IMG/VR virus record: IMGVR_UViG_3300027749_000066
Span: 1 to 64,000 of that record
Length of the DNA stretch: 64,000 nucleotides
DNA from: a virus
Reading direction: 5' to 3' (one strand)
In this document: positions 1-64,000 of the stretch, in pieces
Numbering within the stretch: position 1 is the first letter of the stretch
Layout of the letters: every line of letters starts with the position of its first letter
Translations under genes and position numbers: made by a program
Notes under the pieces: model-generated
Seen by the model: only the letters and a program-made list of their open reading frames with translations
Database searches by the model: none
Told to the model about the DNA's origin: nothing

Positions 1-1
1 T

Positions 2-3000
2 ATTATTTTGAGAGAAAATAATAATATCATCCTAAGAGAAGATAATAATATTACACTAGTTCAGTCAGCAGATAATACTATTATTGCTGTAGGCTCTAGC
101 AACTCTGGTCCTGTTGGCCCTATCGGTCCACAAGGTCCACAAGGTCCACAAGGCCCACAGGGAGCATATGTTGTATTTCAAAATGAAACTCCGTCTTCTA
201 CAAATCTTCTTTGGGTTGATACTGATGATCCGGGTGATGCGGTCATCCCATCAGGAGGTTTGAAGGGGCAAGTTTTATCAAAAAATTCAAGTAGTGACTA
301 TGATACGGGCTGGGCAGATCGGCAGTATAAGAACGCTGTTGATATCCGAGAGTTTCAGGACAATATTGCTGTTGGCGTATTTGATCCGACATATGCAACT
401 GTTACGGATATCACTCCAGCCATAATAAGGGCTTTTGGGGTGTTGAGTGACGATGGTTATTCTTATATTTCTGGTCAAACACCTGAGCTAACCAAAGGAG
501 ATACTCTTGTACTACCCAAAGGGTTTTACAAGTGTCAACCTTTTTCTTATCATTTCCCGATGCACCTTACGGGTTCTGGTATGTCTCTTACTCGCCTTGC
601 CCCTGTAAACAATGTTCATGTAAACGGATCTACTGCTGAACAGTTCATAACTTTGAAAAGGGGACCAAGTAATACACCCTACCTACAAAATGGTCATATT
701 GATGGGTCATTAATAGAGAACCTCTTCATAGATGGGAGAGGTCGTACCATTGACATCGGGGGACTGGAGTACCAGTTTCAACATCACTATTTGTTGCGTA
801 ATGTTCGTATAGCCCACTTCGCACGGACGGGTTTGACAGTTAATCAATCTCCGCGAGAATCGGTATTTGATTATGTGTATTTGCTTGGTAATGGCGATGG
901 GTCATCATACCCACAGTTTGATCTATCAGAATATACTACTTCTGATGATACAAATAATATGCATTTTCATAATTTTTTCTCTATTTTCCCATTTGGTGAC
1001 AGTATGTGGTTTAGACCAGATCCTGCAAATTCAACTAGAGCGAGAAATGTATATTTTTCCCAATCTATGATTCACAATTGTACTGATGGAATTGGACAAT
1101 CATTTATTTTTCAAGATGGTTATGGCTATACGGCTACACCCGCTATAAGAGGTGGTACTAATCTTACTATTGCAGGTAATGGCTCAAGTTTTTTTAATGG
1201 TGCTAGATTTATCAACAGTTCTTATGGTAAGCCAGTTATTAGAGAGTGTGATTATTCTATAGCTAGCGGTTATTCTAAAAAGACTGGTCCATCTGCGAGT
1301 GGTACGATGGGTGTGACTTTTTATGGCGGTGTTTCTGCAACAACAGCCCTTAACACCGCAATCACTAGTGCAACTCCCGGTGTTCCCACCGCATTGAGTT
1401 TGGCAATTACTAACACTCGCTCTACTACAAGCACTACGCTTACTGCCGCAATCACTAGTACAAGCAGCACTTTAATTACAGTCAATAGCGCTAGCACTGT
1501 AGAAGTCAATTCAGTTCTCCTAATTGATTCTGAAGTAATGGTAGTCACCGCCGTATCAGGCACTACTCTAACTGTGACCCGAGGGGCAGCAGGCACAACT
1601 GCCGCAACTCACCTGACGGGAGCTTTAGTTCGAACCAATATCGTCAAAGTAAGTTCTTCTACTGGTATAGCAGCCGGTTCAGTTGTACTGATTGATTCCG
1701 AACTGGTGACAGTTACTTCAACATCGGGCAGCGGCAACCTTCTTGTCACCAGAGGAACAGGTGGTACGACTGCTGCAACTCATCTTCTTAACGCCACAGC
1801 TAGTAGCACTATCAGTGTGAATTCTTCTACTGGCATGACTGCTGGTTCAGTTCTCCTGATTGACTCTGAGAAGCTAGTTGTTGTGTCAGTTTCTGGTAAC
1901 TATCTTGTAGTCACCAGAGGCGCATCAAACACTACTAGCGCTTCTCATTCCGCAGGAGCGACAGTACAAGTTCTTAACTCTAATTCTTATTTTGAAGAAC
2001 GAGTATCACGTACTAACTCTATGCCTACAGGGACAAGAGTAAAAGTTAGTGATTCACTTCCTTCAGAGATATCAGCAAATCAATACTATTATCTGATAGA
2101 CAGTACTCCTCTGAAGTTAGCAAGTACTGCTTCAAACGCTATGGCTGATATTCCAATCGCAATAACTTATACAAGCGCATCTAATCTTAATGCAACTATA
2201 ACTTCTTATGTAAACACCGGGGCAACTAACTACCTGCACTACTCTCAAGGTAACGTAGGAAATACTAACTATATAACTGGTTCTGTTACAACCTCTAGTG
2301 GTTCTCCTACATTGACAGTCGTTCCGGGTTCTGTAAATTCTGATGATGGAAGTTTTCTTTCGAGTAATGCACACTTCCTCACCACTGGAGCTTTGATACG
2401 TTTTACGGGAACTCTGCCTACAGGGATTTCTGCTGATGTTGATTATTATGCTGTAGTTCCCACAACCCGCAGTTTCCAGACTTATTCTACGCCCCTCAAT
2501 CCTGCTAGCGGCTATGCAACTACTTCTTCTAGCACTCTGACTATTGTCAATAGTGGGGACATTACTCTAACTATCGTCCCTGTTGGAACTTTTGGACCAG
2601 ACCAGATGGTATCCGTTGTATGGAGTGTTGACAAGTGGATGATGATTAGGGTCAAGAGCTATAATTCTGCTACTGGTCAAGTGGTCGGAAGTGTTTTTGC
2701 CAGCAAGGGGTCGGGAACATACGGGTCACCGGAGGCAACATGGAATGTAGATCGAAGTACAGCAAACACAGGCCAGTGGGGAGAAATGGCTGTTAGCACC
2801 ACAACTTTCAAGATAGCGAGGTCATTCTTGGATGCAGAGTATTCTGCAACGAATCCCTCTGACACATCCCGCCTTGTCTCAGTCTCTTCGGTGGGATCAT
2901 GTACGTTCACTACACAGCGCTATCAAGTATCACTTGAAAAGGGCAATCTTCTTTTACAAGACATTGATTTTGATAGTATTACTGATAGTAGCCTTATTCG

Positions 3001-3550
3001 GGCAGCTTCTGACGTAAGAGTAGAAATAGGGAAAGGAATGGATTTTTCCCAAAATAAAGTCTTGCCCACCAACTTCAATACTGTTATGAATCATATACCC
3101 GTGTATCTTTTGTCGGACATCACTAACGACACTACGGCGTTTGCTAACGGAATAAGTGTGATTTACCCCAATTTGCTTAGAAATGCACAATATACTTTTG
3201 AGGGTACACTGTATGTAACTAGTGATCCTACTGAAGATATCAAATTGGCAGTTGGCTATAATAATTTATATGGCTTGAAGTGGTATGCCAGTGGGTTAGC
3301 TTCAGATGGAACTACATTTACTATTAGCGACGCAATAGTTGGAACTGATGGTTCAGCAACAACTACTTCAGTTATTATGGGTACAAAATCCACTACTGTA
3401 CCCAACGTGATAACAGTAAAAGGTACGTTCACTACTTCAACAGGTGTTCCTAGCTTTTTTTTGAAATTTGCACAAAATACAACGGCAGTAAGTGGTGTAG
3501 CAGCAACATTAAAATCAGGCTCTAACCTTATGTTTACCCAGATTGGTTGA
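2..3550 (+). CDS. Tail fibre with collagen-like stalk and beta-helix (5' partial)
   Basis: Probable receptor-binding tail fibre or tailspike, about 1,180 aa visible. The frame is open to the left window edge, so the true start probably lies upstream; a TTG at position 8 is the only start-like codon. Residues about 35-52 are a Gly-X-Y collagen-like stalk. Residues about 110-450 look like a right-handed beta-helix of the pectate-lyase-like type, with short Asn/Gly-rich repeating strands. Then come three tandem 56-residue repeats (nt 1481-1984) and a low-complexity Ser/Thr-rich C-terminal part. It heads a cassette of tail-fibre genes. Enzymatic depolymerase activity cannot be judged from sequence alone. 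Confidence 0.8.
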   Translation: MILRENNNIILREDNNITLVQSADNTIIAVGSSNSGPVGPIGPQGPQGPQGPQGAYVVFQNETPSSTNLLWVDTDDPGDAVIPSGGLKGQVLSKNSSSDYDTGWADRQYKNAVDIREFQDNIAVGVFDPTYATVTDITPAIIRAFGVLSDDGYSYISGQTPELTKGDTLVLPKGFYKCQPFSYHFPMHLTGSGMSLTRLAPVNNVHVNGSTAEQFITLKRGPSNTPYLQNGHIDGSLIENLFIDGRGRTIDIGGLEYQFQHHYLLRNVRIAHFARTGLTVNQSPRESVFDYVYLLGNGDGSSYPQFDLSEYTTSDDTNNMHFHNFFSIFPFGDSMWFRPDPANSTRARNVYFSQSMIHNCTDGIGQSFIFQDGYGYTATPAIRGGTNLTIAGNGSSFFNGARFINSSYGKPVIRECDYSIASGYSKKTGPSASGTMGVTFYGGVSATTALNTAITSATPGVPTALSLAITNTRSTTSTTLTAAITSTSSTLITVNSASTVEVNSVLLIDSEVMVVTAVSGTTLTVTRGAAGTTAATHLTGALVRTNIVKVSSSTGIAAGSVVLIDSELVTVTSTSGSGNLLVTRGTGGTTAATHLLNATASSTISVNSSTGMTAGSVLLIDSEKLVVVSVSGNYLVVTRGASNTTSASHSAGATVQVLNSNSYFEERVSRTNSMPTGTRVKVSDSLPSEISANQYYYLIDSTPLKLASTASNAMADIPIAITYTSASNLNATITSYVNTGATNYLHYSQGNVGNTNYITGSVTTSSGSPTLTVVPGSVNSDDGSFLSSNAHFLTTGALIRFTGTLPTGISADVDYYAVVPTTRSFQTYSTPLNPASGYATTSSSTLTIVNSGDITLTIVPVGTFGPDQMVSVVWSVDKWMMIRVKSYNSATGQVVGSVFASKGSGTYGSPEATWNVDRSTANTGQWGEMAVSTTTFKIARSFLDAEYSATNPSDTSRLVSVSSVGSCTFTTQRYQVSLEKGNLLLQDIDFDSITDSSLIRAASDVRVEIGKGMDFSQNKVLPTNFNTVMNHIPVYLLSDITNDTTAFANGISVIYPNLLRNAQYTFEGTLYVTSDPTEDIKLAVGYNNLYGLKWYASGLASDGTTFTISDAIVGTDGSATTTSVIMGTKSTTVPNVITVKGTFTTSTGVPSFFLKFAQNTTAVSGVAATLKSGSNLMFTQIG
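1481..1984 (+). repeat. Three tandem 168-bp (56-aa) repeats inside tail fibre
   Basis: Units begin at 1481, 1649 and 1817, exactly 168 bp apart. Each encodes a segment with S-V-L-L-I-D-S-E near its start and V-T-R-G followed by T-T near its end. The DNA copies have diverged, so this is an old protein-level duplication. Segments of this kind are common in phage tail proteins. Confidence 0.85.
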
Positions 3551-3580
3551 TTTTATGAATAGAATAGTGCAGGAAAGATA

Positions 3581-4021
3581 ATGAGTACAATTAAAAGTTG
3601 GAATTCAACTACAGGTCAGTGGGAAGTTATCGTTGTAGGAAAACAAGGTCCAACAGGTCCAACAGGTCCAACAGGTGCTGCAGGCACTAACGGCACTAAC
3701 GGAGATTGGACAACTGCTCAGACAATATCTACTCCAACAATCACATCTAATGCTTATGCTATTCTATCTACTGATAATGGAAAATTATTATTATTGAATA
3801 ACAGTTCAACTGCAATGACATTGAATGTAAATACTGGAGTTGGTTTAATTGCGGGGCAAAAAATTGATATGATCCAAACTGGGTCAGGGCAAGTTACTGT
3901 AAGTGGCACTGCTACTGTTAATTCTTCTTCCGGCAAAAAATTTAGAGTACAATATTCCGGGGCTACTTTAATTTGTACATCTACAAATAATTATATATTA
4001 ATTGGAGATTTAACTACATAG
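3581..4021 (+). CDS. Collagen-like short tail fibre protein (paralogue A)
   Basis: 146 aa. Starts at ATG 3581 after an AGGAAAG ribosome site. A short Gly-X-Y run (residues about 24-38, G-P-T-G repeated) leads to a beta-rich C-terminal domain. That domain has a G-Q-K-I-D-M-I-Q-T-G-S-G motif and ends in I-G-D-L. The same domain recurs in the genes at 5021 and 6854, so three paralogues lie in this cassette. Probably a trimeric fibre or decoration protein of the tail tip. Function is inferred from composition and neighbours. Confidence 0.7.
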   Translation: MSTIKSWNSTTGQWEVIVVGKQGPTGPTGPTGAAGTNGTNGDWTTAQTISTPTITSNAYAILSTDNGKLLLLNNSSTAMTLNVNTGVGLIAGQKIDMIQTGSGQVTVSGTATVNSSSGKKFRVQYSGATLICTSTNNYILIGDLTT

Positions 4022-4046
4022 ATTTATCGCTATTATCTCAATATAA

Positions 4047-4055
4047 TGATAAAAT
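4047..4055 (+). promoter_or_regulatory. Extended -10 promoter TGaTAAAAT
   Basis: TG-A-TAAAAT lies about 21 nt upstream of the ATG at 4077, which has a strong GGAGG site at 4068-4072. No -35 is evident. It matches the extended -10 style seen elsewhere in the window. Confidence 0.4.
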
Positions 4056-4076
4056 GGTTATATATTTGGAGGAAAA

Positions 4077-5021
4077 ATGACGACGATTGTTAATGATGTT
4101 TCTGATGTGGGCATTTATAATATTGTTGCCGATCAGGGAACAACTTTTATGCGTTCTATCACTTATCAAAATGCTGCTGGAACTGCTATTAATCTTGGTA
4201 CTGGTGCTTCTGCTCAGATGAAAGTTCGCAAGTCTTATCCCGCGACTCAAAATAGAGCAGCCTATAGAGATTCTGCAGTTTTATGGACTACGACTGATAC
4301 TTCCACTTGCACTATTTCATCTGATGGTGGAGCTAAAATTACTAAATCAGGTCATGATTTTTTTATAGGGGATTCAGTTTATTTTAGCCCAAATTTCACT
4401 ACCTCTGCAGGTAATTTTACCTGCACCGGGTCTTCTGCTACACTAACCCTAGCATCACATACTTTTAAAGTTGATGATACAGTTCGTTTTACTAGTACAA
4501 CAACACTCCCTACTGGCATTTATGCTAATAAAACTTATTATATAAGAAATCCTTTAACTAATACTTTTGAAATTACTACTCTTAGGGGAGGTTCTAGTTC
4601 TATTAGCCCAACTACTTCTGGCACAGGAACCCATACGGTCTATAAAGGGCTTCCTGCTTCTATAGTTGAAGGTACTGCCTATTTTGTAGTGGATGATTCT
4701 TCTACTGATAATGATCCAACAGATACTACTTTTAGAATTGCTACAAATACTGGATACATTCCCGGATCATCTGCACCAACTATCGGTGGGTCTTGGTCGG
4801 CTAATGTTTCTGGCTTTAATTCTCCTCCTCAGTCTCTCACTGTTACTGGAGGGGTTATTGATATTAAAATTCCTTCTTCTTATATGTCAGCAATACCTGC
4901 CGGTATTTATGATTATGATCTTGAGGTTACGTTAGGTACTTCTCCGGGGGTTGGGACTGTTGGAGATGTAATCAAAATTATTCGAGGATTATTTGAAGTT
5001 AGGCAGGAGATTACCTACTAA
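4077..5021 (+). CDS. Tail/baseplate structural protein, BppU-like ends with inserted module
   Basis: 314 aa, with GGAGG 4 nt before the ATG. The N-terminus (about 1-50, with a Q-G-T-T-F-M-R-S start and M-K-V-R) and the C-terminus (about 265-314, I-D-I-K-I-P then Y-D-Y-D-L-E-V) match the two halves of a small beta-sandwich. That fold is common in phage fibre and baseplate attachment proteins such as BppU N-terminal-like domains. About 170 residues are inserted between the halves. The insert contains an L-P-T-G-I-Y-A-N-K-T-Y-Y segment that also appears in the 1-3550 and 25482 genes. The stop overlaps the next ATG by 1 nt. Likely anchors fibres to the tail. Confidence 0.6.
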   Translation: MTTIVNDVSDVGIYNIVADQGTTFMRSITYQNAAGTAINLGTGASAQMKVRKSYPATQNRAAYRDSAVLWTTTDTSTCTISSDGGAKITKSGHDFFIGDSVYFSPNFTTSAGNFTCTGSSATLTLASHTFKVDDTVRFTSTTTLPTGIYANKTYYIRNPLTNTFEITTLRGGSSSISPTTSGTGTHTVYKGLPASIVEGTAYFVVDDSSTDNDPTDTTFRIATNTGYIPGSSAPTIGGSWSANVSGFNSPPQSLTVTGGVIDIKIPSSYMSAIPAGIYDYDLEVTLGTSPGVGTVGDVIKIIRGLFEVRQEITY

Positions 5022-5626
5022 TGACTGAAGTTAATCAAACCACTAATGAAATTGTTGTAAGTGGTATTGATACTACTGTCAGTGTTACCCCTACTGCTGC
5101 TGGACCTAATGTTACTGTCAATAGAGGTTTGCAGAATATTTCTGTGAGTCCCTCCGCTATTGCTAGTGAGGCTTCAGTTGGTATGATTGGCCCACAGGGT
5201 TCTACTGGCTCTCAGGGGCCACAAGGCCCGCAAGGTCCAGCGGGGATAGTAATTCAGTCAACAGCCCCTTCTGATACTTCTGTAGTTTGGGCTGATACAA
5301 GTTCTACTGGTTCACTTTTTGCACCATATAGATTGAATACTTCTGTTAAATCTGCCAATTATACTTTGGTATTGACAGATGAGCAAACTTTGATTGAGGT
5401 TTCTGCTGCTGCTACAATAACTGTCCCGACAAATGCATCTGTTGCTTTTGCTATTGGGACTCAAATTAACCTTTTGGCAACTGGTACTGGATCTGTAACT
5501 ATCGCTCCTGCTAGCGGGGTAACTGTTAATGCTACTCCAAGTTTAATTTTGAGAGCACAGTGGTCTTCTGCTACACTTATTAAGAGGGCTACTAATACAT
5601 GGGTTTTGGTTGGTGATTTAGCATGA
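5021..5626 (+). CDS. Collagen-like tail fibre protein (paralogue B)
   Basis: 201 aa. A beta-rich N-terminal part (about 1-60) is followed by a collagen-like run (about 62-76, G-P-Q-G type) and the shared C-terminal fibre domain (about 105-201), ending V-G-D-L-A. It is paralogous to the genes at 3581 and 6854. Translationally coupled to both neighbours (1-nt overlap upstream, 4-nt overlap downstream). Inferred to be a tail fibre or appendage protein. Confidence 0.65.
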   Translation: MTEVNQTTNEIVVSGIDTTVSVTPTAAGPNVTVNRGLQNISVSPSAIASEASVGMIGPQGSTGSQGPQGPQGPAGIVIQSTAPSDTSVVWADTSSTGSLFAPYRLNTSVKSANYTLVLTDEQTLIEVSAAATITVPTNASVAFAIGTQINLLATGTGSVTIAPASGVTVNATPSLILRAQWSSATLIKRATNTWVLVGDLA

Positions 5627-6300
5627 TTCTTGGAATAACTGCTTCTAGTCGTGTTGCTACTGCTGCTACAGTTCCAGCATTCAGATCTGTTGCTACTGCT
5701 TCAACAACTACTTCTAGTATGACTTGTGCTATGCCTGCTGGTTTCGCTGCAGGTGATATTCTTATTATGCAAGTTAATGTTAATGCTGATGCAAAAACTG
5801 GAGGCTCTACATATGGTGCTTTCAATCCCCCTGCCGGATGGACTATTCGATATTCTTACGATATTTTTAGCGGAGATTATTGTCAAATGGAAATTTTTAC
5901 AAAAACTGCAACAGGTTCTGAAACATCATTTACTTGGCCTATTCTTAATAATTATGTTGCGGCAATGTCGATAATGGCAATATCTGGAGGGACAGCAATA
6001 GACGTAGTTGGCGCTTCCGGGGTGGGAAGTTTAGTGGCAGGATCAATCACCACAACTACTTCTTCAGATCTACTAGTTGGTTGTTGGTGGAATTGGTGTT
6101 ATACTTCAGATATTTTAGTTAACCCTGCATCTATGACACAAAGATCTAATATAAATATTTATGATCCTATTAATACTCGATATATAAATACACTTATGAC
6201 TACTCAAAATTTGATAGCTTCTGGTGCTACTGGAAGTAGAACTGCCACTACTAGCGGAACTAGTACTTATCCAGCTTCTACGCTTTTGGCGGTGAAATAG
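5623..6300 (+). CDS. Putative tail-tip / receptor-binding protein
   Basis: 225 aa, beginning in the 4-nt ATGA overlap with the previous gene. Rich in Ser, Thr, Ala and Gly with alternating hydrophobic residues, as in all-beta fibre domains. A P-P-A-G-W-T-I-R motif near residue 67 is typical of secreted or phage beta-sandwich domains. No catalytic signature is visible. Its position inside the fibre cassette suggests a structural or adhesin role. Confidence 0.5.
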   Translation: MILGITASSRVATAATVPAFRSVATASTTTSSMTCAMPAGFAAGDILIMQVNVNADAKTGGSTYGAFNPPAGWTIRYSYDIFSGDYCQMEIFTKTATGSETSFTWPILNNYVAAMSIMAISGGTAIDVVGASGVGSLVAGSITTTTSSDLLVGCWWNWCYTSDILVNPASMTQRSNINIYDPINTRYINTLMTTQNLIASGATGSRTATTSGTSTYPASTLLAVK

Positions 6301-6857
6301 TGAAATATATTGTTGGTGGTCTTAATAGAACTGGAACTACTGCTTTAATTCATGCTCTTGCTTTAGCATCTCAAATGCCTATTTGGTATAATCAGGAACT
6401 TGAGTCAGTTATTAGAAGTCGCGAAATTGACTCCGTTGAATATAATCCAAATCCTAATACTGATTATTATGCTCACAATTACCTCACCCGCCCAGCGTCT
6501 GAGTGGATTGATATCGTCCCAGAAAACAATATTTTAAAAATGTCTGTATATAATTTAACTGACCTTCCCCAAGGAGAGTGGAATATAGTATTAACTAATA
6601 GATCTATAGACGAAATACAACTTTCTTATTCTAACTCTTTTGGTGGTTCGATAGGACAATCATTTATAGATTTTAGAGCGCAAATTGAAGAAGATTTAAC
6701 GGGGCGTAGTGATGTCAATCTTTCTATTGTAAATTATTCTGATTTAGTTAATAATACATTAAATACTTTTAATTTATTATTAGATAATAGATGGCCTATT
6801 GACCCAGAAATTGCTGCCTCTACTATTGATCCTAACTTGTATAGGAGCAAAATATGA
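6300..6857 (+). CDS. Sulfotransferase-like P-loop protein in the tail-fibre operon
   Basis: 185 aa from GTG 6300, whose G is the last base of the previous stop; its stop overlaps the next ATG (ATGA). The N-terminus, I-V-G-G-L-N-R-T-G-T-T-A-L at residues 4-16, matches the 5'-phosphosulfate-binding loop of sulfotransferases (consensus x-G-x-x-R-S-G-T-T). A later T-N-R-S-I-D-E-I-Q-L-S-Y at about 100-111 resembles the R...S segment that contacts the 3'-phosphate of PAPS. It is shorter than typical sulfotransferases (250-300 aa). It may instead be a small nucleotide-binding protein of the same fold. It is soluble and carries no signal peptide. Confidence 0.5.
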   Translation: MKYIVGGLNRTGTTALIHALALASQMPIWYNQELESVIRSREIDSVEYNPNPNTDYYAHNYLTRPASEWIDIVPENNILKMSVYNLTDLPQGEWNIVLTNRSIDEIQLSYSNSFGGSIGQSFIDFRAQIEEDLTGRSDVNLSIVNYSDLVNNTLNTFNLLLDNRWPIDPEIAASTIDPNLYRSKI

Positions 6858-7291
6858 CTGTTCTTAAGCTTTGGAATGGCTCTGCTTGGGTTGAGACTGC
6901 TGTTGGTGCTCAAGGTCCAACAGGCGATGCAGGAACTAATGGCGCTAATGGCGATTGGTCAACTGCACAGATAGTACGCAGTGATAGTTCAACTTCGGCA
7001 ACTACTTTAGTTAGCACAGATGCCGGAAAGATGGTTAGATTTACTGGCGGTTCTAATATTAATGTGACGTTGAAATCTGGTGCCAGTGGTATATCGCTTA
7101 CTCAGGGACAACGTGTTGATGTTGTCCAAACTGGAGCGGGAAAGATTACTTTTTTAGGTGGCGATCATACTTTGCTTTTTACGCCAACTGCTCAGTTGCG
7201 TACAGCAAATTCTTCTGCATCAATTATGTGTCTTGATACTTCTGTTAGCCCTAATCTTTATCTTCTAACTGGCGATGTGGCGGCTTCGTAA
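6854..7291 (+). CDS. Collagen-like short tail fibre protein (paralogue C)
   Basis: 145 aa. A short G-P-T-G-D-A-G stretch (about 21-34) precedes the shared fibre domain with G-Q-R-V-D-V-V-Q-T-G-A-G and a closing T-G-D-V. It is a paralogue of the 3581 and 5021 genes. Overlaps the P-loop gene by 4 nt and the glycine-rich gene by 1 nt, so the three are co-translated. Probably a fibre component. Confidence 0.65.
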   Translation: MTVLKLWNGSAWVETAVGAQGPTGDAGTNGANGDWSTAQIVRSDSSTSATTLVSTDAGKMVRFTGGSNINVTLKSGASGISLTQGQRVDVVQTGAGKITFLGGDHTLLFTPTAQLRTANSSASIMCLDTSVSPNLYLLTGDVAAS

Positions 7292-8271
7292 TGCCTTCTA
7301 CGTTTGGTATAGTTTCTTCAGCGTCAACATATGTTCATCCTTTATTTGCTGTTTCCCCTGATACTTCTGGATTTTTTGGTGGGCCTGCAACTGTTACTAG
7401 TTATCAGGCAAATGGGTGGCAATATGCTTTAGTGACTGGAATTAGTGGCTATACTGCTAATATTATTCCAACTATTGGTGGAGAAGTCCAGATTATTTTG
7501 ATTGGTGGTGGCGGTGGTGGTGGCGCTTCTAACCTAGGAAATGTTTCCGGTGGCGGTGGCGGTGCAGGAGGCTATCTAGGCCCATCGAAAGTATTAATAG
7601 ATAGATCACTTCAAATTAACATAGGATCGGCAGGTGCTGGGGCAGCAAATGCGACTACTGCAGCTACTGCTGGTGGTGAAACAAATTTGTATGACTTTTC
7701 TGTGCTTGGTACTTATTTGGGATTGCGAGCCTATGGGGGTGGGCAGGGCGGTACAACCAACTTACTGCTATCTGGGTCCGGTGCTTCAGGTGGTGGTGGC
7801 GGAACTAATAATAATACAAGTTATGCTGGAGGGTCTGCGACTCCAAGCGGTCAGGGGAATGCTGGTGGTGCTGCATTTGGTAGCACAACCCTTTTAAATC
7901 GTGCTGGCGGCGGAGGCGGTGGCGCAACTACTTCTGGTAGTGCTGGAGCATCGCAAACAGGCGGTGCTGGTGGTACCGGGTTTAGTATTCCATCAGGATG
8001 GGATTCTCCTTCCTCTCCTCCTAGTGGATGGCCTACAAGCGGGAAAGCGTTTTCTGCTGGCGGTGGCGGTGGTGGAAATATTACGCGTGGAGCAGGCGGG
8101 TCATCAAGTAGTGGCGGCAATGGCGGTATTGGATCAAGTAGTACAGCTGCAGTAGTTGCATCTACTATTGGCTCCGGTGGTGGCGGTGCAGGTGTAGGGG
8201 CAACAACAAATATAACGCGAGCAGGCCAGAATGGTTTTTCTGGAATGGTTTGGATTAGATGGAGATTATAA
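7291..8271 (+). CDS. Glycine-rich tail tip / receptor-binding protein
   Basis: 326 aa. After about 70 ordinary residues the protein is dominated by blocks of 4-7 consecutive glycines separated by short hydrophobic or Ser/Thr segments. It ends in G-F-S-G-M-V-W-I-R-W. This is the pattern of polyglycine-sandwich adhesins at phage fibre tips. The closing W-I-R-W segment is common in phage glycine-rich tail proteins. Last gene of the fibre cassette. Confidence 0.65.
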   Translation: MPSTFGIVSSASTYVHPLFAVSPDTSGFFGGPATVTSYQANGWQYALVTGISGYTANIIPTIGGEVQIILIGGGGGGGASNLGNVSGGGGGAGGYLGPSKVLIDRSLQINIGSAGAGAANATTAATAGGETNLYDFSVLGTYLGLRAYGGGQGGTTNLLLSGSGASGGGGGTNNNTSYAGGSATPSGQGNAGGAAFGSTTLLNRAGGGGGGATTSGSAGASQTGGAGGTGFSIPSGWDSPSSPPSGWPTSGKAFSAGGGGGGNITRGAGGSSSSGGNGGIGSSSTAAVVASTIGSGGGGAGVGATTNITRAGQNGFSGMVWIRWRL

Positions 8272-8332
8272 AGTTAGTAATTTGACTTTTTAGTAAATCT
8301 TATCTACAATTAATAGGATCGGAGGATTGTTT

Positions 8333-11300
8333 ATGCAATCTGGACTTAATTTCACTTTCCCGTTTCAAAAGATTAATAAGGAACAGAGAATTGTTACTGG
8401 TATTGCTACTGCTGACAATCCGGATTTAGTTGATGATGTTGTTAATTTTGATGCTTCTGTCAAGGCTTTTTCTAATTGGATTGGCAATATTAGAGAAATG
8501 CATTCTCCTATTGCTGTAGGAAAACTTGTTGATTGGAAAACTGTTCCTGTCTCTTATAATGGTCAGATGTATCAAGGTATTGAAGTTTCTGTTTATATTT
8601 CCAAAGGTGCCGAAAATACTTGGCAAAAAATTCTTGATGGAACTTTGAAAGGTTTTTCCATTGGCGGAAATATTGGTAAAACTGAAAATGTTTTTATGGA
8701 ACGTCATGGAAGAAAAGTTCGTGAGATTCAAGATTATATGCTTGGTGAACTTAGTGTTGTAGATAATCCTTGTAATCCTGCTGGTATGTTTGCAATGATC
8801 AAAAGTGTTAATGGTAAGCTTGAGTATGTTGCTGGTTCAATGCAAGATGTTTTTTATTGTGAAGACGATGGCTATACCTCAGTAGGTGGAGATAGTTCTT
8901 GCCCATCTTGTTCTGAGGAAATGATGATTATTGGTAAATCTGAAGATTATGATGAAATTTTGATAAATAAATTTATTCAAACTATTCATGATTCTTTTGA
9001 AAAAGCTATTTCTGATATCAATACTGTTCCAACTGATGCTATGGCTGCTGAGGCAAAGCGCGGGCTTGATTGGCGTAAAGAGTTTAATCGTGGTGGACTT
9101 GCTGTAGGCGTTGCTAGAGCAAGAGATATTATGAATAAAGATACTTTGAGTATCTCAACTGTTCGTAGAATGCATAGTTTTTTTGCTCGTCATGAAGTTG
9201 ATAAAAAAGGTAAAGGTTTCTCTCCGGGCGAGGATGGCTATCCATCAGCAGGAAGAATCGCTTGGGCTTTATGGGGAGGCGATCCCGGTAAATCTTGGGC
9301 TGATGCTATTGTAAATCGTATTAATAATATGAATAAGAATATTTTAATAAATAAATCAACGATTCAAAATGGTGATTTTGTTTCTTGGAGTTCTTCTGGT
9401 GGAGACGCTAGAGGCAAAGTGACCAAAATTGAAACAAATGGAAGTATCAATATTCCTGATTCTAGTTTTAATATTACTGGAACTGAAGAAGATCCCGCCC
9501 TTCTTATTCAAATTTGGCATAAAAATGAACAAGGTTGGTCTGAAACTAATACTTATGTAGGACATAAGATGTCTACTGTTTCTAAAATAAATGATTTAAA
9601 TAAGAAAGATATGGATATGAATAAATCACAAGATATGTGTAAAATGTGTGAAGATAATGGTTATCTTCAGAAAGATATGACTTGTCCATATTGTGATGGC
9701 ATGGGTTGTCTTGATGATAATAGCGATTGTTCTTCTTGTGACTCTACTGGCACACTTATGGAGGGCGATAACTGTCCCATGTGTAAAATGGTAGATACTG
9801 CGTCTATGGCTAGTGGCGGTATTCTTCAGCCTGTTCAGGGTCTTCCTCCGCAGAGAAAAAAGAAGATGCGAAAGGACGCTCAGATGAAAACTGAGGGTGG
9901 CGATCAGTATCCCGCTGCTGCTTTTGCTTATGTTCCTGATGCCAATATGCCTTCAACTTGGAAACTTCGTCTTTGGGAGTCGCCTTCTGCTAAGGAAACT
10001 GTTGCTCAGGTTTCAAGAGCAGCAACTGCTCTTACTTCTGCTGGTTTCCGTGGCAATAAGGTTCAGATTCCTGCTGCTGATCTTGCTGGTGTTAAGGAAA
10101 AAATTCGTGCTGCTTGGCATCGTGTTAATGGGCCAGATCGTGCTCTTCCGGCTGTTTTGAAGGGTTATGAATCTGGTGATATTTCTAAGATGATGCCTAT
10201 GCCTAGTTATAGTGGATCTCAAGTGATTGCTGCACTTCAAAAAGCTGTTGGAGATGTTGCAGTTATGTATACTCATGCTCATGGCTATCATTGGAATGTT
10301 CGTGGTAGTGATTTTGCTCAGTATCACGCTTTATTTGAGGCTATTTATACTGATGTATATGAGAGCATCGATCCTCTTGCAGAAAATATTTTAAAGATGG
10401 GTGGAACTGCTCCTAGAGGTCTTAGTGAGTTTTTATCTTTTGCTACAATTGATGATGATCCTCTTATGGTTGCTGATCCAGAAATGCTTGCTGCCGATCT
10501 TGCTGAAGATAATGATGCAGTTATTGATAGTTTAAATAATGTTTTTGTAATCGCCAATGCTGCCAATCAGCAGGGTGTTTGTAATTTTGTTGCTGAAAGA
10601 ATTGATCAGCATCAAAAGTGGGCGTGGCAGTTGAAGGTATCTGATGATATTTACGAGATGCCCGAATCAATGGAGGGAATGATGGTTTCTAAAAATAATA
10701 ATGTAGAGTTTGTAAAAAATGCAGGTGATTTGCAAACAAACGGAAATTATGATAATGTTTCATATATGTCTGAAGATAATCTTACTGAAAAAGAAAAGAA
10801 TAGTATTCTCTCCAAACTTGGAGAGTTTCTTTTTGGCAAGTCGCAAGTTGTTGATGTTAATAATATCAATCATCACCTCCGCATTGTTTCTGATGGAAAC
10901 ATGACGCAGGCCCCTCATGTTGTTGTTAATGTTGGTGGCGCTGATTTTGGTGATGTTATTAGAGATCCTGCAGTTACTTCATCTGGGTTCACTAGTTCAA
11001 ATGTTGATCATCAGAATATGATTAATGCTACTCCATCTACTGTAGAGCAGGGTGGAGATTCTAATGCTCATGAAGGCGCAGGGTCGGGCGAAGATGCCCT
11101 AGAAGAAGTTTCTGCTGGTAGTGGAAGCGATATGGCAGTAAATCAAGGATATCCCACAATGATGGGTAAATCTATTAATGAAGGAGATAATGAAATGGAT
11201 TTTGAGAAGGTACTTGAAGGTCTGAGTTCACTTCTTGATGAGAAGCTTGAGAAGGTCAAGGCTGATATCTCAGCAGAGGTTGACGGGAAGATCGATGCCA

Positions 11301-11518
11301 TCGAAAAATCCGTTTCCGATGTTCAGGATACTGCCAATGTTCTTTCAGGTGGACTTGAGAAAGTTGCAAACTCAGGCGCTGAGCGTAAGTCAACAGATTT
11401 TGACTATCAGGTCAGCAAAGAAGATGAGGAGTTCGCTAAGAGCTTCCAGACCGAAAGTTTTTGGGGCGGAGTTTTTGTCCCTACCGAGATCTGCAAGGTC
11501 TTGGGTTACGATTCATGA
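8333..11518 (+). CDS. Capsid maturation protease / scaffold polyprotein with embedded Dps domain
   Basis: 1,061 aa; ATG 8333 is chosen because GGAGGA ends 6 nt upstream. Residues about 1-170 are a prohead serine protease of the HK97/XkdF type, with candidate catalytic His57 (M-H-S-P-I-A-V-G) and Ser109 (G-F-S-I-G-G). Then follow a domain with R-G-G-L-A-V-G-V-A-R-A-R and Y-P-S-A-G-R-I-A-W-A-L-W-G-G (about 235-330), a small Tudor/HVA1-like beta domain (about 343-418), a CxxC-rich zinc cluster (about 436-485) and a W-K-L-R-L-W domain (about 520-605). A Dps/ferritin-like domain (about 625-770) keeps all ferroxidase ligands: His653, His665, Glu669, Asp680, Glu684. The C-terminal Glu/Lys coiled coil (about 950-1020) looks like scaffold. 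The major capsid gene follows 16 nt later. Confidence 0.8.
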   Translation: MQSGLNFTFPFQKINKEQRIVTGIATADNPDLVDDVVNFDASVKAFSNWIGNIREMHSPIAVGKLVDWKTVPVSYNGQMYQGIEVSVYISKGAENTWQKILDGTLKGFSIGGNIGKTENVFMERHGRKVREIQDYMLGELSVVDNPCNPAGMFAMIKSVNGKLEYVAGSMQDVFYCEDDGYTSVGGDSSCPSCSEEMMIIGKSEDYDEILINKFIQTIHDSFEKAISDINTVPTDAMAAEAKRGLDWRKEFNRGGLAVGVARARDIMNKDTLSISTVRRMHSFFARHEVDKKGKGFSPGEDGYPSAGRIAWALWGGDPGKSWADAIVNRINNMNKNILINKSTIQNGDFVSWSSSGGDARGKVTKIETNGSINIPDSSFNITGTEEDPALLIQIWHKNEQGWSETNTYVGHKMSTVSKINDLNKKDMDMNKSQDMCKMCEDNGYLQKDMTCPYCDGMGCLDDNSDCSSCDSTGTLMEGDNCPMCKMVDTASMASGGILQPVQGLPPQRKKKMRKDAQMKTEGGDQYPAAAFAYVPDANMPSTWKLRLWESPSAKETVAQVSRAATALTSAGFRGNKVQIPAADLAGVKEKIRAAWHRVNGPDRALPAVLKGYESGDISKMMPMPSYSGSQVIAALQKAVGDVAVMYTHAHGYHWNVRGSDFAQYHALFEAIYTDVYESIDPLAENILKMGGTAPRGLSEFLSFATIDDDPLMVADPEMLAADLAEDNDAVIDSLNNVFVIANAANQQGVCNFVAERIDQHQKWAWQLKVSDDIYEMPESMEGMMVSKNNNVEFVKNAGDLQTNGNYDNVSYMSEDNLTEKEKNSILSKLGEFLFGKSQVVDVNNINHHLRIVSDGNMTQAPHVVVNVGGADFGDVIRDPAVTSSGFTSSNVDHQNMINATPSTVEQGGDSNAHEGAGSGEDALEEVSAGSGSDMAVNQGYPTMMGKSINEGDNEMDFEKVLEGLSSLLDEKLEKVKADISAEVDGKIDAIEKSVSDVQDTANVLSGGLEKVANSGAERKSTDFDYQVSKEDEEFAKSFQTESFWGGVFVPTEICKVLGYDS

Positions 11519-11534
11519 ATAAGAGAGGTGAATT

Positions 11535-12626
11535 ATGAGTAACACTAGAGAATTATTAGAAAAAGCAGTAATTAACACTTCTACTTCCGCAGGTGCTGGT
11601 AACATCGGTGCAGCGGGTGGCGGTATTCTTAAGCCTCGTCAGGCTAATCGTTTTATCGATTATCTGTTTGATCAGTCAGTTCTTATGAAGACTGCTCGTA
11701 TCGTTCGCATGAGCGCTCCGAGTGTTGAGATCGATAAGGTTGACATTGGTAACAAGATTATGCGTAAGGCTACTGAAGGTACGGATGACGGCTCTAATGC
11801 TAACCCGACTTTCACCAAGGTCGCAATGACTACTGTCAAGCTTCGTCTTGATTGGGAAATCACGGTTGAAGGCCTTGAGGACAACATTGAGGGTGATTCT
11901 CTTGAGGATCATATCGCCTCTCTGATGGCTCGTCAGACTGCTAATGATCTTGAGGATCTTTACATCAATGGTAGCACTGCTCTTTCGAGCGATGCTCTTT
12001 ACAAGGCTCTTGATGGTTTCAAGGTTCTTGCCCGTGCAAGTGGTGTTGTTGTTGATGCTGCTGGTGGTAACCTCACCCGCTCTATCTTCGACAAGGCTCT
12101 TCGTGCTCTTCCGAATAAGTACCTTCAGCGTCGTTCGCAGCTTGCTTTCTCTACTTCTAGTTCGCTGGTTCAGGATTACATCTGGAGTCTTTCTCTTGAC
12201 GCTACCGCTAACTCTACTTACAATCCCGGTGGTGGCATTGGTACGACTGGCTCTGGTTTGGGTGGTTCCTTCGGTTCTGCTATGGGCGATGCTATCGTCA
12301 ATCAGGGCATGGGTGGCGCTACTGGTGGCGGCAATGGTCCCAACTATATCAACGGCATTCGTCCGTTCGGTATTCCGCTGCTTGAGGTTCCGCTTTACCC
12401 TGAGACTGAGACTGGCACTTATACTGCTGCCTCTGGCAATCATGGTATTGTTGAACTTACGTTCCCGCAGAACCGTATCATCGGTATTCAGCGTGACATC
12501 ACGGTTTACCGTGAGTTCAAGCCGAAGAAGGACACGATTGAGTACACTCAGTTCATCCGTGTTGCCAACCAGATTGAAAATGCCGCTGCTTACGTTCACG
12601 TAAGGAACGTAAAAGTTCGTTCATGA
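11535..12626 (+). CDS. Major capsid protein (HK97 fold)
   Basis: 363 aa, preceded by AGAGGTGA. Placed directly after the protease/scaffold gene, which is the standard position. It starts with a short hydrophilic arm, then R-F-I-D-Y-L-F-D and T-A-R-I-V-R-M, then a long helix (L-E-D-H-I-A-S-L-M-A-R-Q) and an E-N-A-A-A-Y-V-H-type C-terminal P-domain strand, as in HK97-fold capsid proteins. Codon choice shifts strongly to C-ending synonymous codons, unlike the fibre genes upstream, as expected for the most abundant virion protein. Followed at once by a strong terminator hairpin. Confidence 0.85.
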   Translation: MSNTRELLEKAVINTSTSAGAGNIGAAGGGILKPRQANRFIDYLFDQSVLMKTARIVRMSAPSVEIDKVDIGNKIMRKATEGTDDGSNANPTFTKVAMTTVKLRLDWEITVEGLEDNIEGDSLEDHIASLMARQTANDLEDLYINGSTALSSDALYKALDGFKVLARASGVVVDAAGGNLTRSIFDKALRALPNKYLQRRSQLAFSTSSSLVQDYIWSLSLDATANSTYNPGGGIGTTGSGLGGSFGSAMGDAIVNQGMGGATGGGNGPNYINGIRPFGIPLLEVPLYPETETGTYTAASGNHGIVELTFPQNRIIGIQRDITVYREFKPKKDTIEYTQFIRVANQIENAAAYVHVRNVKVRS

Positions 12627-12646
12627 GCATTTTGATTCTCAAAGTG

Positions 12647-12655
12647 TGATATAAT
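12647..12655 (+). promoter_or_regulatory. Extended -10 promoter TGaTATAAT
   Basis: A perfect TG-A-TATAAT ends at 12655, two bases before the terminator stem begins at 12657. Predicted transcription starts near 12662, inside the 5' arm of the hairpin. The new transcript would therefore lack half the stem and escape termination. Drives the HNH gene at 12704. Confidence 0.6.
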
Positions 12656-12656
12656 G

Positions 12657-12684
12657 AAGCCGGGGCAAATGCCCCGGCTTTGTT
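12657..12684 (+). terminator. Rho-independent terminator after major capsid gene
   Basis: A perfect 10-bp stem (AAGCCGGGGC / GCCCCGGCTT) with an AAAT loop, followed by TGTT. The GC-rich core CCGGGGC is repeated almost identically at 13389. Confidence 0.75.
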
Positions 12685-12703
12685 AATTTACAGGAGAATT
12701 AAG

Positions 12704-13360
12704 ATGCAAAAAATAACATCGGAAGAGACTGATTTGATAATAAGTCTTTATGATGATGGTGTCTACCCCGTAGATATTGCTAAAAAAATTGGTAGAGCAC
12801 CTGCCAGTATTTATCGCACACTTCGCAAAAGCGGGAGAACTGAGACTTTACCTGAACGAAAAGCAAGACATGGGCTTTCAGATGAACAGGTTATCGAAGT
12901 TATTGAAATGAGAAAAAATAATATTTCATATAATAAAATTGCTTCAAAATTTGGTTTAAATGGGCATACTATCGCCAAAATTTGTGAAAAAGCAGATATA
13001 GAATTTACTGATTTACGTTATGGTGAAAATAATGTAAATTGGGTTGGTGGACGTAGAGTAAATCAAAATGGATATGTTGAGATAACTATTCCTATTGATC
13101 ATCCATTTAGAGATGCAATGCGCGCTAATAGGGGAACTTGTATGGAACATCGTTTTATAATGGCAGAACATATCAATCGCCCCCTTGAGGCTCATGAAGA
13201 TGTGCATCATATAAATGGAAACCGCTCAGATAATAGAATTGAGAATCTAGAGCTTTGGAGTACAAGACAACCTAGAGGACAGCGTATTGAAGATAAGGTT
13301 GAATTTGCCTTAGAGATACTCTCCCTCTACTACCCCGAAGCACTCAAAGTTCGCTCGTAG
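12704..13360 (+). CDS. HNH homing endonuclease with helix-turn-helix
   Basis: 218 aa from ATG 12704, with AGGAGA 6 nt upstream. Residues about 1-45 are a resolvase/GcrA-like helix-turn-helix ([16 protein letters not shown]), and a second one lies at about 75-100. The C-terminal half is an HNH nuclease of the phage NUMOD-like group: [10 protein letters not shown], then [20 protein letters not shown]. Flanked by two near-identical terminator/promoter hairpins, so it behaves as a self-contained insert between capsid and connector genes. Probably a free-standing homing endonuclease. Confidence 0.85.
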
Positions 13361-13377
13361 TAGTTTTCCACTGATCG

Positions 13378-13386
13378 TGGTATACT
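13378..13386 (+). promoter_or_regulatory. Extended -10 promoter TGgTATACT
   Basis: TG-G-TATACT ends two bases before the second hairpin at 13389. The geometry is the same as at 12647, with a predicted start near 13393 inside the stem. Serves the methyltransferase gene at 13421. Confidence 0.6.
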
Positions 13387-13388
13387 CT

Positions 13389-13410
13389 GGCCGGGGCATC
13401 CGCCCCGGCC
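13389..13410 (+). terminator. Second GCCGGGGC hairpin (terminator-like)
   Basis: A perfect 9-bp stem GGCCGGGGC / GCCCCGGCC with an ATCC loop, followed by TTAGTATTTT. Nearly the same hairpin as 12657-12680, and also coupled to an overlapping extended -10. Confidence 0.65.
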
Positions 13411-13420
13411 TTAGTATTTT

Positions 13421-14713
13421 ATGACTAGAGTGAGAAAATTGACTGAACAATCAAAATTCACGTTTATTGATCTGTTTGCTGGCATTGGTGGTTTTCATGC
13501 AGCACTGAGCGAGATGGGTGGTGAGTGTGTTTATGCTGTTGAGATTGATCCAAAAGCAGCAGCAATTTATGAATTAAATTGGGGTATCAATCCTCTTGGT
13601 GATATTACTGAAGTTGCCAATGATGATAGGGTTGATATTCCTGATCATGATGTTCTTGTTGCAGGGTTTCCTTGTCAGCCTTTCTCTAAGTCCGGTTTTC
13701 AACGGGGTATGAGTGATACAAGAGGAACTTTGTATTGGAATATCCTTAAGATTATTGAAGTTAAAAAACCAGCTTTTGTTTTACTTGAGAATGTTCGTAA
13801 TCTCGCTGGCCCTAAACATACTCATGAGTGGAATATTATTATATCTACTTTAAGAGATCAGGGCTATAAGGTTTCTTCTGATCCTGTCATTGTTTCTCCA
13901 CATAAGATTCCCCCTCATCTTGGGGGTACTCCTCAGAGTCGTGATCGTGTATTCATTGCAGCAGTTCGTGCTGATGGTATTTCTGATCTTTCTGATATAT
14001 CATTTTTGAATAATTATAATTTTGAGGATTGGAGTCCTCAAAACTGGAATCTTTGTTCAGATCTTCCCTTGCTTTCTAAAGAAGATGTAGAAGATTTTAT
14101 TTTAAATGATAATGAAATCTTTTGGCTTGAAGCTTGGAACGAACTTATTGTTGGTATTAAAGATAGTCTTGATGGTAATAATCTTCCAAGTTTTCCTATT
14201 TGGGGTGATAGTTGGATTATGCCTGATGATCTTGATATACCTGAAAATACTCCTAAATGGAAAGCAAGTTTTTTAATTAAAAATGCTGAATTTTATGCAC
14301 AACATCGTTGGATTATTGATGAATGGATTAGTCGTTGGGACTTTTATTCTGATAAATTCCCTGCTTCTCGTCGCAAGTTAGAGTGGCAAGCGCAGGATGC
14401 AGATTCTATTTTTGATACTTGCATTCAATTTCGTCCCTCTGGGATTAGGGTGAAAAAGCAAACATACCTTCCGGCTCTTGTCGCTATTACTCAGACTTCT
14501 ATTATTGGCAGCCAGATGCGTAGACTTTCTGTTCGTGAGGCAGCAAGACTTCAGGGTTTTCCTGAGAGTTTTGATTTTGGTGATCAACTTCATTCTGCTT
14601 CTTATAAGCAACTTGGTAACAGTGTCTGTGTTGGAGCGGTATCTTTTGTATTCAAAAAAGCGGTAGATCATTATTCAGATATTCTCAAAAACACTTGTCC
14701 GAGTATGATATAA
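13421..14713 (+). CDS. DNA (cytosine-5-)-methyltransferase
   Basis: 430 aa. All C5-methyltransferase landmarks are present in order: motif I D-L-F-A-G-I-G-G-F (about 17-25), motif IV G-F-P-C-Q-P-F-S with the catalytic Cys near residue 85, motif VI E-N-V, motif VIII T-P-Q-S-R-D-R-V-F, motif IX R-x-L-S-V-R-E-A-A-R-L-Q-G-F-P and motif X Y-K-Q-L-G-N-S-V. It appears intact. No partner restriction enzyme is visible, so it probably protects phage DNA from host restriction. ATG 13421 lacks a ribosome site and lies 10 nt after the hairpin; an in-frame GTG at 13430 is an alternative. Confidence 0.92.
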   Translation: MTRVRKLTEQSKFTFIDLFAGIGGFHAALSEMGGECVYAVEIDPKAAAIYELNWGINPLGDITEVANDDRVDIPDHDVLVAGFPCQPFSKSGFQRGMSDTRGTLYWNILKIIEVKKPAFVLLENVRNLAGPKHTHEWNIIISTLRDQGYKVSSDPVIVSPHKIPPHLGGTPQSRDRVFIAAVRADGISDLSDISFLNNYNFEDWSPQNWNLCSDLPLLSKEDVEDFILNDNEIFWLEAWNELIVGIKDSLDGNNLPSFPIWGDSWIMPDDLDIPENTPKWKASFLIKNAEFYAQHRWIIDEWISRWDFYSDKFPASRRKLEWQAQDADSIFDTCIQFRPSGIRVKKQTYLPALVAITQTSIIGSQMRRLSVREAARLQGFPESFDFGDQLHSASYKQLGNSVCVGAVSFVFKKAVDHYSDILKNTCPSMI

Positions 14714-14714
14714 T
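14706..14714 (+). promoter_or_regulatory. Extended -10 promoter TGaTATAAT
   Basis: A perfect TG-A-TATAAT across the end of the methyltransferase gene. Predicted start near 14721, giving a leader of about 37 nt with AGGAGA before the ATG at 14758. It restarts transcription of the head-tail genes downstream of the cargo. Confidence 0.6.
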
Positions 14715-14757
14715 GTTTTCCTAGAGTCTTTTTAGATTAAATTTTATAGGAGAAAAA

Positions 14758-15078
14758 ATGAGTGAAGAAACTAACGAAAATGCAATAAAAAAAGAAGCAG
14801 TCAAAAGGACCGTTCAACGTAAAACAAAGGCCGGAGAAGCGATTCTAGAGGCCACTCATGACACCTCAGATGATCCTATTGCGAACATTAAAAATGAAGG
14901 TGTTATGATTAAGATGCAAATGGGTCATTCATATTACTCTCCAAACTGCGAGTTTACGCAAGAAGCTCCCTTTCAACTTGTAGATCCTGCTGAAGCAGAA
15001 TATTTGATTAATGAGTATTCAGGCAAATTTGTTGTTGCTACTAAGAAGATGGTTGAAGACTTTTATCAACTTGGTTAA
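14758..15078 (+). CDS. Small head/connector-associated protein
   Basis: 106 aa with an AGGAGA site. Basic N-terminal tail (K-K-E-A-V-K-R-T-V-Q-R-K-T-K), then a compact part with P-F-Q-L-V-D-P-A-E-A-E-Y-L-I and V-V-A-T-K-K-M-V-E-D-F-Y. Small proteins of this layout often lie between the capsid and head-tail connector genes of siphoviruses. No precise function is assignable. It has its own promoter and ends 28 nt before the next gene. Confidence 0.45.
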   Translation: MSEETNENAIKKEAVKRTVQRKTKAGEAILEATHDTSDDPIANIKNEGVMIKMQMGHSYYSPNCEFTQEAPFQLVDPAEAEYLINEYSGKFVVATKKMVEDFYQLG

Positions 15079-15091
15079 AAAAAGTGTATAA

Positions 15092-15100
15092 TGATATACT
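15092..15100 (+). promoter_or_regulatory. Extended -10 promoter TGaTATACT, leaderless layout
   Basis: TG-A-TATACT ends 6 nt before the ATG at 15107, and no ribosome site lies between. An overlapping TATAAT is at 15087-15092. The transcript should begin at or next to the A of the start codon. Confidence 0.6.
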
Positions 15101-15106
15101 TTTTAT

Positions 15107-15976
15107 ATGAACACTTACACTCCTTATTCCTCTGTAGTAGAGCAATTTGTATTCCCAAATACTCCCGATTCTGGTAGTGCATCGGTTACTGTTTACTATG
15201 ATTTTGGAGATATTGTTGTTGGCCCTATTTCTCCCACTTTGATAAGTGGCGCTACATATTCCGTATCAATCTCTGATGATTTGATGGGGGCATATGGCAA
15301 ATATAGAATTAAGTGGAGTTGCACTTTTTCTGGCACTGCTTTTTATGCGTATACTGAGTATCAAGTTGAAGATACATATGTAAAATATGACACTTTTTTT
15401 ACTAATTATCCTGAATTAGATATTCCAGATTATACTGCAAAATTTGATAATATTGAAAAAATGGCTAGAAGAATTGTTGATACTTATTGTGGACAAAATT
15501 TTCAATTTATTAAAAATAAAACAAGAACTTATGAAGGAAATGGCAGAGAAACTGTTCACCTTGGCAGTCGTTTAAATTACTTTACTAGTGTCTTTATTGA
15601 TCAAACTGATTTTACAGCACAATGTATTATTGATTTAAAAACTAAGTATTTTATTCGTTTAAGCACAACTTATCCTTATTATGATAGTCGTGTTGATGAT
15701 GTGTTTAGAAATAAATTTCCTAAAAATACTATAGTATATGTCACTGGTGATTGGGGATGGCTGAGTGTTCCGTGGGAAGTTGAACAGGCAACTGAACTTT
15801 TGATGCTTGATCTTCTTGATGATACTAGGCGTGAACATTATCGCTATGGTATTACCAGATCTGATCAGGGTGGCAATCGTCTTATGATTGATAAGGGAAT
15901 ATTCAACTCAACAGGGAATGTTGATGTTGATACACTTCTTATGGATTATGTTTATTGGATTATGGATTATGCTTAA
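15107..15976 (+). CDS. Head-tail connector (adaptor-like) protein
   Basis: 289 aa, probably translated from a leaderless mRNA. Residues about 1-95 form a beta domain (S-G-A-T-Y-S-V-S, Y-G-K-Y-R-I-K-W). Residues about 100-289 match the helical head-tail adaptor pattern: F-F-T-N-Y-P-E-L, a helix with A-R-R-I-V-D-T-Y-C-G, then W-G-W-L-S-V-P-W-E-V-E-Q-A-T-E-L-L-M-L-D-L and Y-G-I-T-R-S-D. It precedes the head closure and tail completion genes, the classical order. Overlaps the next gene by 8 nt. Confidence 0.6.
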   Translation: MNTYTPYSSVVEQFVFPNTPDSGSASVTVYYDFGDIVVGPISPTLISGATYSVSISDDLMGAYGKYRIKWSCTFSGTAFYAYTEYQVEDTYVKYDTFFTNYPELDIPDYTAKFDNIEKMARRIVDTYCGQNFQFIKNKTRTYEGNGRETVHLGSRLNYFTSVFIDQTDFTAQCIIDLKTKYFIRLSTTYPYYDSRVDDVFRNKFPKNTIVYVTGDWGWLSVPWEVEQATELLMLDLLDDTRREHYRYGITRSDQGGNRLMIDKGIFNSTGNVDVDTLLMDYVYWIMDYA

Positions 15977-16343
15977 TCGTAGTTTTATAAGATTTACTAA
16001 TAGAGTTGATATTTATTCTCAAACATATCTTACCAATGATATGGGTCAGAAAGTTTCTTCTTGGAATTTAACTAAAGAAGCTATGAAATGTCTTTATGTT
16101 TCTGCTAGAAGTTCTACTGGTATTCGTATTACTCCTAATCAAATTGAAGCAAATTATTTTTTGTTTTATTTTAATTATGATGCTCCTATTGATTATGGCC
16201 TTAGACTCAAAAATGTTACAAATTCATTAAGAAGTGAAGTAATAGAAGATAGTTGGTTACAAATTATTCAAATTGATAAAGAATTATCTTATTCTGGTAA
16301 AGTGCAGTATCTTAGTATTCGAGCAAAGAGTGTAATAGAATGA
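15969..16343 (+). CDS. Head closure / head-tail joining protein
   Basis: 124 aa. ATG 15969 is chosen because upstream in-frame codons overlap the previous gene deeply. Shows the small beta-barrel joining-protein pattern: F-I-R-F-T-N-R-V-D-I-Y-S-Q-T-Y near the start, then strands such as K-C-L-Y-V-S-A-R and a closing V-Q-Y-L-S-I-R-A. Identified mainly by size and position between adaptor and tail completion genes. Overlaps the next ATG by 4 nt. Confidence 0.5.
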   Translation: MLNRSFIRFTNRVDIYSQTYLTNDMGQKVSSWNLTKEAMKCLYVSARSSTGIRITPNQIEANYFLFYFNYDAPIDYGLRLKNVTNSLRSEVIEDSWLQIIQIDKELSYSGKVQYLSIRAKSVIE

Positions 16344-16768
16344 CTTTTCGAGTTGAATCTTTGGTGGTTAATCCAGATGGTTTTGATGATCTTACTAAAA
16401 ATATTCAATTAAAAAAAGCTTATTATAAAAATCAATCTACTCAATTCGCCTATGTCCTAGAGTCCGAATTAAAAACAGGTTTAAGTAATGTTTTGGGTTC
16501 AAGAGCAAAGCATTTCAATGTTATTGTTGAAAGAACAGCAGATGGTGCTGCAGTAAATTTAAGATCTATTGATTATATTGCTATATGGCTTTATCATGGT
16601 ACTAGAGCACATACTATTGACTCATCTAACCCTATGCCCATTTACCCTAATGAAGGTATATTTAGGTATTCAGTTAACCATCCGGGTCAGAAACCTATGA
16701 AGCCTGAAATTGATGAAGCTATTAAAGAGGCTAGATTGAAAGCAAGAAGAATGGTAAAAACATTATGA
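16340..16768 (+). CDS. Tail completion / neck protein (HK97 gp10-like)
   Basis: 142 aa. The middle section Y-I-A-I-W-L-Y-H-G-T-R-A-H-T-I followed by N-H-P-G-Q-K-P-M-K-P matches the HK97 gp10-like minor tail family, in which a W..G...H segment precedes a P-G.....P motif. Coupled by 4-nt overlaps on both sides. Confidence 0.65.
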   Translation: MTFRVESLVVNPDGFDDLTKNIQLKKAYYKNQSTQFAYVLESELKTGLSNVLGSRAKHFNVIVERTADGAAVNLRSIDYIAIWLYHGTRAHTIDSSNPMPIYPNEGIFRYSVNHPGQKPMKPEIDEAIKEARLKARRMVKTL

Positions 16769-17178
16769 TTTCTTTAGATATTAATCCGGCTTTAAAAACT
16801 TACCTTGCAACTCAAGGGTTTGGGGATGTAGAAATTTATCCTTTAAATGCTTATAGAGACTATAAGGCTCCTTTTATTACTTGGACAGAATATCCTGCAA
16901 CTAAAAGTAGTGAAGAATATTGGTTTAGAGATTCTATTTTAACTTATTATATTTATGACAATGATATTTCTAATGCTAAAAATCTTTCTTATAAAATAGA
17001 AAATTTTCTTAATATTGGAGATTTAACTCAAAATATTAAAAATTTGATTGCTAATCCAATATCTGGATATCGTCTTTGTTGGTCTAGATTGAATACTGGA
17101 ACTATGTCTGCAGCTATTGAGAGAGATGGTTTGACTTGTATTAGCAGGGTTTTTGATGTAGGATATCTCCCTTTGTAG
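16765..17178 (+). CDS. Tail terminator protein
   Basis: 137 aa. Size, position directly upstream of the major tail protein, and a central strand-helix arrangement (P-F-I-T-W-T-E-Y, then I-S-N-A-K-N-L-S-Y-K-I-E-N-F-L) fit tail terminator proteins, which cap the tube and limit its length. No unique motif proves it. Confidence 0.5.
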   Translation: MISLDINPALKTYLATQGFGDVEIYPLNAYRDYKAPFITWTEYPATKSSEEYWFRDSILTYYIYDNDISNAKNLSYKIENFLNIGDLTQNIKNLIANPISGYRLCWSRLNTGTMSAAIERDGLTCISRVFDVGYLPL

Positions 17179-17297
17179 TTGCTTTATAAATGGGAATATT
17201 ATAATCTGTATGTAGAGCAAGAGTGTTTATTTAGCTCTAAAAATTTATAATAAGATCTGTTTTCGAATTTTTGTAATTATTAAGGAGGTGCCATAAA

Positions 17298-17840
17298 ATG
17301 GCAGTTACATTTTCAAATATTATCACTGGTGAAGGCAAAATTTTCTTAGGCGCTACGGCTGCTACTGCCACCGATCTTGGTGGCACAATGGATGGTGTTG
17401 AAATCGCTTGGGAACCTTCGATGGTTGAGATTGAGATCGATCAGTTTGGTGACGCTGCTCGCGTTATTACTGAGAAGATCAAGGTTTCTCTCAAGACGAA
17501 ACTCGCAGAGGCTACGCTTGAGAATCTTTCGTACTCTTGGAACTATATTGCTGCTAATCAGCTTACCACTAATGCTGGTGTTAGCAAGGTTCTGAATATT
17601 GGTATTCAGTCTGTTTATCCTGCTGAGAACTACATCAAAGTCATTGGTACTGCTCCGAACTCTTCGGCAACCAAGACTTATACTCGTACTTATGAGTGCT
17701 ATCGTGCAGTTCAGTTCTCTGCTAGCACACATACCCTGAAGCGTGCCGATGCTATCTCATTCCCGGTTGAATTCCGCATTCTTCCGAATGCAAACTACAC
17801 TGGCAAAGAGTATGGCACTATTACTGACTCACTGACCTGA
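17298..17840 (+). CDS. Major tail protein (tail tube)
   Basis: 180 aa with a strong AAGGAGG site. Codons switch to the C-ending, highly expressed set seen in the capsid gene, and a textbook terminator follows. It lies immediately upstream of the frameshift chaperone pair, the diagnostic location for the tube subunit. The sequence is beta-rich (V-E-I-E-I-D-Q-F-G-D, F-P-V-E-F-R-I-L-P), as in tube proteins. Confidence 0.8.
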   Translation: MAVTFSNIITGEGKIFLGATAATATDLGGTMDGVEIAWEPSMVEIEIDQFGDAARVITEKIKVSLKTKLAEATLENLSYSWNYIAANQLTTNAGVSKVLNIGIQSVYPAENYIKVIGTAPNSSATKTYTRTYECYRAVQFSASTHTLKRADAISFPVEFRILPNANYTGKEYGTITDSLT

Positions 17841-17862
17841 TAACTAAATAAAACTTAATAGC

Positions 17863-17890
17863 AAAAAGACGAGCGAAAGCTCGTCTTTTT
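17863..17890 (+). terminator. Strong Rho-independent terminator
   Basis: A perfect 12-bp stem AAAAAGACGAGC / GCTCGTCTTTTT with a GAAA tetraloop, ending in the T-tract. It terminates the major tail protein transcript. Confidence 0.9.
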
Positions 17891-17891
17891 G

Positions 17892-17900
17892 TGTTATAAT
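17892..17900 (+). promoter_or_regulatory. Extended -10 promoter TGtTATAAT
   Basis: TG-T-TATAAT begins 2 nt after the terminator T-tract. Leader of about 22 nt with TAGGAG before the ATG at 17929. It lets the chaperone and tape-measure operon be transcribed at a level separate from the tube gene. Confidence 0.6.
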
Positions 17901-17928
17901 AAGAGTCTACCTTAGGAGTGTCTTTAGT

Positions 17929-18225
17929 ATGGCTAAGATTAATAATGTTCGTCCCGGTGTTGAAATTTCATTTGCGGATAAAACTAGAACTATTTACCCC
18001 GTGTCGCTTCGACAGTTGAGAAGTTTGAACCTTGTTATGAAAGAAATGAATGAGTCTCAGGATGATGAGAAGTCTGTTGATTTAATGGTTCAGGCTGCTG
18101 CTATTATTCTTGATAAGATTGAGCCGGAACTTGTTTCTGATCTTGATGCTCTGGAAGATCTTATTGATATCAAGTCATTCAATCAACTTGTTGCTGCCGG
18201 GATGGGTACTGACCCAAACGCATAG
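17929..18225 (+). CDS. Tail assembly chaperone, short form (G-like)
   Basis: 98 aa. Small acidic helical protein (V-S-L-R-Q-L-R-S-L-N near residue 24, then V-M-K-E-M-N) between the major tail protein and the tape measure, as for lambda gpG-type chaperones. The stop TAG at 18223 lies just after the slippery site CCCAAAC (18213-18219), from which the longer form is made. Its role is to bind the tape measure protein during tail assembly. Confidence 0.8.
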   Translation: MAKINNVRPGVEISFADKTRTIYPVSLRQLRSLNLVMKEMNESQDDEKSVDLMVQAAAIILDKIEPELVSDLDALEDLIDIKSFNQLVAAGMGTDPNA

Positions 18226-18578
18226 GCGGGGATGATGATTCAGATTTAACATTTGATGATATTCCCCTTATAGATATAGAATCACAAGTTTTTTGTGAAT
18301 GTGGATCGTGGAAAAACTTTATTGATCTTGAAGATTCTCTTTCATTAGATGAACTTGTTGTTTTATATGAAGCAGTTATAGATCGTCAGAATACTTTAAT
18401 TAAAACTATAGCTATGGCTATGGGTGCGGATATTTCAGAAGATTCTGATAGTAAAGATGACAAATATCTGAAGCCTTGGCAGGTTGATCCATCAGTTGGT
18501 GGACAAATTACTCCTGTTTTTGGTGAGCAAGAGGCTGCATCCTTGCCTATAAACCTAGGTTATTCTATAATTGAGTAG
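17929..18578 (+). CDS. Tail assembly chaperone, -1 frameshift form (GT-like fusion)
   Basis: Predicted 216-aa product: 97 residues of the short form, then a -1 shift on C-CCA-AAC and 119 more residues to the TAG at 18576-18578. The extension has no ribosome site and stays open for 357 nt in the -1 frame. It is acidic (D-D-D-S-D-L-T-F-D-D-I-P) and contains C-E-C-G-S-W-K-N. It fills the gap between short form and tape measure exactly as the T part does in lambda-like tails. Confidence 0.85.
18213..18219 (+). other. Programmed -1 ribosomal frameshift site CCCAAAC
   Basis: The heptamer fits X-XXY-YYZ with the zero frame reading CCA AAC. It lies two codons before the zero-frame stop. The -1 frame continues for 119 codons. 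Confidence 0.85.
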
Positions 18579-18604
18579 GTTCTTTACTTTGAGTGAGTGG
18601 GTTT

Positions 18605-21600
18605 ATGTCTGATACCAGTGATGTAAATATTAATACTAGAATTAATTTTATTGAAAATGGCGCTCAACAAGTTATTGATGCTGCTCAAAAAGTTAAAAGT
18701 GCTATAACTAGTATTGGTTCATCTGCTAGTAGTGGTGCTAATATTGATTTTGGTGCTAAAAAATTAGATGAACAACGTGCTGCCATAGATGCATATAAAA
18801 GACAATTAAGTTCTCTTGGCGATGCTTTTAGCGGAAAAAGCAAATCTATTGGCGATATTTCGGCAAATGTTTCTACAGTTTATCAAGCATTTAAAAATGC
18901 AAATAGTGCTGGTATAGCTACTGCGAACACTATGACTGTTCTTGGCGCAAATGCAGGCAAGGCTACTGGAGAAACTACTAGTTTTTTTCAAAACATAAGA
19001 ATTGGTGCTGCCACTGCTCAAGCTAGTTTGGCTAGTTTAGGTGATGCATATCTTAATTCAGGTAGACAAGCAGCCTTCCAAGGTAAGACTATGATGGCTT
19101 CAATCAGTCTACCTCTTGCTGCTATAGCAACACAGGGTGTTAGAACTTTTGAATCATTTAATAGTCAAATGATTCAATTAAAAAGAGTTACACAATACAA
19201 AGAAGACTATGGTTTATTTAAAAAAGAAATTGATCAATTAAGTAATTCTTTTGGTCTTTCTACTAATGCTGCTGCTGGTTTGATGACTGAGGTTGCTGCA
19301 CTCGGTATGCATGGTTCTGATATTAACAAGATGGCTACTGAAGTCGGCAAGTTTGCTATGGTTACTCAGACTGATGCACAGACTTCTCTTGAGCTTTATA
19401 GAAAAGTAATGACAGTTTTTGGTGGGGGGAGTATTGATAAAACCACCGAAATTATGGCACAGTTAAGTGCTATTGTTGATGATACAGCATTAAGGATGGA
19501 TGATCTAACAAGCGGTCTTCCTCAAATTGCTCCTTTGATGAAAACGATGGGCTTTAGTGCTGCTGGTACTGCTGCAGCTATGGCTTCTATGGCTACTCAG
19601 GGCATTGATGCTAGTGAAGGCGCTAGTGCTCTTAAGATTGTTTTGATGAAACTTGATGATCCTACTAAAAAGATTAATAGAGTTATTCAAGATCTTGGTA
19701 TTAGTTTTTTCGATATGTCCGGCAAAGCCGAGGACGGTAATCAAAGATTAGCGGCTGCTGCTGTTCAATTCACTAATATGAATGCTGCATCTCAAACAAA
19801 AATTGTTTCTGAACTTGGTCCTAGGCAGGGGCCAAGAATTCTTGCTATGTTGCAAGATATGTCTCGGGGTGTTAAAGAACTTAATACTGTTACTGCTGAT
19901 GGTATTGTTACACAAGATGAAGCAGATGCTGTTCAGTCTGGCTGGGCTAAAGCTATGCTTGCATCAGGACAAGTGACTGGTTATACAGCAAAAACTTTAG
20001 ATAGATACAATGAAGCAGCAAAGCAAATCCAAAAAGATCCGGGAACCGGATTGAAAGTTATGAGAACTCAATTTAGTCAAATATCTCGCGATATTGGTGA
20101 TGTTGTTGCTCCTGCTTTTATTTCTGTTGGACATTTTTTATCAAATATTATTCAACTTTTTGGAAAACTTCCAAAACCTATTCAACAGGCAGTTATAGGA
20201 TTTGGAGCACTTGTTGCTGCTGTTGGACCTATGAGATATGTTTTTGGCTCAATTAAAAGTCTTATTGGCGCTGTAAGTTCTGGTATTTCTATGGTCATGC
20301 CTCAGATGACTGAGTTGACTGTTGCTCAACGAGAGTTATTACTTGCCTCTAATGCTAATAGAACTGATGTTCTTTTTGCTGGTAATACTGCTAGATTTGC
20401 TGGCGGTAAAAGAGCGACAAGATCTGCTTTAAGAGAAGCTAATAAGGACGTTGCTGGGACAGAGGGCGCTGGTATTACAGCATCTAGTACCGCTGCAGAA
20501 GGCAGCATTACTCAAGCATCCACTGTTGCTCAAACTTCATTGGATAAATTAACTCTTGGATTGCAAGAACTCTCTGCTGAAACTAAAAATTGGGCTACTA
20601 GTACTGCTGAAAGTACAACAATAGTTCAAACAAAAACTGAAATTAGTGCTAATGCAATGGATGCAGCTTATGCTAAATCAATGGAATCATTGCAAATAGC
20701 TACAGCAGCACAGAAAGTTGAGTATACACAAATTGCCGAGGCTGCTCAAGCATCAGCTGCTGAAAGAATTGCTGCTGAAAAAATGGTTGTTGAACAACAA
20801 TTAGCATCAATGGAGCAAATGAGTCTAACCAATGCTGGTTATGCTAGACAAGAAGCAGCAGTAAGAACGCTTTATTCTGAACAAGCAGCAGCAAGTCTTG
20901 AAATTAGTGCTGCTCAGAAAAAAGCATCAGCTACTTATTTTAATCCTGCTACAAATAGATTTCATTATGTTGAAACTAATAAAATGGCTAAAACTTCAAA
21001 TGTCGTTGGCACTGAAGAGCAAAAAGCAGCAGAAGAGGCTGAGATTCAACTTGCTGCTGCTAGGAAAGCAGAGTCTGCTGCACTTGCGGAAGAAACAAAT
21101 TTTCTTCTTGATTATCAAGCTGAAATTATAAAAACTGTAGCAGAAACATCAAATCTTATTAATGTTGATGAAGCTTTGAGGAATATGATGCTTTCTTTAA
21201 CTACTGAAATAGGTTATTGGGATGCTGCAAATCAATCATTAATTGAAAGCGAATTTGGCCTTAATACTGAAATGTCAGCACTTGAGAAAACTATTGAGAA
21301 TACTATTGCGTGGCGAAAAGCATCTATACCAGGCTTAATAGAAGAAGAAAATGCTCTCAATGCTTCAGGAGCAGGATTTGCTGAGTTAGCGATGTATATG
21401 CAAGAAGTCAAAACTCAAATGGAAACAATGGCAGCTGAAACAACAAATAATGCTTATTTATTTGATGTTCTTTCAGTTTCTCAAAATGCTGCGGCAGAAT
21501 CTACTCAGATGCTTGCTGCATCTATGAATATGACTGAAGAGTCGCTTATTTCAATGGCTGCTGAATTAGAAGTTACTAAAGAAGAATTTATATCAATGAT

Positions 21601-24600
21601 GGCGCCAACAGCATTGACTGAAGAAGCATTTGTTACTCTAGCAGCAACAATGCAAGCATTAGATGGCGTTATTCTTGAAACAGCAGCAGGTAACGTTCTT
21701 TTGGAGGGTACTCTTACTGGAGTTGCTGCAACTGCACAAGAGGCATCTATTGCTGCAGACGAAATGGGGGCATCATTTCTTTCTGCCTTCACTATTGGTT
21801 CTGGTGGCACAATTTTACTTATAGTTGCTGCTATTGCTGCAGTTGTTGGTATTGTTCTTTATCTTAAAAGTAATTGGAATAGTCTTGTCAATACAATGCA
21901 ACCGGGTATTGATGCATTAAAAAGTGCATTTAATAGTTTAAAAGAAGCATTTGGAAATATAGCAAAAGGAATGGGAGATGTATTCTCTCAGTTGACGGGT
22001 GGTACTACTGCTGTTGATGGTTCAACAAACTCCTTTTCTGGTCTTGGAGCAATCTTAAATTGGCTTACAGATCAATTTGCAACTGCAACACAATTTATAG
22101 CAAATGCAATTAATTTTCTTAAACCAGTTTTTATTGCTTTAGCATATATAATTAAAGATATGGTTGCTTTTGTTGCTGATCTAATCAATGGAGATTGGTC
22201 AAAAGCTTGGCAGGCATTTATTGCAATCGGATATGAAATTGTACGTCCAGTTTTAATTCTTGTTCAACAAATTGCTAGACCATTTGCTTGGTTATTTGAT
22301 AAAATTACAGGATTTAGTTCAGCAATAGCATCAGCACTTGGATTAAGTGGTCTTGCAAAAAGTTTGGATAAAACTGGAAAAGAATTAAATAGTTTTGCTA
22401 ATGATCCTGGTTGGATTAATAGTATGGATGATCATTATAGAAAAGGTATTGGAGATCTTTTTGGTCCGGCTGGCCCTGTTGCTGAGAAAAAACCCGATGC
22501 AAAAAAAGCTGGCGATGATCTTGGTGGTGCTGTAGCCGATGGTTTAAACAATGCAACTGGTGACGCTGGTAAGAGTTGGGTAAAAAATTGGATCACATCG
22601 GTTTATTCTGAACTTGATAAAGAAAAATCTAAAATTACTAGTCAAGCTAACAAAGCAATGGATGATGCTAATAAAAAAGAACAAAAAGCTTTTGATCTTA
22701 AAAGTAAAAATATTGATGAAACTATTAAAGATGAAGAGAGGCTTTACCAAACTCAACAATATCTTCAAAAGAAAAAAGAAATGCTTGATCAAAGAGATAT
22801 TGATATTGCTAATTATAAAAAAGATCGAGCTAAAGCTATCTATGAAGGACGTTACAATGACGTTCGTATGATGGATCTTGAACGTCAAAAAGGTACTATT
22901 GATTTTAATAAAAATCTTAAAGATTTGGAAGATCAAAGAGCAAAAGATCTTCTTGGTATAAATAGAACAGATCTTAAGCAAAGAATTACTGATGAAAAAC
23001 AAGCTGCTCAAGAAGCTTATGATATTAGAAAAGCGTCTTTTGATGATGCTTTGGCATTAATTACTTCTTATAGTCCTGCGACTGAAGCTGAGTTCCAAAC
23101 AATGCTTGATTCAATTAATGATTTAATTAAAGCAAATGGTGCTGCTTGGCCTGAATATGGAAAAACTGCAGCAACTCGCTTGGCGGAAGTTTTTAAGAAA
23201 GCAAATGATGATGCTTTAGAGACTTATCGCAAGAGTGGTCAGGACGCAGCAACTGCTTGGATGGAAGGTCAGGCAACAGCACAAACTATCGCAGCCTTAA
23301 CTGCTTTGAATAATAGCGGAAATACTGGAACACCGGGTAACGTCGGAGGTGTAACTACTGGAGCCAATACTGACAATACTGATATAGCATCTATATTACA
23401 AAATAGTACAGATGAACAAAAAATTGCTTTCCAAACTTTTATTGATGCACAAAATAATATGAATACTACCCCCATTACTCAAGATCAACTAGCCGCTTGG
23501 GTTGGCTCTGGTGCTGGCTTAGGTAGCCCGTCTGAAAGTGGTTCAACAAAAATTCCACAATCAGTAATTGATCAGCAAGCACAAGCTGCCGCTAATTCTT
23601 TTGGATTTAATGTTGATGTTAGCAATGTATTGCATAATAATGATCTTGATTCTCAGACTCGTTTATTTGTTGATACTATTAAACAACAAATTAGAAGTGG
23701 AAATTATGCGATGAGAGGTCAAGACGGCTGGGCTGCAGCTATGAGTGAAATTGCTAGCGAAGATAGAGAAGTAGCAAGATCAGGTAAAGCTATGTCTGAT
23801 ACAGATTGGTTACGTAATTATGCTATGCAAAAGGAGATTGATCAAAGAAAAAAGGATGAAGAAGAAAGACACAAAAATGCTGAAGAAAATAATACAGCAG
23901 TTAAAAATAATACTGAAGATGTTGTAAATCGTCATTCTTCTTATTGGGTTGATCAAATTGCTGAAATTAAAAGACTTACTGAAACTACTGATGAGGCTAT
24001 TGCTAGAAGTACAATGTCTGCTAATCAAAATATAGGAAAAGCTCTTGGAAACACGACTAGATCAATGAAAACATTTACTGATTCTTCAGGCAAAATGTGG
24101 TTTGATATGGATGGTCAGATTGTAGATGGATTTGGTCATACTGCAACTTTTACTCAAGATCAATCAGATAGAACTAAAGGCGTTCTTGTTGATAATATGA
24201 AGAATGTTTTGACAGCATCAATTGATACATTTACTGGTGGTCAAAAAGTTGTTGATTATATGAATAAACAAGGACTTGATCCTGCAAGTACTAAGGCTCA
24301 ATTTTTTAAAGATAGACTTAATGAAGTTGGTGGCGTAGTAAAAGAACTTGATGGTAAATCACTTTATATTGATTTAAATATGGGCAATGAAGATTTCTGG
24401 ACTAAATTTGATACTCTTAATGCTTGGACTAAAACTTTTGAAGGTGAAAAGGCTATTGCTGCTATGGCCGGAAATACTCTTTATGAACAAGATGGACGTT
24501 ATATGATGCGCTATGGCACTGAAGCTAATGCTATAGTTAGAGATGTTACTTCCGAACTTGGTCCGCTTAGACATATTACTCCAAAAGCATCTGGTGGACT

Positions 24601-25072
24601 GTATAGCGCTACTGTTGGAGCATTTAAAATGGCTATGGGTGGTATGGTTCAATATGCTGGTGGTGGTAGTCTTGTAAAGAATAGAAAAAATGGTATTCTT
24701 GCTAATATTGGCGAAGGTGGTTTTGATGAATATGTTATTACTACTGATCCTAAATATCGTGCTCAAAACATCGCTTATATGGCCTCTGCTGCTTCTAAAC
24801 TTGGTATATCAATGAGTGCATTACGCGCCAGAAGTGCAGTTGGCGCTGGATACGCAGTTACTGGTGGGTCAGCCTCTGGTGGTTCTGGTGGCTCTGGAGG
24901 GTCTTATGGTGGAGATGTTCATATCAGTGTTGATACATTTATTGGCGAAGAGCAGTGGTTTGCTGAAATGGCTAATAAATATAATATGACTATTGTTCCT
25001 CGTCAAAGAAAAATTGAGGGACAGCAAAAAAGAGTGGTATCATCTTATAATAATAGATGGAGTCTGAAATGA
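18605..25072 (+). CDS. Tape measure protein
   Basis: 2,155 aa from ATG 18605 (a GTG at 18593 is an alternative). The largest gene of the window, directly after the chaperones. Residues about 150-430 are the conserved phage tape-measure core, with a predicted helix-rich A-A-G-L-M-T-E-V and M-G-F-S-A-A-G-T-A-A-A-M-A-S-M. Hydrophobic, membrane-insertion-type segments lie near 540-565 and 1063-1090. A highly charged coiled coil spans about 1335-1480. The C-terminus is Gly-rich (S-G-G repeats) then basic. Length predicts a tail of roughly 320 nm. No lysozyme or peptidase motif was recognised inside it. Confidence 0.92.
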   Translation: MSDTSDVNINTRINFIENGAQQVIDAAQKVKSAITSIGSSASSGANIDFGAKKLDEQRAAIDAYKRQLSSLGDAFSGKSKSIGDISANVSTVYQAFKNANSAGIATANTMTVLGANAGKATGETTSFFQNIRIGAATAQASLASLGDAYLNSGRQAAFQGKTMMASISLPLAAIATQGVRTFESFNSQMIQLKRVTQYKEDYGLFKKEIDQLSNSFGLSTNAAAGLMTEVAALGMHGSDINKMATEVGKFAMVTQTDAQTSLELYRKVMTVFGGGSIDKTTEIMAQLSAIVDDTALRMDDLTSGLPQIAPLMKTMGFSAAGTAAAMASMATQGIDASEGASALKIVLMKLDDPTKKINRVIQDLGISFFDMSGKAEDGNQRLAAAAVQFTNMNAASQTKIVSELGPRQGPRILAMLQDMSRGVKELNTVTADGIVTQDEADAVQSGWAKAMLASGQVTGYTAKTLDRYNEAAKQIQKDPGTGLKVMRTQFSQISRDIGDVVAPAFISVGHFLSNIIQLFGKLPKPIQQAVIGFGALVAAVGPMRYVFGSIKSLIGAVSSGISMVMPQMTELTVAQRELLLASNANRTDVLFAGNTARFAGGKRATRSALREANKDVAGTEGAGITASSTAAEGSITQASTVAQTSLDKLTLGLQELSAETKNWATSTAESTTIVQTKTEISANAMDAAYAKSMESLQIATAAQKVEYTQIAEAAQASAAERIAAEKMVVEQQLASMEQMSLTNAGYARQEAAVRTLYSEQAAASLEISAAQKKASATYFNPATNRFHYVETNKMAKTSNVVGTEEQKAAEEAEIQLAAARKAESAALAEETNFLLDYQAEIIKTVAETSNLINVDEALRNMMLSLTTEIGYWDAANQSLIESEFGLNTEMSALEKTIENTIAWRKASIPGLIEEENALNASGAGFAELAMYMQEVKTQMETMAAETTNNAYLFDVLSVSQNAAAESTQMLAASMNMTEESLISMAAELEVTKEEFISMMAPTALTEEAFVTLAATMQALDGVILETAAGNVLLEGTLTGVAATAQEASIAADEMGASFLSAFTIGSGGTILLIVAAIAAVVGIVLYLKSNWNSLVNTMQPGIDALKSAFNSLKEAFGNIAKGMGDVFSQLTGGTTAVDGSTNSFSGLGAILNWLTDQFATATQFIANAINFLKPVFIALAYIIKDMVAFVADLINGDWSKAWQAFIAIGYEIVRPVLILVQQIARPFAWLFDKITGFSSAIASALGLSGLAKSLDKTGKELNSFANDPGWINSMDDHYRKGIGDLFGPAGPVAEKKPDAKKAGDDLGGAVADGLNNATGDAGKSWVKNWITSVYSELDKEKSKITSQANKAMDDANKKEQKAFDLKSKNIDETIKDEERLYQTQQYLQKKKEMLDQRDIDIANYKKDRAKAIYEGRYNDVRMMDLERQKGTIDFNKNLKDLEDQRAKDLLGINRTDLKQRITDEKQAAQEAYDIRKASFDDALALITSYSPATEAEFQTMLDSINDLIKANGAAWPEYGKTAATRLAEVFKKANDDALETYRKSGQDAATAWMEGQATAQTIAALTALNNSGNTGTPGNVGGVTTGANTDNTDIASILQNSTDEQKIAFQTFIDAQNNMNTTPITQDQLAAWVGSGAGLGSPSESGSTKIPQSVIDQQAQAAANSFGFNVDVSNVLHNNDLDSQTRLFVDTIKQQIRSGNYAMRGQDGWAAAMSEIASEDREVARSGKAMSDTDWLRNYAMQKEIDQRKKDEEERHKNAEENNTAVKNNTEDVVNRHSSYWVDQIAEIKRLTETTDEAIARSTMSANQNIGKALGNTTRSMKTFTDSSGKMWFDMDGQIVDGFGHTATFTQDQSDRTKGVLVDNMKNVLTASIDTFTGGQKVVDYMNKQGLDPASTKAQFFKDRLNEVGGVVKELDGKSLYIDLNMGNEDFWTKFDTLNAWTKTFEGEKAIAAMAGNTLYEQDGRYMMRYGTEANAIVRDVTSELGPLRHITPKASGGLYSATVGAFKMAMGGMVQYAGGGSLVKNRKNGILANIGEGGFDEYVITTDPKYRAQNIAYMASAASKLGISMSALRARSAVGAGYAVTGGSASGGSGGSGGSYGGDVHISVDTFIGEEQWFAEMANKYNMTIVPRQRKIEGQQKRVVSSYNNRWSLK

Positions 25073-25485
25073 CATCAGGTAATACTTTATTTTACCCGGC
25101 AGCCATATGGATTGATAATGTTCAGCTAACTGATCAGGGCCGTGGCCCTATTGATCGTTCTAGGGATGAAAGATCAGTCACTGTTGAACTTGCTAGTGGA
25201 ACTCGTAAAAGGTATATTAAAAGTATTAAGCATACATTTAGTATGAACTGGTCTTATCTTCCTGATGATAGCACTTGCACTATTGATGGCTACGCTGCTC
25301 GCGATACTATGATAAACTTATTAGGTGAGTCTGAGGATTCTCATACTTTAAGATTTTTTTATAAAAACGGGAAATATGAAGAGTTTACTGTATTTCTTAC
25401 TGATTATAAAGAAACTTTGAAGATGAGAAATCCTAGTTCCGGAATTTTTATTTGGGATTTAAGTATGAGTTTTGAGGAATCATGA
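25069..25485 (+). CDS. Distal tail / minor tail protein
   Basis: 138 aa. ATG 25069 overlaps the tape-measure stop as ATGA, with GGAG 8 nt upstream. All-beta composition (W-I-D-N-V-Q-L, R-Y-I-K-S-I-K-H-T-F, T-L-R-F-F-Y-K-N-G). Directly follows the tape measure and precedes the large baseplate protein, the place of distal tail or tail-tip adaptor proteins. Overlaps the next gene by 4 nt. Confidence 0.55.
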   Translation: MTSGNTLFYPAAIWIDNVQLTDQGRGPIDRSRDERSVTVELASGTRKRYIKSIKHTFSMNWSYLPDDSTCTIDGYAARDTMINLLGESEDSHTLRFFYKNGKYEEFTVFLTDYKETLKMRNPSSGIFIWDLSMSFEES

Positions 25486-28400
25486 TACCTATATCAACAG
25501 ATCTTGCGGCTGATCTACAAGCCGATAGTCAAAATATTAAACCTAATGTAATAGCTCATATGTCTGATATGCGCTATATGCAGAATCTATCTGTTATTAC
25601 TTCTAATTATTCTTATAATAAGCAGATTATGGATAGAAAACCTCAAGTTTATTTAAAGCTAGACAAAACTGATTATAATGTTTACACTAATACAAAAACA
25701 GCAGTTATTAGTAACGCTAATCCCGGAATTGTGACTTGCATTAATCATGGCCTTGCAGATGGCACTGGTGTTCTTATTTCTGGTACAACTACTTTTCCAT
25801 CTAATGTTACTTCTGGAGAGCTATATTGCAAAGAAGTTTATTATTATATTGACTCAATTAATGCTAATCAATTTTATATTAATACTTCTCAGGCAAATGC
25901 TATTGCTAAAAGTGCGACGGGAAGAGTTAATACAAGCACTACTACTACCAATAAAGCTGTTACAATAGGCATCGCTGATCCAGCCTCATATACTGAGGCT
26001 ATTTTTACTTCTACTGCTCATGGTTTAACAAATGGAGATGCTATTACTATTAGAGGTTCAGGTGCTTTGCCTACTACTAGTGCAGATAATGGCATTTCTA
26101 CTGTGACGCTTGGAAGTACAACTTCTACTGAAAATATTTTTTATGTGCAGAACGCTAGTGCTAATACATTTTATTTAAATATCACAAAAACTGGTGCTAT
26201 TAATAATGATGATACTGGAAAATTAAAAAATACAGGTTCGCAAACAGGTATCAATACTTTTTATCCTATTTTTAATTTTACATATACTTACAATGGTAGT
26301 CATAGGATAAAAGATAGCGGTAGAATTGGACTAGATGTTAGCATTGGATCTTATAATGGTTCAGATAGATCTGTTCTTTACAATGATCCTATTGCTCCTA
26401 ATACTATGCAAAGTCTACCAATCACTCAGAGTCTAGAAGTTATTGAACCAAAATTACTTATAGATACTTTTAACAGAAGTTCTACTAGAACTGTATCTGA
26501 TGGTGTTTTGACAAATGGGTCTAAATATATCACTTCTGCTAGTGCTAATTTTACTTATTCTGATGTTGGTTGCAATATTACTGGTTCGGGATTGGCTTTG
26601 AATAGCGTCATAGTTGAATATGTAAATGAATCTACAGTGAAAATTTCTAAGTCAGCAAAAACAACGGCGTCAAGTGTATCACTTAATATTAAATTAAATA
26701 GTTTAGGATATTTTACATCTTCAGATACTTCAGATAAAACTATGGGTTATTATTCTTGGAGAACACATAATAATTTATGGCAACTTAGTGACAATAAGGC
26801 CATTTTGAGCGGCACTAGTCTTGATCCTGCTTATATTACATATAATACGACTTGTTATGATCACTATATTGATGTTAAATTTGGTAATACTGTAAATGGT
26901 CAAGGTGCTGTTCTTAGATACATTGATGAAAATAACTATATGTTATTTTATTATACTGGAACAGCGATTAGACTAGTACAGATATGTGATGGATATGCCG
27001 CTACTATTGCTACAAGTTCTGCTCATACTTTAAGCACTTCTAACTATTATAGATTTGAAGCTTTATATAATACTTTTACTGTGTATAATATGGGGACAAG
27101 TGAGCCACTTGATGCACCGTCTTCCGGGGGGACATCTCTTCTTACTGCATATGTAGATGATCCTATTTTTAGAACCGCATCGGCAACTTCTGTTGGTACC
27201 GGCAATTATCTTGGAGCTAGTAATACTAGAACTATTACAGATTTAGTAACGACTGCAGGAAGTAGCACTATCACATCAGCAACTGCTAGTTTTACTAGTA
27301 ATGATGTTGGGGCTAGCATAGCTATGGTGACTGGCAGTCAAATTTCGGCTAATGCAACTATTGTTTCTGTCACAAATTCCACTACTGCTGTCATTTCTAC
27401 AACATCAGTAACAGCGGGGACATCTTTAAATGTTAAGATTACTAGACTTATATCTAGCATTGACTATGCTGCTATTAAAAGTTTTAATTATCTTAATGGA
27501 TATAGTAATTTTGCTGCCGGTAAATATGTTTATGCAGTAAAAGAACATATCTCTGGTACACATACTTTAAATTCTAATGTAACTTCAAATTTAGAAAAAC
27601 TTTCTGGGCTTACAGATTTTACTTATAGTTTTGCAATAAATGCCACTAGTATTGCAGCTAGGGGTATATGTTGGCTTGGTGATAAAACATCTGCAACTGT
27701 ATATATACAAATGCTTGCTACTACTGGAAAAATAAGAGCAACTATTTTTGATGGTGCAACTTCTTATTTTATTACTAGTGATTATGGTGTAACAGTAGGT
27801 AACACTACGCAAGTTTTTGTAGTAAAAAAAGGTACAAAATTATCTATTTATCTTGATGGTTTAGAAAATTATAGAGATGATATCCCTACATCATTTTCTC
27901 CATATATTTCTACATCTTCTGATTTACATTTAAGAGTTGGGAGTGGCGTCAATAGTGGTACTAGCACCAGTTTTTTTAATGGAAAAATTGGCGAGTTTGC
28001 AATATTTGATTACGCTCTGACAGATGATGATGTTTTCGCTATGAAATTTTCTTTACTCACTGCTGGTGATTTTGGTATAACTGCACCGGTTGAACCTTAT
28101 GATCTTTATTTTAATGGTGATAATCTAATTGATCGTTTTAGTGAAGAAACTTTTGCTTGGGCAGTGACAAACACTTTAAATAATAATGGCGGTAATCTTA
28201 CAGTAGATGGCCATGCTCATGCTCTTGGTGTTAATTATATTTTAGATCCAGAATACACTAAGTTTAATTTAGCAACATCAACTAATAATATTCAATCAAT
28301 ACTTAGAGATAATTTTGGATGGATGGCTAGATCGCAGTCTAATGAAACAGGAAATTTTTATGCTACAAATTCTGTAAAAATTAAATTTGATTCTTTAAAA

Positions 28401-31121
28401 TGTAATAAAATATTTTTTTCAACAGGTCATTCAACTGGAGCAATAGACACATTTGATTTATCTGTTACTACAGATACAGGTGATCTACCTCCGGTTTCAG
28501 TATTTTTCGAAGGAAACTCTATCTTATATTATGATTTGGGAGCTACATATAATGTAACTGCAATAAGTGTAATCCCAACACAAACTGTTAACCCATATGA
28601 TTATCCAAGATTATACTGCATAAACCCAATTTGGGAAGTTGATCTTAGTGATTATGTTGTGTCTTTTTCTACAGATAAAGTGAGAGATAACTATGATAGT
28701 TCAATTCCAATTGGTGCTACTTCTGCTAATAGCGGGTCTTTAGTATTAGATAATACTAATTTAGATTTTAGTCCGTATGGTTCATCAACTTATGGAGATT
28801 ATATTTATCCAGACACAAAGTTTTTTATATCACTTGATCATAAAATAAACAAAACTCAACAAATAGAGACTGTGCCTATTGCTTATGAATTATACGCTGA
28901 TAATTGGACTGTCTCTAATTCTAATATGCAGGTTGATGTTAAATTAAGAGATTATTCTAAGTATCTTCAGGAAGAAAATTTAAAGGGCTATATTTCACAA
29001 GGTTTATCTGCTGGTAGGAGCATTGCTGATATTTTAATGGAAAGTGGCTTTCCTAAAAGAAAAATTAATTTTATTGATAAATTTGAAGAAACTGTCTCTG
29101 TAGATAATCCTACAGTTTTTGTTCCCTTTAACGAAACTACTTCGGAAATAAATGGACAGGCAAGTGATTTTAAATATAAAGATTATTGCAACAATGTAAT
29201 TGTCAATGCCCCTTACTTTTTGCCGGTAGCTGGTACTCCTATTGTTTATTCAGATTTAGTTGCTGCTCAGAATGATTCCCAGAGAATTATTGATGATTAT
29301 GCTTATAAAGTTTTTATTCCAGAAGTCAAGACTGGATCAGCAAAATTTAGTTCTGTTGAGTTCTTTAATATATCTGATGAAACTAAATGGACACCTATAG
29401 GTTATAATGATAATGAACCTTGGACATTTTCCTTTTGTCATTATTTGACAGATGTTTCTACTATTGCAAGTTCAGATTATCAACAACTTTTTTGCAGTGG
29501 CGATGTTTATACTGGTGAATGTGTTATTGAGTTTAGTTTTGTTGATGAAAATACTATGTATTATAAATTTACAAAACATAATGTTGCACTTACTTCTTAT
29601 AGTATTACATCTAATGTTATTAATCCCAAAAATTCTCATTTAATTCATATCAAAAAAACAGCAGGTGTATCTGGAGCAAACCCAAGATATGATTTCTTTA
29701 TTGATGGCGTTAATCAAGGAAATATTTCACCTACTATTTCTGGATCTAGGACTCCTCTTTCGACACAATTTGCTCTTCTTTCTACTGGATATCTAAGTAA
29801 CTTTTTATACTATAATTATGCATTGTCTGATAGTAGAATTGCTAAGCACTATGAGTCCTTCTCAGTATCAATGATGCCAACATTCAAATATCTCTCTGCA
29901 GGAGAAGGGACATATTGGGACGCAATGCTAAATATTGCAACTGCTGATTTAGGAATGTTTTATTTTGATGAATATGGTGATTTTCAATATGAATATAGAA
30001 ACTTCAAACATGAGACGACATCTAACCGATATCAGATAAGTCAATATAATTTTTCTGATGATATAAATATCAGTGAAGGTAATATTAATACAGAGATTCA
30101 AACAAATAAAGTTAATGTAAAAGTTTCTAGTAATAGTGTTAATGCAAATAATGTCAAAGTTTTGTGGAATGCACCTGAAGGTGAGTCATTAGCAATTACT
30201 AGGATTACTCAAGATTTGAATATTTATTCTGATTATATATATTTAGAAAATATTGATCAACCTATTTGGCCTCCTTCTGGTTATGTTAAAATTGACAATG
30301 AGATTATCAAATACAAGGGTATTAAAGAAAATAAGCTTATTAACTTGGAGAGAGGAGTATTTGGCACAGAGCCAGCCACCCATACTGCTTATTCAAGGGT
30401 TAGGGAGGCTAGATTCTATAGTGCTCAGTTCACTGAGACTCCCGCTACAATTGTAAAATATCCACTTATTACTGAGGAAATTGGAGATTATCAAGCTGGT
30501 AATATTGATATAGATTTTTACTATTCTACTCCTTTCGAAACGCAGATAATGCTCTCAGCTAAAGATCCCGGCGATCCTATTTATACTGAAGATAATATTA
30601 AGTATTTCTACAAGAGGGCAAAAGGTTATTCTAGTGTCGTAGTTATTCAGGGTACTGATCCTACAAGTGGGAGTCGTTATGTTTTTGAGATAGCTGGTAT
30701 TGCTGTGACGAATATTGCTGCCGGAAATGAGACAGTAAGTAAAGTTTCATCTGAATTTGAAAATAATATTAGAAAATATAGAGTAAAAGAGATATCATTT
30801 GAGAATTCATTTATTGAAAATAAAGAGTATGGTAAAATTGTTGCTGACTATATTATTGGATATTATTCCAATCCGATCAAGGTTCTCAATCTGTCAGTAA
30901 CAGGCGTACCACATCTTCAGCTTGGCGATCTGGTTACTATTGACAAGTTTGAGCAGCTTGGTATAGTTAATATTAAATTCTGGGTTATCCAGAACAAAAT
31001 AAGTTACGATGGAGGCTTGAGGCAGGAGTTGGTTCTTCAGCAATATTCTGATACAATCAATCCTCCGGAGCTTGCTTTCACTCAAAACTTAAAACTTGGT
31101 GAAATAGATTGGGTTTTCTGA
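25482..31121 (+). CDS. Large baseplate/tail-tip protein with LamG-like domains
   Basis: 1,879 aa. Contains at least three concanavalin/LamG-type sandwich regions (about 330-540, 690-850, 1305-1455), each ending in a pattern like I-G-E-F-A-I-F-D-Y-A-L-T-D. These often bind glycans. The middle (about 1060-1120) has the W-E-V-D-L-S-D-Y-V segment typical of actinophage minor tail proteins. The C-terminal section has I-D-N-E-I-I-K-Y-K-G and V-P-H-L-Q-L-G-D-L-V-T-I-D, as in tail hub proteins. Early repeats of an L-x-x-G-x-x-V/I module are shared with the fibre genes. Likely forms the tail tip and binds the cell surface. Confidence 0.7.
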   Translation: MIPISTDLAADLQADSQNIKPNVIAHMSDMRYMQNLSVITSNYSYNKQIMDRKPQVYLKLDKTDYNVYTNTKTAVISNANPGIVTCINHGLADGTGVLISGTTTFPSNVTSGELYCKEVYYYIDSINANQFYINTSQANAIAKSATGRVNTSTTTTNKAVTIGIADPASYTEAIFTSTAHGLTNGDAITIRGSGALPTTSADNGISTVTLGSTTSTENIFYVQNASANTFYLNITKTGAINNDDTGKLKNTGSQTGINTFYPIFNFTYTYNGSHRIKDSGRIGLDVSIGSYNGSDRSVLYNDPIAPNTMQSLPITQSLEVIEPKLLIDTFNRSSTRTVSDGVLTNGSKYITSASANFTYSDVGCNITGSGLALNSVIVEYVNESTVKISKSAKTTASSVSLNIKLNSLGYFTSSDTSDKTMGYYSWRTHNNLWQLSDNKAILSGTSLDPAYITYNTTCYDHYIDVKFGNTVNGQGAVLRYIDENNYMLFYYTGTAIRLVQICDGYAATIATSSAHTLSTSNYYRFEALYNTFTVYNMGTSEPLDAPSSGGTSLLTAYVDDPIFRTASATSVGTGNYLGASNTRTITDLVTTAGSSTITSATASFTSNDVGASIAMVTGSQISANATIVSVTNSTTAVISTTSVTAGTSLNVKITRLISSIDYAAIKSFNYLNGYSNFAAGKYVYAVKEHISGTHTLNSNVTSNLEKLSGLTDFTYSFAINATSIAARGICWLGDKTSATVYIQMLATTGKIRATIFDGATSYFITSDYGVTVGNTTQVFVVKKGTKLSIYLDGLENYRDDIPTSFSPYISTSSDLHLRVGSGVNSGTSTSFFNGKIGEFAIFDYALTDDDVFAMKFSLLTAGDFGITAPVEPYDLYFNGDNLIDRFSEETFAWAVTNTLNNNGGNLTVDGHAHALGVNYILDPEYTKFNLATSTNNIQSILRDNFGWMARSQSNETGNFYATNSVKIKFDSLKCNKIFFSTGHSTGAIDTFDLSVTTDTGDLPPVSVFFEGNSILYYDLGATYNVTAISVIPTQTVNPYDYPRLYCINPIWEVDLSDYVVSFSTDKVRDNYDSSIPIGATSANSGSLVLDNTNLDFSPYGSSTYGDYIYPDTKFFISLDHKINKTQQIETVPIAYELYADNWTVSNSNMQVDVKLRDYSKYLQEENLKGYISQGLSAGRSIADILMESGFPKRKINFIDKFEETVSVDNPTVFVPFNETTSEINGQASDFKYKDYCNNVIVNAPYFLPVAGTPIVYSDLVAAQNDSQRIIDDYAYKVFIPEVKTGSAKFSSVEFFNISDETKWTPIGYNDNEPWTFSFCHYLTDVSTIASSDYQQLFCSGDVYTGECVIEFSFVDENTMYYKFTKHNVALTSYSITSNVINPKNSHLIHIKKTAGVSGANPRYDFFIDGVNQGNISPTISGSRTPLSTQFALLSTGYLSNFLYYNYALSDSRIAKHYESFSVSMMPTFKYLSAGEGTYWDAMLNIATADLGMFYFDEYGDFQYEYRNFKHETTSNRYQISQYNFSDDINISEGNINTEIQTNKVNVKVSSNSVNANNVKVLWNAPEGESLAITRITQDLNIYSDYIYLENIDQPIWPPSGYVKIDNEIIKYKGIKENKLINLERGVFGTEPATHTAYSRVREARFYSAQFTETPATIVKYPLITEEIGDYQAGNIDIDFYYSTPFETQIMLSAKDPGDPIYTEDNIKYFYKRAKGYSSVVVIQGTDPTSGSRYVFEIAGIAVTNIAAGNETVSKVSSEFENNIRKYRVKEISFENSFIENKEYGKIVADYIIGYYSNPIKVLNLSVTGVPHLQLGDLVTIDKFEQLGIVNIKFWVIQNKISYDGGLRQELVLQQYSDTINPPELAFTQNLKLGEIDWVF

Positions 31122-31136
31122 TGATAGGAGAAAAGA

Positions 31137-31730
31137 ATGTCAGAATTTAAATTTGTTCAATGGGGTAAAGGTACTCCTGTTGATTATCAACGTTTGAACG
31201 CTATGATGATTAATGAGCAGTATCTAAAGGATCGCTCGGATATTGCTCCTAGAGGTGTTCTTGCTTGGAAGGTAACAGATTCTGATACTACTAGCACTGC
31301 AGGCTCTAGGGTTAACTTTACTGGTATTGGATCTGTTAGCTTTAATGTTGAAGCAAATAGAATGTTGAAAATCAGTCTTTTTGTTTACACTGTTACAAAT
31401 AGTGGCGCAGGTACTACTGCTAGCACCAATGTTGCTGGCAATACAACAACTTATCGCGATCCTAATATTCTTGAATTTGATTTAGATATTGATGGAACAT
31501 TAGTTGGCAATGACGGAGGTGGCCAGCAAAGAATCTACTCAGATTTTACACTCACTACGTCTAATCCTGCTCAAATGATAAATACTGCATACTTTACCAC
31601 CACTCCTCTCACTGCTGGAACACACACAGTGTCACCAAAAATTTATTCTTATCCGACTGCTGTTACAGCAAAAGGTCAGGTTAGACTTCTTGTAGAGGAC
31701 ATTGGCGCTTGGGTAGGCGGCAGTTCGTAA
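31137..31730 (+). CDS. Minor tail protein
   Basis: 197 aa with AGGAGA upstream. Begins with a helical stretch (V-D-Y-Q-R-L-N-A-M-M-I-N-E-Q-Y), then a beta-sandwich with strands around R-M-L-K-I-S-L-F-V-Y and L-T-A-G-T-H-T-V-S-P-K-I-Y. This resembles small baseplate-associated proteins that end the tail operon. Function is inferred from location. Confidence 0.5.
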   Translation: MSEFKFVQWGKGTPVDYQRLNAMMINEQYLKDRSDIAPRGVLAWKVTDSDTTSTAGSRVNFTGIGSVSFNVEANRMLKISLFVYTVTNSGAGTTASTNVAGNTTTYRDPNILEFDLDIDGTLVGNDGGGQQRIYSDFTLTTSNPAQMINTAYFTTTPLTAGTHTVSPKIYSYPTAVTAKGQVRLLVEDIGAWVGGSS

Positions 31731-31731
31731 A

Positions 31732-32199
31732 ATGGCCCTCGCTTCTAGAAGAAATAATGTGGTTTGGGGCAAAGAAAACTTTGGCTCAAAGAATCCAAAT
31801 TTCAATGGGGGCAGATATGTTGATGATAAAGGATATATTAGAGTATTGATGCCTGAGCATCCTTGTAGTAATGCTGGCTATGTTTATGAACATAGGTTGG
31901 TGGCAGAAAAAGAATTGGGTAGATTTCTCCAGCCGTGGGAAACAGTCCATCATATTAACGAAGTAAAATTAGATAATAGATGGGAGAATTTTTTTTTAAC
32001 AACTGTTCCTGAGCATAGTTCTATTCATAGAGAAGGTAAGAAGCAAAACAAGGAACGAAGAAAAAAAACAAGTGATCGTTCTAAAGAGATAGCTAAGGGA
32101 AGAAAAAGAAATAGTAATGGAAAATTCACAAAAATTTCTGATAACCCTGATATACTAGAGGCTACGCAATTGGAAGGCGAAATAGATGAAACAATTTAA
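31732..32199 (+). CDS. HNH endonuclease (free-standing)
   Basis: 155 aa. HNH core: Y-E-H-R-L-V-A-E-K-E-L-G-R near 60-72, then T-V-H-H-I-N-E-V-K-L-D-N-R-W-E-N-F, followed by a very basic tail. It sits between tail and metallophosphoesterase genes with no structural role. Its 3' end overlaps the next gene by 14 nt and contains that gene's promoter. Confidence 0.85.
   Translation: MALASRRNNVVWGKENFGSKNPNFNGGRYVDDKGYIRVLMPEHPCSNAGYVYEHRLVAEKELGRFLQPWETVHHINEVKLDNRWENFFLTTVPEHSSIHREGKKQNKERRKKTSDRSKEIAKGRKRNSNGKFTKISDNPDILEATQLEGEIDETI
32148..32156 (+). promoter_or_regulatory. Extended -10 promoter TGaTATACT inside HNH gene
   Basis: TG-A-TATACT lies 29 nt before the ATG at 32186, and GGAAGG sits between as ribosome site. 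It makes the phosphoesterase independent of tail transcription. Confidence 0.5.
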
Positions 32200-33424
32200 G
32201 TCTGAGGAAGATGCAAGTTTAAATCTTCCTAATATTGATGAGGAAGTATATGTTCCTCCTAAGAAGGATCTTTCTGTAAAAGTTCCTGCTGCTCTCAAGC
32301 CTAGTGTTGACTGGGATGGGGAGGAGGTTCAGGTTACTTCTGAAGTTTACTCAGAACCAGTTCGTGACTGGGATGAGCTTCTTGGTGAACTTGGTTATGA
32401 TCCTACTCTTTATGAAATTATTGAACCTGTAAAAATTTCTTCATGGGATGCCAATGCTGGTGAAGGCGAAACGAAAAGACTTTATTCTTACAAAGTTGGG
32501 GTTAGAGCCAAGCGCACAACACAGTATCGTGATGAAGACTACAAGGATCTTGTAAATCTTATTAAGAAACATCGTCCAATGTCTGAAAAAACTCCTAATG
32601 GTAACTCAACATTTGTTGTTTGCCTCTCAGACTGGCAGATTGGCAAAGCTGACGGTGATGGTACAGATGGTACTATCAAACGTGTTCTTACAATGATTGA
32701 TGGAGTAACTGAACGTATTCGTGAACTTCAAAAGTCAGGGCGTAAGATGAAGACACTTGTTGTTGCTGGTGTTGGTGACATGGTAGAAAATTGTGAGGGG
32801 CATTATGCTACTCAAACTTTCACTGTTGAACTTAACCGTAGACAACAGGTTCGTGTATTACGTCGTCTTTTGACAAAGGCTATTACTACTTGGTCTAAGC
32901 ATTTTGATGAAGCAATTGTTGTAGCCGTTCCCGGTAATCATGGTGAGAATAGAAATGGCTCTGGCAAATCTTTTACTACTCGCGGTGATAATGATGATGT
33001 CGCTGTATTTGAGATGGTGGCTGAAATTCTTTCCGCTAATCCTGAGGCATATGGTCATGTTCGCTTCTCTCTTCCAGAAGATGATATTTCTATGATTGTT
33101 GAGTCCAATGGCAAGTATCTTGGATTCACTCATGGTCATATCACTAGCACTGGCAATGATCCTCAGAAGAAGATTAAAGAATGGTGGAAATCGCAGAATT
33201 TTGCAAATAATCCCATTGGATATGTTGATATCTTGATTACAGGCCACTATCATCACTTCTCTGTTGTTGAACATGATCGCAATAGAATTCACATCCAATG
33301 TCCTACTATGGATGGTGGTAGTGAGTGGTTCAAGGACTTGACGGGAGTTGATTCTCGTCCGGGTACGCTTACGTTCGTTCTGGATAATTCAGAGCGTCCG
33401 TATCGTGATTTAGAGATAATTTAA
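32186..33424 (+). CDS. Calcineurin-like metallophosphoesterase (nuclease-like)
   Basis: 412 aa. Metal-ligand motifs appear in order: S-D-W-Q-I-G-K (about 149-155, D-x-x replacing D-x-H), G-D-M-V-E-N, G-N-H-G-E, T-H-G-H and a final G-H-Y-H-H. This is the double-metal phosphoesterase fold of Mre11/SbcD and 2',3'-cPDE families. Actinophages frequently carry such a gene near the structural/replication boundary, probably as a DNA nuclease or phosphatase. Substrate is not deducible. Coding is codon-biased and the stop is 13 nt before the holin gene. Confidence 0.8.
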   Translation: MKQFKSEEDASLNLPNIDEEVYVPPKKDLSVKVPAALKPSVDWDGEEVQVTSEVYSEPVRDWDELLGELGYDPTLYEIIEPVKISSWDANAGEGETKRLYSYKVGVRAKRTTQYRDEDYKDLVNLIKKHRPMSEKTPNGNSTFVVCLSDWQIGKADGDGTDGTIKRVLTMIDGVTERIRELQKSGRKMKTLVVAGVGDMVENCEGHYATQTFTVELNRRQQVRVLRRLLTKAITTWSKHFDEAIVVAVPGNHGENRNGSGKSFTTRGDNDDVAVFEMVAEILSANPEAYGHVRFSLPEDDISMIVESNGKYLGFTHGHITSTGNDPQKKIKEWWKSQNFANNPIGYVDILITGHYHHFSVVEHDRNRIHIQCPTMDGGSEWFKDLTGVDSRPGTLTFVLDNSERPYRDLEII

Positions 33425-33437
33425 GGAGGTGATTAAT

Positions 33438-33752
33438 ATGGGTAATGTTGGTGTAGCAGCATTGGCTGGTCTTTTTGTTCCGTTCTTCGTTTCATTTTTG
33501 AAGGATGTTACTTGGTCAGCAAAGGTAAAGCAAGGCGTTTGTGTTGGTATCTCAGTTCTTGTAGCTGTTGGTATTACTGCAATTGATAAGGGAGTGAATC
33601 TTTCAGATTGGAAAGTTCTTGTTTCTAATTTGTCAGTTGTTTTTACTGTAGCTCAGGTTTTTTATAACCAGTATTTTGGTGGTACTTCTATCAATGCTAA
33701 ACTTGAGAATGTAGGTGTTGGCGCTGGTAAGGCGGTGACTCCAAGTGCTTAA
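33438..33752 (+). CDS. Putative holin (three-helix membrane protein)
   Basis: 104 aa from ATG 33438 after a near-perfect AAGGAGGTGA site. Three hydrophobic segments are visible: about 5-22 (V-A-A-L-A-G-L-F-V-P-F-F), about 35-55 (G-V-C-V-G-I-S-V-L-V-A-V-G) and about 65-85 (L-S-V-V-F-T-V-A-Q-V-F). Length and topology fit phage holins, which pierce the inner membrane at lysis. No endolysin is next to it. Confidence 0.65.
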   Translation: MGNVGVAALAGLFVPFFVSFLKDVTWSAKVKQGVCVGISVLVAVGITAIDKGVNLSDWKVLVSNLSVVFTVAQVFYNQYFGGTSINAKLENVGVGAGKAVTPSA

Positions 33753-33927
33753 GTGTAAAAAATGTGGTGGATTTCTTTATGAAGAAGAAGTTTATTATGA
33801 TGAGGATGATAATAAAATAGTTCAAATAGGTTGTTATCAATGTTCACATAAAGCATATATAAAGGCAAAAGATTGGGCATTTTTTAAAAAGAAAATAAAT
33901 GATGCCATTAAAAAAAATAATGAGTGA
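33745..33927 (+). CDS. Small zinc-ribbon protein
   Basis: 60 aa from GTG 33745, overlapping the holin stop. Two CxxC pairs (C-K-K-C at 4-7 and C-Y-Q-C near 30-33) make a likely zinc ribbon, followed by a basic helix. Function unknown; possibly a regulator or nucleic-acid binder. Confidence 0.55.
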   Translation: MLKCKKCGGFLYEEEVYYDEDDNKIVQIGCYQCSHKAYIKAKDWAFFKKKINDAIKKNNE

Positions 33928-34381
33928 ATCAAAATTTGTAAAAATTAAGGTTAATAAATTATATTTTTTGCCTAGTGGTGATGTTGTGAGAGTGGTAAGA
34001 ATAAACTGGATGCGTAATAGTGTCATAGTTCATAATTACCACTCTCATAGCAATGAGGTGGTGGAATACGAACTCGCCCCTGCTATACTGTCTCCGGCCT
34101 ACCGAATCGGGGAGGTCGCTAGGATGTTGGGCAAGCAACCTGCTACCTTGCGTAAGTATGAACAACTAGGTTTAATTCCTAAAGTTCGTAAGATTTCTTT
34201 GAATTTTGGTGAAAAACGTTTCACTAGGGTGTATACTTCAAAAGATGTAGAAGAGATTGTAGAGTTTTTTGATAGGAGGAAGCCTGTTGGTAGACCTTCT
34301 AGAACTAATACTTTCGGAATAAACAAAAATGAGATTAAGAGAATTCTTAATTCAAGATATATAAAGGAAGATAATGGCTAA
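33920..34381 (+). CDS. MerR-type helix-turn-helix regulator with extra N-terminal domain
   Basis: 153 aa from ATG 33920 (8-nt overlap with the zinc-ribbon gene); ATG 33899 is also in frame. Residues about 1-58 form a small beta-rich domain. Residues about 60-130 are a MerR-family winged helix: Y-R-I-G-E-V-A-R-M-L-G, then T-L-R-K-Y-E-Q-L-G-L-I-P. The basic C-terminus contains a P-V-G-R-P-S-R stretch like an AT-hook. MerR proteins normally start with the helix-turn-helix, so the N-terminal extension is unusual. Probably a phage transcription regulator or excisionase-type DNA binder. Confidence 0.7.
   Translation: MSESKFVKIKVNKLYFLPSGDVVRVVRINWMRNSVIVHNYHSHSNEVVEYELAPAILSPAYRIGEVARMLGKQPATLRKYEQLGLIPKVRKISLNFGEKRFTRVYTSKDVEEIVEFFDRRKPVGRPSRTNTFGINKNEIKRILNSRYIKEDNG
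34081..34089 (+). promoter_or_regulatory. Extended -10 motif TGcTATACT inside MerR gene
   Basis: TG-C-TATACT is followed by GGGGAGG (34109-34115) and an in-frame ATG at 34124. That start would delete the first residues of the winged helix, so the promoter more likely serves the downstream genes at 34374 and beyond. Confidence 0.35.
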
Positions 34382-34601
34382 TTTAACGCCTGAGAAAGAT
34401 AGTAATAACTCAATTTGGTGCTCAGTTGGTATCACGAAGAATCTTGGCAATTATGAGAGTCTCCGTATCGATGCTGGTGCTAGAATTGACATTGAAGCTT
34501 TTTCTGATAAAGAAGAGGCTTGGAAGAATCTTTGGACAGAAGTTCAGGCTCAAATTGAAGAGCAACTTATCGAAGCTGATCGTGGCTTGGCCGAAGGCTG
34601 A
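34374..34601 (+). CDS. Conserved small actinophage-type protein
   Basis: 75 aa, ATG overlapping the MerR stop. Layout: a beta part (S-I-W-C-S-V-G-I-T-K-N-L-G-N-Y-E-S-L-R-I) followed by an acidic helix (A-W-K-N-L-W-T-E-V-Q-A-Q-I-E-E-Q-L). No function recognised. Placed between two regulators. Confidence 0.5.
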   Translation: MANLTPEKDSNNSIWCSVGITKNLGNYESLRIDAGARIDIEAFSDKEEAWKNLWTEVQAQIEEQLIEADRGLAEG

Positions 34602-34924
34602 TGTGTTGGCCAATGTCTAGTAATCTTAAAAAAGTGCATTGGACAAAGGACGCATTGTGTAAGTTTGATAAGAAGTTTACTTCGTTCCAAGTGGATGAGG
34701 TGAACGAAGCTAAATCTATTTGTGCTAATTGCACTGTTCAAGTAGAGTGCATTTTTGCTAATGCAGAAACAGATGGTACATTCATATCCGCTGGTTTATC
34801 GAAATACGATAGACTGTTAATAGAATGGAAGAGGGTGAACAATACTGATGAAGGAAACTTCAGAGGAAGTTCTACTTATATTTCAGAAGTCGTGCGACGA
34901 GCACGCAAAACTATTCATTCCTGA
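34601..34924 (+). CDS. WhiB-like [4Fe-4S] transcription factor 1
   Basis: 107 aa. Cysteines at 20, 41, 44 and 50 give the WhiB cluster pattern C-x(20)-C-x2-C-x5-C. The usual G-V/I-W-G-G turn is replaced by F-I-S-A-G-L, followed by a basic segment. WhiB proteins are confined to actinobacteria and their phages and bind sigma-A to alter transcription or exclude superinfection. ATG 34601 overlaps the preceding TGA by 1 nt. Confidence 0.85.
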   Translation: MCWPMSSNLKKVHWTKDALCKFDKKFTSFQVDEVNEAKSICANCTVQVECIFANAETDGTFISAGLSKYDRLLIEWKRVNNTDEGNFRGSSTYISEVVRRARKTIHS

Positions 34925-35171
34925 GCCTCGTCAAGATCAAATTATTGAGAGTTTGCTCAACTACTATAATAAATACTATTCAATGAAAATCCTTGAAGAA
35001 TGTATTCATGAGTTCGCTAGAAGTCATCAAGATCCTATCATAATTTATGAATTTGCTATGGACTCAAGTAAAATTCGTGAGAAGATTCTTGAGCGGGAAA
35101 AGTCAAAAAAAGAATTCAGCACTTTAGTCAAGCAGACTGAAGAGAGGATGCGTTTGTACGATGAACTATGA
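34848..35171 (+). CDS. Unknown helical protein upstream of replicative helicase
   Basis: 107 aa; overlaps the end of the WhiB gene by 77 nt in another frame and the helicase start by 11 nt. Mostly helical and charged (S-K-I-R-E-K-I-L-E-R-E-K-S-K-K-E-F). Position just before a DnaB-like helicase is compatible with a loader or cofactor, but there is no motif evidence. Confidence 0.5.
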   Translation: MKETSEEVLLIFQKSCDEHAKLFIPEPRQDQIIESLLNYYNKYYSMKILEECIHEFARSHQDPIIIYEFAMDSSKIREKILEREKSKKEFSTLVKQTEERMRLYDEL

Positions 35172-36387
35172 ATTAAATCTATTGAATAGTATTCTCAAGA
35201 CTGGTGATCTTGTTCCTTGCATTGAGCAGGGCGTTGATTATGTGTTTTCAGAGTATTCTGATGTATGGAATTTTATTGTTCAGTTTAATAACGAATATGG
35301 TCAATCTCCATCTAAAGATGTTATTAAAACAAACTTCAAGAGCTTTGAATTTTATAATGCAGAGTCTCCCATTCAATTTTATATTGATGATGCTAAGAAG
35401 CAAAGCCTTAGTCGTGGTGTTAGAACAGCTTTATTTAAGGCTTCTGATGCCTTGAAGAGTGGTGATGATCCTGCGAAGATCCTTACCCTTATGCAGAATG
35501 AGGCTGCACAGTTGATCCGTGATTCGGGAAGACTGAAGGACTCTAATATTGCTGATTACACTGAGCGTGCGACGATCCTTAAAGATCGTATTGAAAATCC
35601 TGATCATCGCATTGTTGGTGTGACTAGTGGCATTAAGGTTATTGATGCTCATTTTGGTGGCTTTCAGCCCGGTGATTTTGTTGTTGTTATTGGATGGACT
35701 GGTGTAGGAAAGTCTGCACTGACTCGTCTTATGGCTGCTAATGCTTGGCGTGCCGGTTATGTTCCTTTAATCATCTCCCTTGAGATGGATCGTCTTCAGG
35801 AAGAATTCCGCATGGATACTATTCTGAATGCTGGTGAGGTATTCACCAATACTCAACTTACAAATGGTAAGGGCATTGGTATTAATGACTATGAGGGTTG
35901 GGCTAAAGAGATGTTTGATGGCAAGCCTCCTATCCATCTAGTTACATCTGATGGGATTGAAACTGCTGATCAGCACTTTGTTCAGGCAAAGATTGAGCAG
36001 TATAAGCCAGATCTTGTAATCCTTGATTATCATACTTTGTTTGATGATGCAAACAAGGGTGGATCAGAGACTGAGCGTGCAAAGAATCTATCAAAAGCTT
36101 TCAAGCGTATTGCTGTTCGTAATCGTGTACCTGTAATTGATGTTTCAGGTGTCACGATGGATGATGGTCATGATGAGCGTCCTCCGGAACTTAGCGAGAT
36201 TGCTTGGAGTAAGCAGTTGTCTTATGATGCGGATATGGTTCTCGCTGTTCATAGATCTATGGGTAGTGACATTTTTCAAGTAGTAACTCGAAAGACTAGA
36301 CGGTGTGCGCCGTTTGCGTTTTATCTTAAGTGGAATCTAGACTCAGGTGAATGGAAGGAAATTTATGAGCACGAAGCGATGGACTAA
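35161..36387 (+). CDS. dnaB-like: DnaB-like replicative DNA helicase
   Basis: 408 aa. RecA-fold ATPase domain with Walker A G-W-T-G-V-G-K-S-A (about 172-180), I-S-L-E-M-D, and Walker B D-L-V-I-L-D-Y-H-T-L. A late R-K-T-R-R arginine segment serves as the finger region. The N-terminal about 150 residues resemble a short DnaB N-terminal domain. Unwinds the fork as a hexamer and works with the primase two genes on. Starts inside the previous gene's last codons. Confidence 0.88.
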   Translation: MNYELNLLNSILKTGDLVPCIEQGVDYVFSEYSDVWNFIVQFNNEYGQSPSKDVIKTNFKSFEFYNAESPIQFYIDDAKKQSLSRGVRTALFKASDALKSGDDPAKILTLMQNEAAQLIRDSGRLKDSNIADYTERATILKDRIENPDHRIVGVTSGIKVIDAHFGGFQPGDFVVVIGWTGVGKSALTRLMAANAWRAGYVPLIISLEMDRLQEEFRMDTILNAGEVFTNTQLTNGKGIGINDYEGWAKEMFDGKPPIHLVTSDGIETADQHFVQAKIEQYKPDLVILDYHTLFDDANKGGSETERAKNLSKAFKRIAVRNRVPVIDVSGVTMDDGHDERPPELSEIAWSKQLSYDADMVLAVHRSMGSDIFQVVTRKTRRCAPFAFYLKWNLDSGEWKEIYEHEAMD

Positions 36388-36565
36388 GAGGCCGTTCTAT
36401 TTTATTGAGGGAGAGGCGATTGATCAGGAAGCTATCATTCGTGTTCGTCCTCAGATTGAAAAGTATGTTCGATATGATTTGAAGAAGAATTTCAAGAAGA
36501 CAAATGTCACTTGGGATATGAATGATAAAGGTAACTTCAACTTTAAGATTGAGTTTTATGGTTGA
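36365..36565 (+). CDS. Small basic protein between helicase and primase
   Basis: 66 aa from ATG 36365, with GGAAGGAA 5 nt upstream; overlaps the helicase end by 23 nt and the primase start by 8 nt. Basic and aromatic (K-R-W-T-K-R-P-F-Y-F, then V-R-Y-D-L-K-K-N-F-K-K). No family recognised. The tight coupling suggests a replisome accessory role. Confidence 0.5.
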   Translation: MSTKRWTKRPFYFIEGEAIDQEAIIRVRPQIEKYVRYDLKKNFKKTNVTWDMNDKGNFNFKIEFYG

Positions 36566-37484
36566 TATTCTTGACTATATTGAGTCTAAGGGTATGCAGG
36601 TTATGCGTGATGATGGTTCCGAATTAGCCTGTTATTGTCCTTTCCATTCTAATATGGATACTCCAGCTTTTTATATTAATAAAAGAACTGGCCTTTGGAT
36701 TTGTTTTAATCCTTCCTGCGGAAAGACTGGATCGCTTCGTGATCTTATGACTTTTTTTGGTGATAAAGGCAATATAGTCAAGGATTATTCCTTTGATCAA
36801 ATTACTGATAATCTTCGTGAACATCAAGAGGTTATAGACTCGTCGTGGGATGAAACTCTTGATCTGTTAAGAGTTGACTATGAGACTGAATCTCATAAGT
36901 TAAAATATTTAATGGATCGTGGTTTTGTTATTGATACTCTTGAGTATTTTGATGTTTGTTTTTCTGATGTCAAAAAACGTATAGTTATCCCTGCTAGGGA
37001 TGAAAAATATAAAGTCATTGGTTTTATTGGCAGGACTATTTTGCAGGATGTTCAACCAAAATATCTTTATTCAAAAGGTTTCCCTAGAAAAAATATTTTG
37101 TTTAATTTAAACAATGCAAAGCGCTATGATTCATGTATAGTTGTTGAGGGTAGTTTGGATGCAATGAAAATTCATCAAGCTGGTTTTCCAAATGTCGTCT
37201 CCTCATTAGGAGCAACAATTACTAAGGAACATATTGGGAAATTAGCATCATACTTTGACAATATCATTATATTCTCAGATAACGATAGTGCTGGAGATGC
37301 TATGAGATCAGAGATTATAAAGAATCTTTATGACAAAAATCTTAAGATTGTTCAGTTTGAAAATCCTGATATCAAAGATCCCGGCGATATGAACGAAGAG
37401 CAAATTGTTTCACATATTAATAATGCAATAGACTATTTTACTTGGAGTTTTAATCATGTATTTTCGGCTTACACATCTGACTGA
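36558..37484 (+). CDS. DnaG-like primase with zinc-binding and Toprim domains
   Basis: 308 aa from ATG 36558. An N-terminal zinc motif C-P-F-H ... C-F-N-P-S-C (about residues 28-56) binds template. The Toprim domain has V-V-E-G-S-L-D-A-M (about 195-203) and F-S-D-N-D-S-A-G (about 240-247), which supply the Glu and Asp metal ligands. Shorter than bacterial DnaG because the helicase-binding C-terminus is minimal. Synthesises primers for lagging-strand replication. Confidence 0.85.
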   Translation: MVDILDYIESKGMQVMRDDGSELACYCPFHSNMDTPAFYINKRTGLWICFNPSCGKTGSLRDLMTFFGDKGNIVKDYSFDQITDNLREHQEVIDSSWDETLDLLRVDYETESHKLKYLMDRGFVIDTLEYFDVCFSDVKKRIVIPARDEKYKVIGFIGRTILQDVQPKYLYSKGFPRKNILFNLNNAKRYDSCIVVEGSLDAMKIHQAGFPNVVSSLGATITKEHIGKLASYFDNIIIFSDNDSAGDAMRSEIIKNLYDKNLKIVQFENPDIKDPGDMNEEQIVSHINNAIDYFTWSFNHVFSAYTSD

Positions 37485-37632
37485 AGATGTATTCCAACTT
37501 GACTTCATGGATGGTTCCATGAGTAACACTGTCCTACTCAGTGCTAAGGAGATTTCCTTGCTGGAGGAGGTTCTGGAGGTCTTCCCGACGCTTGAGGTGT
37601 CAGAGCAGATCGATAGATGGTATAATGGTTAG
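37456..37632 (+). CDS. Small acidic protein overlapping primase end
   Basis: 58 aa; overlaps the primase 3' end by 29 nt in another frame. Codons are biased to C and G endings (ctg, gag, ttc, acg), unlike the primase and like the SSB downstream, which argues it is real. Acidic amphipathic pattern (L-L-E-E-V-L-E-V-F-P-T-L-E-V). Its last codons contain the SSB promoter. Function unknown. Confidence 0.6.
   Translation: MYFRLTHLTEDVFQLDFMDGSMSNTVLLSAKEISLLEEVLEVFPTLEVSEQIDRWYNG
37618..37626 (+). promoter_or_regulatory. Extended -10 promoter TGgTATAAT for SSB
   Basis: TG-G-TATAAT with predicted start near 37633. It gives a leader of about 68 nt with three small inverted repeats (near 37634-37647, 37649-37661 and 37667-37680) before the ATG at 37701. 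Confidence 0.6.
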
Positions 37633-37700
37633 ACGCCTGAGTGCGTTTGATTAAATCAAAGATAGACGTTTATTAACGTAGAAAGATAAAGGTAATTAAA

Positions 37701-38366
37701 ATGAGTATGTTCAAAACACTTAGTGATCTTAAGAAGAACACAATCGAAAACAAGGGCAGTGGCCCTATGGGAGATGGCGAGCGTATTCCTCGCTTCTTCT
37801 CCGTGAAGTCCGGCGAATCATACCTGATTCGCTTCCGTCAGGAACTCACCGAGGATTCAGCGAATTTCTCTGATGCCGCTGGGGTTGCTCATGTTGTTTC
37901 AGTTCACACTAATCCAAATGATTACAAGAAGAGTGCGATTTGCACTGGTGATAATGAGGATTATGGTTATCGCTGTTTTGGTTGTGAGCAGGTTGTCCAT
38001 GATCGTGGTTGGAAGGCAAAGCAGCATCTTCTTCTGAATGTTGCAGTTTTTAGTGCTGATGACGAAACTTGGGAGCCTCGCATCCTTGATCAGAAGTTCA
38101 CTGGCGCTCACGTTGCAGAAACTATTGTTACTTATGCAAGTGAGTATGGTACGATTATGGATCGTGATTTCAAGATCTCTCGTACTGGTCAGAAGCAGCA
38201 GACTAAGTATAATCTGATCCCCCTTGCTCCAAAGGATGCAAATGCTTCAATTGCAGAACTTCCTATGCATGATTTGACTAAGACTTATAAGCTCATGAGT
38301 CCTGCAGAACAGGCTGGTTATTATATTTCTGAAGAAGACAACTCTGGCTCTAGCGGTTGGGCTTGA
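37701..38366 (+). CDS. Single-stranded DNA-binding protein (gp32-like)
   Basis: 221 aa. OB-fold-like core with a zinc motif (C near residue 81, then Y-R-C-F-G-C-E and H-D-R-G-W near 93-106) and an acidic C-terminal tail (E-E-D-N-S-G-S-S-G-W) of the type that recruits partners. C-ending codons, its own promoter and a strong terminator mark it as abundantly expressed. Coats unwound DNA during replication and recombination. Assigned from features and replication context rather than a unique motif. Confidence 0.75.
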   Translation: MSMFKTLSDLKKNTIENKGSGPMGDGERIPRFFSVKSGESYLIRFRQELTEDSANFSDAAGVAHVVSVHTNPNDYKKSAICTGDNEDYGYRCFGCEQVVHDRGWKAKQHLLLNVAVFSADDETWEPRILDQKFTGAHVAETIVTYASEYGTIMDRDFKISRTGQKQQTKYNLIPLAPKDANASIAELPMHDLTKTYKLMSPAEQAGYYISEEDNSGSSGWA

Positions 38367-38372
38367 GTTATT

Positions 38373-38404
38373 TGCTGGGGGACTTCGGTCCCCCAGCATT
38401 TTCT
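38373..38404 (+). terminator. Strong Rho-independent terminator after SSB
   Basis: A perfect 11-bp stem TGCTGGGGGAC / GTCCCCCAGCA closed by a stable TTCG tetraloop, followed by TTTTCTT. Confidence 0.9.
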
Positions 38405-38427
38405 TCTGAAAGGTATATGACTAAATT

Positions 38428-38967
38428 ATGATTGTTCTTGATATTGATGGGGTTGTGGCTAATCCCTTTGATGAAGTAAACTATTTCTTAGGAAATCTTG
38501 GATATGAAACTAAACCTTGGACTTCTTGGGAAAGTGATAGTTGGTCAGAAGTATATAATTATGTAAATTCATCAACAATGATTGATTGCGTTAATAATAA
38601 ACTTATTTATAAAAACGCTATTTCATTTGAAGAAGCTTGGTATTGGACTAATCATTATAGTTCAACATATGACATCATGTATCTTACTGCTAGACCAGAA
38701 ACTATGTCTCAATTAACTTGGGATTGGTTTATGGATTGGGATATCCCAGCAGACTTTATTGTTTTTCAAAAAAATAAAGTTGACTTTCTTCAGCAATTAT
38801 ATATTGATATTTATGTTGATGATAATCCTCAAATAGTTATTGATGCTTTTGAGAAGGGTGTGCCAGCAAGATTGCTTAACCGTCCTTATAATTTAACCGC
38901 AGATATTGATCCAAAACTTAGGATTAATTCTTTATGGGATATTGATTTTAATGAAAATATTATTTGA
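38428..38967 (+). CDS. HAD-family 5'(3')-deoxyribonucleotidase-like protein
   Basis: 179 aa. HAD motifs: D-I-D-G-V-V-A (nucleophile Asp near 4, acid Asp near 6), Y-L-T-A-R-P (motif II Thr) and I-Y-V-D-D-N-P (motif IV). The small cap and length fit NT5C-type deoxyribonucleotidases. Likely dephosphorylates nucleoside monophosphates as part of the phage nucleotide-pool module with the deaminase downstream. No clear ribosome site. Confidence 0.75.
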   Translation: MIVLDIDGVVANPFDEVNYFLGNLGYETKPWTSWESDSWSEVYNYVNSSTMIDCVNNKLIYKNAISFEEAWYWTNHYSSTYDIMYLTARPETMSQLTWDWFMDWDIPADFIVFQKNKVDFLQQLYIDIYVDDNPQIVIDAFEKGVPARLLNRPYNLTADIDPKLRINSLWDIDFNENII

Positions 38968-39310
38968 TGGTTCTATTAAAACATCTATAAATAAAATTGT
39001 TATTGATACTTTTTTAAATGGTGTATATAAACAATATGGCAAAAAACTTTACATTATTTATACCGGAGTGGGTAAAACATCTGACATTATAGATGATTGG
39101 GCAATCAAGAATTTCCCTAATGATGGTACAAGAAATTGTTTTAATGCAATTTGGTATGATCATTATAAAAAAGAAGACGAATTATTTAATTATGAACTTA
39201 TGAATGAGACTAAACCAGATTTAGTTTTTATTTTTGGTGATGATTCTCATGATTTTTCAAAAGTTGCAAAACAAATGGGTGTACCAGTTTATAAAGTAGA
39301 AAAAATATAA
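38951..39310 (+). CDS. SLOG/DUF2493-like nucleotide-binding protein
   Basis: 119 aa from ATG 38951, overlapping the HAD gene by 17 nt. Pattern: Y-I-I-Y-T-G-V-G-K-T-S-D near 33-44 (in place of the usual H-G-G-A-x-G-A-D), later K-P-D-L-V-F-I-F-G and M-G-V-P-V-Y-K-V, as in small Rossmann-like YspA/SLOG proteins that bind nucleotides or modified bases. Sits in the nucleotide-metabolism cluster. Confidence 0.55.
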   Translation: MKILFDGSIKTSINKIVIDTFLNGVYKQYGKKLYIIYTGVGKTSDIIDDWAIKNFPNDGTRNCFNAIWYDHYKKEDELFNYELMNETKPDLVFIFGDDSHDFSKVAKQMGVPVYKVEKI

Positions 39311-39789
39311 TGGATGATTTAAACAGACCATCTTGGGAAGAGTATTTTTTAAACATTGCGTTGGCAACTGCTGAGCGATCTACTTGTCCAAGTAGAAAAG
39401 TTGGAAGTGTTATTGTCAATCCTGCAACTCAACAAGTAATCTCTATGGGCTATAATGGTGCTGCTAGAGGTGCTCCTCATTGCACAGATCAATGCTTGTC
39501 TAGAGAAAAAGGGAGCGACTGGGATAAGTGCAATGCTATCCATGCAGAATTAAATGCAATAATAGCTGCTGCTATGAATGGAGTTAGTACTAATGGTGCT
39601 ACTATGTATCTCACTACCACTCCGTGCTTGTTCTGTGCAAGGACATTGATTAATGCTGGTATAAAGAAAGTAATTTCTCTTACTTTATATTCTCATACAC
39701 AAGGACTCGAGCTTCTACAAGAAAGCGGAGTAGAAGTGATTATTGCAAATATTTATATGAAAGGAAAAAATGAAGACAGTTTTGTTTGA
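39310..39789 (+). CDS. dCMP deaminase
   Basis: 159 aa. Zinc cytidine-deaminase motifs: I-H-A-E-L-N (His78 and Glu80) and T-P-C-L-F-C (Cys near 104 and 107). The P-S-R-K-V-G-S-V-I-V start is typical of the ComE/dCMP deaminase group. Converts dCMP to dUMP for dTTP synthesis. Ends inside the next gene. Confidence 0.9.
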   Translation: MDDLNRPSWEEYFLNIALATAERSTCPSRKVGSVIVNPATQQVISMGYNGAARGAPHCTDQCLSREKGSDWDKCNAIHAELNAIIAAAMNGVSTNGATMYLTTTPCLFCARTLINAGIKKVISLTLYSHTQGLELLQESGVEVIIANIYMKGKNEDSFV

Positions 39790-39973
39790 AAGAGTGCAGA
39801 TTTGTGAAGTTGTTTATTCTGACAAAGATGTAGAGAATTTTCTAGCAGAGAACCCTGATTCTGTTGAACATGATTATTATAATTATGTAATGGAATTGAT
39901 TAAAGATCAGGATGAGTCTTGGACTTCTGCTGAAGTTTTTATTATTGGACATATTGAAGGTATTAAGGAATAA
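39770..39973 (+). CDS. Small acidic unknown protein
   Basis: 67 aa, AAGGAAA upstream, overlapping the deaminase by 20 nt. Acidic (S-D-K-D-V-E-N-F-L-A-E-N-P) with a short strand-helix pattern. No family recognised. Directly precedes the polymerase. Confidence 0.5.
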   Translation: MKTVLFERVQICEVVYSDKDVENFLAENPDSVEHDYYNYVMELIKDQDESWTSAEVFIIGHIEGIKE

Positions 39974-39975
39974 TT

Positions 39976-42900
39976 TTGCCTGAGTTTACACATCTACATA
40001 ATCATAGCGAATACTCACTTCTTGATGGTCTGACTACTCCGGAAGAGATGGCTCAGATCGCAAGTACTAATGGTCAGATTGCTTCTGCAATTACTGATCA
40101 TGGAACTATGGGTGGGTTTATTAGATTCCAGAAGGCTTGTAAGGATCAAAATGTTAAGCCAATCTTTGGTGTTGAAGCATATTTTGTTGATGATGTAGCG
40201 ACGGATGATGAGGATAACAAGGCTGAAAGATTCCATCTTATTCTTCTTGCTAAGAATGATAAGGGGCTTGAAAATCTTTTCAGACTTAATAATGTCGCTT
40301 GGACTGAGCAGTTCTACTACAAACCTAGAATTGACTTCTCTAATTTGGAGCAATTTGGTGAGGGATTAATTTGTCTTTCGGGATGTATGGGTAGTGCATT
40401 GTCTAAAGCAATTCTTGCCGGTGATGAAAAGCGATCAGAGCTATTGCTGAATAGGTTTCAAAGAATCTTCAAGGATGATTATTATCTTGAAGTACAGCCC
40501 CATAATCCACCGGAGCTTAATGCAAAACTTATTGACTATGGGGACTCTTATGATATTCCTATTGTCGGTACTCTTGATTGTCATTTCCCAACAGCAAATG
40601 ATTGGGGCGTTGAGGAAGTGCTTTTGGCTGTTGGTCAGAGTTCATCTATGAATGCTGCTCAGAAGCGTCATGCTAAGGATAATTATGATAAAGCTTGTAA
40701 TGTTCATAATCTAATTGATAAGATGGATTTGCTTTATCCTGATCGCAGGCTTTCCTTCAAAGATCTTCCTCTTTATATGATGGACGCTAATGAAGCATTA
40801 CGTCACTTTGAAGATGCTGGTATTACAAGAACGGATATTCTTGAAAATACTATGGAGATCGCTGATAAGTGTAATACAGAGATTAAGATGAATAATATGT
40901 TCTTACCTTCTTATACTAAGAATATCAAGATCAATATGACTTCTAATGAATATCTTCGTGACATTTCGTTTTTTCTTCTTGAGCAGAAGGGTCTTTCTTC
41001 TGATCCTGTTTATATTGATCGTCTTAATGAGGAGTTGGAAGTAATTGCAGGGAAGAACTTTTCGGACTATTTTTTGGTCTTGTGGGATCTTATTAGTTGG
41101 GCTGACAGTGACGGCATTGCCCGTGGGCCTGCCCGTGGTAGCGCTGGTGGATCTCTATTGTCTTATGTTCTTGGTATTACGAATATCGATCCGGTCAAGC
41201 ATGGACTTCTCTTTTTTCGGTTTATCAATCCTGAGAGAAACGATTTCCCGGATATCGATTTGGACTTCGAAGATCGTCGCCGTGATGAGGCGAAAGAATA
41301 TCTGAGGAATCGGTGGGGTCCAGAGAATGTCGCTGGTATTTCTGCTTATGGCACATTCCAGCCTAAGGGTTCCATCAAGGCTATTGCTAGCGCTTTTGCT
41401 GTGCCTTATACTGAGGCTAATGCTATATCTCCTCTCTTTGAGACTTTTGAGGAATATAAAACTAAAGATAAACTTGCTAAATTCAGGAATAAGAACCCAG
41501 ACATCATTAAGGTCGCTGAGAGGCTTGTGGGACGATATAAGAACGCATCAGCGCACGCTGCTGGCGTCGTCGTATCTAATGTTCCCCTAAATACTATCGT
41601 TCCCATTGAAGTTCGTGAAGAGGCAGGAACCAAGCGCAAGATCAATGTGATTGCTTATGACAAGGATGAGACTGGCGAATTTGGACTCATTAAATTTGAT
41701 GCTCTTGGAGTGCGTGCGATCACAGTCATCAAAGATTGCATTAATGCCATTAAGGAACGAAAAGGAATTGATGTCTCAAAAGACAGCATCGATATTGACA
41801 ACCCAGATTCAAGAGTCTTTGCAGAATTCACAGCAGGCAATGTTGTTGGAATCTTCCAAGCGGAAGGTGCTGGTTATGCTTCTCTTATTACTGAGATGGG
41901 TATTTCTAACTTCAACGATTTAGCTGTTTCTAATGCCTTGGTACGTCCGGGATCGTATGTAACTCAGGGCAAGAAGTATCTTGCTCGTAGAGATGGCACT
42001 GAGCGTACTATTTATGATCACAAGATTCTTGAGAATATTCTTGGTGAGACTTATAACACCTTCATCTTTGAAGAGCAGGTTATGAAGATCGCTGTGGAAC
42101 TTGCTGGCTTCAGTTGGGCTAAGGCTGACCGTCTTCGTAAGATCATCTCCAAGAAGAAGGATGCTGCTGAGTTTGATAAGTATCAGAAAGAATTTGTTGA
42201 TGGTGCTTCAACTCATATCTCGGAGCATAAGGCGAGAAGTCTTTGGGCTGATATTGAGAAAGCTTCTCTTTATATGTTCAACAAGTCTCATGCGACTGCT
42301 TATTCGCTAGTATCGTATCAAACAATGTGGCTTAAGGTTAATTATCCTACTGAGTTCATTTGGGCTACTTTGTCTAATGAGACAGAGGGTGAGAAAGTTA
42401 CTACATATTTGTTTGAGGCTCAACGACTTGGCATCGAAATCCTCGGTCCCGACGTAAATAGTTCTGAGTATAGTTTTTCTTTGGATGGTGATGCGTTGCG
42501 GTTTGGTTTGTCTAATATTGCTGGTTGTGGTGCGAATACTGTTAATGAGATTTTGTTGAAGCGTCCTTTTCAGGATTATGATCATTTTGTTAATTCTGTG
42601 CAGAAGTCTAAGGTTAAGGTTAATAATCTTGAGGCTTTGCAGAAGGTGGGCGCTTTGGATAGTGTCGGTTATGATTCTCCGTATGAGTCTCGTCGGTATT
42701 TTGGGCCGTTGTTGAATTATCCGGTGACGATGAATGATAAGTCTCCGTTTGATTCGATTATTATGCCGTGTGCTGATGCTCAGGATAATAAGGAGGATAT
42801 TAATTTGTATATTGTTCGTGGTGTGGTTAAGTCTACGAAGCGGACTTCTCGTTATTTTCGTGCTGAGATTGAGGATGCGACTGGTGTTGTGTCGTCGTTT

Positions 42901-43437
42901 GCTGATTCTGATGCGGTGATCAATAAGCGTGATTATGTGATTGCTATTGTTGGTGACCAGACGATTCATCATGTTGCGGATTTTAATGATATTGAGACTG
43001 GGAAGACTGATTCTAAGTTTTCGAGGTTTTTGCAGAGGCAGATGGCTGGTGATTCTTTGGATGAGTTTGATTTTCTGTATGATAAGGGTGTTAAGCGTAG
43101 TATTGTGCCTAATGGGAAGACGCCGCTTTTGGCGTATCTTATTAATACGGTGAATTTTAAGACTCGTAATGATAAGGATATGTGTTCGTCATATTTTTAT
43201 ATTCCTGATCATGGTTGGTTGAAGACAACTATTTTTGGGTCTAGTGTGGTGTCTCATCGTTCGGAGTTGAATAGTGTTTTTGAGTGGAAGATGTTGAAAA
43301 TTACTTCAGGTAAAAATGGGCAATATTCGTTGGTGAATGTCATTTCTGCTGAGAAGTGGTGTAAGATGAATCTTATTGATGTTGAACAGGAAAGAGGCAA
43401 GTATGGCAAAAAGTTTGATGCATCGATTTCTCTCTAA
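39976..43437 (+). CDS. dnaE-like: DNA polymerase III alpha subunit (DnaE type)
   Basis: 1,153 aa from TTG 39976. N-terminal PHP domain: T-H-L-H-N-H-S-E-Y-S-L-L-D-G (5-18). Palm motifs: G-P-A-R-G-S-A-G-G (about 385), P-D-I-D-L-D-F-E-D with the catalytic Asp pair near 427/429, and I-K-F-D-A-L-G near 570. The C-terminus is an OB-fold-like region. The main replicative polymerase of the phage. From about nt 42460 to 43370 almost every codon ends in T or G, whereas upstream codons use all four bases. The last codons overlap an HNH gene. Confidence 0.93.
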   Translation: MPEFTHLHNHSEYSLLDGLTTPEEMAQIASTNGQIASAITDHGTMGGFIRFQKACKDQNVKPIFGVEAYFVDDVATDDEDNKAERFHLILLAKNDKGLENLFRLNNVAWTEQFYYKPRIDFSNLEQFGEGLICLSGCMGSALSKAILAGDEKRSELLLNRFQRIFKDDYYLEVQPHNPPELNAKLIDYGDSYDIPIVGTLDCHFPTANDWGVEEVLLAVGQSSSMNAAQKRHAKDNYDKACNVHNLIDKMDLLYPDRRLSFKDLPLYMMDANEALRHFEDAGITRTDILENTMEIADKCNTEIKMNNMFLPSYTKNIKINMTSNEYLRDISFFLLEQKGLSSDPVYIDRLNEELEVIAGKNFSDYFLVLWDLISWADSDGIARGPARGSAGGSLLSYVLGITNIDPVKHGLLFFRFINPERNDFPDIDLDFEDRRRDEAKEYLRNRWGPENVAGISAYGTFQPKGSIKAIASAFAVPYTEANAISPLFETFEEYKTKDKLAKFRNKNPDIIKVAERLVGRYKNASAHAAGVVVSNVPLNTIVPIEVREEAGTKRKINVIAYDKDETGEFGLIKFDALGVRAITVIKDCINAIKERKGIDVSKDSIDIDNPDSRVFAEFTAGNVVGIFQAEGAGYASLITEMGISNFNDLAVSNALVRPGSYVTQGKKYLARRDGTERTIYDHKILENILGETYNTFIFEEQVMKIAVELAGFSWAKADRLRKIISKKKDAAEFDKYQKEFVDGASTHISEHKARSLWADIEKASLYMFNKSHATAYSLVSYQTMWLKVNYPTEFIWATLSNETEGEKVTTYLFEAQRLGIEILGPDVNSSEYSFSLDGDALRFGLSNIAGCGANTVNEILLKRPFQDYDHFVNSVQKSKVKVNNLEALQKVGALDSVGYDSPYESRRYFGPLLNYPVTMNDKSPFDSIIMPCADAQDNKEDINLYIVRGVVKSTKRTSRYFRAEIEDATGVVSSFADSDAVINKRDYVIAIVGDQTIHHVADFNDIETGKTDSKFSRFLQRQMAGDSLDEFDFLYDKGVKRSIVPNGKTPLLAYLINTVNFKTRNDKDMCSSYFYIPDHGWLKTTIFGSSVVSHRSELNSVFEWKMLKITSGKNGQYSLVNVISAEKWCKMNLIDVEQERGKYGKKFDASISL

Positions 43438-43888
43438 AGTTGAAAAAACTGATTACTGCTGGGAGTGGATGGCAGCAAAAAATCCGTGTGGATATGGAGT
43501 AATGAGATATAGTACGCAAGTTAGTCTTAGGCAGGCGACACATGTTGCAGTTGAGCTTTTTAGACCTGATGACATTAGGCCTTCAATAAATTATGGTATT
43601 ATGCATTCTTGTGATAATCCGGGTTGCGTCAATCCTGATCATCTTAAATGGGGGACTCCAGCAGAGAATCAGTTAGATAAAGTTATAAAAAATCGTCAAA
43701 GAAAAGGTGAAAGTCATCCTTTTGCTAAGTTATCCTTAGAGCAAGTAGAGCAAATTCGTTCACTTTGCAGTGAAGGCAAAACACAAAGAGAGGTAGGAGA
43801 ATTGTTTAATGTAAGTAATCAGCAAGTTTCTCGCATTATTAATAATAAGCGATGGAAGAAAGAGGGTAACCAAAATTCTTGTAATTAA
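43403..43888 (+). CDS. HNH endonuclease inserted between polymerase and RecA genes
   Basis: 161 aa from ATG 43403 (AGGAAAGAGG upstream). An HNH-type core with two CxxxxC-like turns: Y-C-W-E-W near 13-17, then I-M-H-S-C-D-N-P-G-C-V-N-P-D-H-L (about 66-81). A C-terminal helix-turn-helix follows (K-T-Q-R-E-V-G-E-L-F-N-V-S-N-Q-Q-V-S-R-I). Codon endings include many A and C, unlike the flanking T/G-ending block, marking it as a later insertion. It overlaps the polymerase end and abuts a RecA gene that has lost a normal start. Confidence 0.88.
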   Translation: MAKSLMHRFLSKVEKTDYCWEWMAAKNPCGYGVMRYSTQVSLRQATHVAVELFRPDDIRPSINYGIMHSCDNPGCVNPDHLKWGTPAENQLDKVIKNRQRKGESHPFAKLSLEQVEQIRSLCSEGKTQREVGELFNVSNQQVSRIINNKRWKKEGNQNSCN

Positions 43889-44831
43889 GGGTGGAGAGAA
43901 GATTCCGAAGCCGGATATCATTCCGACTCCTTCGTTTGGTTTGAATTATATTTTGGGTGGTGGTTTGTGGACCGGACGTTATCATATTGTTTGGGGTAAT
44001 CCTCAGGCTGGTAAGTCTACACTTTGTTTTCATGCTGCTGCTGAGGCTCAGAAGCTTGGTTATACTCCGGTGATTGTTGATGCTGAGGGTTCGTCTACTG
44101 ATGAGTGGATGGAGCATTGTGGTATTGATATCAGCAATCGTATTGTGATTCGTTCTACTATTCTTGAGGATATTTTGAATGTGATCATGCCAATGTTTCG
44201 GGAGAAGGATTCGAAGTATTTCTTTATTTTTGATTCGATCAATACGATTGTGATGGAGCAGTTCTATAAGAACGATGATGGTATGGGTGGTATTGGCATC
44301 TATGCTCGCTCTCAGGGTGTTCTGATCCAGAAGGTTGCTGATGAACTTATTTCGGGGGTGAATCATTGTGTGGTGTTTATTGCACAGCAGACGATTGCTG
44401 CGAAGGGTCAGTATTTTGTTACTCAGGGTAAGTATGGTAATGCTGCGTATCATTGGGCTACTAATATTGTTCGTCTTAATGCTGGTGATGCTTCTGCTGA
44501 TGTGGACCGTGATAGCGATGAGCGTATTACCTCCCGCAAGGTGACTTGGCGTATTGATAAGTCTAAGCAGAAGTCTATTCAGGGTACGAAGGGTGATTAT
44601 TGGTTTTCTCCGGAGTCTGCTCATATTGATTTGAAGCGTGAGGCGTTCCATATTGCTGTGCGTCATGGTTTGATCAATAAAAAGGGCGCTTGGTTTGAGT
44701 GGAATGGTGAGAGTTATCATGGGGCTGAGAAGCTTGTGAATGCTTTGTCTGATGATGATATGAAGCTTATCTTGGGTCAGTTGAATGAACTTACATTGAG
44801 TTTTGATAGCGAAGATATTGTTGATGACTGA
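43875..44831 (+). CDS. recA-like: RecA-like recombinase/ATPase
   Basis: About 318 aa. Recognisable RecA coding runs upstream of the first standard start (TTG 43941): residues such as I-P-T-P-S-F-G-L-N-Y-I-L-G-G-G are in frame, back to at least 43875. No ATG, GTG or TTG exists between the frame's last stop (43812) and 43941. An ATT at 43875 follows AAGAGGG by 8 nt and is my best start guess. Walker A is G-N-P-Q-A-G-K-S-T; Walker B region F-F-I-F-D-S-I-N; then I-A-Q-Q-T loop. Promotes strand exchange in phage recombination. Confidence 0.82.
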   Translation: MLVIKGGEKIPKPDIIPTPSFGLNYILGGGLWTGRYHIVWGNPQAGKSTLCFHAAAEAQKLGYTPVIVDAEGSSTDEWMEHCGIDISNRIVIRSTILEDILNVIMPMFREKDSKYFFIFDSINTIVMEQFYKNDDGMGGIGIYARSQGVLIQKVADELISGVNHCVVFIAQQTIAAKGQYFVTQGKYGNAAYHWATNIVRLNAGDASADVDRDSDERITSRKVTWRIDKSKQKSIQGTKGDYWFSPESAHIDLKREAFHIAVRHGLINKKGAWFEWNGESYHGAEKLVNALSDDDMKLILGQLNELTLSFDSEDIVDD

Positions 44832-45111
44832 TTGGAATCGTAGGGAGAAGCGTTCTGCTCGTAAGGATGGGGCGACTGTTGTTGCTAACTCTGGGCGAGG
44901 TTTTCGTAAGGGTGATGCTGTTCTTGATGATTGGCTTGTTGATTATAAGCATAATGAGTTGACTTTTACTTTGAAGTCTTCTGCTTGGGCTAAGCATTCT
45001 AAGGATGCTTGGAATGAGGGTCAGAAGAAGCCGTTGATTAAAGTTATTTATGGTGATGGCCGTTCTGTTGCGATTATAGATTGGGATGATTTTCTTGAGC
45101 TTAAAGGATAA
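44824..45111 (+). CDS. PD-(D/E)XK Holliday-junction resolvase-like nuclease
   Basis: 95 aa from ATG 44824, overlapping RecA by 8 nt. V-V-A-N-S-G-R-G, then G-D-A-V-L-D-D-W-L-V-D-Y-K-H-N gives the D...(D/E)-x-K nuclease core, followed by W-A-K-H-S-K-D-A and a closing beta strand. Small archaeal Hjc-like and phage resolvases have the same arrangement. Probably resolves branched DNA made by RecA. Confidence 0.6.
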   Translation: MTDWNRREKRSARKDGATVVANSGRGFRKGDAVLDDWLVDYKHNELTFTLKSSAWAKHSKDAWNEGQKKPLIKVIYGDGRSVAIIDWDDFLELKG

Positions 45112-45367
45112 TGTTCAAAGATTTATTGCAATCAAGGAAACTACTTGTGTTTATCAGGAGTATGAGGATGGAGATGAGTGTGGCAATATTACTGTTAGAG
45201 CTTTAAATATGCCTTTTGAGGTTCCGCCGATGCCTTTGTGTTATGTTCATGCATATGAGTTTCGTGATTGGACCAATGATGATACGGTTAGAGAGTTTGT
45301 TGCTATAATGACAGAGGACGATGTTTTGAAAGATTTTTTGGAGAAATTTAATGACGATAGCAAGTAG
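45086..45367 (+). CDS. Unknown protein between resolvase and Cas4-like genes
   Basis: 93 aa if ATG 45086 is used (TTG 45095 also possible), overlapping the resolvase by 26 nt. Beta-rich with C-V-Y-Q-E-Y and M-P-F-E-V-P-P-M-P-L-C-Y. The downstream half is acidic. The start is uncertain because the best ribosome site (AAAGGA) precedes an out-of-frame ATG at 45111. Confidence 0.5.
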   Translation: MIFLSLKDNVQRFIAIKETTCVYQEYEDGDECGNITVRALNMPFEVPPMPLCYVHAYEFRDWTNDDTVREFVAIMTEDDVLKDFLEKFNDDSK

Positions 45368-45713
45368 TAGAGCAATGAGTGAAGGTAATGTTGAGGTTGA
45401 TCTTGATGAGATCGCCGGGGCTTTGAGTGCGGAAGAGTTCGCTGAGTTCTCTATTTGTATGGAGATTGTCCAGCGTATTCTTGATCGTCCTCAGGCTATG
45501 ATGGGTTCTGAGGCTCTTGTGGCTGCAGCGAAGCTGGCTGCTTTGAGAACTAAACTTGGTGCAAGAGCGCAGTATTATAAGACTAGTGATAAGTCTATTA
45601 TTCAACGTCGTCGCAAGGATCTTCTTATGCTTATGTTTACTGCTCTTGAGGAGAATATTAATACTCTCAAGTTACTTGGTAAGATTGAGGGTTCGATGAG
45701 TGGTGTTCGATGA
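45351..45713 (+). CDS. Unknown helical protein
   Basis: 120 aa, GGAGAAA upstream. Nearly all helical: E-F-A-E-F-S-I-C-M-E-I-V-Q-R-I-L, then A-A-K-L-A-A-L-R-T-K-L-G and a basic I-I-Q-R-R-R-K-D. Coupled to the Cas4-like gene by a 4-nt overlap, so probably a partner in DNA processing. No family recognised. Confidence 0.55.
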   Translation: MTIASSRAMSEGNVEVDLDEIAGALSAEEFAEFSICMEIVQRILDRPQAMMGSEALVAAAKLAALRTKLGARAQYYKTSDKSIIQRRRKDLLMLMFTALEENINTLKLLGKIEGSMSGVR

Positions 45714-46492
45714 AGAATCTTGTTGGTAAGTTGAAGGTTCAGCAACCTGAGAAGAAGGTTGTCAAGAAGACTGAGGGTACTGTTACTCCTGCTGATGTTC
45801 TTGATCTTGAGAAGTCTTTGGTTGATGCTATTGATGCGAAACTTGAAGCTTCTAATGGGGTTCATTGGAAGCAAAGCGAGAGTTTTGCTCCTTCTAATAC
45901 GAATCCTTGTTCCCGGTTTGCTGTTTACCGTATGAGGGGTTATCAGCAGGAGACTACTATTCTTGGCCAGACTAGACGTATCTTTGATCTTGGTAATCGT
46001 GTTGAGGATGCTGTGGGAGATATGTTGAAGGATATTGGTGTCCTTATTGATTCTCAACTTCCTTTGGAGATTACTGATCCTGTCCCAATTAAGGGTTATA
46101 TTGACTTTCTGATTGACTGGGATGGCCCCAAGGTTGTTGAGTGTAAGTCAATTAATGAGGCAGGTTTTGCTTTTAGGAGTGCTTATCATAAGCCCAAGGA
46201 TGAGCATTTTCGTCAGTTGCAGTTCTATATGTATGGTATGAATCATGATTCTGGTTTTCTTTTTTATTATTCCAAGAATAACTCTGCCATTCTTCCTTTG
46301 TTAGTTAAGAGAGATAATGAATTTATTGAGTCCACGTTTAATAAATATAAGAAGATCTATGAAGTATTCAAAAATGGAGATCTTCCTGCTAGACCATATA
46401 AGCAGACTTCCCAGAATTGTCAACGCTGCGATGCTTCTGCTCATTGCTGGTCTGATAAAGAAGAAGGTGTAGCAGTTAATCTTAAGAAATAG
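45710..46492 (+). CDS. Cas4/RecB-like exonuclease with Fe-S cysteines
   Basis: 260 aa. An N-terminal Cys (N-P-C-S-R-F, about residue 66), then the helix G-N-R-V-E-D-A-V, G-Y-I-D-F-L-I-D, V-V-E-C-K-S-I (about 141-147, the E-x-K of the nuclease) and Q-L-Q-F-Y-M-Y. The C-terminal C-Q-R-C-D-A-S-A-H-C completes a four-Cys iron-sulfur site. Same plan as Cas4 and AddB-type exonucleases. Located with RecA and resolvases, so likely generates 3' single strands for recombination. Confidence 0.82.
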   Translation: MKNLVGKLKVQQPEKKVVKKTEGTVTPADVLDLEKSLVDAIDAKLEASNGVHWKQSESFAPSNTNPCSRFAVYRMRGYQQETTILGQTRRIFDLGNRVEDAVGDMLKDIGVLIDSQLPLEITDPVPIKGYIDFLIDWDGPKVVECKSINEAGFAFRSAYHKPKDEHFRQLQFYMYGMNHDSGFLFYYSKNNSAILPLLVKRDNEFIESTFNKYKKIYEVFKNGDLPARPYKQTSQNCQRCDASAHCWSDKEEGVAVNLKK

Positions 46493-46500
46493 ATATTATA

Positions 46501-46509
46501 TGATATACT
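46501..46509 (+). promoter_or_regulatory. Extended -10 promoter TGaTATACT, leaderless layout
   Basis: TG-A-TATACT ends exactly 7 nt before the ATG at 46517, and no purine-rich ribosome site occurs in the AT-only gap. The predicted start coincides with the start codon. Confidence 0.7.
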
Positions 46510-46516
46510 ATATAAT

Positions 46517-46831
46517 ATGATTCTTGAGCCTAAAATATGTGCTAATCCTGATTGTACTGAACTCTTTGAGCCTCAAGTTCATAATGCTATTTATTGTAGT
46601 GTTGAATGTCGTAAAGTTATTACTAATAAAAATGTTTTAGATCGTTATTATGAAAATAAAGAACGAAAAGCAAATAAAAAAAGAATTTGTAAAAACAAAG
46701 ATTGTTTTACAATTTTATCTACTTATAACATAGAAACTATATGTGAAGCCTGCAAGACTGAACGTCTAATAAAAAGATTATCTTCTTGGGGTTGGGATGA
46801 AGAGAAGTTAAGAGAGGACTGGAGCTTTTAA
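46517..46831 (+). CDS. Double zinc-finger protein, leaderless start
   Basis: 104 aa. Two treble-clef-like clusters: C-A-N-P-D-C ... Y-C-S-V-E-C (residues about 8-31) and C-K-N-K-D-C ... I-C-E-A-C (about 58-79), the first like the FCS/MYM finger. Very basic linker. Likely DNA-binding. Sits just before the RuvC-like gene and overlaps its ATG by 1 nt. Confidence 0.65.
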   Translation: MILEPKICANPDCTELFEPQVHNAIYCSVECRKVITNKNVLDRYYENKERKANKKRICKNKDCFTILSTYNIETICEACKTERLIKRLSSWGWDEEKLREDWSF

Positions 46832-47430
46832 TGAGCCTAGTCAGAACTTTAAAAATTAAACATCTTAAGTCAACTACTGTAGTTGGTATTGATGCTTCGT
46901 CTACAGTTATTGCTTTTGCTATTATTGAACAACGTCCAGATAAAGTTAATCTTATTAAGACAAGTAAAATTAATCTTGGCAATTTTTCAATGAATCAAAA
47001 ACTAAAGATTATCTCTTCATCTGTTTCTAAAATTTTTGGTATCTATGCTATAGATCATGTTTTTGTTGAGCAACCTATTTATATACAAAATCCTGCTACT
47101 AGTAGAATTCTTTCTCAAGTTTCAGGTCATCTGCTGGGAGAATGCCTTAAAGAATGTGATAGTGTCTCAGAGGTAACTATTGCTAATTGGAAAAGTTATA
47201 TAGGATATAAGAATGTTAGTAAAGCTGAGAAAGATTCTTGGACAAAGCAATTTGGCGAAAAAGAATCAAAAAAGATGGCGGCGTTTGAAAGAAAACAAAG
47301 AACTATTAATATCATCCATAGAAAAATTCCAGATATAAATTATCTTAATGATAATGATATTTGTGATGCAATTGGTATTGCTCTTTATGGACTTGATAAA
47401 GTAAATAAAGGAGAACTAGATGCCTCTTGA
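46831..47430 (+). CDS. ruvC-like: RuvC-like Holliday junction resolvase
   Basis: 199 aa. RNase-H-fold motifs: V-G-I-D-A-S-S-T (first Asp near 20), V-F-V-E-Q-P-I (Glu), and D-N-D-I-C-D-A-I-G-I-A near the C-terminus (last Asp). This is the RuvC catalytic set. The second resolvase-type gene in the recombination cluster; may debranch concatemers before packaging. Confidence 0.8.
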   Translation: MSLVRTLKIKHLKSTTVVGIDASSTVIAFAIIEQRPDKVNLIKTSKINLGNFSMNQKLKIISSSVSKIFGIYAIDHVFVEQPIYIQNPATSRILSQVSGHLLGECLKECDSVSEVTIANWKSYIGYKNVSKAEKDSWTKQFGEKESKKMAAFERKQRTINIIHRKIPDINYLNDNDICDAIGIALYGLDKVNKGELDAS

Positions 47431-47716
47431 ACCGTATAAACAAAAAGATTGGTTATATTATCATTATGTTCAAAAAAGAATGAACCTTAAAGATATGGTT
47501 GTTCTTCTTGAACAAAAGTATAATATTAAAATTAGTCATCAGGCTATTTATAACTGGCTAGTTAAATATGATCTTTTGAAATATAGAGGTAAGGGTAGGA
47601 AAATTGGCGCAAATCTTCAGGGCAAGAAAAAATCCAGCGCAATGGGGAAACGTCCTGATAGGATTCGTGAGGAGCGAATGAGAGCCTTAGCGAGAGCTAA
47701 GAAGAAAAAAAGATAG
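47420..47716 (+). CDS. Basic helix-turn-helix protein
   Basis: 98 aa, overlapping RuvC by 11 nt. A helix-turn-helix of resolvase/transposase type (M-V-V-L-L-E-Q-K-Y-N-I-K-I-S-H-Q-A-I-Y-N-W-L) and a long lysine/arginine-rich tail. Probably binds DNA; a role in terminase recognition or regulation is possible. Confidence 0.6.
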   Translation: MPLEPYKQKDWLYYHYVQKRMNLKDMVVLLEQKYNIKISHQAIYNWLVKYDLLKYRGKGRKIGANLQGKKKSSAMGKRPDRIREERMRALARAKKKKR

Positions 47717-47728
47717 ACTTATATTCTG

Positions 47729-48106
47729 ATGGATGAAGAATATTTATTTTTTGAAGAAGATGACAGAGTACGAGATTTAGTTGTTCCTCCGTATTCTGAA
47801 GTACAAAAAATTCTTTTTGGTATATCATATTTTTTTGCAAATATTTGGAATAACACTATGTTAGATATTGCTAATCATGGTTATACTATAGTTGATAAAG
47901 AATTGACACCCATGATGATGTTCGATGCCATTGATGCTGGTATAATAATGCCTATCTATGTGCAAAGTCCGGAAAATGCTGATAGAATGATTTTCAAGTT
48001 CTGGAATCCATTGGAACAAATTTATTGTGATATTGATGAAATGGACTTGGAAGACTTTTATTGGTTTACTGTAATATTAAATAATGGAATTTGGAGTTAT
48101 AACTAA
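47729..48106 (+). CDS. Unknown protein
   Basis: 125 aa, acidic N-terminus (D-E-E-Y-L-F-F-E-E-D-D) and aromatic, Met-rich body (W-N-N-T-M-L-D-I-A-N-H-G). No motif recognised. No ribosome site is evident. Last codon overlaps the next ATG. Confidence 0.5.
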   Translation: MDEEYLFFEEDDRVRDLVVPPYSEVQKILFGISYFFANIWNNTMLDIANHGYTIVDKELTPMMMFDAIDAGIIMPIYVQSPENADRMIFKFWNPLEQIYCDIDEMDLEDFYWFTVILNNGIWSYN

Positions 48107-48429
48107 TGTCTAATACGACTAAAGATGCGTTCAGAATTGTAGAGAAAGAGTTAAGTAAGTTTTGCTCTTATGATAATGTTAAATCTGTCTTGTCTAAATA
48201 TATGATTGGGAAATATGATCCCGAACTTGTTGAGAAGCTTCTTGTAATTCTTGGTACAGAATTTCGTCATAATCTTGAAAGACTTACGTCGAATCTTCCT
48301 GATGATAATGTTGAGGCTGCTGCTGTTGTAAGCAGAAAAGCAGCGAATAAGCGTGGACGCCCTAGGAAGAATGACTTACAGATTGAAGCTGCTGATGATT
48401 TTGATTTTGATGATGTCAAAGAAGACTAA
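48106..48429 (+). CDS. AT-hook protein upstream of terminase
   Basis: 107 aa. An N-terminal helical part (E-K-E-L-S-K-F-C-S-Y-D-N-V-K-S-V-L) is followed near residues 81-91 by K-R-G-R-P-R-K-N-D, a canonical AT-hook for AT-rich minor grooves, and an acidic tail. Perhaps guides packaging or silences AT-rich DNA. Confidence 0.55.
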   Translation: MSNTTKDAFRIVEKELSKFCSYDNVKSVLSKYMIGKYDPELVEKLLVILGTEFRHNLERLTSNLPDDNVEAAAVVSRKAANKRGRPRKNDLQIEAADDFDFDDVKED

Positions 48430-48436
48430 TCATATA

Positions 48437-48445
48437 TGGTATAAT
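48437..48445 (+). promoter_or_regulatory. Extended -10 promoter TGgTATAAT, leaderless layout
   Basis: TG-G-TATAAT ends 7 nt before the ATG at 48453, the same spacing as at 46501. No ribosome site lies between. Confidence 0.7.
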
Positions 48446-48452
48446 TGTTACT

Positions 48453-49052
48453 ATGGCCAATAAATTAGAGAAATCAGATAATATATTTGACAAAGCAAAA
48501 AAGGTTGAGCAAGTTGGTTTGCTTAATCTTAAAGGCTATTCTAATTCGGATATTGCTGAACTTGAAAATATTTCTGTTCAGACTGTTAGGGAGTACGTTT
48601 CTCAGTATAAAATTTATCTTGAGAGTACTGCCGAGAATGACCCTTATTTCTTAGAAAAAGTTCAGTATAATACTGTCAAGGCTTTGGCTGAATTTGATGA
48701 GATTTCTAAGGAAGCTTGGGAGACTGTTGAAATTGCCACTAGAGAGGGAATGGTTTCTGGTAGAAATCAAGCCCTCAAACTTTGTTTAGATATTGCTACT
48801 AAAAAAGCACAACTTCATCAACTCATGGGTGGTACTAAAACAGATGGCGAATATATTGCAAGAATGCAAAAAGCCGAAACTGTTAATCAAATTATCTCTA
48901 AGGTTATTAGAGATGTTATTGCTAATTGCGATGACTGCAAAGCGAAGGCTTCGCCTATGCTTCGTGAGGCTTTCTCTATGATGGATTCAGAGTCTGCTGA
49001 CGATACCGAAGATATTGTTGAGGTATATGAAGATGCAGAAATTATTGATTAG
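48453..49052 (+). CDS. terS: Terminase small subunit
   Basis: 199 aa from a probable leaderless mRNA. N-terminal helix-turn-helix (L-N-L-K-G-Y-S-N-S-D-I-A-E-L-E-N-I-S-V-Q-T-V) followed by a long helical oligomerisation region and an acidic C-terminus. It is the only helix-turn-helix protein close upstream of terminase large. Binds packaging sites on the concatemer. Confidence 0.7.
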   Translation: MANKLEKSDNIFDKAKKVEQVGLLNLKGYSNSDIAELENISVQTVREYVSQYKIYLESTAENDPYFLEKVQYNTVKALAEFDEISKEAWETVEIATREGMVSGRNQALKLCLDIATKKAQLHQLMGGTKTDGEYIARMQKAETVNQIISKVIRDVIANCDDCKAKASPMLREAFSMMDSESADDTEDIVEVYEDAEIID

Positions 49053-49350
49053 AAAGTTTCCCGAAAAATCCACAGCGGCATGGTGTTTTATTGGATTTTT
49101 TATTTTAATTTATGATGTTATTGCATTGCTTTTAAATGATTCTTCCAAAGAGAAGAAAGATTTTTATGAAACACTTTCTGATGGTTGTTGGCGTGGTATT
49201 GAACATTCAATTTTTCGATGGCCAATTTGGTTATTTATCTTTACAATTGCTAAACATTTAGCTGCTCCAGATTTTTTTCGTAAATATGATCCAATAAAAA
49301 TTGTTGGAATATTTGTAAGATATTTAAAGAAAAGTGTTAATAATGGGTGA
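49033..49350 (+). CDS. Two-helix membrane protein within the terminase cluster
   Basis: 105 aa from ATG 49033 (GAGG upstream), overlapping the small terminase by 20 nt and the large one by 8 nt. Two hydrophobic spans: about 14-33 (W-C-F-I-G-F-F-I-L-I-Y-D-V-I-A) and about 64-80 (W-P-I-W-L-F-I-F-T-I-A). Basic elsewhere. Could be a second holin or a membrane-active exclusion protein. Role unknown. Confidence 0.55.
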   Translation: MQKLLIRKFPEKSTAAWCFIGFFILIYDVIALLLNDSSKEKKDFYETLSDGCWRGIEHSIFRWPIWLFIFTIAKHLAAPDFFRKYDPIKIVGIFVRYLKKSVNNG

Positions 49351-51127
49351 TGATTTTTTTGGAACAAATTTAGATCTTAATGATTTTGAAAAACTTCTTA
49401 AGAATGAAGATCTTCTTGAGGAGCCTGTATCATTAGAGAAGTTTGTTACTGATAAACATTATCTCGGTCTTCCTCCTTTAAGTGAGATTCAACTTGAGAT
49501 TGGCAAAAGAATTACTCAAATTTTTAAACCAGAAACTCTTGTTCAACTTATGGGTGAAGAGCAAGGGTTGGAATATTATCACAACTACACTGTCAATGAA
49601 GTTATTTGTCAGTTAGGAAAAGGTTCAGGTAAAGATCACGTTTCACGCGTGTCTCTTGCTTATATTGCCTATCTGCTTCATTGTCTTAGAGATCCTCTTG
49701 ATTACTTTGGCAAAGCTGCTGGTGTTTATATTGATCTTGTCAACCTTGCTGTTAACGCAAAACAGGCGCAACAGGTTTTCTTTGATCCTTTAAAGAATCT
49801 TCTCTTAGCTTCTCCGTGGGCTAATGAGGTTGGTTTTGAACCTAGAGTTCAGGAGATCTTTTGGTTTAGTCGTCCTGTTCGAATGTTCTCCGGTCACTCT
49901 GAGGCTGAAGGCTGGGAGGGCTATGAAGTTCTTATTGTTGTTCTTGATGAGATCTCAGCATTCAAAACTGATAATGAACTTAAGGGCCAACTTCGCAATA
50001 AGGGTTCTGCTTCAGAAATTTATGACATGGCTCGAGCTTCTATTACTTCTCGCTTTCCAAGTGTTGGAAAAGTTGTTCTTCTTTCTTTCCCTAGATTCAA
50101 AGGAGACTTTATTCAGCAAAGATATAAGTCAGTTATTGACGATTTAATTGAGCATGGTGGAGTTATGCTTGATGAGAAAGTGGGGAACCGTGGAGGCTAT
50201 AGAGAGGCCACTTCGTGGTGCTTAAAAGCTGCAACGTGGGAAGTAAATCCCACTCGTCACCGTGAAGAGTTTGAGAATGAGTTTCGGCGTGATCCTATTA
50301 TGGCTCGCGCTCGTTTTGCTTGTGAGCCTCCTGAAATGGTTGATGCTTATTTTCGTGATCCCGAGTCTGTTCGTAATGCATTTAGATTTAAAGAAGATCC
50401 TCTTGATAATGAAGGACATTACAAAGAGTGGTTTCTAGGCAAAGATCCTCATCCTAGGTACATTCATATCGATCTTGGTCTTAAACGAGATCGTGCTGCT
50501 CTTTGTATGGTTCACTCTCCGGGTCTTAAGAAGATTAAGACTATGGGTGGTGTTGAAAATCTTCCTATTATTGAGATGGATTATTTGCAAAGTTGGAAGG
50601 CCGAAGATAACTCTGAGATTCCTTTTTCAGAGATTCGTTCTACTATTACAGATCTTACAAAAAGGTTTACTGTTGTATCTGTGACGTTTGATCAATGGAA
50701 CTCTGCTGATATGATTCAATCATTGAGAGCTATTGGAGTTAATGCTGATCTGCATACTGTTGCTAAAAAAGATTATGATACTCTTTCTACCACAATTTAC
50801 GATGGACGTTTCCGTGGTTATTGGAATAATATTGTTGTTGAGGATGAGCTTTTGAAATTAAAACTTATCAATAATACTAAGGTTGATCATCCTTCATCGG
50901 GGTCTAAAGATTTAGCTGACTCTGTTGCTGGCGCTACTTTTATGTGTATGACTAATCTTAGTACAGAATTTGAGTTTGATATAGAGATATTAGATGAGAC
51001 TAATTATACATTACTAGAGTCTGAAAATGATACTCATATTGTCGATATGATTTCCAGAAATTTTAAAGAAAATGGGAAGCCAAAGCAATTGCCAGAAGAT
51101 ATTTCTGATTGGCTTGAGATAATATAA
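49343..51127 (+). CDS. terL: Terminase large subunit
   Basis: 594 aa. ATPase: Walker A Q-L-G-K-G-S-G-K-D (Gly92-Asp98), Walker B V-L-I-V-V-L-D-E-I-S. Nuclease: Y-I-H-I-D-L-G-L-K-R-D (first Asp), V-S-V-T-F-D-Q-W-N-S (second) and K-D-L-A-D-S-V-A-G-A (third), the RNase-H-like acidic triad. Drives DNA into the capsid and cuts the concatemer. Located after replication genes rather than next to the portal and capsid. Confidence 0.93.
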   Translation: MGDDFFGTNLDLNDFEKLLKNEDLLEEPVSLEKFVTDKHYLGLPPLSEIQLEIGKRITQIFKPETLVQLMGEEQGLEYYHNYTVNEVICQLGKGSGKDHVSRVSLAYIAYLLHCLRDPLDYFGKAAGVYIDLVNLAVNAKQAQQVFFDPLKNLLLASPWANEVGFEPRVQEIFWFSRPVRMFSGHSEAEGWEGYEVLIVVLDEISAFKTDNELKGQLRNKGSASEIYDMARASITSRFPSVGKVVLLSFPRFKGDFIQQRYKSVIDDLIEHGGVMLDEKVGNRGGYREATSWCLKAATWEVNPTRHREEFENEFRRDPIMARARFACEPPEMVDAYFRDPESVRNAFRFKEDPLDNEGHYKEWFLGKDPHPRYIHIDLGLKRDRAALCMVHSPGLKKIKTMGGVENLPIIEMDYLQSWKAEDNSEIPFSEIRSTITDLTKRFTVVSVTFDQWNSADMIQSLRAIGVNADLHTVAKKDYDTLSTTIYDGRFRGYWNNIVVEDELLKLKLINNTKVDHPSSGSKDLADSVAGATFMCMTNLSTEFEFDIEILDETNYTLLESENDTHIVDMISRNFKENGKPKQLPEDISDWLEII

Positions 51128-51137
51128 AAAGGAAAAA

Positions 51138-51407
51138 ATGAAAGATAAAGACTTGCTGCTTGCAAAGTGTAGAATTAATGCTGTACCAACTTCAATGTTT
51201 TTTGAAGATTTTGAAACTCTTTCTCTTAAAGATAAGAAAGAAGTTTTATCTTTGTGTAAAGATTGTGTAGTAAAAGATAAGTGTCTTGAAGACGCTTTAT
51301 CTCACAAGAATACTTATGGAGTTTGGGGTGGACAGTTCTTCAAGAAGGGTCGCCCTATGCGTGTCAGTATGACTGCGAAAAAGAAGGCGTCAAAGGCTCT
51401 CGCATAG
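51138..51407 (+). CDS. WhiB-like [4Fe-4S] transcription factor 2
   Basis: 89 aa. Cysteines 11, 40, 43 and 49 (C-x28-C-x2-C-x5-C) plus the canonical G-V-W-G-G turn (61-65) and a basic C-terminus (K-K-K-A-S-K). This is the more canonical of the two WhiB paralogues. Follows terminase large by 10 nt and has an AAGGAAA site. Confidence 0.9.
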   Translation: MKDKDLLLAKCRINAVPTSMFFEDFETLSLKDKKEVLSLCKDCVVKDKCLEDALSHKNTYGVWGGQFFKKGRPMRVSMTAKKKASKALA

Positions 51408-51426
51408 TATTGCAACTTTTTGTTGC

Positions 51427-51446
51427 CACCAAAAAAAATTTTGGTG
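51427..51446 (+). terminator. Weak terminator hairpin(s) after WhiB 2
   Basis: A perfect 8-bp stem CACCAAAA / TTTTGGTG with an AAAA loop, directly after another small hairpin GCAAC / GTTGC (51412-51426). Either may terminate the terminase-WhiB transcript. Confidence 0.45.
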
Positions 51447-51474
51447 TTGAGGTAGGTTTCCGATCAGGTGGCGA

Positions 51475-51480
51475 TATACT
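51475..51480 (+). promoter_or_regulatory. Possible -10 (TATACT) before AT-hook gene
   Basis: TATACT preceded by GCGA and flanked by GATCAGG (51462-51468) and CCTGATC (51501-51507) in inverted orientation. The leader has AAGGAG before the ATG at 51538. The inverted repeat may act as an operator. Confidence 0.4.
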
Positions 51481-51537
51481 GTTCCCTAGTGGTCAGGCAC
51501 CCTGATCGCTACTTATCCATAACAATAAGGAGTAGTA

Positions 51538-51870
51538 ATGCTTAACATTGAAAAGACAGATGAACTTCCGCAGGTTCGTCGTGGCGGTGGCCGTCCTTCA
51601 GCAGAACGCAAGCAGATTCAAGATGCTTTAAATACTCTTGAGACTCAGGTTATTCGTGATGTTGAGGCGGGTAACAAGTACAATGCTCTTCAGCAACGTA
51701 TCCGCCAGACTGCTGCTAGTTTGAACCTTAAGGTCAAGATTGTTTATCGTAAGCATGAAGATAGCGAAACTGTCGGAGATCTTTATTTCGTCGGTTTTAA
51801 TGATGATGATGTTGAGAAGAGCAAGTCGAACACAATTCGTCGTAGTATGAAGGCTAAGGCTGAAGTTTGA
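51538..51870 (+). CDS. AT-hook DNA-binding protein, highly expressed
   Basis: 110 aa with AAGGAG upstream. An AT-hook-like V-R-R-G-G-G-R-P-S (about residues 13-21), a long helix (R-K-Q-I-Q-D-A-L-N-T-L-E-T-Q-V-I), then a beta strand segment (K-V-K-I-V-Y-R-K-H). C-ending codons imply high expression. Comparable in layout to small nucleoid-type proteins of actinobacteria and phages. Precise role unknown. Confidence 0.6.
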   Translation: MLNIEKTDELPQVRRGGGRPSAERKQIQDALNTLETQVIRDVEAGNKYNALQQRIRQTAASLNLKVKIVYRKHEDSETVGDLYFVGFNDDDVEKSKSNTIRRSMKAKAEV

Positions 51871-52040
51871 CATCTGTGAAAGAAAGTGTCAATAATCTCC
51901 CCGATAATTTCGGGGAGATTATTGATGTTATTGACAAATTTTTGTCTACAACTTCTGGTAGAAATCTAATAGATAGTAATGAAATTCAAGATTTTTGTTT
52001 GGACTTGAGAATCTTAATGACTCCTAAAGTTGATAATTAA
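51867..52040 (+). CDS. Small acidic protein with a perfect coding hairpin
   Basis: 57 aa if TTG 51867 is used, overlapping the previous TGA by 4 nt; GTG 51876 is the alternative. Acidic amphipathic helix (F-G-E-I-I-D-V-I-D-K-F-L) and C-L-D-L-R-I-L. Its codons 9-19 form a perfect 14-bp inverted repeat (51891-51904 / 51910-51923). Function unknown. Confidence 0.55.
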   Translation: MTSVKESVNNLPDNFGEIIDVIDKFLSTTSGRNLIDSNEIQDFCLDLRILMTPKVDN

Positions 52041-52049
52041 GTCTATTTT

Positions 52050-52058
52050 TGATAAAAT
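52050..52058 (+). promoter_or_regulatory. Extended -10 promoter TGaTAAAAT
   Basis: Located 20 nt before the ATG at 52079, with GAGGT between. Likely drives the 52079 and 52316 genes. Confidence 0.45.
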
Positions 52059-52078
52059 AGATGTACTGAGGTATTGAT

Positions 52079-52303
52079 ATGTTTCAGAATAAATATAAAT
52101 ATCTTAGTATTATTAAGTCTACAAAATTATTTGTAGAGTCAATGTTCCTTCACATAAATAGGATATATAAAGAATATATTCAAGTCGTTGATGATGACGG
52201 CATTTTTATGTATGCACAGATGGGCGACTGGCAAGAGTCAGGTATGTTAGATTATATTTTTATTTCTCATATAGCCATTTCCTGTGTAGAGCAAGGACTG
52301 TAG
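52079..52303 (+). CDS. Unknown small protein
   Basis: 74 aa, GAGGT site. Basic, aromatic N-terminus (N-K-Y-K-Y-L-S-I-I-K) and a Y-A-Q-M-G-D-W-Q-E-S segment. No motif recognised. Precedes the Rpf-like gene by 12 nt. Confidence 0.5.
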   Translation: MFQNKYKYLSIIKSTKLFVESMFLHINRIYKEYIQVVDDDGIFMYAQMGDWQESGMLDYIFISHIAISCVEQGL

Positions 52304-52843
<540 letters not shown>

Positions 52844-52926
52844 AAATATTTAATGAGCTTTTCTAGGTTATGTCCGAAAGAGTTTGCAAAATATTTTTGC
52901 AGTTAGTAAAACTAAATACTTTTTTT

Positions 52927-52964
52927 AAAAAAATGGAGGCCCTATTTGGGTCTCCATTTTTTTT
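52927..52964. terminator. Strong bidirectional terminator
   Basis: A 16-bp stem (A7-TGGAGGCCC / GGGTCTCCAT7, one G-U pair) with a TATTT loop. A-tract on the left and T-tract on the right make it active for both strands. Confidence 0.92.
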
Positions 52965-53121
52965 CATTAAATTTTAGTTAAATGTTAAGCCAAATGTCGT
53001 GGGCGCCAGAGTTTAGCTTTATATCTTCATTCAAGATCTCGAGCTAACAAATAATGACGATTTTTGTGATCGATCCAATACACAAGCAATTCGGGAACTT
53101 TGGTTTAACTAGGTGTAACAT

Positions 53122-53150
53122 TTGACTGAACCGGTTGAATACGATATGAT
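53122..53150 (+). promoter_or_regulatory. Sigma70-type early promoter 1 (TTGACT-17-TATGAT)
   Basis: TTGACT at 53122-53127 and TATGAT at 53145-53150 with an ideal 17-nt spacer. The spacer contains the perfect palindrome AACCGGTT, a possible operator. Drives the 53196 gene and the following cluster. Confidence 0.8.
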
Positions 53151-53195
53151 GACATTTGTCAGAAGTTCACTCATTCATTATGAAAGAAGAAGTTA

Positions 53196-54584
53196 ATGAA
53201 ATATATTCGCATTGCGAATAAAGCTGGCTTTGTTAATAGACTTTATCTTGAAAAGTTGGGACTTTCTACAAAAAGAGACGATGAGAATACTATTGGCCAA
53301 TTTGGTTCAGGTTCAAAGTTCGCTCCAATTGCCGCTTTGCGTAATGGTTGGCAGTGGATTAATGTTGGTGAAGATGAACTTGGCCAATATAAAATGGAGT
53401 ATGTTGTCAAGGAAGAATGTGATATTAATTCTATTTTTTATTATTACAACAATGAGTATCTGAAGCCCTCTTCTTTTGTTATTGAAGCTGGTGTTCTTTC
53501 TTGGGATAGTGAGTTTCAAATTTTTCGTGAAGCATTCTCTAATGCTCTTGATGAGTTTACTGCTAACGGAAATGAATATACCATTACGTTTGTTGATGAT
53601 ATTGTCTTTGAGCCTGGTGTATTTGCAGTTTATTTAACTGCGTGTGATGAACTGATTGAGATTATCAACAACTTTGATAAGTATTTTTCGATCAAACGTA
53701 ATAAGATCGCATCGATTAGTGACAAAGAAAAAATCTTTAATCCTTTTGATAAAGAAGTTAATTTTTATTACAAGGGTGTTCTTGTTCATAATGACAAGAA
53801 TAGTTCTTCACCTATCTTCAATTATGAGATTCCTAGTATTACTTTGAATGAAGAACGTCGTGTGCGTAACACTTATGAACTTGGTTCTAAAGTGACGCAA
53901 ATGTTTTACTATCTTAATAGTAATAATGATGGACATGATAGTATTGCTAAAACTCTTATTGCAAATGCTGGAAATGATTGTTGGGAATGGACTATTCCTG
54001 TCCATCATGTTGAGACTTGGTTTTCTCTCAACTATCATAATTCCAATAATTCTTTCAAAAATGCTTGGGAGAGTATGTATGGTGATACTATTGCTGTAAC
54101 ACCTGAACTTATGCGCTTTAAGTCGCAGTTTGCTTTGCGTAATGTCAAGACTATTGAGATTAAAAGTGCATATTTGTATGCTATGCTTCAGCGCTCCGGT
54201 GTTCCTTGCGCTGATTCTATTCTTGGTGATGAGATTAATTATGAGTTTGTTAGTCTTGCTGAACGTCAACAAAATAGATTTGATACAGCAGTTCGGGTCG
54301 TTAAGTCTTATATCAAAGATTTTGATAGTTATGTGAAAGATTTCAAGTTCTTTCTTCCTCAAGGTGAACAAGATCGTATTCTTGGTGTTGCTAATATGGA
54401 TAAGAATACTGTCTATCTTTCAGTGTATGCTTTTGATAGTATGAATACTTTAGTTGGTACTATTGTTCATGAGTATGATCATCTTAGAACTGGTCTTGGT
54501 GATGATGATAATGCTTTTCGTAGTGCTGCTGATGATCATATTGGTAATCTTCTTCTTCAACTTCATGAAAGGAGTTCGTCATGA
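53196..54584 (+). CDS. GHKL-like motif protein with HEYDH metallopeptidase motif
   Basis: 462 aa, first gene of the early arm. An N-terminal L-G-L-S-T-K followed by I-G-Q-F-G-S-G-S-K-F-A (Gly34-Lys41) matches the G2 box of GHKL ATPases such as Hsp90 and MutL. E112-A-F-S-N116-A-L-D119 matches their N-box spacing (E-x3-N-x2-D), but it lies after rather than before the glycine box. The C-terminus has V-H425-E-Y-D-H429-L-R-T-G, the HExxH zinc-protease motif, then G-D-D-D-N-A-F. No signal peptide. Possibly a host-attacking ATPase/protease. The fusion reading is inference. Confidence 0.65.
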   Translation: MKYIRIANKAGFVNRLYLEKLGLSTKRDDENTIGQFGSGSKFAPIAALRNGWQWINVGEDELGQYKMEYVVKEECDINSIFYYYNNEYLKPSSFVIEAGVLSWDSEFQIFREAFSNALDEFTANGNEYTITFVDDIVFEPGVFAVYLTACDELIEIINNFDKYFSIKRNKIASISDKEKIFNPFDKEVNFYYKGVLVHNDKNSSSPIFNYEIPSITLNEERRVRNTYELGSKVTQMFYYLNSNNDGHDSIAKTLIANAGNDCWEWTIPVHHVETWFSLNYHNSNNSFKNAWESMYGDTIAVTPELMRFKSQFALRNVKTIEIKSAYLYAMLQRSGVPCADSILGDEINYEFVSLAERQQNRFDTAVRVVKSYIKDFDSYVKDFKFFLPQGEQDRILGVANMDKNTVYLSVYAFDSMNTLVGTIVHEYDHLRTGLGDDDNAFRSAADDHIGNLLLQLHERSSS

Positions 54585-54618
54585 CAGTCCTACCATAAGG
54601 TAGTCTATCAGGAGGAAT

Positions 54619-54759
54619 ATGTCAGCAATATTTGATATTATTAGATTGCTAATCTCTGCTGCCTTAGCAGTTATCGCTGGGATAGCAATTCTTTTACTAT
54701 CTATCTTTTTCATAGTAATACTAGTTGGTATGCCACTCGCTTTTATTGCGGGTCTATAG
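54619..54759 (+). CDS. Small membrane protein
   Basis: 46 aa, AGGAGGA site. Almost entirely hydrophobic (residues about 8-45: L-L-I-S-A-A-L-A-V-I-A-G then F-F-I-V-I-L-V-G-M-P-L-A-F), enough for one or two membrane helices. Unknown role; may alter the host membrane. Confidence 0.65.
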   Translation: MSAIFDIIRLLISAALAVIAGIAILLLSIFFIVILVGMPLAFIAGL

Positions 54760-54771
54760 TGAGAGTGATTT

Positions 54772-55065
54772 ATGAGTAATGATAATTATTTTGTAGTAGA
54801 GGCTAGATTGCCTGTTTATATTGAGGAAGCTCTTTCTCCAGAAGAAGCCGCAAGGAAAGCAGCAAGAATTATTGAGAATGAGTATGGTGTCAATATAAGT
54901 AACTGGTTTCTTAGAGTGTTCGAATATGGTGCTGGCGAAGAGTCTGGACCTATTGCTGAATATTTTTCGAATCCGGCAGGATCAAAGTTCCGTAAAATTG
55001 ATCAGAATGTCAAAGAACACGATGACAAAATTCGTCAAGAAACAATAGAAAGCAATAGGGGATAA
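54772..55065 (+). CDS. Unknown early protein
   Basis: 97 aa. A strand-helix start (Y-F-V-V-E-A-R-L-P-V-Y-I-E-E-A-L-S-P-E-E-A-A-R-K-A-A-R) looks like a small alpha/beta domain. Charged C-terminus. No family recognised. Confidence 0.55.
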   Translation: MSNDNYFVVEARLPVYIEEALSPEEAARKAARIIENEYGVNISNWFLRVFEYGAGEESGPIAEYFSNPAGSKFRKIDQNVKEHDDKIRQETIESNRG

Positions 55066-55069
55066 CGCA

Positions 55070-55525
55070 ATGGGCTATTATATTAGTTTGATTGATAGTA
55101 ACGCTAAGCTTTGCGCTGAAGATTTAGATGAGGCTTATCGTATTTTGTGTGAGTTGAATAATGACAACACTCAAAAAACTGGTGGAACGATTCCTATTGA
55201 TAGAAAAGATGGGCCTCATGAAAACATTTGGTTTTCTTGGATGCCTTGGAATTATCCTGATCTTCTCAAAAGTGCTGCAGAAATTTTTGAGTATCTTGGT
55301 TTTTCTATGATCTGTCATGAAAATGGTGATCTTTTGCTTACCGGATATGATGATAAGATGGGCGCTGAAGATGTGTTTTTGGATAGTCTTAGTCATCTTT
55401 GGAATTCTGTAGATGAAGTAGAAAATCCATATTTCGCTTGGCGTGGTGAAGAGGGTGATATGTGGAGAACCATTTACGTTGGTGGTAAAGTTATAAATCA
55501 GACAGCTAAAATTGAATGGGGTTGA
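55070..55525 (+). CDS. Unknown early protein with aromatic core
   Basis: 151 aa. Begins M-G-Y-Y-I-S-L-I-D-S-N and contains I-W-F-S-W-M-P-W-N-Y and G-F-S-M-I-C-H-E-N-G-D-L-L-L-T-G-Y. The plan looks like a single small alpha/beta domain. Acidic overall. No function recognised. Confidence 0.6.
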   Translation: MGYYISLIDSNAKLCAEDLDEAYRILCELNNDNTQKTGGTIPIDRKDGPHENIWFSWMPWNYPDLLKSAAEIFEYLGFSMICHENGDLLLTGYDDKMGAEDVFLDSLSHLWNSVDEVENPYFAWRGEEGDMWRTIYVGGKVINQTAKIEWG

Positions 55526-55535
55526 AGTAATACAA

Positions 55536-55796
55536 ATGGTTACTGAATACAAAACTACTGTTAGTTTTCTTCATTCTCCTTTTCCTTATGAGAATGAGCA
55601 GAAGAAGAAGTATAAGCCTTCTATTTTCAATGGTTGGTTTACTATTGATGAGTTGCGTAAGATGAATCCTGCTTTTAAGAACAAAGATGTTAATTGGGTT
55701 CCGAATGTCGATTTGCCTTATCCTGATGAAGTTACATTGTTTCATCCTTACAATGGTTATTATGTTCTTATTTCCGAATCAAGAATTAGGAGTTAG
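55536..55796 (+). CDS. Unknown early protein
   Basis: 86 aa from ATG 55536 (TTG 55512 is possible). Contains S-I-F-N-G-W-F-T-I-D-E-L-R-K-M-N and a hydrophobic close Y-N-G-Y-Y-V-L-I-S-E. No family recognised. Confidence 0.5.
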   Translation: MVTEYKTTVSFLHSPFPYENEQKKKYKPSIFNGWFTIDELRKMNPAFKNKDVNWVPNVDLPYPDEVTLFHPYNGYYVLISESRIRS

Positions 55797-55798
55797 AA

Positions 55799-56194
55799 AT
55801 GTCTGTTACTGATACATCCCTTGAAGTTGTTGGAAGTATTAAGGTTAATTATCCATTGACTCGTCAGTTTGTTGACGATCTTCTTGTCACTGCTTTTGAA
55901 GGTGGCATTAATTATTGGTGTAGCAAAGCTTATCCTGTTGATAATATTTTCCCTGAAGGCGCAGTTTATACTTCTGATTGTTTGTCTCGGGGTAGAGATA
56001 TTGTTATTGTTGAAGAATCAGATGAAGATGGAGATCAAGGTAAGAATCATATTCTTACTCTTGATAATCTTATCTTTGGCATCAAGTGTTTTATGAATAT
56101 GCCTAATGCCAATAATATCTTCGATGATTATGATGCTTTTGATGCTGATGTTATTATTCAATTTGCAATTTTCAATGATGTTGTATACGGATAA
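55799..56194 (+). CDS. Acidic early protein
   Basis: 131 aa. N-terminal V-D-D-L-L-V-T-A-F-E-G-G-I-N-Y-W and an acidic centre (E-E-S-D-E-D-G-D). F-E-G-G-I-x-Y-W is a motif I associate with small phage proteins of unknown function. Followed by AAGGGAGA for the next gene. Confidence 0.6.
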   Translation: MSVTDTSLEVVGSIKVNYPLTRQFVDDLLVTAFEGGINYWCSKAYPVDNIFPEGAVYTSDCLSRGRDIVIVEESDEDGDQGKNHILTLDNLIFGIKCFMNMPNANNIFDDYDAFDADVIIQFAIFNDVVYG

Positions 56195-56207
56195 GGGAGA
56201 TATTTTA

Positions 56208-56420
56208 ATGGGTGATAATATTTACACTGTTAGTATTAGTAACACTTTCAATGCTGATTCTGCTAATGATGCTGTTATGCAAATGATTTGTTGGCTTCAA
56301 GAGTCTGCTCATTCTGCTGATTATCTTGTTGAGTGGGAAGCTATCGTTGCTGATATGTTTCGCAATTGTTCTGTGTTTATTGACTCAGGACAAATGATTC
56401 GTGAAAAAATTGAGTATTGA
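56208..56420 (+). CDS. Unknown small protein
   Basis: 70 aa from ATG 56208 (AAGGGAGA upstream). S-A-N-D-A-V-M-Q-M-I-C-W-L-Q-E-S is a clear helix, then V-E-W-E-A-I-V-A-D-M-F. It is the size of a ferredoxin-like fold. Function unknown. Confidence 0.55.
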   Translation: MGDNIYTVSISNTFNADSANDAVMQMICWLQESAHSADYLVEWEAIVADMFRNCSVFIDSGQMIREKIEY

Positions 56421-56421
56421 T

Positions 56422-56577
56422 ATGGGTAAGAAACTTCGTGAAAAAGATTATCGTACTGGTTATGAGCAAGGTTATCGTGATGCTTTGAAGCAAGCAATGT
56501 CTATTGTTCATATGGAATGGGATCGACATAACAAGGAGATTAAAGTTGTTAAAGAGTACGGCAGTATCTCTGTTTGA
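56422..56577 (+). CDS. Unknown 51-aa protein
   Basis: Starts 1 nt after the previous stop. Basic helix K-K-L-R-E-K-D-Y-R-T-G-Y-E-Q-G-Y-R-D-A-L, then W-D-R-H-N-K-E. The G-Y-x-x-G-Y-x-D-A pattern is common in small phage helical proteins. Confidence 0.55.
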   Translation: MGKKLREKDYRTGYEQGYRDALKQAMSIVHMEWDRHNKEIKVVKEYGSISV

Positions 56578-56728
56578 GAATATGATATTACCCGGTGTAA
56601 TTGCTGCTTATAGTGAATCTGATAAAGTTGCGATTAGAACTGCTTGGAATGATTGGACTGACGGTTTGTGTAAGTCTGGAGAGATTACACAAAAACAATA
56701 TGAAAGTTGGTTGAACCCCTTTGAGTGA
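56546..56728 (+). CDS. Conserved small actinophage-type protein (W-D-W-T-D-G-L-C)
   Basis: 60 aa from TTG 56546, chosen because AAGGAG ends 7 nt upstream. Overlaps the previous gene by 32 nt. Pattern M-I-L-P-G-V, then R-T-A-W-N-D-W-T-D-G-L-C-K-S-G-E-I and W-L-N-P, which I recognise as a small actinophage family of unknown function. Confidence 0.6.
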   Translation: MLKSTAVSLFENMILPGVIAAYSESDKVAIRTAWNDWTDGLCKSGEITQKQYESWLNPFE

Positions 56729-56903
56729 TGGAATTCTTTTGAAGAATGACCCTGAGGTTGAGGATCTTATTGTTTCTATTATTCTTGGTATTGAGAAGTA
56801 TAATGAGTATGCTAAGAATACTAATAAAGATTCATCAGGTACTAAGCTTATTATTAAACACAAGCTCAAAGAGCTTGACGACTTTGTTTGGAGTGTGATT
56901 TAA
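56721..56903 (+). CDS. Unknown 60-aa helical protein
   Basis: TTG start overlapping the previous gene by 8 nt. Helices I-V-S-I-I-L-G-I-E-K-Y-N-E-Y-A-K and K-H-K-L-K-E-L-D-D-F. No family recognised. Confidence 0.5.
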   Translation: MSDGILLKNDPEVEDLIVSIILGIEKYNEYAKNTNKDSSGTKLIIKHKLKELDDFVWSVI

Positions 56904-57097
56904 TGTCTGGTATTACTATTGGGAAAAATCATGAAGGTGCGTGGGTTCTTGATGCTATGTGCTTTGATGGTTATGAGACTTTTCTTCATACTATGAGATT
57001 TTATGACTATACTAAAGCTGAAGCTATCAAGTTGTTTAAGTCTCATTGCTTAGAAGAAGGGTTGAAAATTTTAACTTCGGAGGATGAATATGTCTAA
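56903..57097 (+). CDS. Unknown small protein
   Basis: 64 aa from ATG 56903 (TAATG overlap). G-A-W-V-L-D-A-M-C-F-D-G-Y and Y-D-Y-T-K-A-E-A-I-K-L-F-K suggest a small alpha/beta fold. Unknown function. Confidence 0.55.
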   Translation: MSGITIGKNHEGAWVLDAMCFDGYETFLHTMRFYDYTKAEAIKLFKSHCLEEGLKILTSEDEYV

Positions 57098-57260
57098 AGG
57101 TATGTTTCGTCAGCAAGTTACTTTAACTGTAACTTATGATCTTGAAGAGTACGATCACCCTATGTATTGGGATTGGACTGAACTTTGTGGTAGTTTTTGT
57201 CGTGTCGTGGATAGTAGTGAAGTAAATCTTGTTATTGTCGATGATGGTTCTGATTTCTAG
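57090..57260 (+). CDS. Unknown 56-aa acidic protein
   Basis: ATG 57090 with GGAGGATG-type site just upstream, overlapping the previous gene by 8 nt. Beta start (R-Q-Q-V-T-L-T-V-T-Y-D) and W-D-W-T-E-L-C-G. Ends before an extended -10 promoter. Confidence 0.55.
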   Translation: MSKGMFRQQVTLTVTYDLEEYDHPMYWDWTELCGSFCRVVDSSEVNLVIVDDGSDF

Positions 57261-57279
57261 AGCAGAACTCAAGTGTGAA

Positions 57280-57288
57280 TGATATAAT
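57280..57288 (+). promoter_or_regulatory. Extended -10 promoter TGaTATAAT
   Basis: Perfect TG-A-TATAAT 47 nt before the ATG at 57336. The leader contains a small ATCGT / ACGAT hairpin (57298-57311). Confidence 0.55.
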
Positions 57289-57335
57289 CTTGATATATCG
57301 TTTATACGATCAGACTAAATGGAGAAATGACTATT

Positions 57336-57563
57336 ATGAGTAAGTATCTGCACACTGTTGTAGATTTTTATCTTGAGGGAGATTCTGTCCCCAAAACTGG
57401 ATATGTTGTTAGTGAACTTGATAATATTGCTAAGATTCGTGTTGAGCATGGGCCTAATCATGGCCTTTTGTTTGACGTTGAGTTTGATAATATTATCGAT
57501 GATTCTTTTGAAAGTTTTGAGTTAGAAGATCAAAAACTTTACTCTTGGTATGATGGTGAATAG
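57336..57563 (+). CDS. Unknown early protein
   Basis: 75 aa from ATG 57336 (GGAG 11 nt upstream; ATG 57327 is too close to it). Small beta-barrel-like pattern: Y-V-V-S-E-L-D-N-I-A-K-I-R-V-E, then G-L-L-F-D-V-E-F. Acidic end. Unknown function. Confidence 0.55.
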   Translation: MSKYLHTVVDFYLEGDSVPKTGYVVSELDNIAKIRVEHGPNHGLLFDVEFDNIIDDSFESFELEDQKLYSWYDGE

Positions 57564-57775
57564 TAGCCATATTAAATTCTCCCAATATTTAGATTCATGT
57601 TGTGCGGCCGCAACATTAAGCTTTAGGTTGCGATAAACATTCACTGGCACACAATCTCGAGCTCATTCCGTGACTTTTATAAAACTAGGTACAACTTTTG
57701 ACAGCAACTGGTTCAATCGACTAAGGTATGTAACACAAAGCGTTACTCCATTACCTACAGAAAGAAGTTGATCTT
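57564..57775 (+). other. 212-nt regulatory region with second early promoter
   Basis: No gene seen. Contains an inverted repeat around GCGGCCGC (57598-57617), ATCTCGAGCT (57654-57663) and AACTAGGTACAACTTTTGAC (57683-57702), the last two shared with 53036-53126. A diverged copy of the first early control region. Confidence 0.65.
57698..57727 (+). promoter_or_regulatory. Sigma70-type early promoter 2 (TTGACA-18-TAAGGT)
   Basis: Perfect -35 TTGACA and TAAGGT after 18 nt. The spacer has AACTGGTT where promoter 1 has AACCGGTT. Drives the 57776 cluster. Confidence 0.65.
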
Positions 57776-58015
57776 GTGAGAAATGTTGGGGTTGAGAATG
57801 TGATTAAAAGTTCAGATAACATTGAACTTTCGTATAATCATGAGACTCGTGATTTCGATTATCTTATTGGTAAAATTCTCCGTGAACGTAATCTTGTTCG
57901 TATTGGAGTAATCATTGCTATTGATTATTTTCATGATGGTTATCATCATGATAATGCAGTAGCAGTTCTTGACAATGGTAAGCGTATCAATTGTAGAAAG
58001 CTGGTTAAGCGATGA
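57776..58015 (+). CDS. Unknown early protein
   Basis: 79 aa from GTG 57776 (AAAGAAG upstream). Strand-rich: L-I-G-K-I-L-R-E-R-N-L-V-R-I-G-V-I-I-A-I, then A-V-A-V-L-D-N-G-K-R-I-N-C. Resembles a small SH3-like or KOW-like barrel. First gene of the second early cluster. Confidence 0.55.
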   Translation: MRNVGVENVIKSSDNIELSYNHETRDFDYLIGKILRERNLVRIGVIIAIDYFHDGYHHDNAVAVLDNGKRINCRKLVKR

Positions 58016-58212
58016 GTAATCACATTTGTTCCGAGATTCAGTATAGCCATGTTCATTCAGATTTGTGTGGAATTGATCTTCACGATCAAGATTGGCGTAA
58101 TCTTTTGCACCAGGCTTTGGATGAGTGGTTGGATAAGAGTAATGGTGACGGTTGTTTCTACGTTGGTGATGTTGCTTCTTATGCTAACTCTGAGCATGAG
58201 GAGATGAACTAA
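58012..58212 (+). CDS. Unknown His/Asp-rich protein
   Basis: 66 aa, ATGA overlap. Histidines and acidic residues alternate (Y-S-H-V-H-S-D-L-C-G-I-D-L-H-D-Q-D-W), which could bind metal. Unknown function. Confidence 0.5.
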   Translation: MSNHICSEIQYSHVHSDLCGIDLHDQDWRNLLHQALDEWLDKSNGDGCFYVGDVASYANSEHEEMN

Positions 58213-58373
58213 TGGGAAAGATTACAATTCCTACTGATCCCGAGTTTTCTGATGTTGTTTATGAGTGTGATACTTGCGATAAAGCTTACACTTATGAACC
58301 AAAAGATTCTTTTCAGACTTACAATGCACAATGGTTTTGTTCGGAAGAATGCGGAAAGAATGGTGGTTGGTAA
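58212..58373 (+). CDS. Small zinc-finger protein
   Basis: 53 aa, TAATG start. C-D-T-C near residues 19-22 and F-C-S-E-E-C near 42-47 form a four-Cys zinc site similar to FCS-type fingers. Probably modulates a host DNA or protein process. Confidence 0.6.
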   Translation: MGKITIPTDPEFSDVVYECDTCDKAYTYEPKDSFQTYNAQWFCSEECGKNGGW

Positions 58374-58534
58374 TGCCTGACTCTATGGATTGGGTAAAAA
58401 GTAATGTCAGAAGTTGTGATGAATGTGGCCGAGAAACTGATGCTGGCGAGTGGCCGGATTGGATAAACGGTATTTGTGAAGACTGCGATCCAAGCATTCT
58501 TTTTGATTACGATGAGGAGATTAGTAATGTCTAG
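58373..58534 (+). CDS. Small zinc-ribbon protein
   Basis: 53 aa from ATG 58373 (TAATG overlap). C-D-E-C and C-E-D-C pairs (about 15-18 and 36-39) around a W-P-D-W-I-N-G-I turn make a zinc ribbon; acidic tail. Confidence 0.6.
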   Translation: MPDSMDWVKSNVRSCDECGRETDAGEWPDWINGICEDCDPSILFDYDEEISNV

Positions 58535-58736
58535 TTTCGAGAAGTTCTTGGAAGATGTTGATCTTTGCCTTATGAGTAAGCTTGGACTTACTTCTAATTC
58601 TATTGGTGATGCTCCTTGGCATGATTATTTCGAAGATGAATTAGAAACAGAAGCTGCTTGTGCTTATGCTTTACATGATTATAATGACGTTGACTTTAGC
58701 GTTCTTGAAACTATCGGATTGGCGGATTACATCTAA
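58527..58736 (+). CDS. Acidic unknown protein
   Basis: 69 aa from ATG 58527 (8-nt overlap). Strongly acidic, with A-P-W-H-D-Y-F-E-D-E-L-E-T-E. No motif recognised. Confidence 0.5.
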   Translation: MSSFEKFLEDVDLCLMSKLGLTSNSIGDAPWHDYFEDELETEAACAYALHDYNDVDFSVLETIGLADYI

Positions 58737-59131
58737 TGAATGATGATAGAGTTGCTATTCTTATCAAAGAAGCTTTTCCTTCTATTGATTGGAATAAAGT
58801 TAATGAAGCTGATCGTGCTCTAAACTTTGAGCTTCACTTTGGTCCTTTGCCTTCTGACTATTGGAGTGAGTGTGAGCCACTCCATTATTATGAATGGAAG
58901 GGTTGGGAGAAAGCTTGTCATGATCTTTCAGAAATGCTTTCTGATCTTCCAGTTAAGATCTTTTATTCCGAAGATGCTGAATGTATTAGCATTAGCCATC
59001 CTGAAGATGATCCAGAAAATTGGACTAAGTATGAAGATAGTGATGAGTATTACTGGAGTGGATTTGATTATTGGGAATTGAATCCTTTGAAGTATGTGTT
59101 GCACAAAGAGTCCTATATGCAGATTTATTGA
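58736..59131 (+). CDS. Acidic, aromatic unknown protein
   Basis: 131 aa. Many Asp/Glu alternating with Trp/Tyr (W-S-E-C-E-P-L-H-Y-Y-E-W-K-G-W-E, then Y-E-D-S-D-E-Y-Y-W). Composition resembles DNA-mimic anti-restriction proteins, but no family motif supports that. Confidence 0.55.
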   Translation: MNDDRVAILIKEAFPSIDWNKVNEADRALNFELHFGPLPSDYWSECEPLHYYEWKGWEKACHDLSEMLSDLPVKIFYSEDAECISISHPEDDPENWTKYEDSDEYYWSGFDYWELNPLKYVLHKESYMQIY

Positions 59132-59142
59132 TTGGAGTTATG

Positions 59143-59352
59143 ATGAGTAAAGCTAAGAGTCATATTGTTCAGGTTCCAATTTATCTTTATGTTGATGTGA
59201 CTGATAAGGAACTTCATGAAGATAACATTGATTTTCTTGTTGAAGAGAAAGTGATTGCTAAGTATAAGAATTCTGATGGTGAGCTTCATCTTTCTACAAA
59301 TCTTCTCATGTTTGATGACTGGGATATTTACGAAACAGAATACGAGGATTAA
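59143..59352 (+). CDS. Unknown early protein
   Basis: 69 aa from ATG 59143 (GGAG 5 nt upstream). Strand-rich start V-Q-V-P-I-Y-L-Y-V-D-V-T-D and acidic end. Unknown function. Confidence 0.5.
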   Translation: MSKAKSHIVQVPIYLYVDVTDKELHEDNIDFLVEEKVIAKYKNSDGELHLSTNLLMFDDWDIYETEYED

Positions 59353-59354
59353 TT

Positions 59355-59765
59355 ATGTCTGAGGTATTGATTGGTAGTATCGGTGTTGATTCGGGTCAGA
59401 TGATGTTGTGTGATCCATGTTATATTGAATCATCTTGGAAGAAGGAAGATATTGACTTCAAAAATATTGATCAGTATGCCGGTAAGTTTAATTATGGTGG
59501 TGCCTGTCAAGCTACTCTTTCTGATAAGAGTGCAGGTATTCTTGAAGATGGTATTGGTGCTGTTTGTGCTACTGGTTTTGGTGATGGTAGTTACAATGTG
59601 TATGTTACTTACTCTGATGAAGGATCTTGGGGTAAACGTATTTCGGAAATGAGAATTGTTTTCATCGGTGATGAAGTCGAGGAAGATAATGAAGATGATA
59701 TTTGTTTTTATTGTTGTGGTGAATATTGTGATGGTGAATGTCAAAATGAGGATGAAGAAGAATGA
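59355..59765 (+). CDS. Conserved beta protein with Cys-rich tail
   Basis: 136 aa. G-V-D-S-G-Q-M-M-L-C-D-P-C-Y, T-G-F-G-D-G-S-Y-N-V-Y-V-T-Y and M-R-I-V-F-I-G-D match a widespread small bacterial/phage beta-sandwich family of unknown function (DUF4241-like, low confidence). The acidic C-terminal tail carries C-F-Y-C-C-G-E-Y-C-D-G-E-C, a probable zinc site added to the core. Confidence 0.6.
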   Translation: MSEVLIGSIGVDSGQMMLCDPCYIESSWKKEDIDFKNIDQYAGKFNYGGACQATLSDKSAGILEDGIGAVCATGFGDGSYNVYVTYSDEGSWGKRISEMRIVFIGDEVEEDNEDDICFYCCGEYCDGECQNEDEEE

Positions 59766-59974
59766 GTGTTATTGATTTGAATATTCCCCTTCAACATGAA
59801 TATGATGTTGTTGAGGGAAGTTATTGTATTGAATGCTTTAGTCCTCCAGGTTGGAGGTATGCAAATTTCTTTAATGGTCATGGTCCTTTCTGTAATAAGA
59901 AATGCTTTGCAAAGTATATTGGTATTGACTATGGAAAGCTTCCTAAGTTGAATAGAATAGGAAAGATTAAGTGA
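59762..59974 (+). CDS. Small zinc-finger protein
   Basis: 70 aa, ATGA overlap. C-I-E-C and C-N-K-K-C pairs (about 22-25 and 44-48) with an intervening F-N-G-H-G-P-F turn; basic end. Probable zinc-binding regulator. Confidence 0.6.
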   Translation: MSVIDLNIPLQHEYDVVEGSYCIECFSPPGWRYANFFNGHGPFCNKKCFAKYIGIDYGKLPKLNRIGKIK

Positions 59975-60219
59975 TTACAACAAGAGTTGTTTGCGATAGG
60001 GTTTGTAAATTCTCTAATTCCTATAATATTGATTGTGTTGAGTATAATTATACTCTTCATATTCTAGTAGTTACTTTTAATACTGGGTCTACTTATCAGT
60101 ATTACGATGTTCCAGTTGATGTATTTGGTAGTATTGTTACTGCACCGTCTATTGGTAAAGCTTTTAATCAGTATGTATCTCGTCGTGAGTTTCGTTATAT
60201 CAAATTGGAGGATAAGTAA
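59971..60219 (+). CDS. KTSC-domain protein
   Basis: 82 aa from GTG 59971 (GTGA overlap). V-E-Y-N-Y-T-L-H-I-L-V-V-T-F-N-T-G-S-T-Y-type strand pattern, then Y-Y-D-V-P-V-D-V-F and A-P-S-I-G-K-A-F-N-Q-Y-V match the small KTSC domain, found in bacteria and phages. Its biochemical role is not established. Confidence 0.7.
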   Translation: MITTRVVCDRVCKFSNSYNIDCVEYNYTLHILVVTFNTGSTYQYYDVPVDVFGSIVTAPSIGKAFNQYVSRREFRYIKLEDK

Positions 60220-60485
60220 TGACTGTCACAATTGATGTAAATGTTCCAATCACTCTTGATGATTGGATGTGTAATCTTACTCTTGCTGATTTTGAGAGTA
60301 TGGAAGTTATTGATTCAGGTTGGACTTGTGATCTTTATGTTCATGATTTTAATCATGGCAATGGTCATAAGATTTGGCTCTCTAGAGTCGGTATTGATGG
60401 TGGTATGCCTTATGATAACGCTGTCATTATTGAGAAGTATATTGCAAATCGTTGGGTTGACGTTCTAATTTACGAAGCACTCTGA
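60219..60485 (+). CDS. Unknown early protein
   Basis: 88 aa, TAATG start. V-D-V-N-V-P-I-T-L-D-D-W, then W-T-C-D-L-Y-V-H-D-F-N-H-G-N-G-H and a final helix. Unknown function. Confidence 0.5.
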   Translation: MTVTIDVNVPITLDDWMCNLTLADFESMEVIDSGWTCDLYVHDFNHGNGHKIWLSRVGIDGGMPYDNAVIIEKYIANRWVDVLIYEAL

Positions 60486-60499
60486 AAGGTATAACTATT

Positions 60500-60916
60500 A
60501 TGTCGCTTAATTGGGATCTTACGAAGATTAAGAATTACGAAGAATTTTGCTGGTTGAAGAATGATGATGATGATACGGTAAAACTTAATACTGCAACTGA
60601 AGCTTTGATTTGGCTTTCGATGGGTATTGGTATGAATCGTATCACTGAGGCTAATGCTGCTGAATTTTATTCAAGAGTTTCTTTGTATGAAAAGTTGAAT
60701 GGTTCTATGCGTAGTGTTTGGTATGATGATGATAGAGGTCATCAGCGTATCTTTACTTCAGAAGAAGATGTATATAATCACATTGGCTTGGGTACTAATG
60801 CAACTCCTTATACTGACGCTAAGTTTCGTAAGTTGATGTTTGACTGTGCAAATAGAGATGCTTCTCGAGCTTTCCGTGAGTATGTCAAGGAATTGAATAA
60901 GGAAGAGGTTGCATGA
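60500..60916 (+). CDS. Unknown early protein
   Basis: 138 aa, GAAAGGT upstream. Helical middle (A-T-E-A-L-I-W-L-S-M-G-I-G-M-N-R-I-T) repeated in style by N-A-A-E-F-Y-S-R-V. Basic C-terminus. No family recognised. Confidence 0.55.
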   Translation: MSLNWDLTKIKNYEEFCWLKNDDDDTVKLNTATEALIWLSMGIGMNRITEANAAEFYSRVSLYEKLNGSMRSVWYDDDRGHQRIFTSEEDVYNHIGLGTNATPYTDAKFRKLMFDCANRDASRAFREYVKELNKEEVA

Positions 60917-61137
60917 GTTATATTGAGATTAGTGAAGATAATAGTAGTATCCCGGTATCAGTAACGATTGACACTGATATTGCTGGTATCGTTATTCTTG
61001 CAAGACTTTGTTTGTTTGCAAATGATATTGATATGGGTGAGGGTTATGATATGAATGATATCTATTCTCAACTTGTATCTAATCTTGAGCAGTATGGAAA
61101 TATTATCGCTTCTGAACCTATTGAATTTGAGGAGTAG
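60913..61137 (+). CDS. Acidic unknown protein
   Basis: 74 aa, ATGA overlap. I-V-I-L-A-R-L-C-L-F-A-N-D-I-D-M-G-E hydrophobic stretch, otherwise acidic. Unknown. Confidence 0.5.
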   Translation: MSYIEISEDNSSIPVSVTIDTDIAGIVILARLCLFANDIDMGEGYDMNDIYSQLVSNLEQYGNIIASEPIEFEE

Positions 61138-61142
61138 TTAAA

Positions 61143-61901
61143 ATGTCCGAGTACGTTGATCTTGCGAAGCAATCTTTAAAGCATCCTAGTGATTTTGGTT
61201 GGTATGGTTTCGAAGAGATGTTTGTTACTTGGGGTTTTGCTGGCATCAATAAAGATGCACGGGATGTTATTGCTGACGTTTCTAATTGGTATTGTACTAT
61301 TGCCGAAATGAAGCGTTTGTTCCCTGATACTTATGATGAGTGTTTTTCTGAGGTTGGTCTAAGGCATTGGCTTGTTGGTCATGCTGATCAACTTTGTGTT
61401 AAGGTTTTGAGATCAGAAGTTCCTCATCATTTGATTACTGATGAAGATATTACTGATGAGTTCAAAGCTGTTGTGGATATTGCAACTTATCTTTCTAATG
61501 AGTATCCCATTCTTGATGAAGAAGATTATTCTGATCGTCAATGGAAAGCAGGTGCTGATAATATTGAGTGGTGTATTGACAATAATGTTTTCGATTGGTG
61601 TCAGTATGTTGACAATTATGTCGGTATTGGTGGTGAAGTTCAGTCTTGGCTTGCTAGCAATGATTATGATTGTGATAATTATGATGATCAGGGTGTTCCT
61701 ATTTATAACGAGGAAGAGATTCTAGAAGCTGTTTATTATCTAGGTCTTGATATTCGTTTGAATGATGATGATGCTGACATTCATAGTTTGGATGATGCTA
61801 CATCTTTTTGGCTTTCTTATGAGAGAAGTAATCCTTCGATTGCTGCTAATCGTAAGAATCGACGTTGGGAAGAAGCTGGACAATTGAAGTTGGAGGTTTG
61901 A
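61143..61901 (+). CDS. Acidic 252-aa early protein
   Basis: One of the larger early-arm proteins. High Asp/Glu and Trp content (S-N-W-Y-C, L-D-E-E-D-Y-S-D-R-Q-W, Y-D-C-D-N-Y-D-D) with a basic last 20 residues (R-K-N-R-R-W). P-I-L-D-E-E-D-Y-S is a segment I associate with actinophage early proteins of unknown function. A DNA-mimic role is possible but unproven. Confidence 0.6.
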   Translation: MSEYVDLAKQSLKHPSDFGWYGFEEMFVTWGFAGINKDARDVIADVSNWYCTIAEMKRLFPDTYDECFSEVGLRHWLVGHADQLCVKVLRSEVPHHLITDEDITDEFKAVVDIATYLSNEYPILDEEDYSDRQWKAGADNIEWCIDNNVFDWCQYVDNYVGIGGEVQSWLASNDYDCDNYDDQGVPIYNEEEILEAVYYLGLDIRLNDDDADIHSLDDATSFWLSYERSNPSIAANRKNRRWEEAGQLKLEV

Positions 61902-61902
61902 T

Positions 61903-62154
61903 ATGTCAACTATTGTGCTAGATCCTATTTTGGATATCATTGAAGATGTGACTGAGGAACTTGAATTTGAAGAGCCTACTGTTTCTCATCTTATTACCAA
62001 AGAAGATGCCATGAATGGTTATATTAATGGTGTAGCTATTACTGCACTTTGTGGCCATGTATTTGTTCCTACTAGAGATCCTAATAAGTTTCCTCTTTGT
62101 CAAAAATGTATTGAGGTTGCCAAGAATGGCTTTAACAATGGAGATGGCGAGTGA
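61903..62154 (+). CDS. DUF3039-like zinc-binding protein
   Basis: 83 aa. A-L-C-G-H-V-F-V-P-T-R-D-P-N-K-F-P-L-C-Q-K-C matches DUF3039, a short actinobacterial family whose consensus is A-L-C-G-K-V-W-V-P-x-R-D-P. Cys and His ligands suggest a zinc site. Strong support for an actinobacterial host range. Confidence 0.8.
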   Translation: MSTIVLDPILDIIEDVTEELEFEEPTVSHLITKEDAMNGYINGVAITALCGHVFVPTRDPNKFPLCQKCIEVAKNGFNNGDGE

Positions 62155-62555
62155 ATTCAAAAGATTATTTTGAAGATATCAAGTCTTTTATTGAGGCTGG
62201 TAGGAGTAATGATTTCCGAAAACTTTCTCATGAGACTTGGTATGTGAAAACCACTGATGCTTTTGACAATACTGTTTATGGTATTCAGTATCATAATACT
62301 GTTATTGCTGGTATCAAGGAAGATGGAAGTTATTTTATTAATAATGGGGGTTGGTTTAGTGCAACGACTAAAAAGAGGATTAACGAGTTTCTTCGAAAGA
62401 TTGGGTGGGATTCTGTTATTTCTCAGCGCAGTTACCAGTGGTATTTTGGTAGCGTTCATTTTAGTGGAGTTGCTTTATTTGATTGGACGAATGTTCAATT
62501 AGATAGCTCGACTATTGATTGTTTTGCTTATCCGGTTAATACGATTGGAGTTTGA
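62151..62555 (+). CDS. Unknown early protein
   Basis: 134 aa from GTG 62151 (GTGA overlap). Alpha/beta pattern: T-W-Y-V-K-T-T-D, Y-G-I-Q-Y-H-N-T-V-I-A-G-I, then K-K-R-I-N-E-F-L-R-K-I-G-W. The I-N-E-F-L segment is typical of compact phage domains. Unknown function. Confidence 0.55.
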   Translation: MNSKDYFEDIKSFIEAGRSNDFRKLSHETWYVKTTDAFDNTVYGIQYHNTVIAGIKEDGSYFINNGGWFSATTKKRINEFLRKIGWDSVISQRSYQWYFGSVHFSGVALFDWTNVQLDSSTIDCFAYPVNTIGV

Positions 62556-62557
62556 TT

Positions 62558-62695
62558 ATGGAATCGCATCCTGACTCTATTGAAGAGTGTGCTATCGGTT
62601 GTAGTAGTTGTATCTATACGACTGATGAAGATGGTAATGAGATCATTAATTATTGCAGGATTTGTTGTGAAACAATGTTGGATTGGGTTTGGTGA
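62558..62695 (+). CDS. 45-aa Cys-rich protein
   Basis: Seven cysteines in 45 residues, including C-A-I-G-C-S-S-C and C-R-I-C-C. Likely zinc-binding. Preceded by GGAG. Confidence 0.5.
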   Translation: MESHPDSIEECAIGCSSCIYTTDEDGNEIINYCRICCETMLDWVW

Positions 62696-62706
62696 AAGGG
62701 GTTATG

Positions 62707-62904
62707 ATGGAATTTGCTGTTACTATCACTCAGACTATTTATCACACTGTTGTTATTGATGCTGATAATGCTGATGAAATTCGTCAGTTTGGTGTGAGTG
62801 ATGTTTATGATCTTATTGCTGATGGTGATGTTTCTGCTTTTGAAGATCCTTATATTTGTCATATTTACAATAATGAAACTCATGAAGAATGGATGGTTAA
62901 CTGA
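62707..62904 (+). CDS. Unknown early protein
   Basis: 65 aa from ATG 62707 (AAAGGGG 5 nt upstream). Beta start T-I-T-Q-T-I-Y-H-T-V-V-I-D-A-D-N-A-D-E and an acidic helix. Similar in layout to the next gene, perhaps related. Confidence 0.5.
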   Translation: MEFAVTITQTIYHTVVIDADNADEIRQFGVSDVYDLIADGDVSAFEDPYICHIYNNETHEEWMVN

Positions 62905-62905
62905 T

Positions 62906-63088
62906 ATGGAAGAGCGTTACTATAAGATTGTGGTTGTCAGTGAAACTGTGACTACTTATGGTGGTTATTTTCGCAATATTGCACAAGCTTTTGTTGATTT
63001 TCAAGATGATGATCTTGATGTTGAGACTATTCATATTGGTTTTGGTGATAGCCGTATTGTTTCTATTGAGGAGTCAACCAATGACTGA
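62906..63088 (+). CDS. Unknown early protein
   Basis: 60 aa from ATG 62906. Y-Y-K-I-V-V-V-S-E-T-V-T-T-Y-G-G-Y-F and I-G-F-G-D-S-R-I-V: a small beta-alpha-beta plan. Overlaps the next ATG by 8 nt. Confidence 0.5.
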   Translation: MEERYYKIVVVSETVTTYGGYFRNIAQAFVDFQDDDLDVETIHIGFGDSRIVSIEESTND

Positions 63089-63335
63089 AGTAATTGTGCC
63101 TGCTTGGAATAATGAAACTGCCCGTACTTTAACTAATTTTTATGCTGAAGGTGGACAGTCTGCTGTTTTTGATTATGTTCACAGGAATCATCGTGATTGG
63201 GATTGGATGTATTGTGAACCTTGTGAGTGCGAATCTCCTGTTTTTAAAGTTGAGGGAGAGAAGATTTGTGCAGTTTGCTTCACTGTATTTGAGAAGTTTT
63301 ATTTTCAGATAGGAGAGGATCTAATTGAAGTCTGA
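63081..63335 (+). CDS. Zinc-ribbon protein
   Basis: 84 aa. C-E-P-C-E-C (about 45-50) and C-A-V-C (about 63-66) form a four-Cys zinc site; aromatic centre R-D-W-D-W-M-Y. Unknown function. Confidence 0.55.
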   Translation: MTEVIVPAWNNETARTLTNFYAEGGQSAVFDYVHRNHRDWDWMYCEPCECESPVFKVEGEKICAVCFTVFEKFYFQIGEDLIEV

Positions 63336-63495
63336 CGTTCTAACTTGTAGTGTTGCTAGTTATATGACTGATCAGCATGGTGTTGATAAGTATTGGCAGT
63401 GTAATCAGGTTGCTATTGATGAATGTTGTGATGCTTATTATTGTGATGATTGCATCAAGCTTCATAGAGAGTATGATACTCATGATTGTTTGTGA
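63325..63495 (+). CDS. Cys-rich zinc protein, tandem copy 1
   Basis: 56 aa from TTG 63325, with AGGAGAGG upstream. Y-W-Q-C ... E-C-C-D-A-Y-Y-C-D-D-C ... H-D-C pattern, closely mirrored by the next gene (F-W-R-C ... E-C-C-D-R-H-Y-C-D-I-C ... H-D-C). Probable zinc-binding tandem duplicate. Confidence 0.65.
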   Translation: MKSDVLTCSVASYMTDQHGVDKYWQCNQVAIDECCDAYYCDDCIKLHREYDTHDCL

Positions 63496-63496
63496 T

Positions 63497-63718
63497 ATGT
63501 TTAGTACTGCACAATATGCTTCAGATCCTTTTTGGCGTTGTGATATGCCTGCTGTTTATGAATGTTGTGATCGTCACTATTGTGATATTTGTTTTGATAT
63601 GCACAAGAAGTTTGTGCGTCATGATTGTTATTGCTGTGAGAATACTGGAGTTGTTGTAAATAAGGTTGGTCTTATTAATATCGGTCAGGCTTGCGTTCTA
63701 TGTGAAGGAGATGTGTGA
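63497..63718 (+). CDS. Cys-rich zinc protein, tandem copy 2
   Basis: 73 aa from ATG 63497. Paralogue of the preceding gene over about 40 residues, extended by Y-C-C-E-N-T-G-V and a closing C-V-L-C, giving a second metal site. Ends in the next gene's ATG. Confidence 0.65.
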   Translation: MFSTAQYASDPFWRCDMPAVYECCDRHYCDICFDMHKKFVRHDCYCCENTGVVVNKVGLINIGQACVLCEGDV

Positions 63719-64000
63719 TGGGTGCAGAAAGTTTTTATTGTGAGTTTCAAGGTGAGACTTTGCAAGAAGCTTTTGATAATGCTGTCAAAGATGCTTATTA
63801 CTGGCATGGTCATGCTGGCTATACAGGTACGATTTGCGAAAAAGATCAAGTTGTGGCTTTTCGTAATATTCCAAATCCAACTTCTGATGAGGCACATAAG
63901 TTTTATGCTGCATTGGATATGAGTTGGCAGGAAACTTCTGAACTTCTTGTTGAGAAATTTGGTGAGGAAGTAGCTACCGAAATGTGTAACGCATACAATG
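63718..64000 (+). CDS. Unknown early protein (3' partial)
   Basis: 94 aa visible, running off the window. GAAGGAG lies upstream. L-Q-E-A-F-D-N-A-V-K-D-A-Y-Y-W-H-G-H-A-G-Y-T-G-T-I is a helix then glycine/strand, as in small actinophage proteins with an A-Y-x-x-G-H-x-G-Y-T-G-T-I signature. Function unknown. Confidence 0.6.
   Translation, partial: MGAESFYCEFQGETLQEAFDNAVKDAYYWHGHAGYTGTICEKDQVVAFRNIPNPTSDEAHKFYAALDMSWQETSELLVEKFGEEVATEMCNAYN

Follow-up and report, generated by a model that had tools for sequence, protein, structure and literature searches.

A Dps-type miniferritin domain is embedded in the predicted precursor of a head maturation protease in a 64,000-nucleotide stretch of viral DNA (positions 1 to 64,000 of the IMG/VR record IMGVR_UViG_3300027749_000066, hereafter the window). 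The fusion is real and recurrent and, as far as searched, undescribed; its function in the virion is what we infer from it. The reading that we favour, at roughly even odds (about 0.5), is that a miniferritin of working type would ride on the protease precursor into the procapsid, removing iron and peroxide there.

The product of the fused open reading frame is a predicted protease precursor encoded directly 5' of the capsid gene (Table 1), with a TTG at 8327 as a possible alternative upstream start. The preliminary description, made from the sequence alone, had placed the Dps domain in a capsid protease polyprotein, and this is borne out both by the phrog_9427 match of the N-terminal region and by the adjoining head protein gene. 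The Pfam families PF14550 (S78_2) and PF04586 (S78) match the protease region only below their cut-offs. Five residues of the protease domain, H57, S109, E139, S141 and D144, do not vary across six polyproteins, and the invariant H57 and S109 are candidate serine protease residues. Between the protease and the Dps lie two Cys-rich segments, module D2, a Tudor-like stretch and module D3, whilst C-terminal to the Dps a variable stretch leads into a long helix and a C-terminal tail, the helix conserved and the tail strongly so. Unrelated phages also have D2 and D3 in their head polyproteins, where the order of the modules differs. An AlphaFold2 model of the full-length polyprotein, built from six sequences, has a mean pLDDT of 39.6 and is confident only over about residues 626–768, the Dps part, so that it was not used for the other modules or the linkers. 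A Lys-Ser repeat was considered as a cleavage motif in the linkers and set aside, being neither enriched in the window protein nor present in the other fusions.

Table 1. Features of the fused open reading frame and the following gene (positions in the window)
Feature	Residues	Positions	Strand	Evidence and remarks
Head maturation protease precursor polyprotein with internal Dps	1061 aa	8333..11518	+	ORF
Head maturation protease domain (XkdF/S78-like)	5-209	8345..8959	+	phrog_9427, E=8e-63
First Cys-rich (zinc-ribbon-like) segment	176-195	8858..8917	+	C176, C190, C193 invariant
Module D2	227-359	9011..9409	+	phrog_2859, E=7e-29; no assigned function
Hva1_TUDOR-like module	347-393	9371..9511	+	PF11160, E=1e-4, 22.6 bits, under the cut-off of 24.1
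Second Cys-rich segment	434-486	9632..9790	+	CxxC repeats
Module D3	512-619	9866..10189	+	phrog_19463, E=2e-26; no assigned function
Dps (miniferritin) domain	632-768	10226..10636	+	PF00210, phrog_3636, AlphaFold2, Foldseek
Ferroxidase ligand stretch	His653-Glu684	10289..10384	+	H653, H665, E669, D680, E684
Predicted long C-terminal helix, scaffold-like	957-1015	11201..11377	+	low-confidence AlphaFold2; kept in 6/6 polyproteins
Major head protein candidate, next gene		11535..12626	+	phrog_1623, virion structural (head and packaging), E=5e-80

The order of polyprotein gene followed by head protein gene is kept in the relatives L085–L093. Further 3' of the head protein gene are a head-tail adaptor and a tape-measure gene; with the head structural gene nearby, these indicate a normal head and tail module. 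Two genes occupy an unusual place, after the head protein gene and before those of the head-tail region: one encoding an HNH-like protein (12680–13360) and one encoding a C5-cytosine DNA methyltransferase (13421–14713), recognised by eye from its PCQ motif. No Rfam family and no tRNA were found in the window.

The fold and family of residues 632–768 as Dps are certain. The preliminary description had read a Dps domain at about residues 625–770, and both profile searches and structure prediction agree with it. The domain matches PF00210 (Ferritin) with E=7.4e-17 and 62 bits, against a cut-off of 24.5, and PHROG 3636, the phage Dps-like ‘DNA binding protein’ family, with E=1e-23; among solved structures, Dps proteins are the closest in sequence (8ff9, 6e-18; 3iq1, 4e-16). 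A single-chain AlphaFold2 model based on a 50-sequence alignment has a pLDDT of 96.0 and a pTM of 0.91. Its helices (4–31, 37–52/55–64, 73–79, 92–119 and 123–145) follow the Dps order, and the four-helix bundle with a short BC helix is of Dps rather than ferritin type. In Foldseek comparisons the best PDB matches are Dps proteins, the model aligning to the solved structures 3iq1, 2c41 and 2d5k with TM-scores of 0.90–0.93. Five IMG/VR contigs of other metagenomic origin carry the fused frame as well, at 72–100% identity over the best segment, and it is therefore not an artefact of assembly.

The iron-binding residues of the domain are conserved to differing degrees. All five ferroxidase ligands named in the preliminary description are present in the window copy, in the motif HWNVRGSDFAQYHALFEAIYTDVYESIDPLAE, which begins at residue 653, and a six-frame translation of the window (127,996 residues) contains the pattern H-x11-H-x3-[DE]-x10-D-x3-E a single time. 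Across phage relatives that claim stands for four of the five. Not one of the 113 unique phage domains, the 36 of the long-ORF set among them, departs from His653, His665, Asp680, Glu684 or Trp654, but the position of Glu669 is acidic in 36 of the 113 and non-acidic in 77. Among the 36 long-ORF domains, 20 have Gly there; elsewhere Gly, Ala or Ser is frequent, and the window copy has Glu. In E. coli Dps one subunit contributes His51 and His63, and its neighbour Glu82, to the high-affinity iron site, the low-affinity site being made up of Lys48, Asp67 and Asp78 (PMC9140674). The invariance of the four ligands thus means that the phage family keeps the whole high-affinity site of E. coli Dps, whilst the low-affinity site, in which Asp67 corresponds to Glu669, varies within the family.

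The charge of the domain makes a role in DNA coating unlikely. The Dps domain is strongly acidic, with a net charge of -15 over 144 residues, and the sequence flanking it has no basic tail, although the rest of the polyprotein could still hold one. DNA binding through a basic tail is a trait of some Dps members only. Given the charge and the absence of an adjoining tail, coating of the kind seen with E. coli Dps is not suggested; it appears unlikely for the phage domain, and the handling of iron and peroxide appears the more plausible role. In the preliminary designation as an iron-oxidising DNA-protection module, protection through DNA binding is therefore doubtful.

The association with head proteases recurs. 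When 2.9 million viral contigs were scanned for the Dps domain, 460 relatives were obtained. Of the best 80, which were retained, most are free-standing genes of about 145–240 aa, and in 13 contigs the Dps shares a reading frame with a head protease. Further scans were seeded with the Dps of three fused proteins, which biases them towards fusions; with that bias, and counting by hand one locus per contig, Dps–protease fusions make up 25 of the 35 viral contigs with any large fusion, the head protease being the commonest partner, and two contigs from bacterial MAGs bring the total to 27. About seven architectures can be distinguished, in which the Dps stands either before or after the protease. 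In the window type (A; L001–L005) the protease comes first and the Dps is internal. Type B comprises proteins of 890–1990 aa in which Dps comes after a portal/protease region matching phrog_859 and phrog_18402 (L006, L012, L029, L096, L097, L124 and L037, the last truncated by the contig end). Type C has a HAD-type phosphatase, Dps and an S78 protease in that order (L049, L077, L095, L136–L138, L158, L159), and in type D the S78 protease is preceded by Dps, which may or may not have D2 ahead of it (L154, L157, L164, L165). The remaining three are single cases: an S78 protease followed by two tandem Dps domains (E; L036), an S78_2 protease with DUF6496 and then Dps (F; L026), and a weak protease match followed by Dps (G; L149). 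Gene order in L164 runs from terminase through portal and the D2-Dps-S78 protease to the major head protein, so that the fused protease stands where a prohead protease is normally found.

The phosphatase of type C resembles polynucleotide-kinase 3'-phosphatases (phrog_415, PF03767), with the DVDDT motif intact in L049; one head precursor would there carry both DNA-end repair and iron detoxification. Dps domains are also joined to other partners. The protein L044:4545-6956, which matches the minor head family phrog_16619, combines Dps with a zeta-toxin-like kinase domain, and Dps–DUF5824 fusions are found in L040, L078, L118, L125, L150, L152, L153 and L156; DUF5824 also lies inside the portal/protease polyprotein of L096.

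The case for independent fusions is drawn from the differing protease types and domain orders and not from the Dps tree, in which parsimony gives eight changes of which only one is forced by strongly supported branches, the alignment having too few columns to establish separate origins. In L014 and L065 a separate Dps gene lies immediately 3' of the protease gene, an arrangement which would be a natural intermediate towards fusion. With the queries used, almost none of the free-standing relatives have a head protease nearby; nine loci that appeared to do so were discounted, as the matches were to the end of the query, mostly of about 50 aa, and probably reflect DUF6496. Outside viruses, a conserved-pattern search of a one-per-species set of 84,980 prokaryote genomes returned nine contigs with a relative. 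Of these, two MAG contigs carry phage-type fusions, and four contigs are archaeal (L167–L170, including Nitrosopumilales/Thaumarchaeota), at least L167 and L169 having cellular-looking neighbours. Given the narrow pattern filter, this says only that the phage-type subtype appears to be mostly viral.

Head maturation proteases of the S78 type act from inside the procapsid. Since the precursor must enter the procapsid in order to process it, a fused Dps would be carried into the shell, and it is probably loaded into the growing head. Delivery into the procapsid by the protease gene, as the preliminary description had it, survives as the most economical reading of the fusion to several kinds of head protease. 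Once inside, the Dps part would assemble into dimers or a dodecamer, and its inter-subunit sites would, to judge from the fold and the conserved ligands, oxidise ferrous iron, probably with peroxide. Fenton chemistry would thereby be kept off the capsid interior and the packaged DNA, protection arising from the removal of iron and peroxide and not from DNA coating. The protease may also cut the Dps free.

Against this reading stand the variable Glu669 position and the loss of the domain in some close relatives. Moreover, most Dps relatives are free-standing and, with the queries used, almost none of them has a head protease nearby, so that a role outside the head is also served. The fused domain could instead act in the infected cell, guarding replicating DNA against oxidative stress, with the fusion tying its production to late expression and the domain later being lost or degraded. 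The position of some relatives in replication regions, as in Aeromonas phage BUCT695, is consistent with such a role. However, any late gene could serve as that tie, whereas head proteases are the commonest partner and are joined in several architectures, so that we regard action in the cell as unlikely, though as the likeliest of the alternatives.

Comparisons among close relatives reveal both selection on the domain and its loss. Against the two nearest relatives, L087 and L088, the Dps segment is 92–93% identical with dN/dS of 0.064 and 0.085, the protease giving 0.08 and 0.165; no other part of the polyprotein is as well conserved in these two comparisons, and purifying selection on the window domain is strong. 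In the more distant L089 (2276-5263) identity to the window protein is 60% for the Dps and 81% for the protease, the Dps here being the less constrained of the two, and this divergence may reflect exchange of the Dps module between phages. The polyproteins of L090 and L091 (71% identity over the best segment) have no Dps at all. In L092:4798-6504 and L093:2874-4580 a deletion has removed D2 through to the first half of the Dps, leaving an in-frame remnant of the two last helices without ferroxidase ligands. The neighbouring head protein gene is present in all four. The domain is thus dispensable for head assembly, an optional passenger of the polyprotein.

These losses also bear on the suggestion that the Dps is an oligomerisation device which gathers protease precursors into an internal core and so aids the procapsid, its iron chemistry being incidental. 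Dps proteins are symmetric cage-formers, the long C-terminal helix of the precursor is typical of scaffolds, and L036 carries two Dps domains in tandem. Nevertheless, near relatives with no Dps or half of one keep the head gene order, the domain stands before or after the protease depending on the phage, and a purely structural use has no need of the high-affinity iron ligands which are kept in 113 of 113 domains. We consider such a device distinctly unlikely. Alternatively, the Dps could be carried in the virion, be ejected together with the DNA and act at an early stage in the next host, as do head-borne effectors. Other Dps-bearing head proteins carry a HAD-type phosphatase, a zeta-toxin-like kinase or DUF5824, and delivery by phage has been proposed for MuF toxins fused to head proteins (PMC5576092). 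Against this, a folded Dps dodecamer is wider than a tail tube, and passage would require unfolded monomers, making ejection quite improbable. Chance acquisition of a functionless, decaying passenger has a very small probability: the in-frame remnant in L092 and L093 shows that decay occurs, but for the window copy this account is largely refuted by the dN/dS of 0.064–0.085 of the intact domain and its invariant iron ligands.

The proposed loading of a miniferritin into the head can be set beside several known systems. With the Dps family (PF00210; V. cholerae 3iq1, S. aureus 2d5k, T. elongatus 2c41) the window domain shares the fold, ligand spacing and BC helix; it differs in being internal to a 1061-aa precursor, in its strong acidity and in that its phage relatives lack a conserved fifth ligand. 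Free-standing phage Dps proteins (phrog_3636), such as Lactobacillus phage Iacchus gp163 and that of Aeromonas phage BUCT695, are of the same type and share its conserved core but, unlike the window protein, are encoded by separate genes of about 150–160 aa outside the head module. Head maturation protease precursors (S78/XkdF, phrog_9427, phrog_80) have in common with it the protease domain and the adjoining head protein gene. Known precursors of this kind carry scaffold or minor-head parts, whereas that of the window includes a module of ferroxidase type. In MuF polymorphic toxins and T4 internal head proteins a non-structural module is likewise brought to the head by fusion or targeting, although here the cargo is a predicted protective iron enzyme and the partner a protease; neither a MuF nor a toxin domain was found in the window polyprotein with Pfam and PHROGs. 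Thus the fusion fits the theme of head-borne cargo carried on a head protein, the cargo here being a miniferritin and the carrier a protease. Foldseek against predicted viral proteins (BFVD) revealed three more ‘Prohead protease’ entries carrying Dps (A0A6J7XDU5, A0A6J7WIS1 and A0A6J7WPK9; 333–763 aa), with query-normalised TM-scores of 0.86–0.95 over the Dps domain and names that are automatic only. Literature searches on phage Dps with prohead protease, the virion, auxiliary genes and freshwater phages returned nothing relevant, which is weak evidence, coverage being thin for subscription journals and preprints.

We advance tentatively the wider reading that uncultured tailed phages of several lineages load a miniferritin into their capsids through its fusion to the maturation protease, and that detoxification of iron and peroxide on behalf of the packaged DNA would be a previously undescribed virion function. 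If the Dps does enter the head, some phages would pack an antioxidant enzyme alongside the genome, which would bear on the survival of virions under oxidative stress in lakes, on the iron carried by virus particles and on the loading of chosen enzymes into capsids. Even without entry into the head, the repeated fusion provides a testable clue, since different head proteases have gained the same module, on either side.
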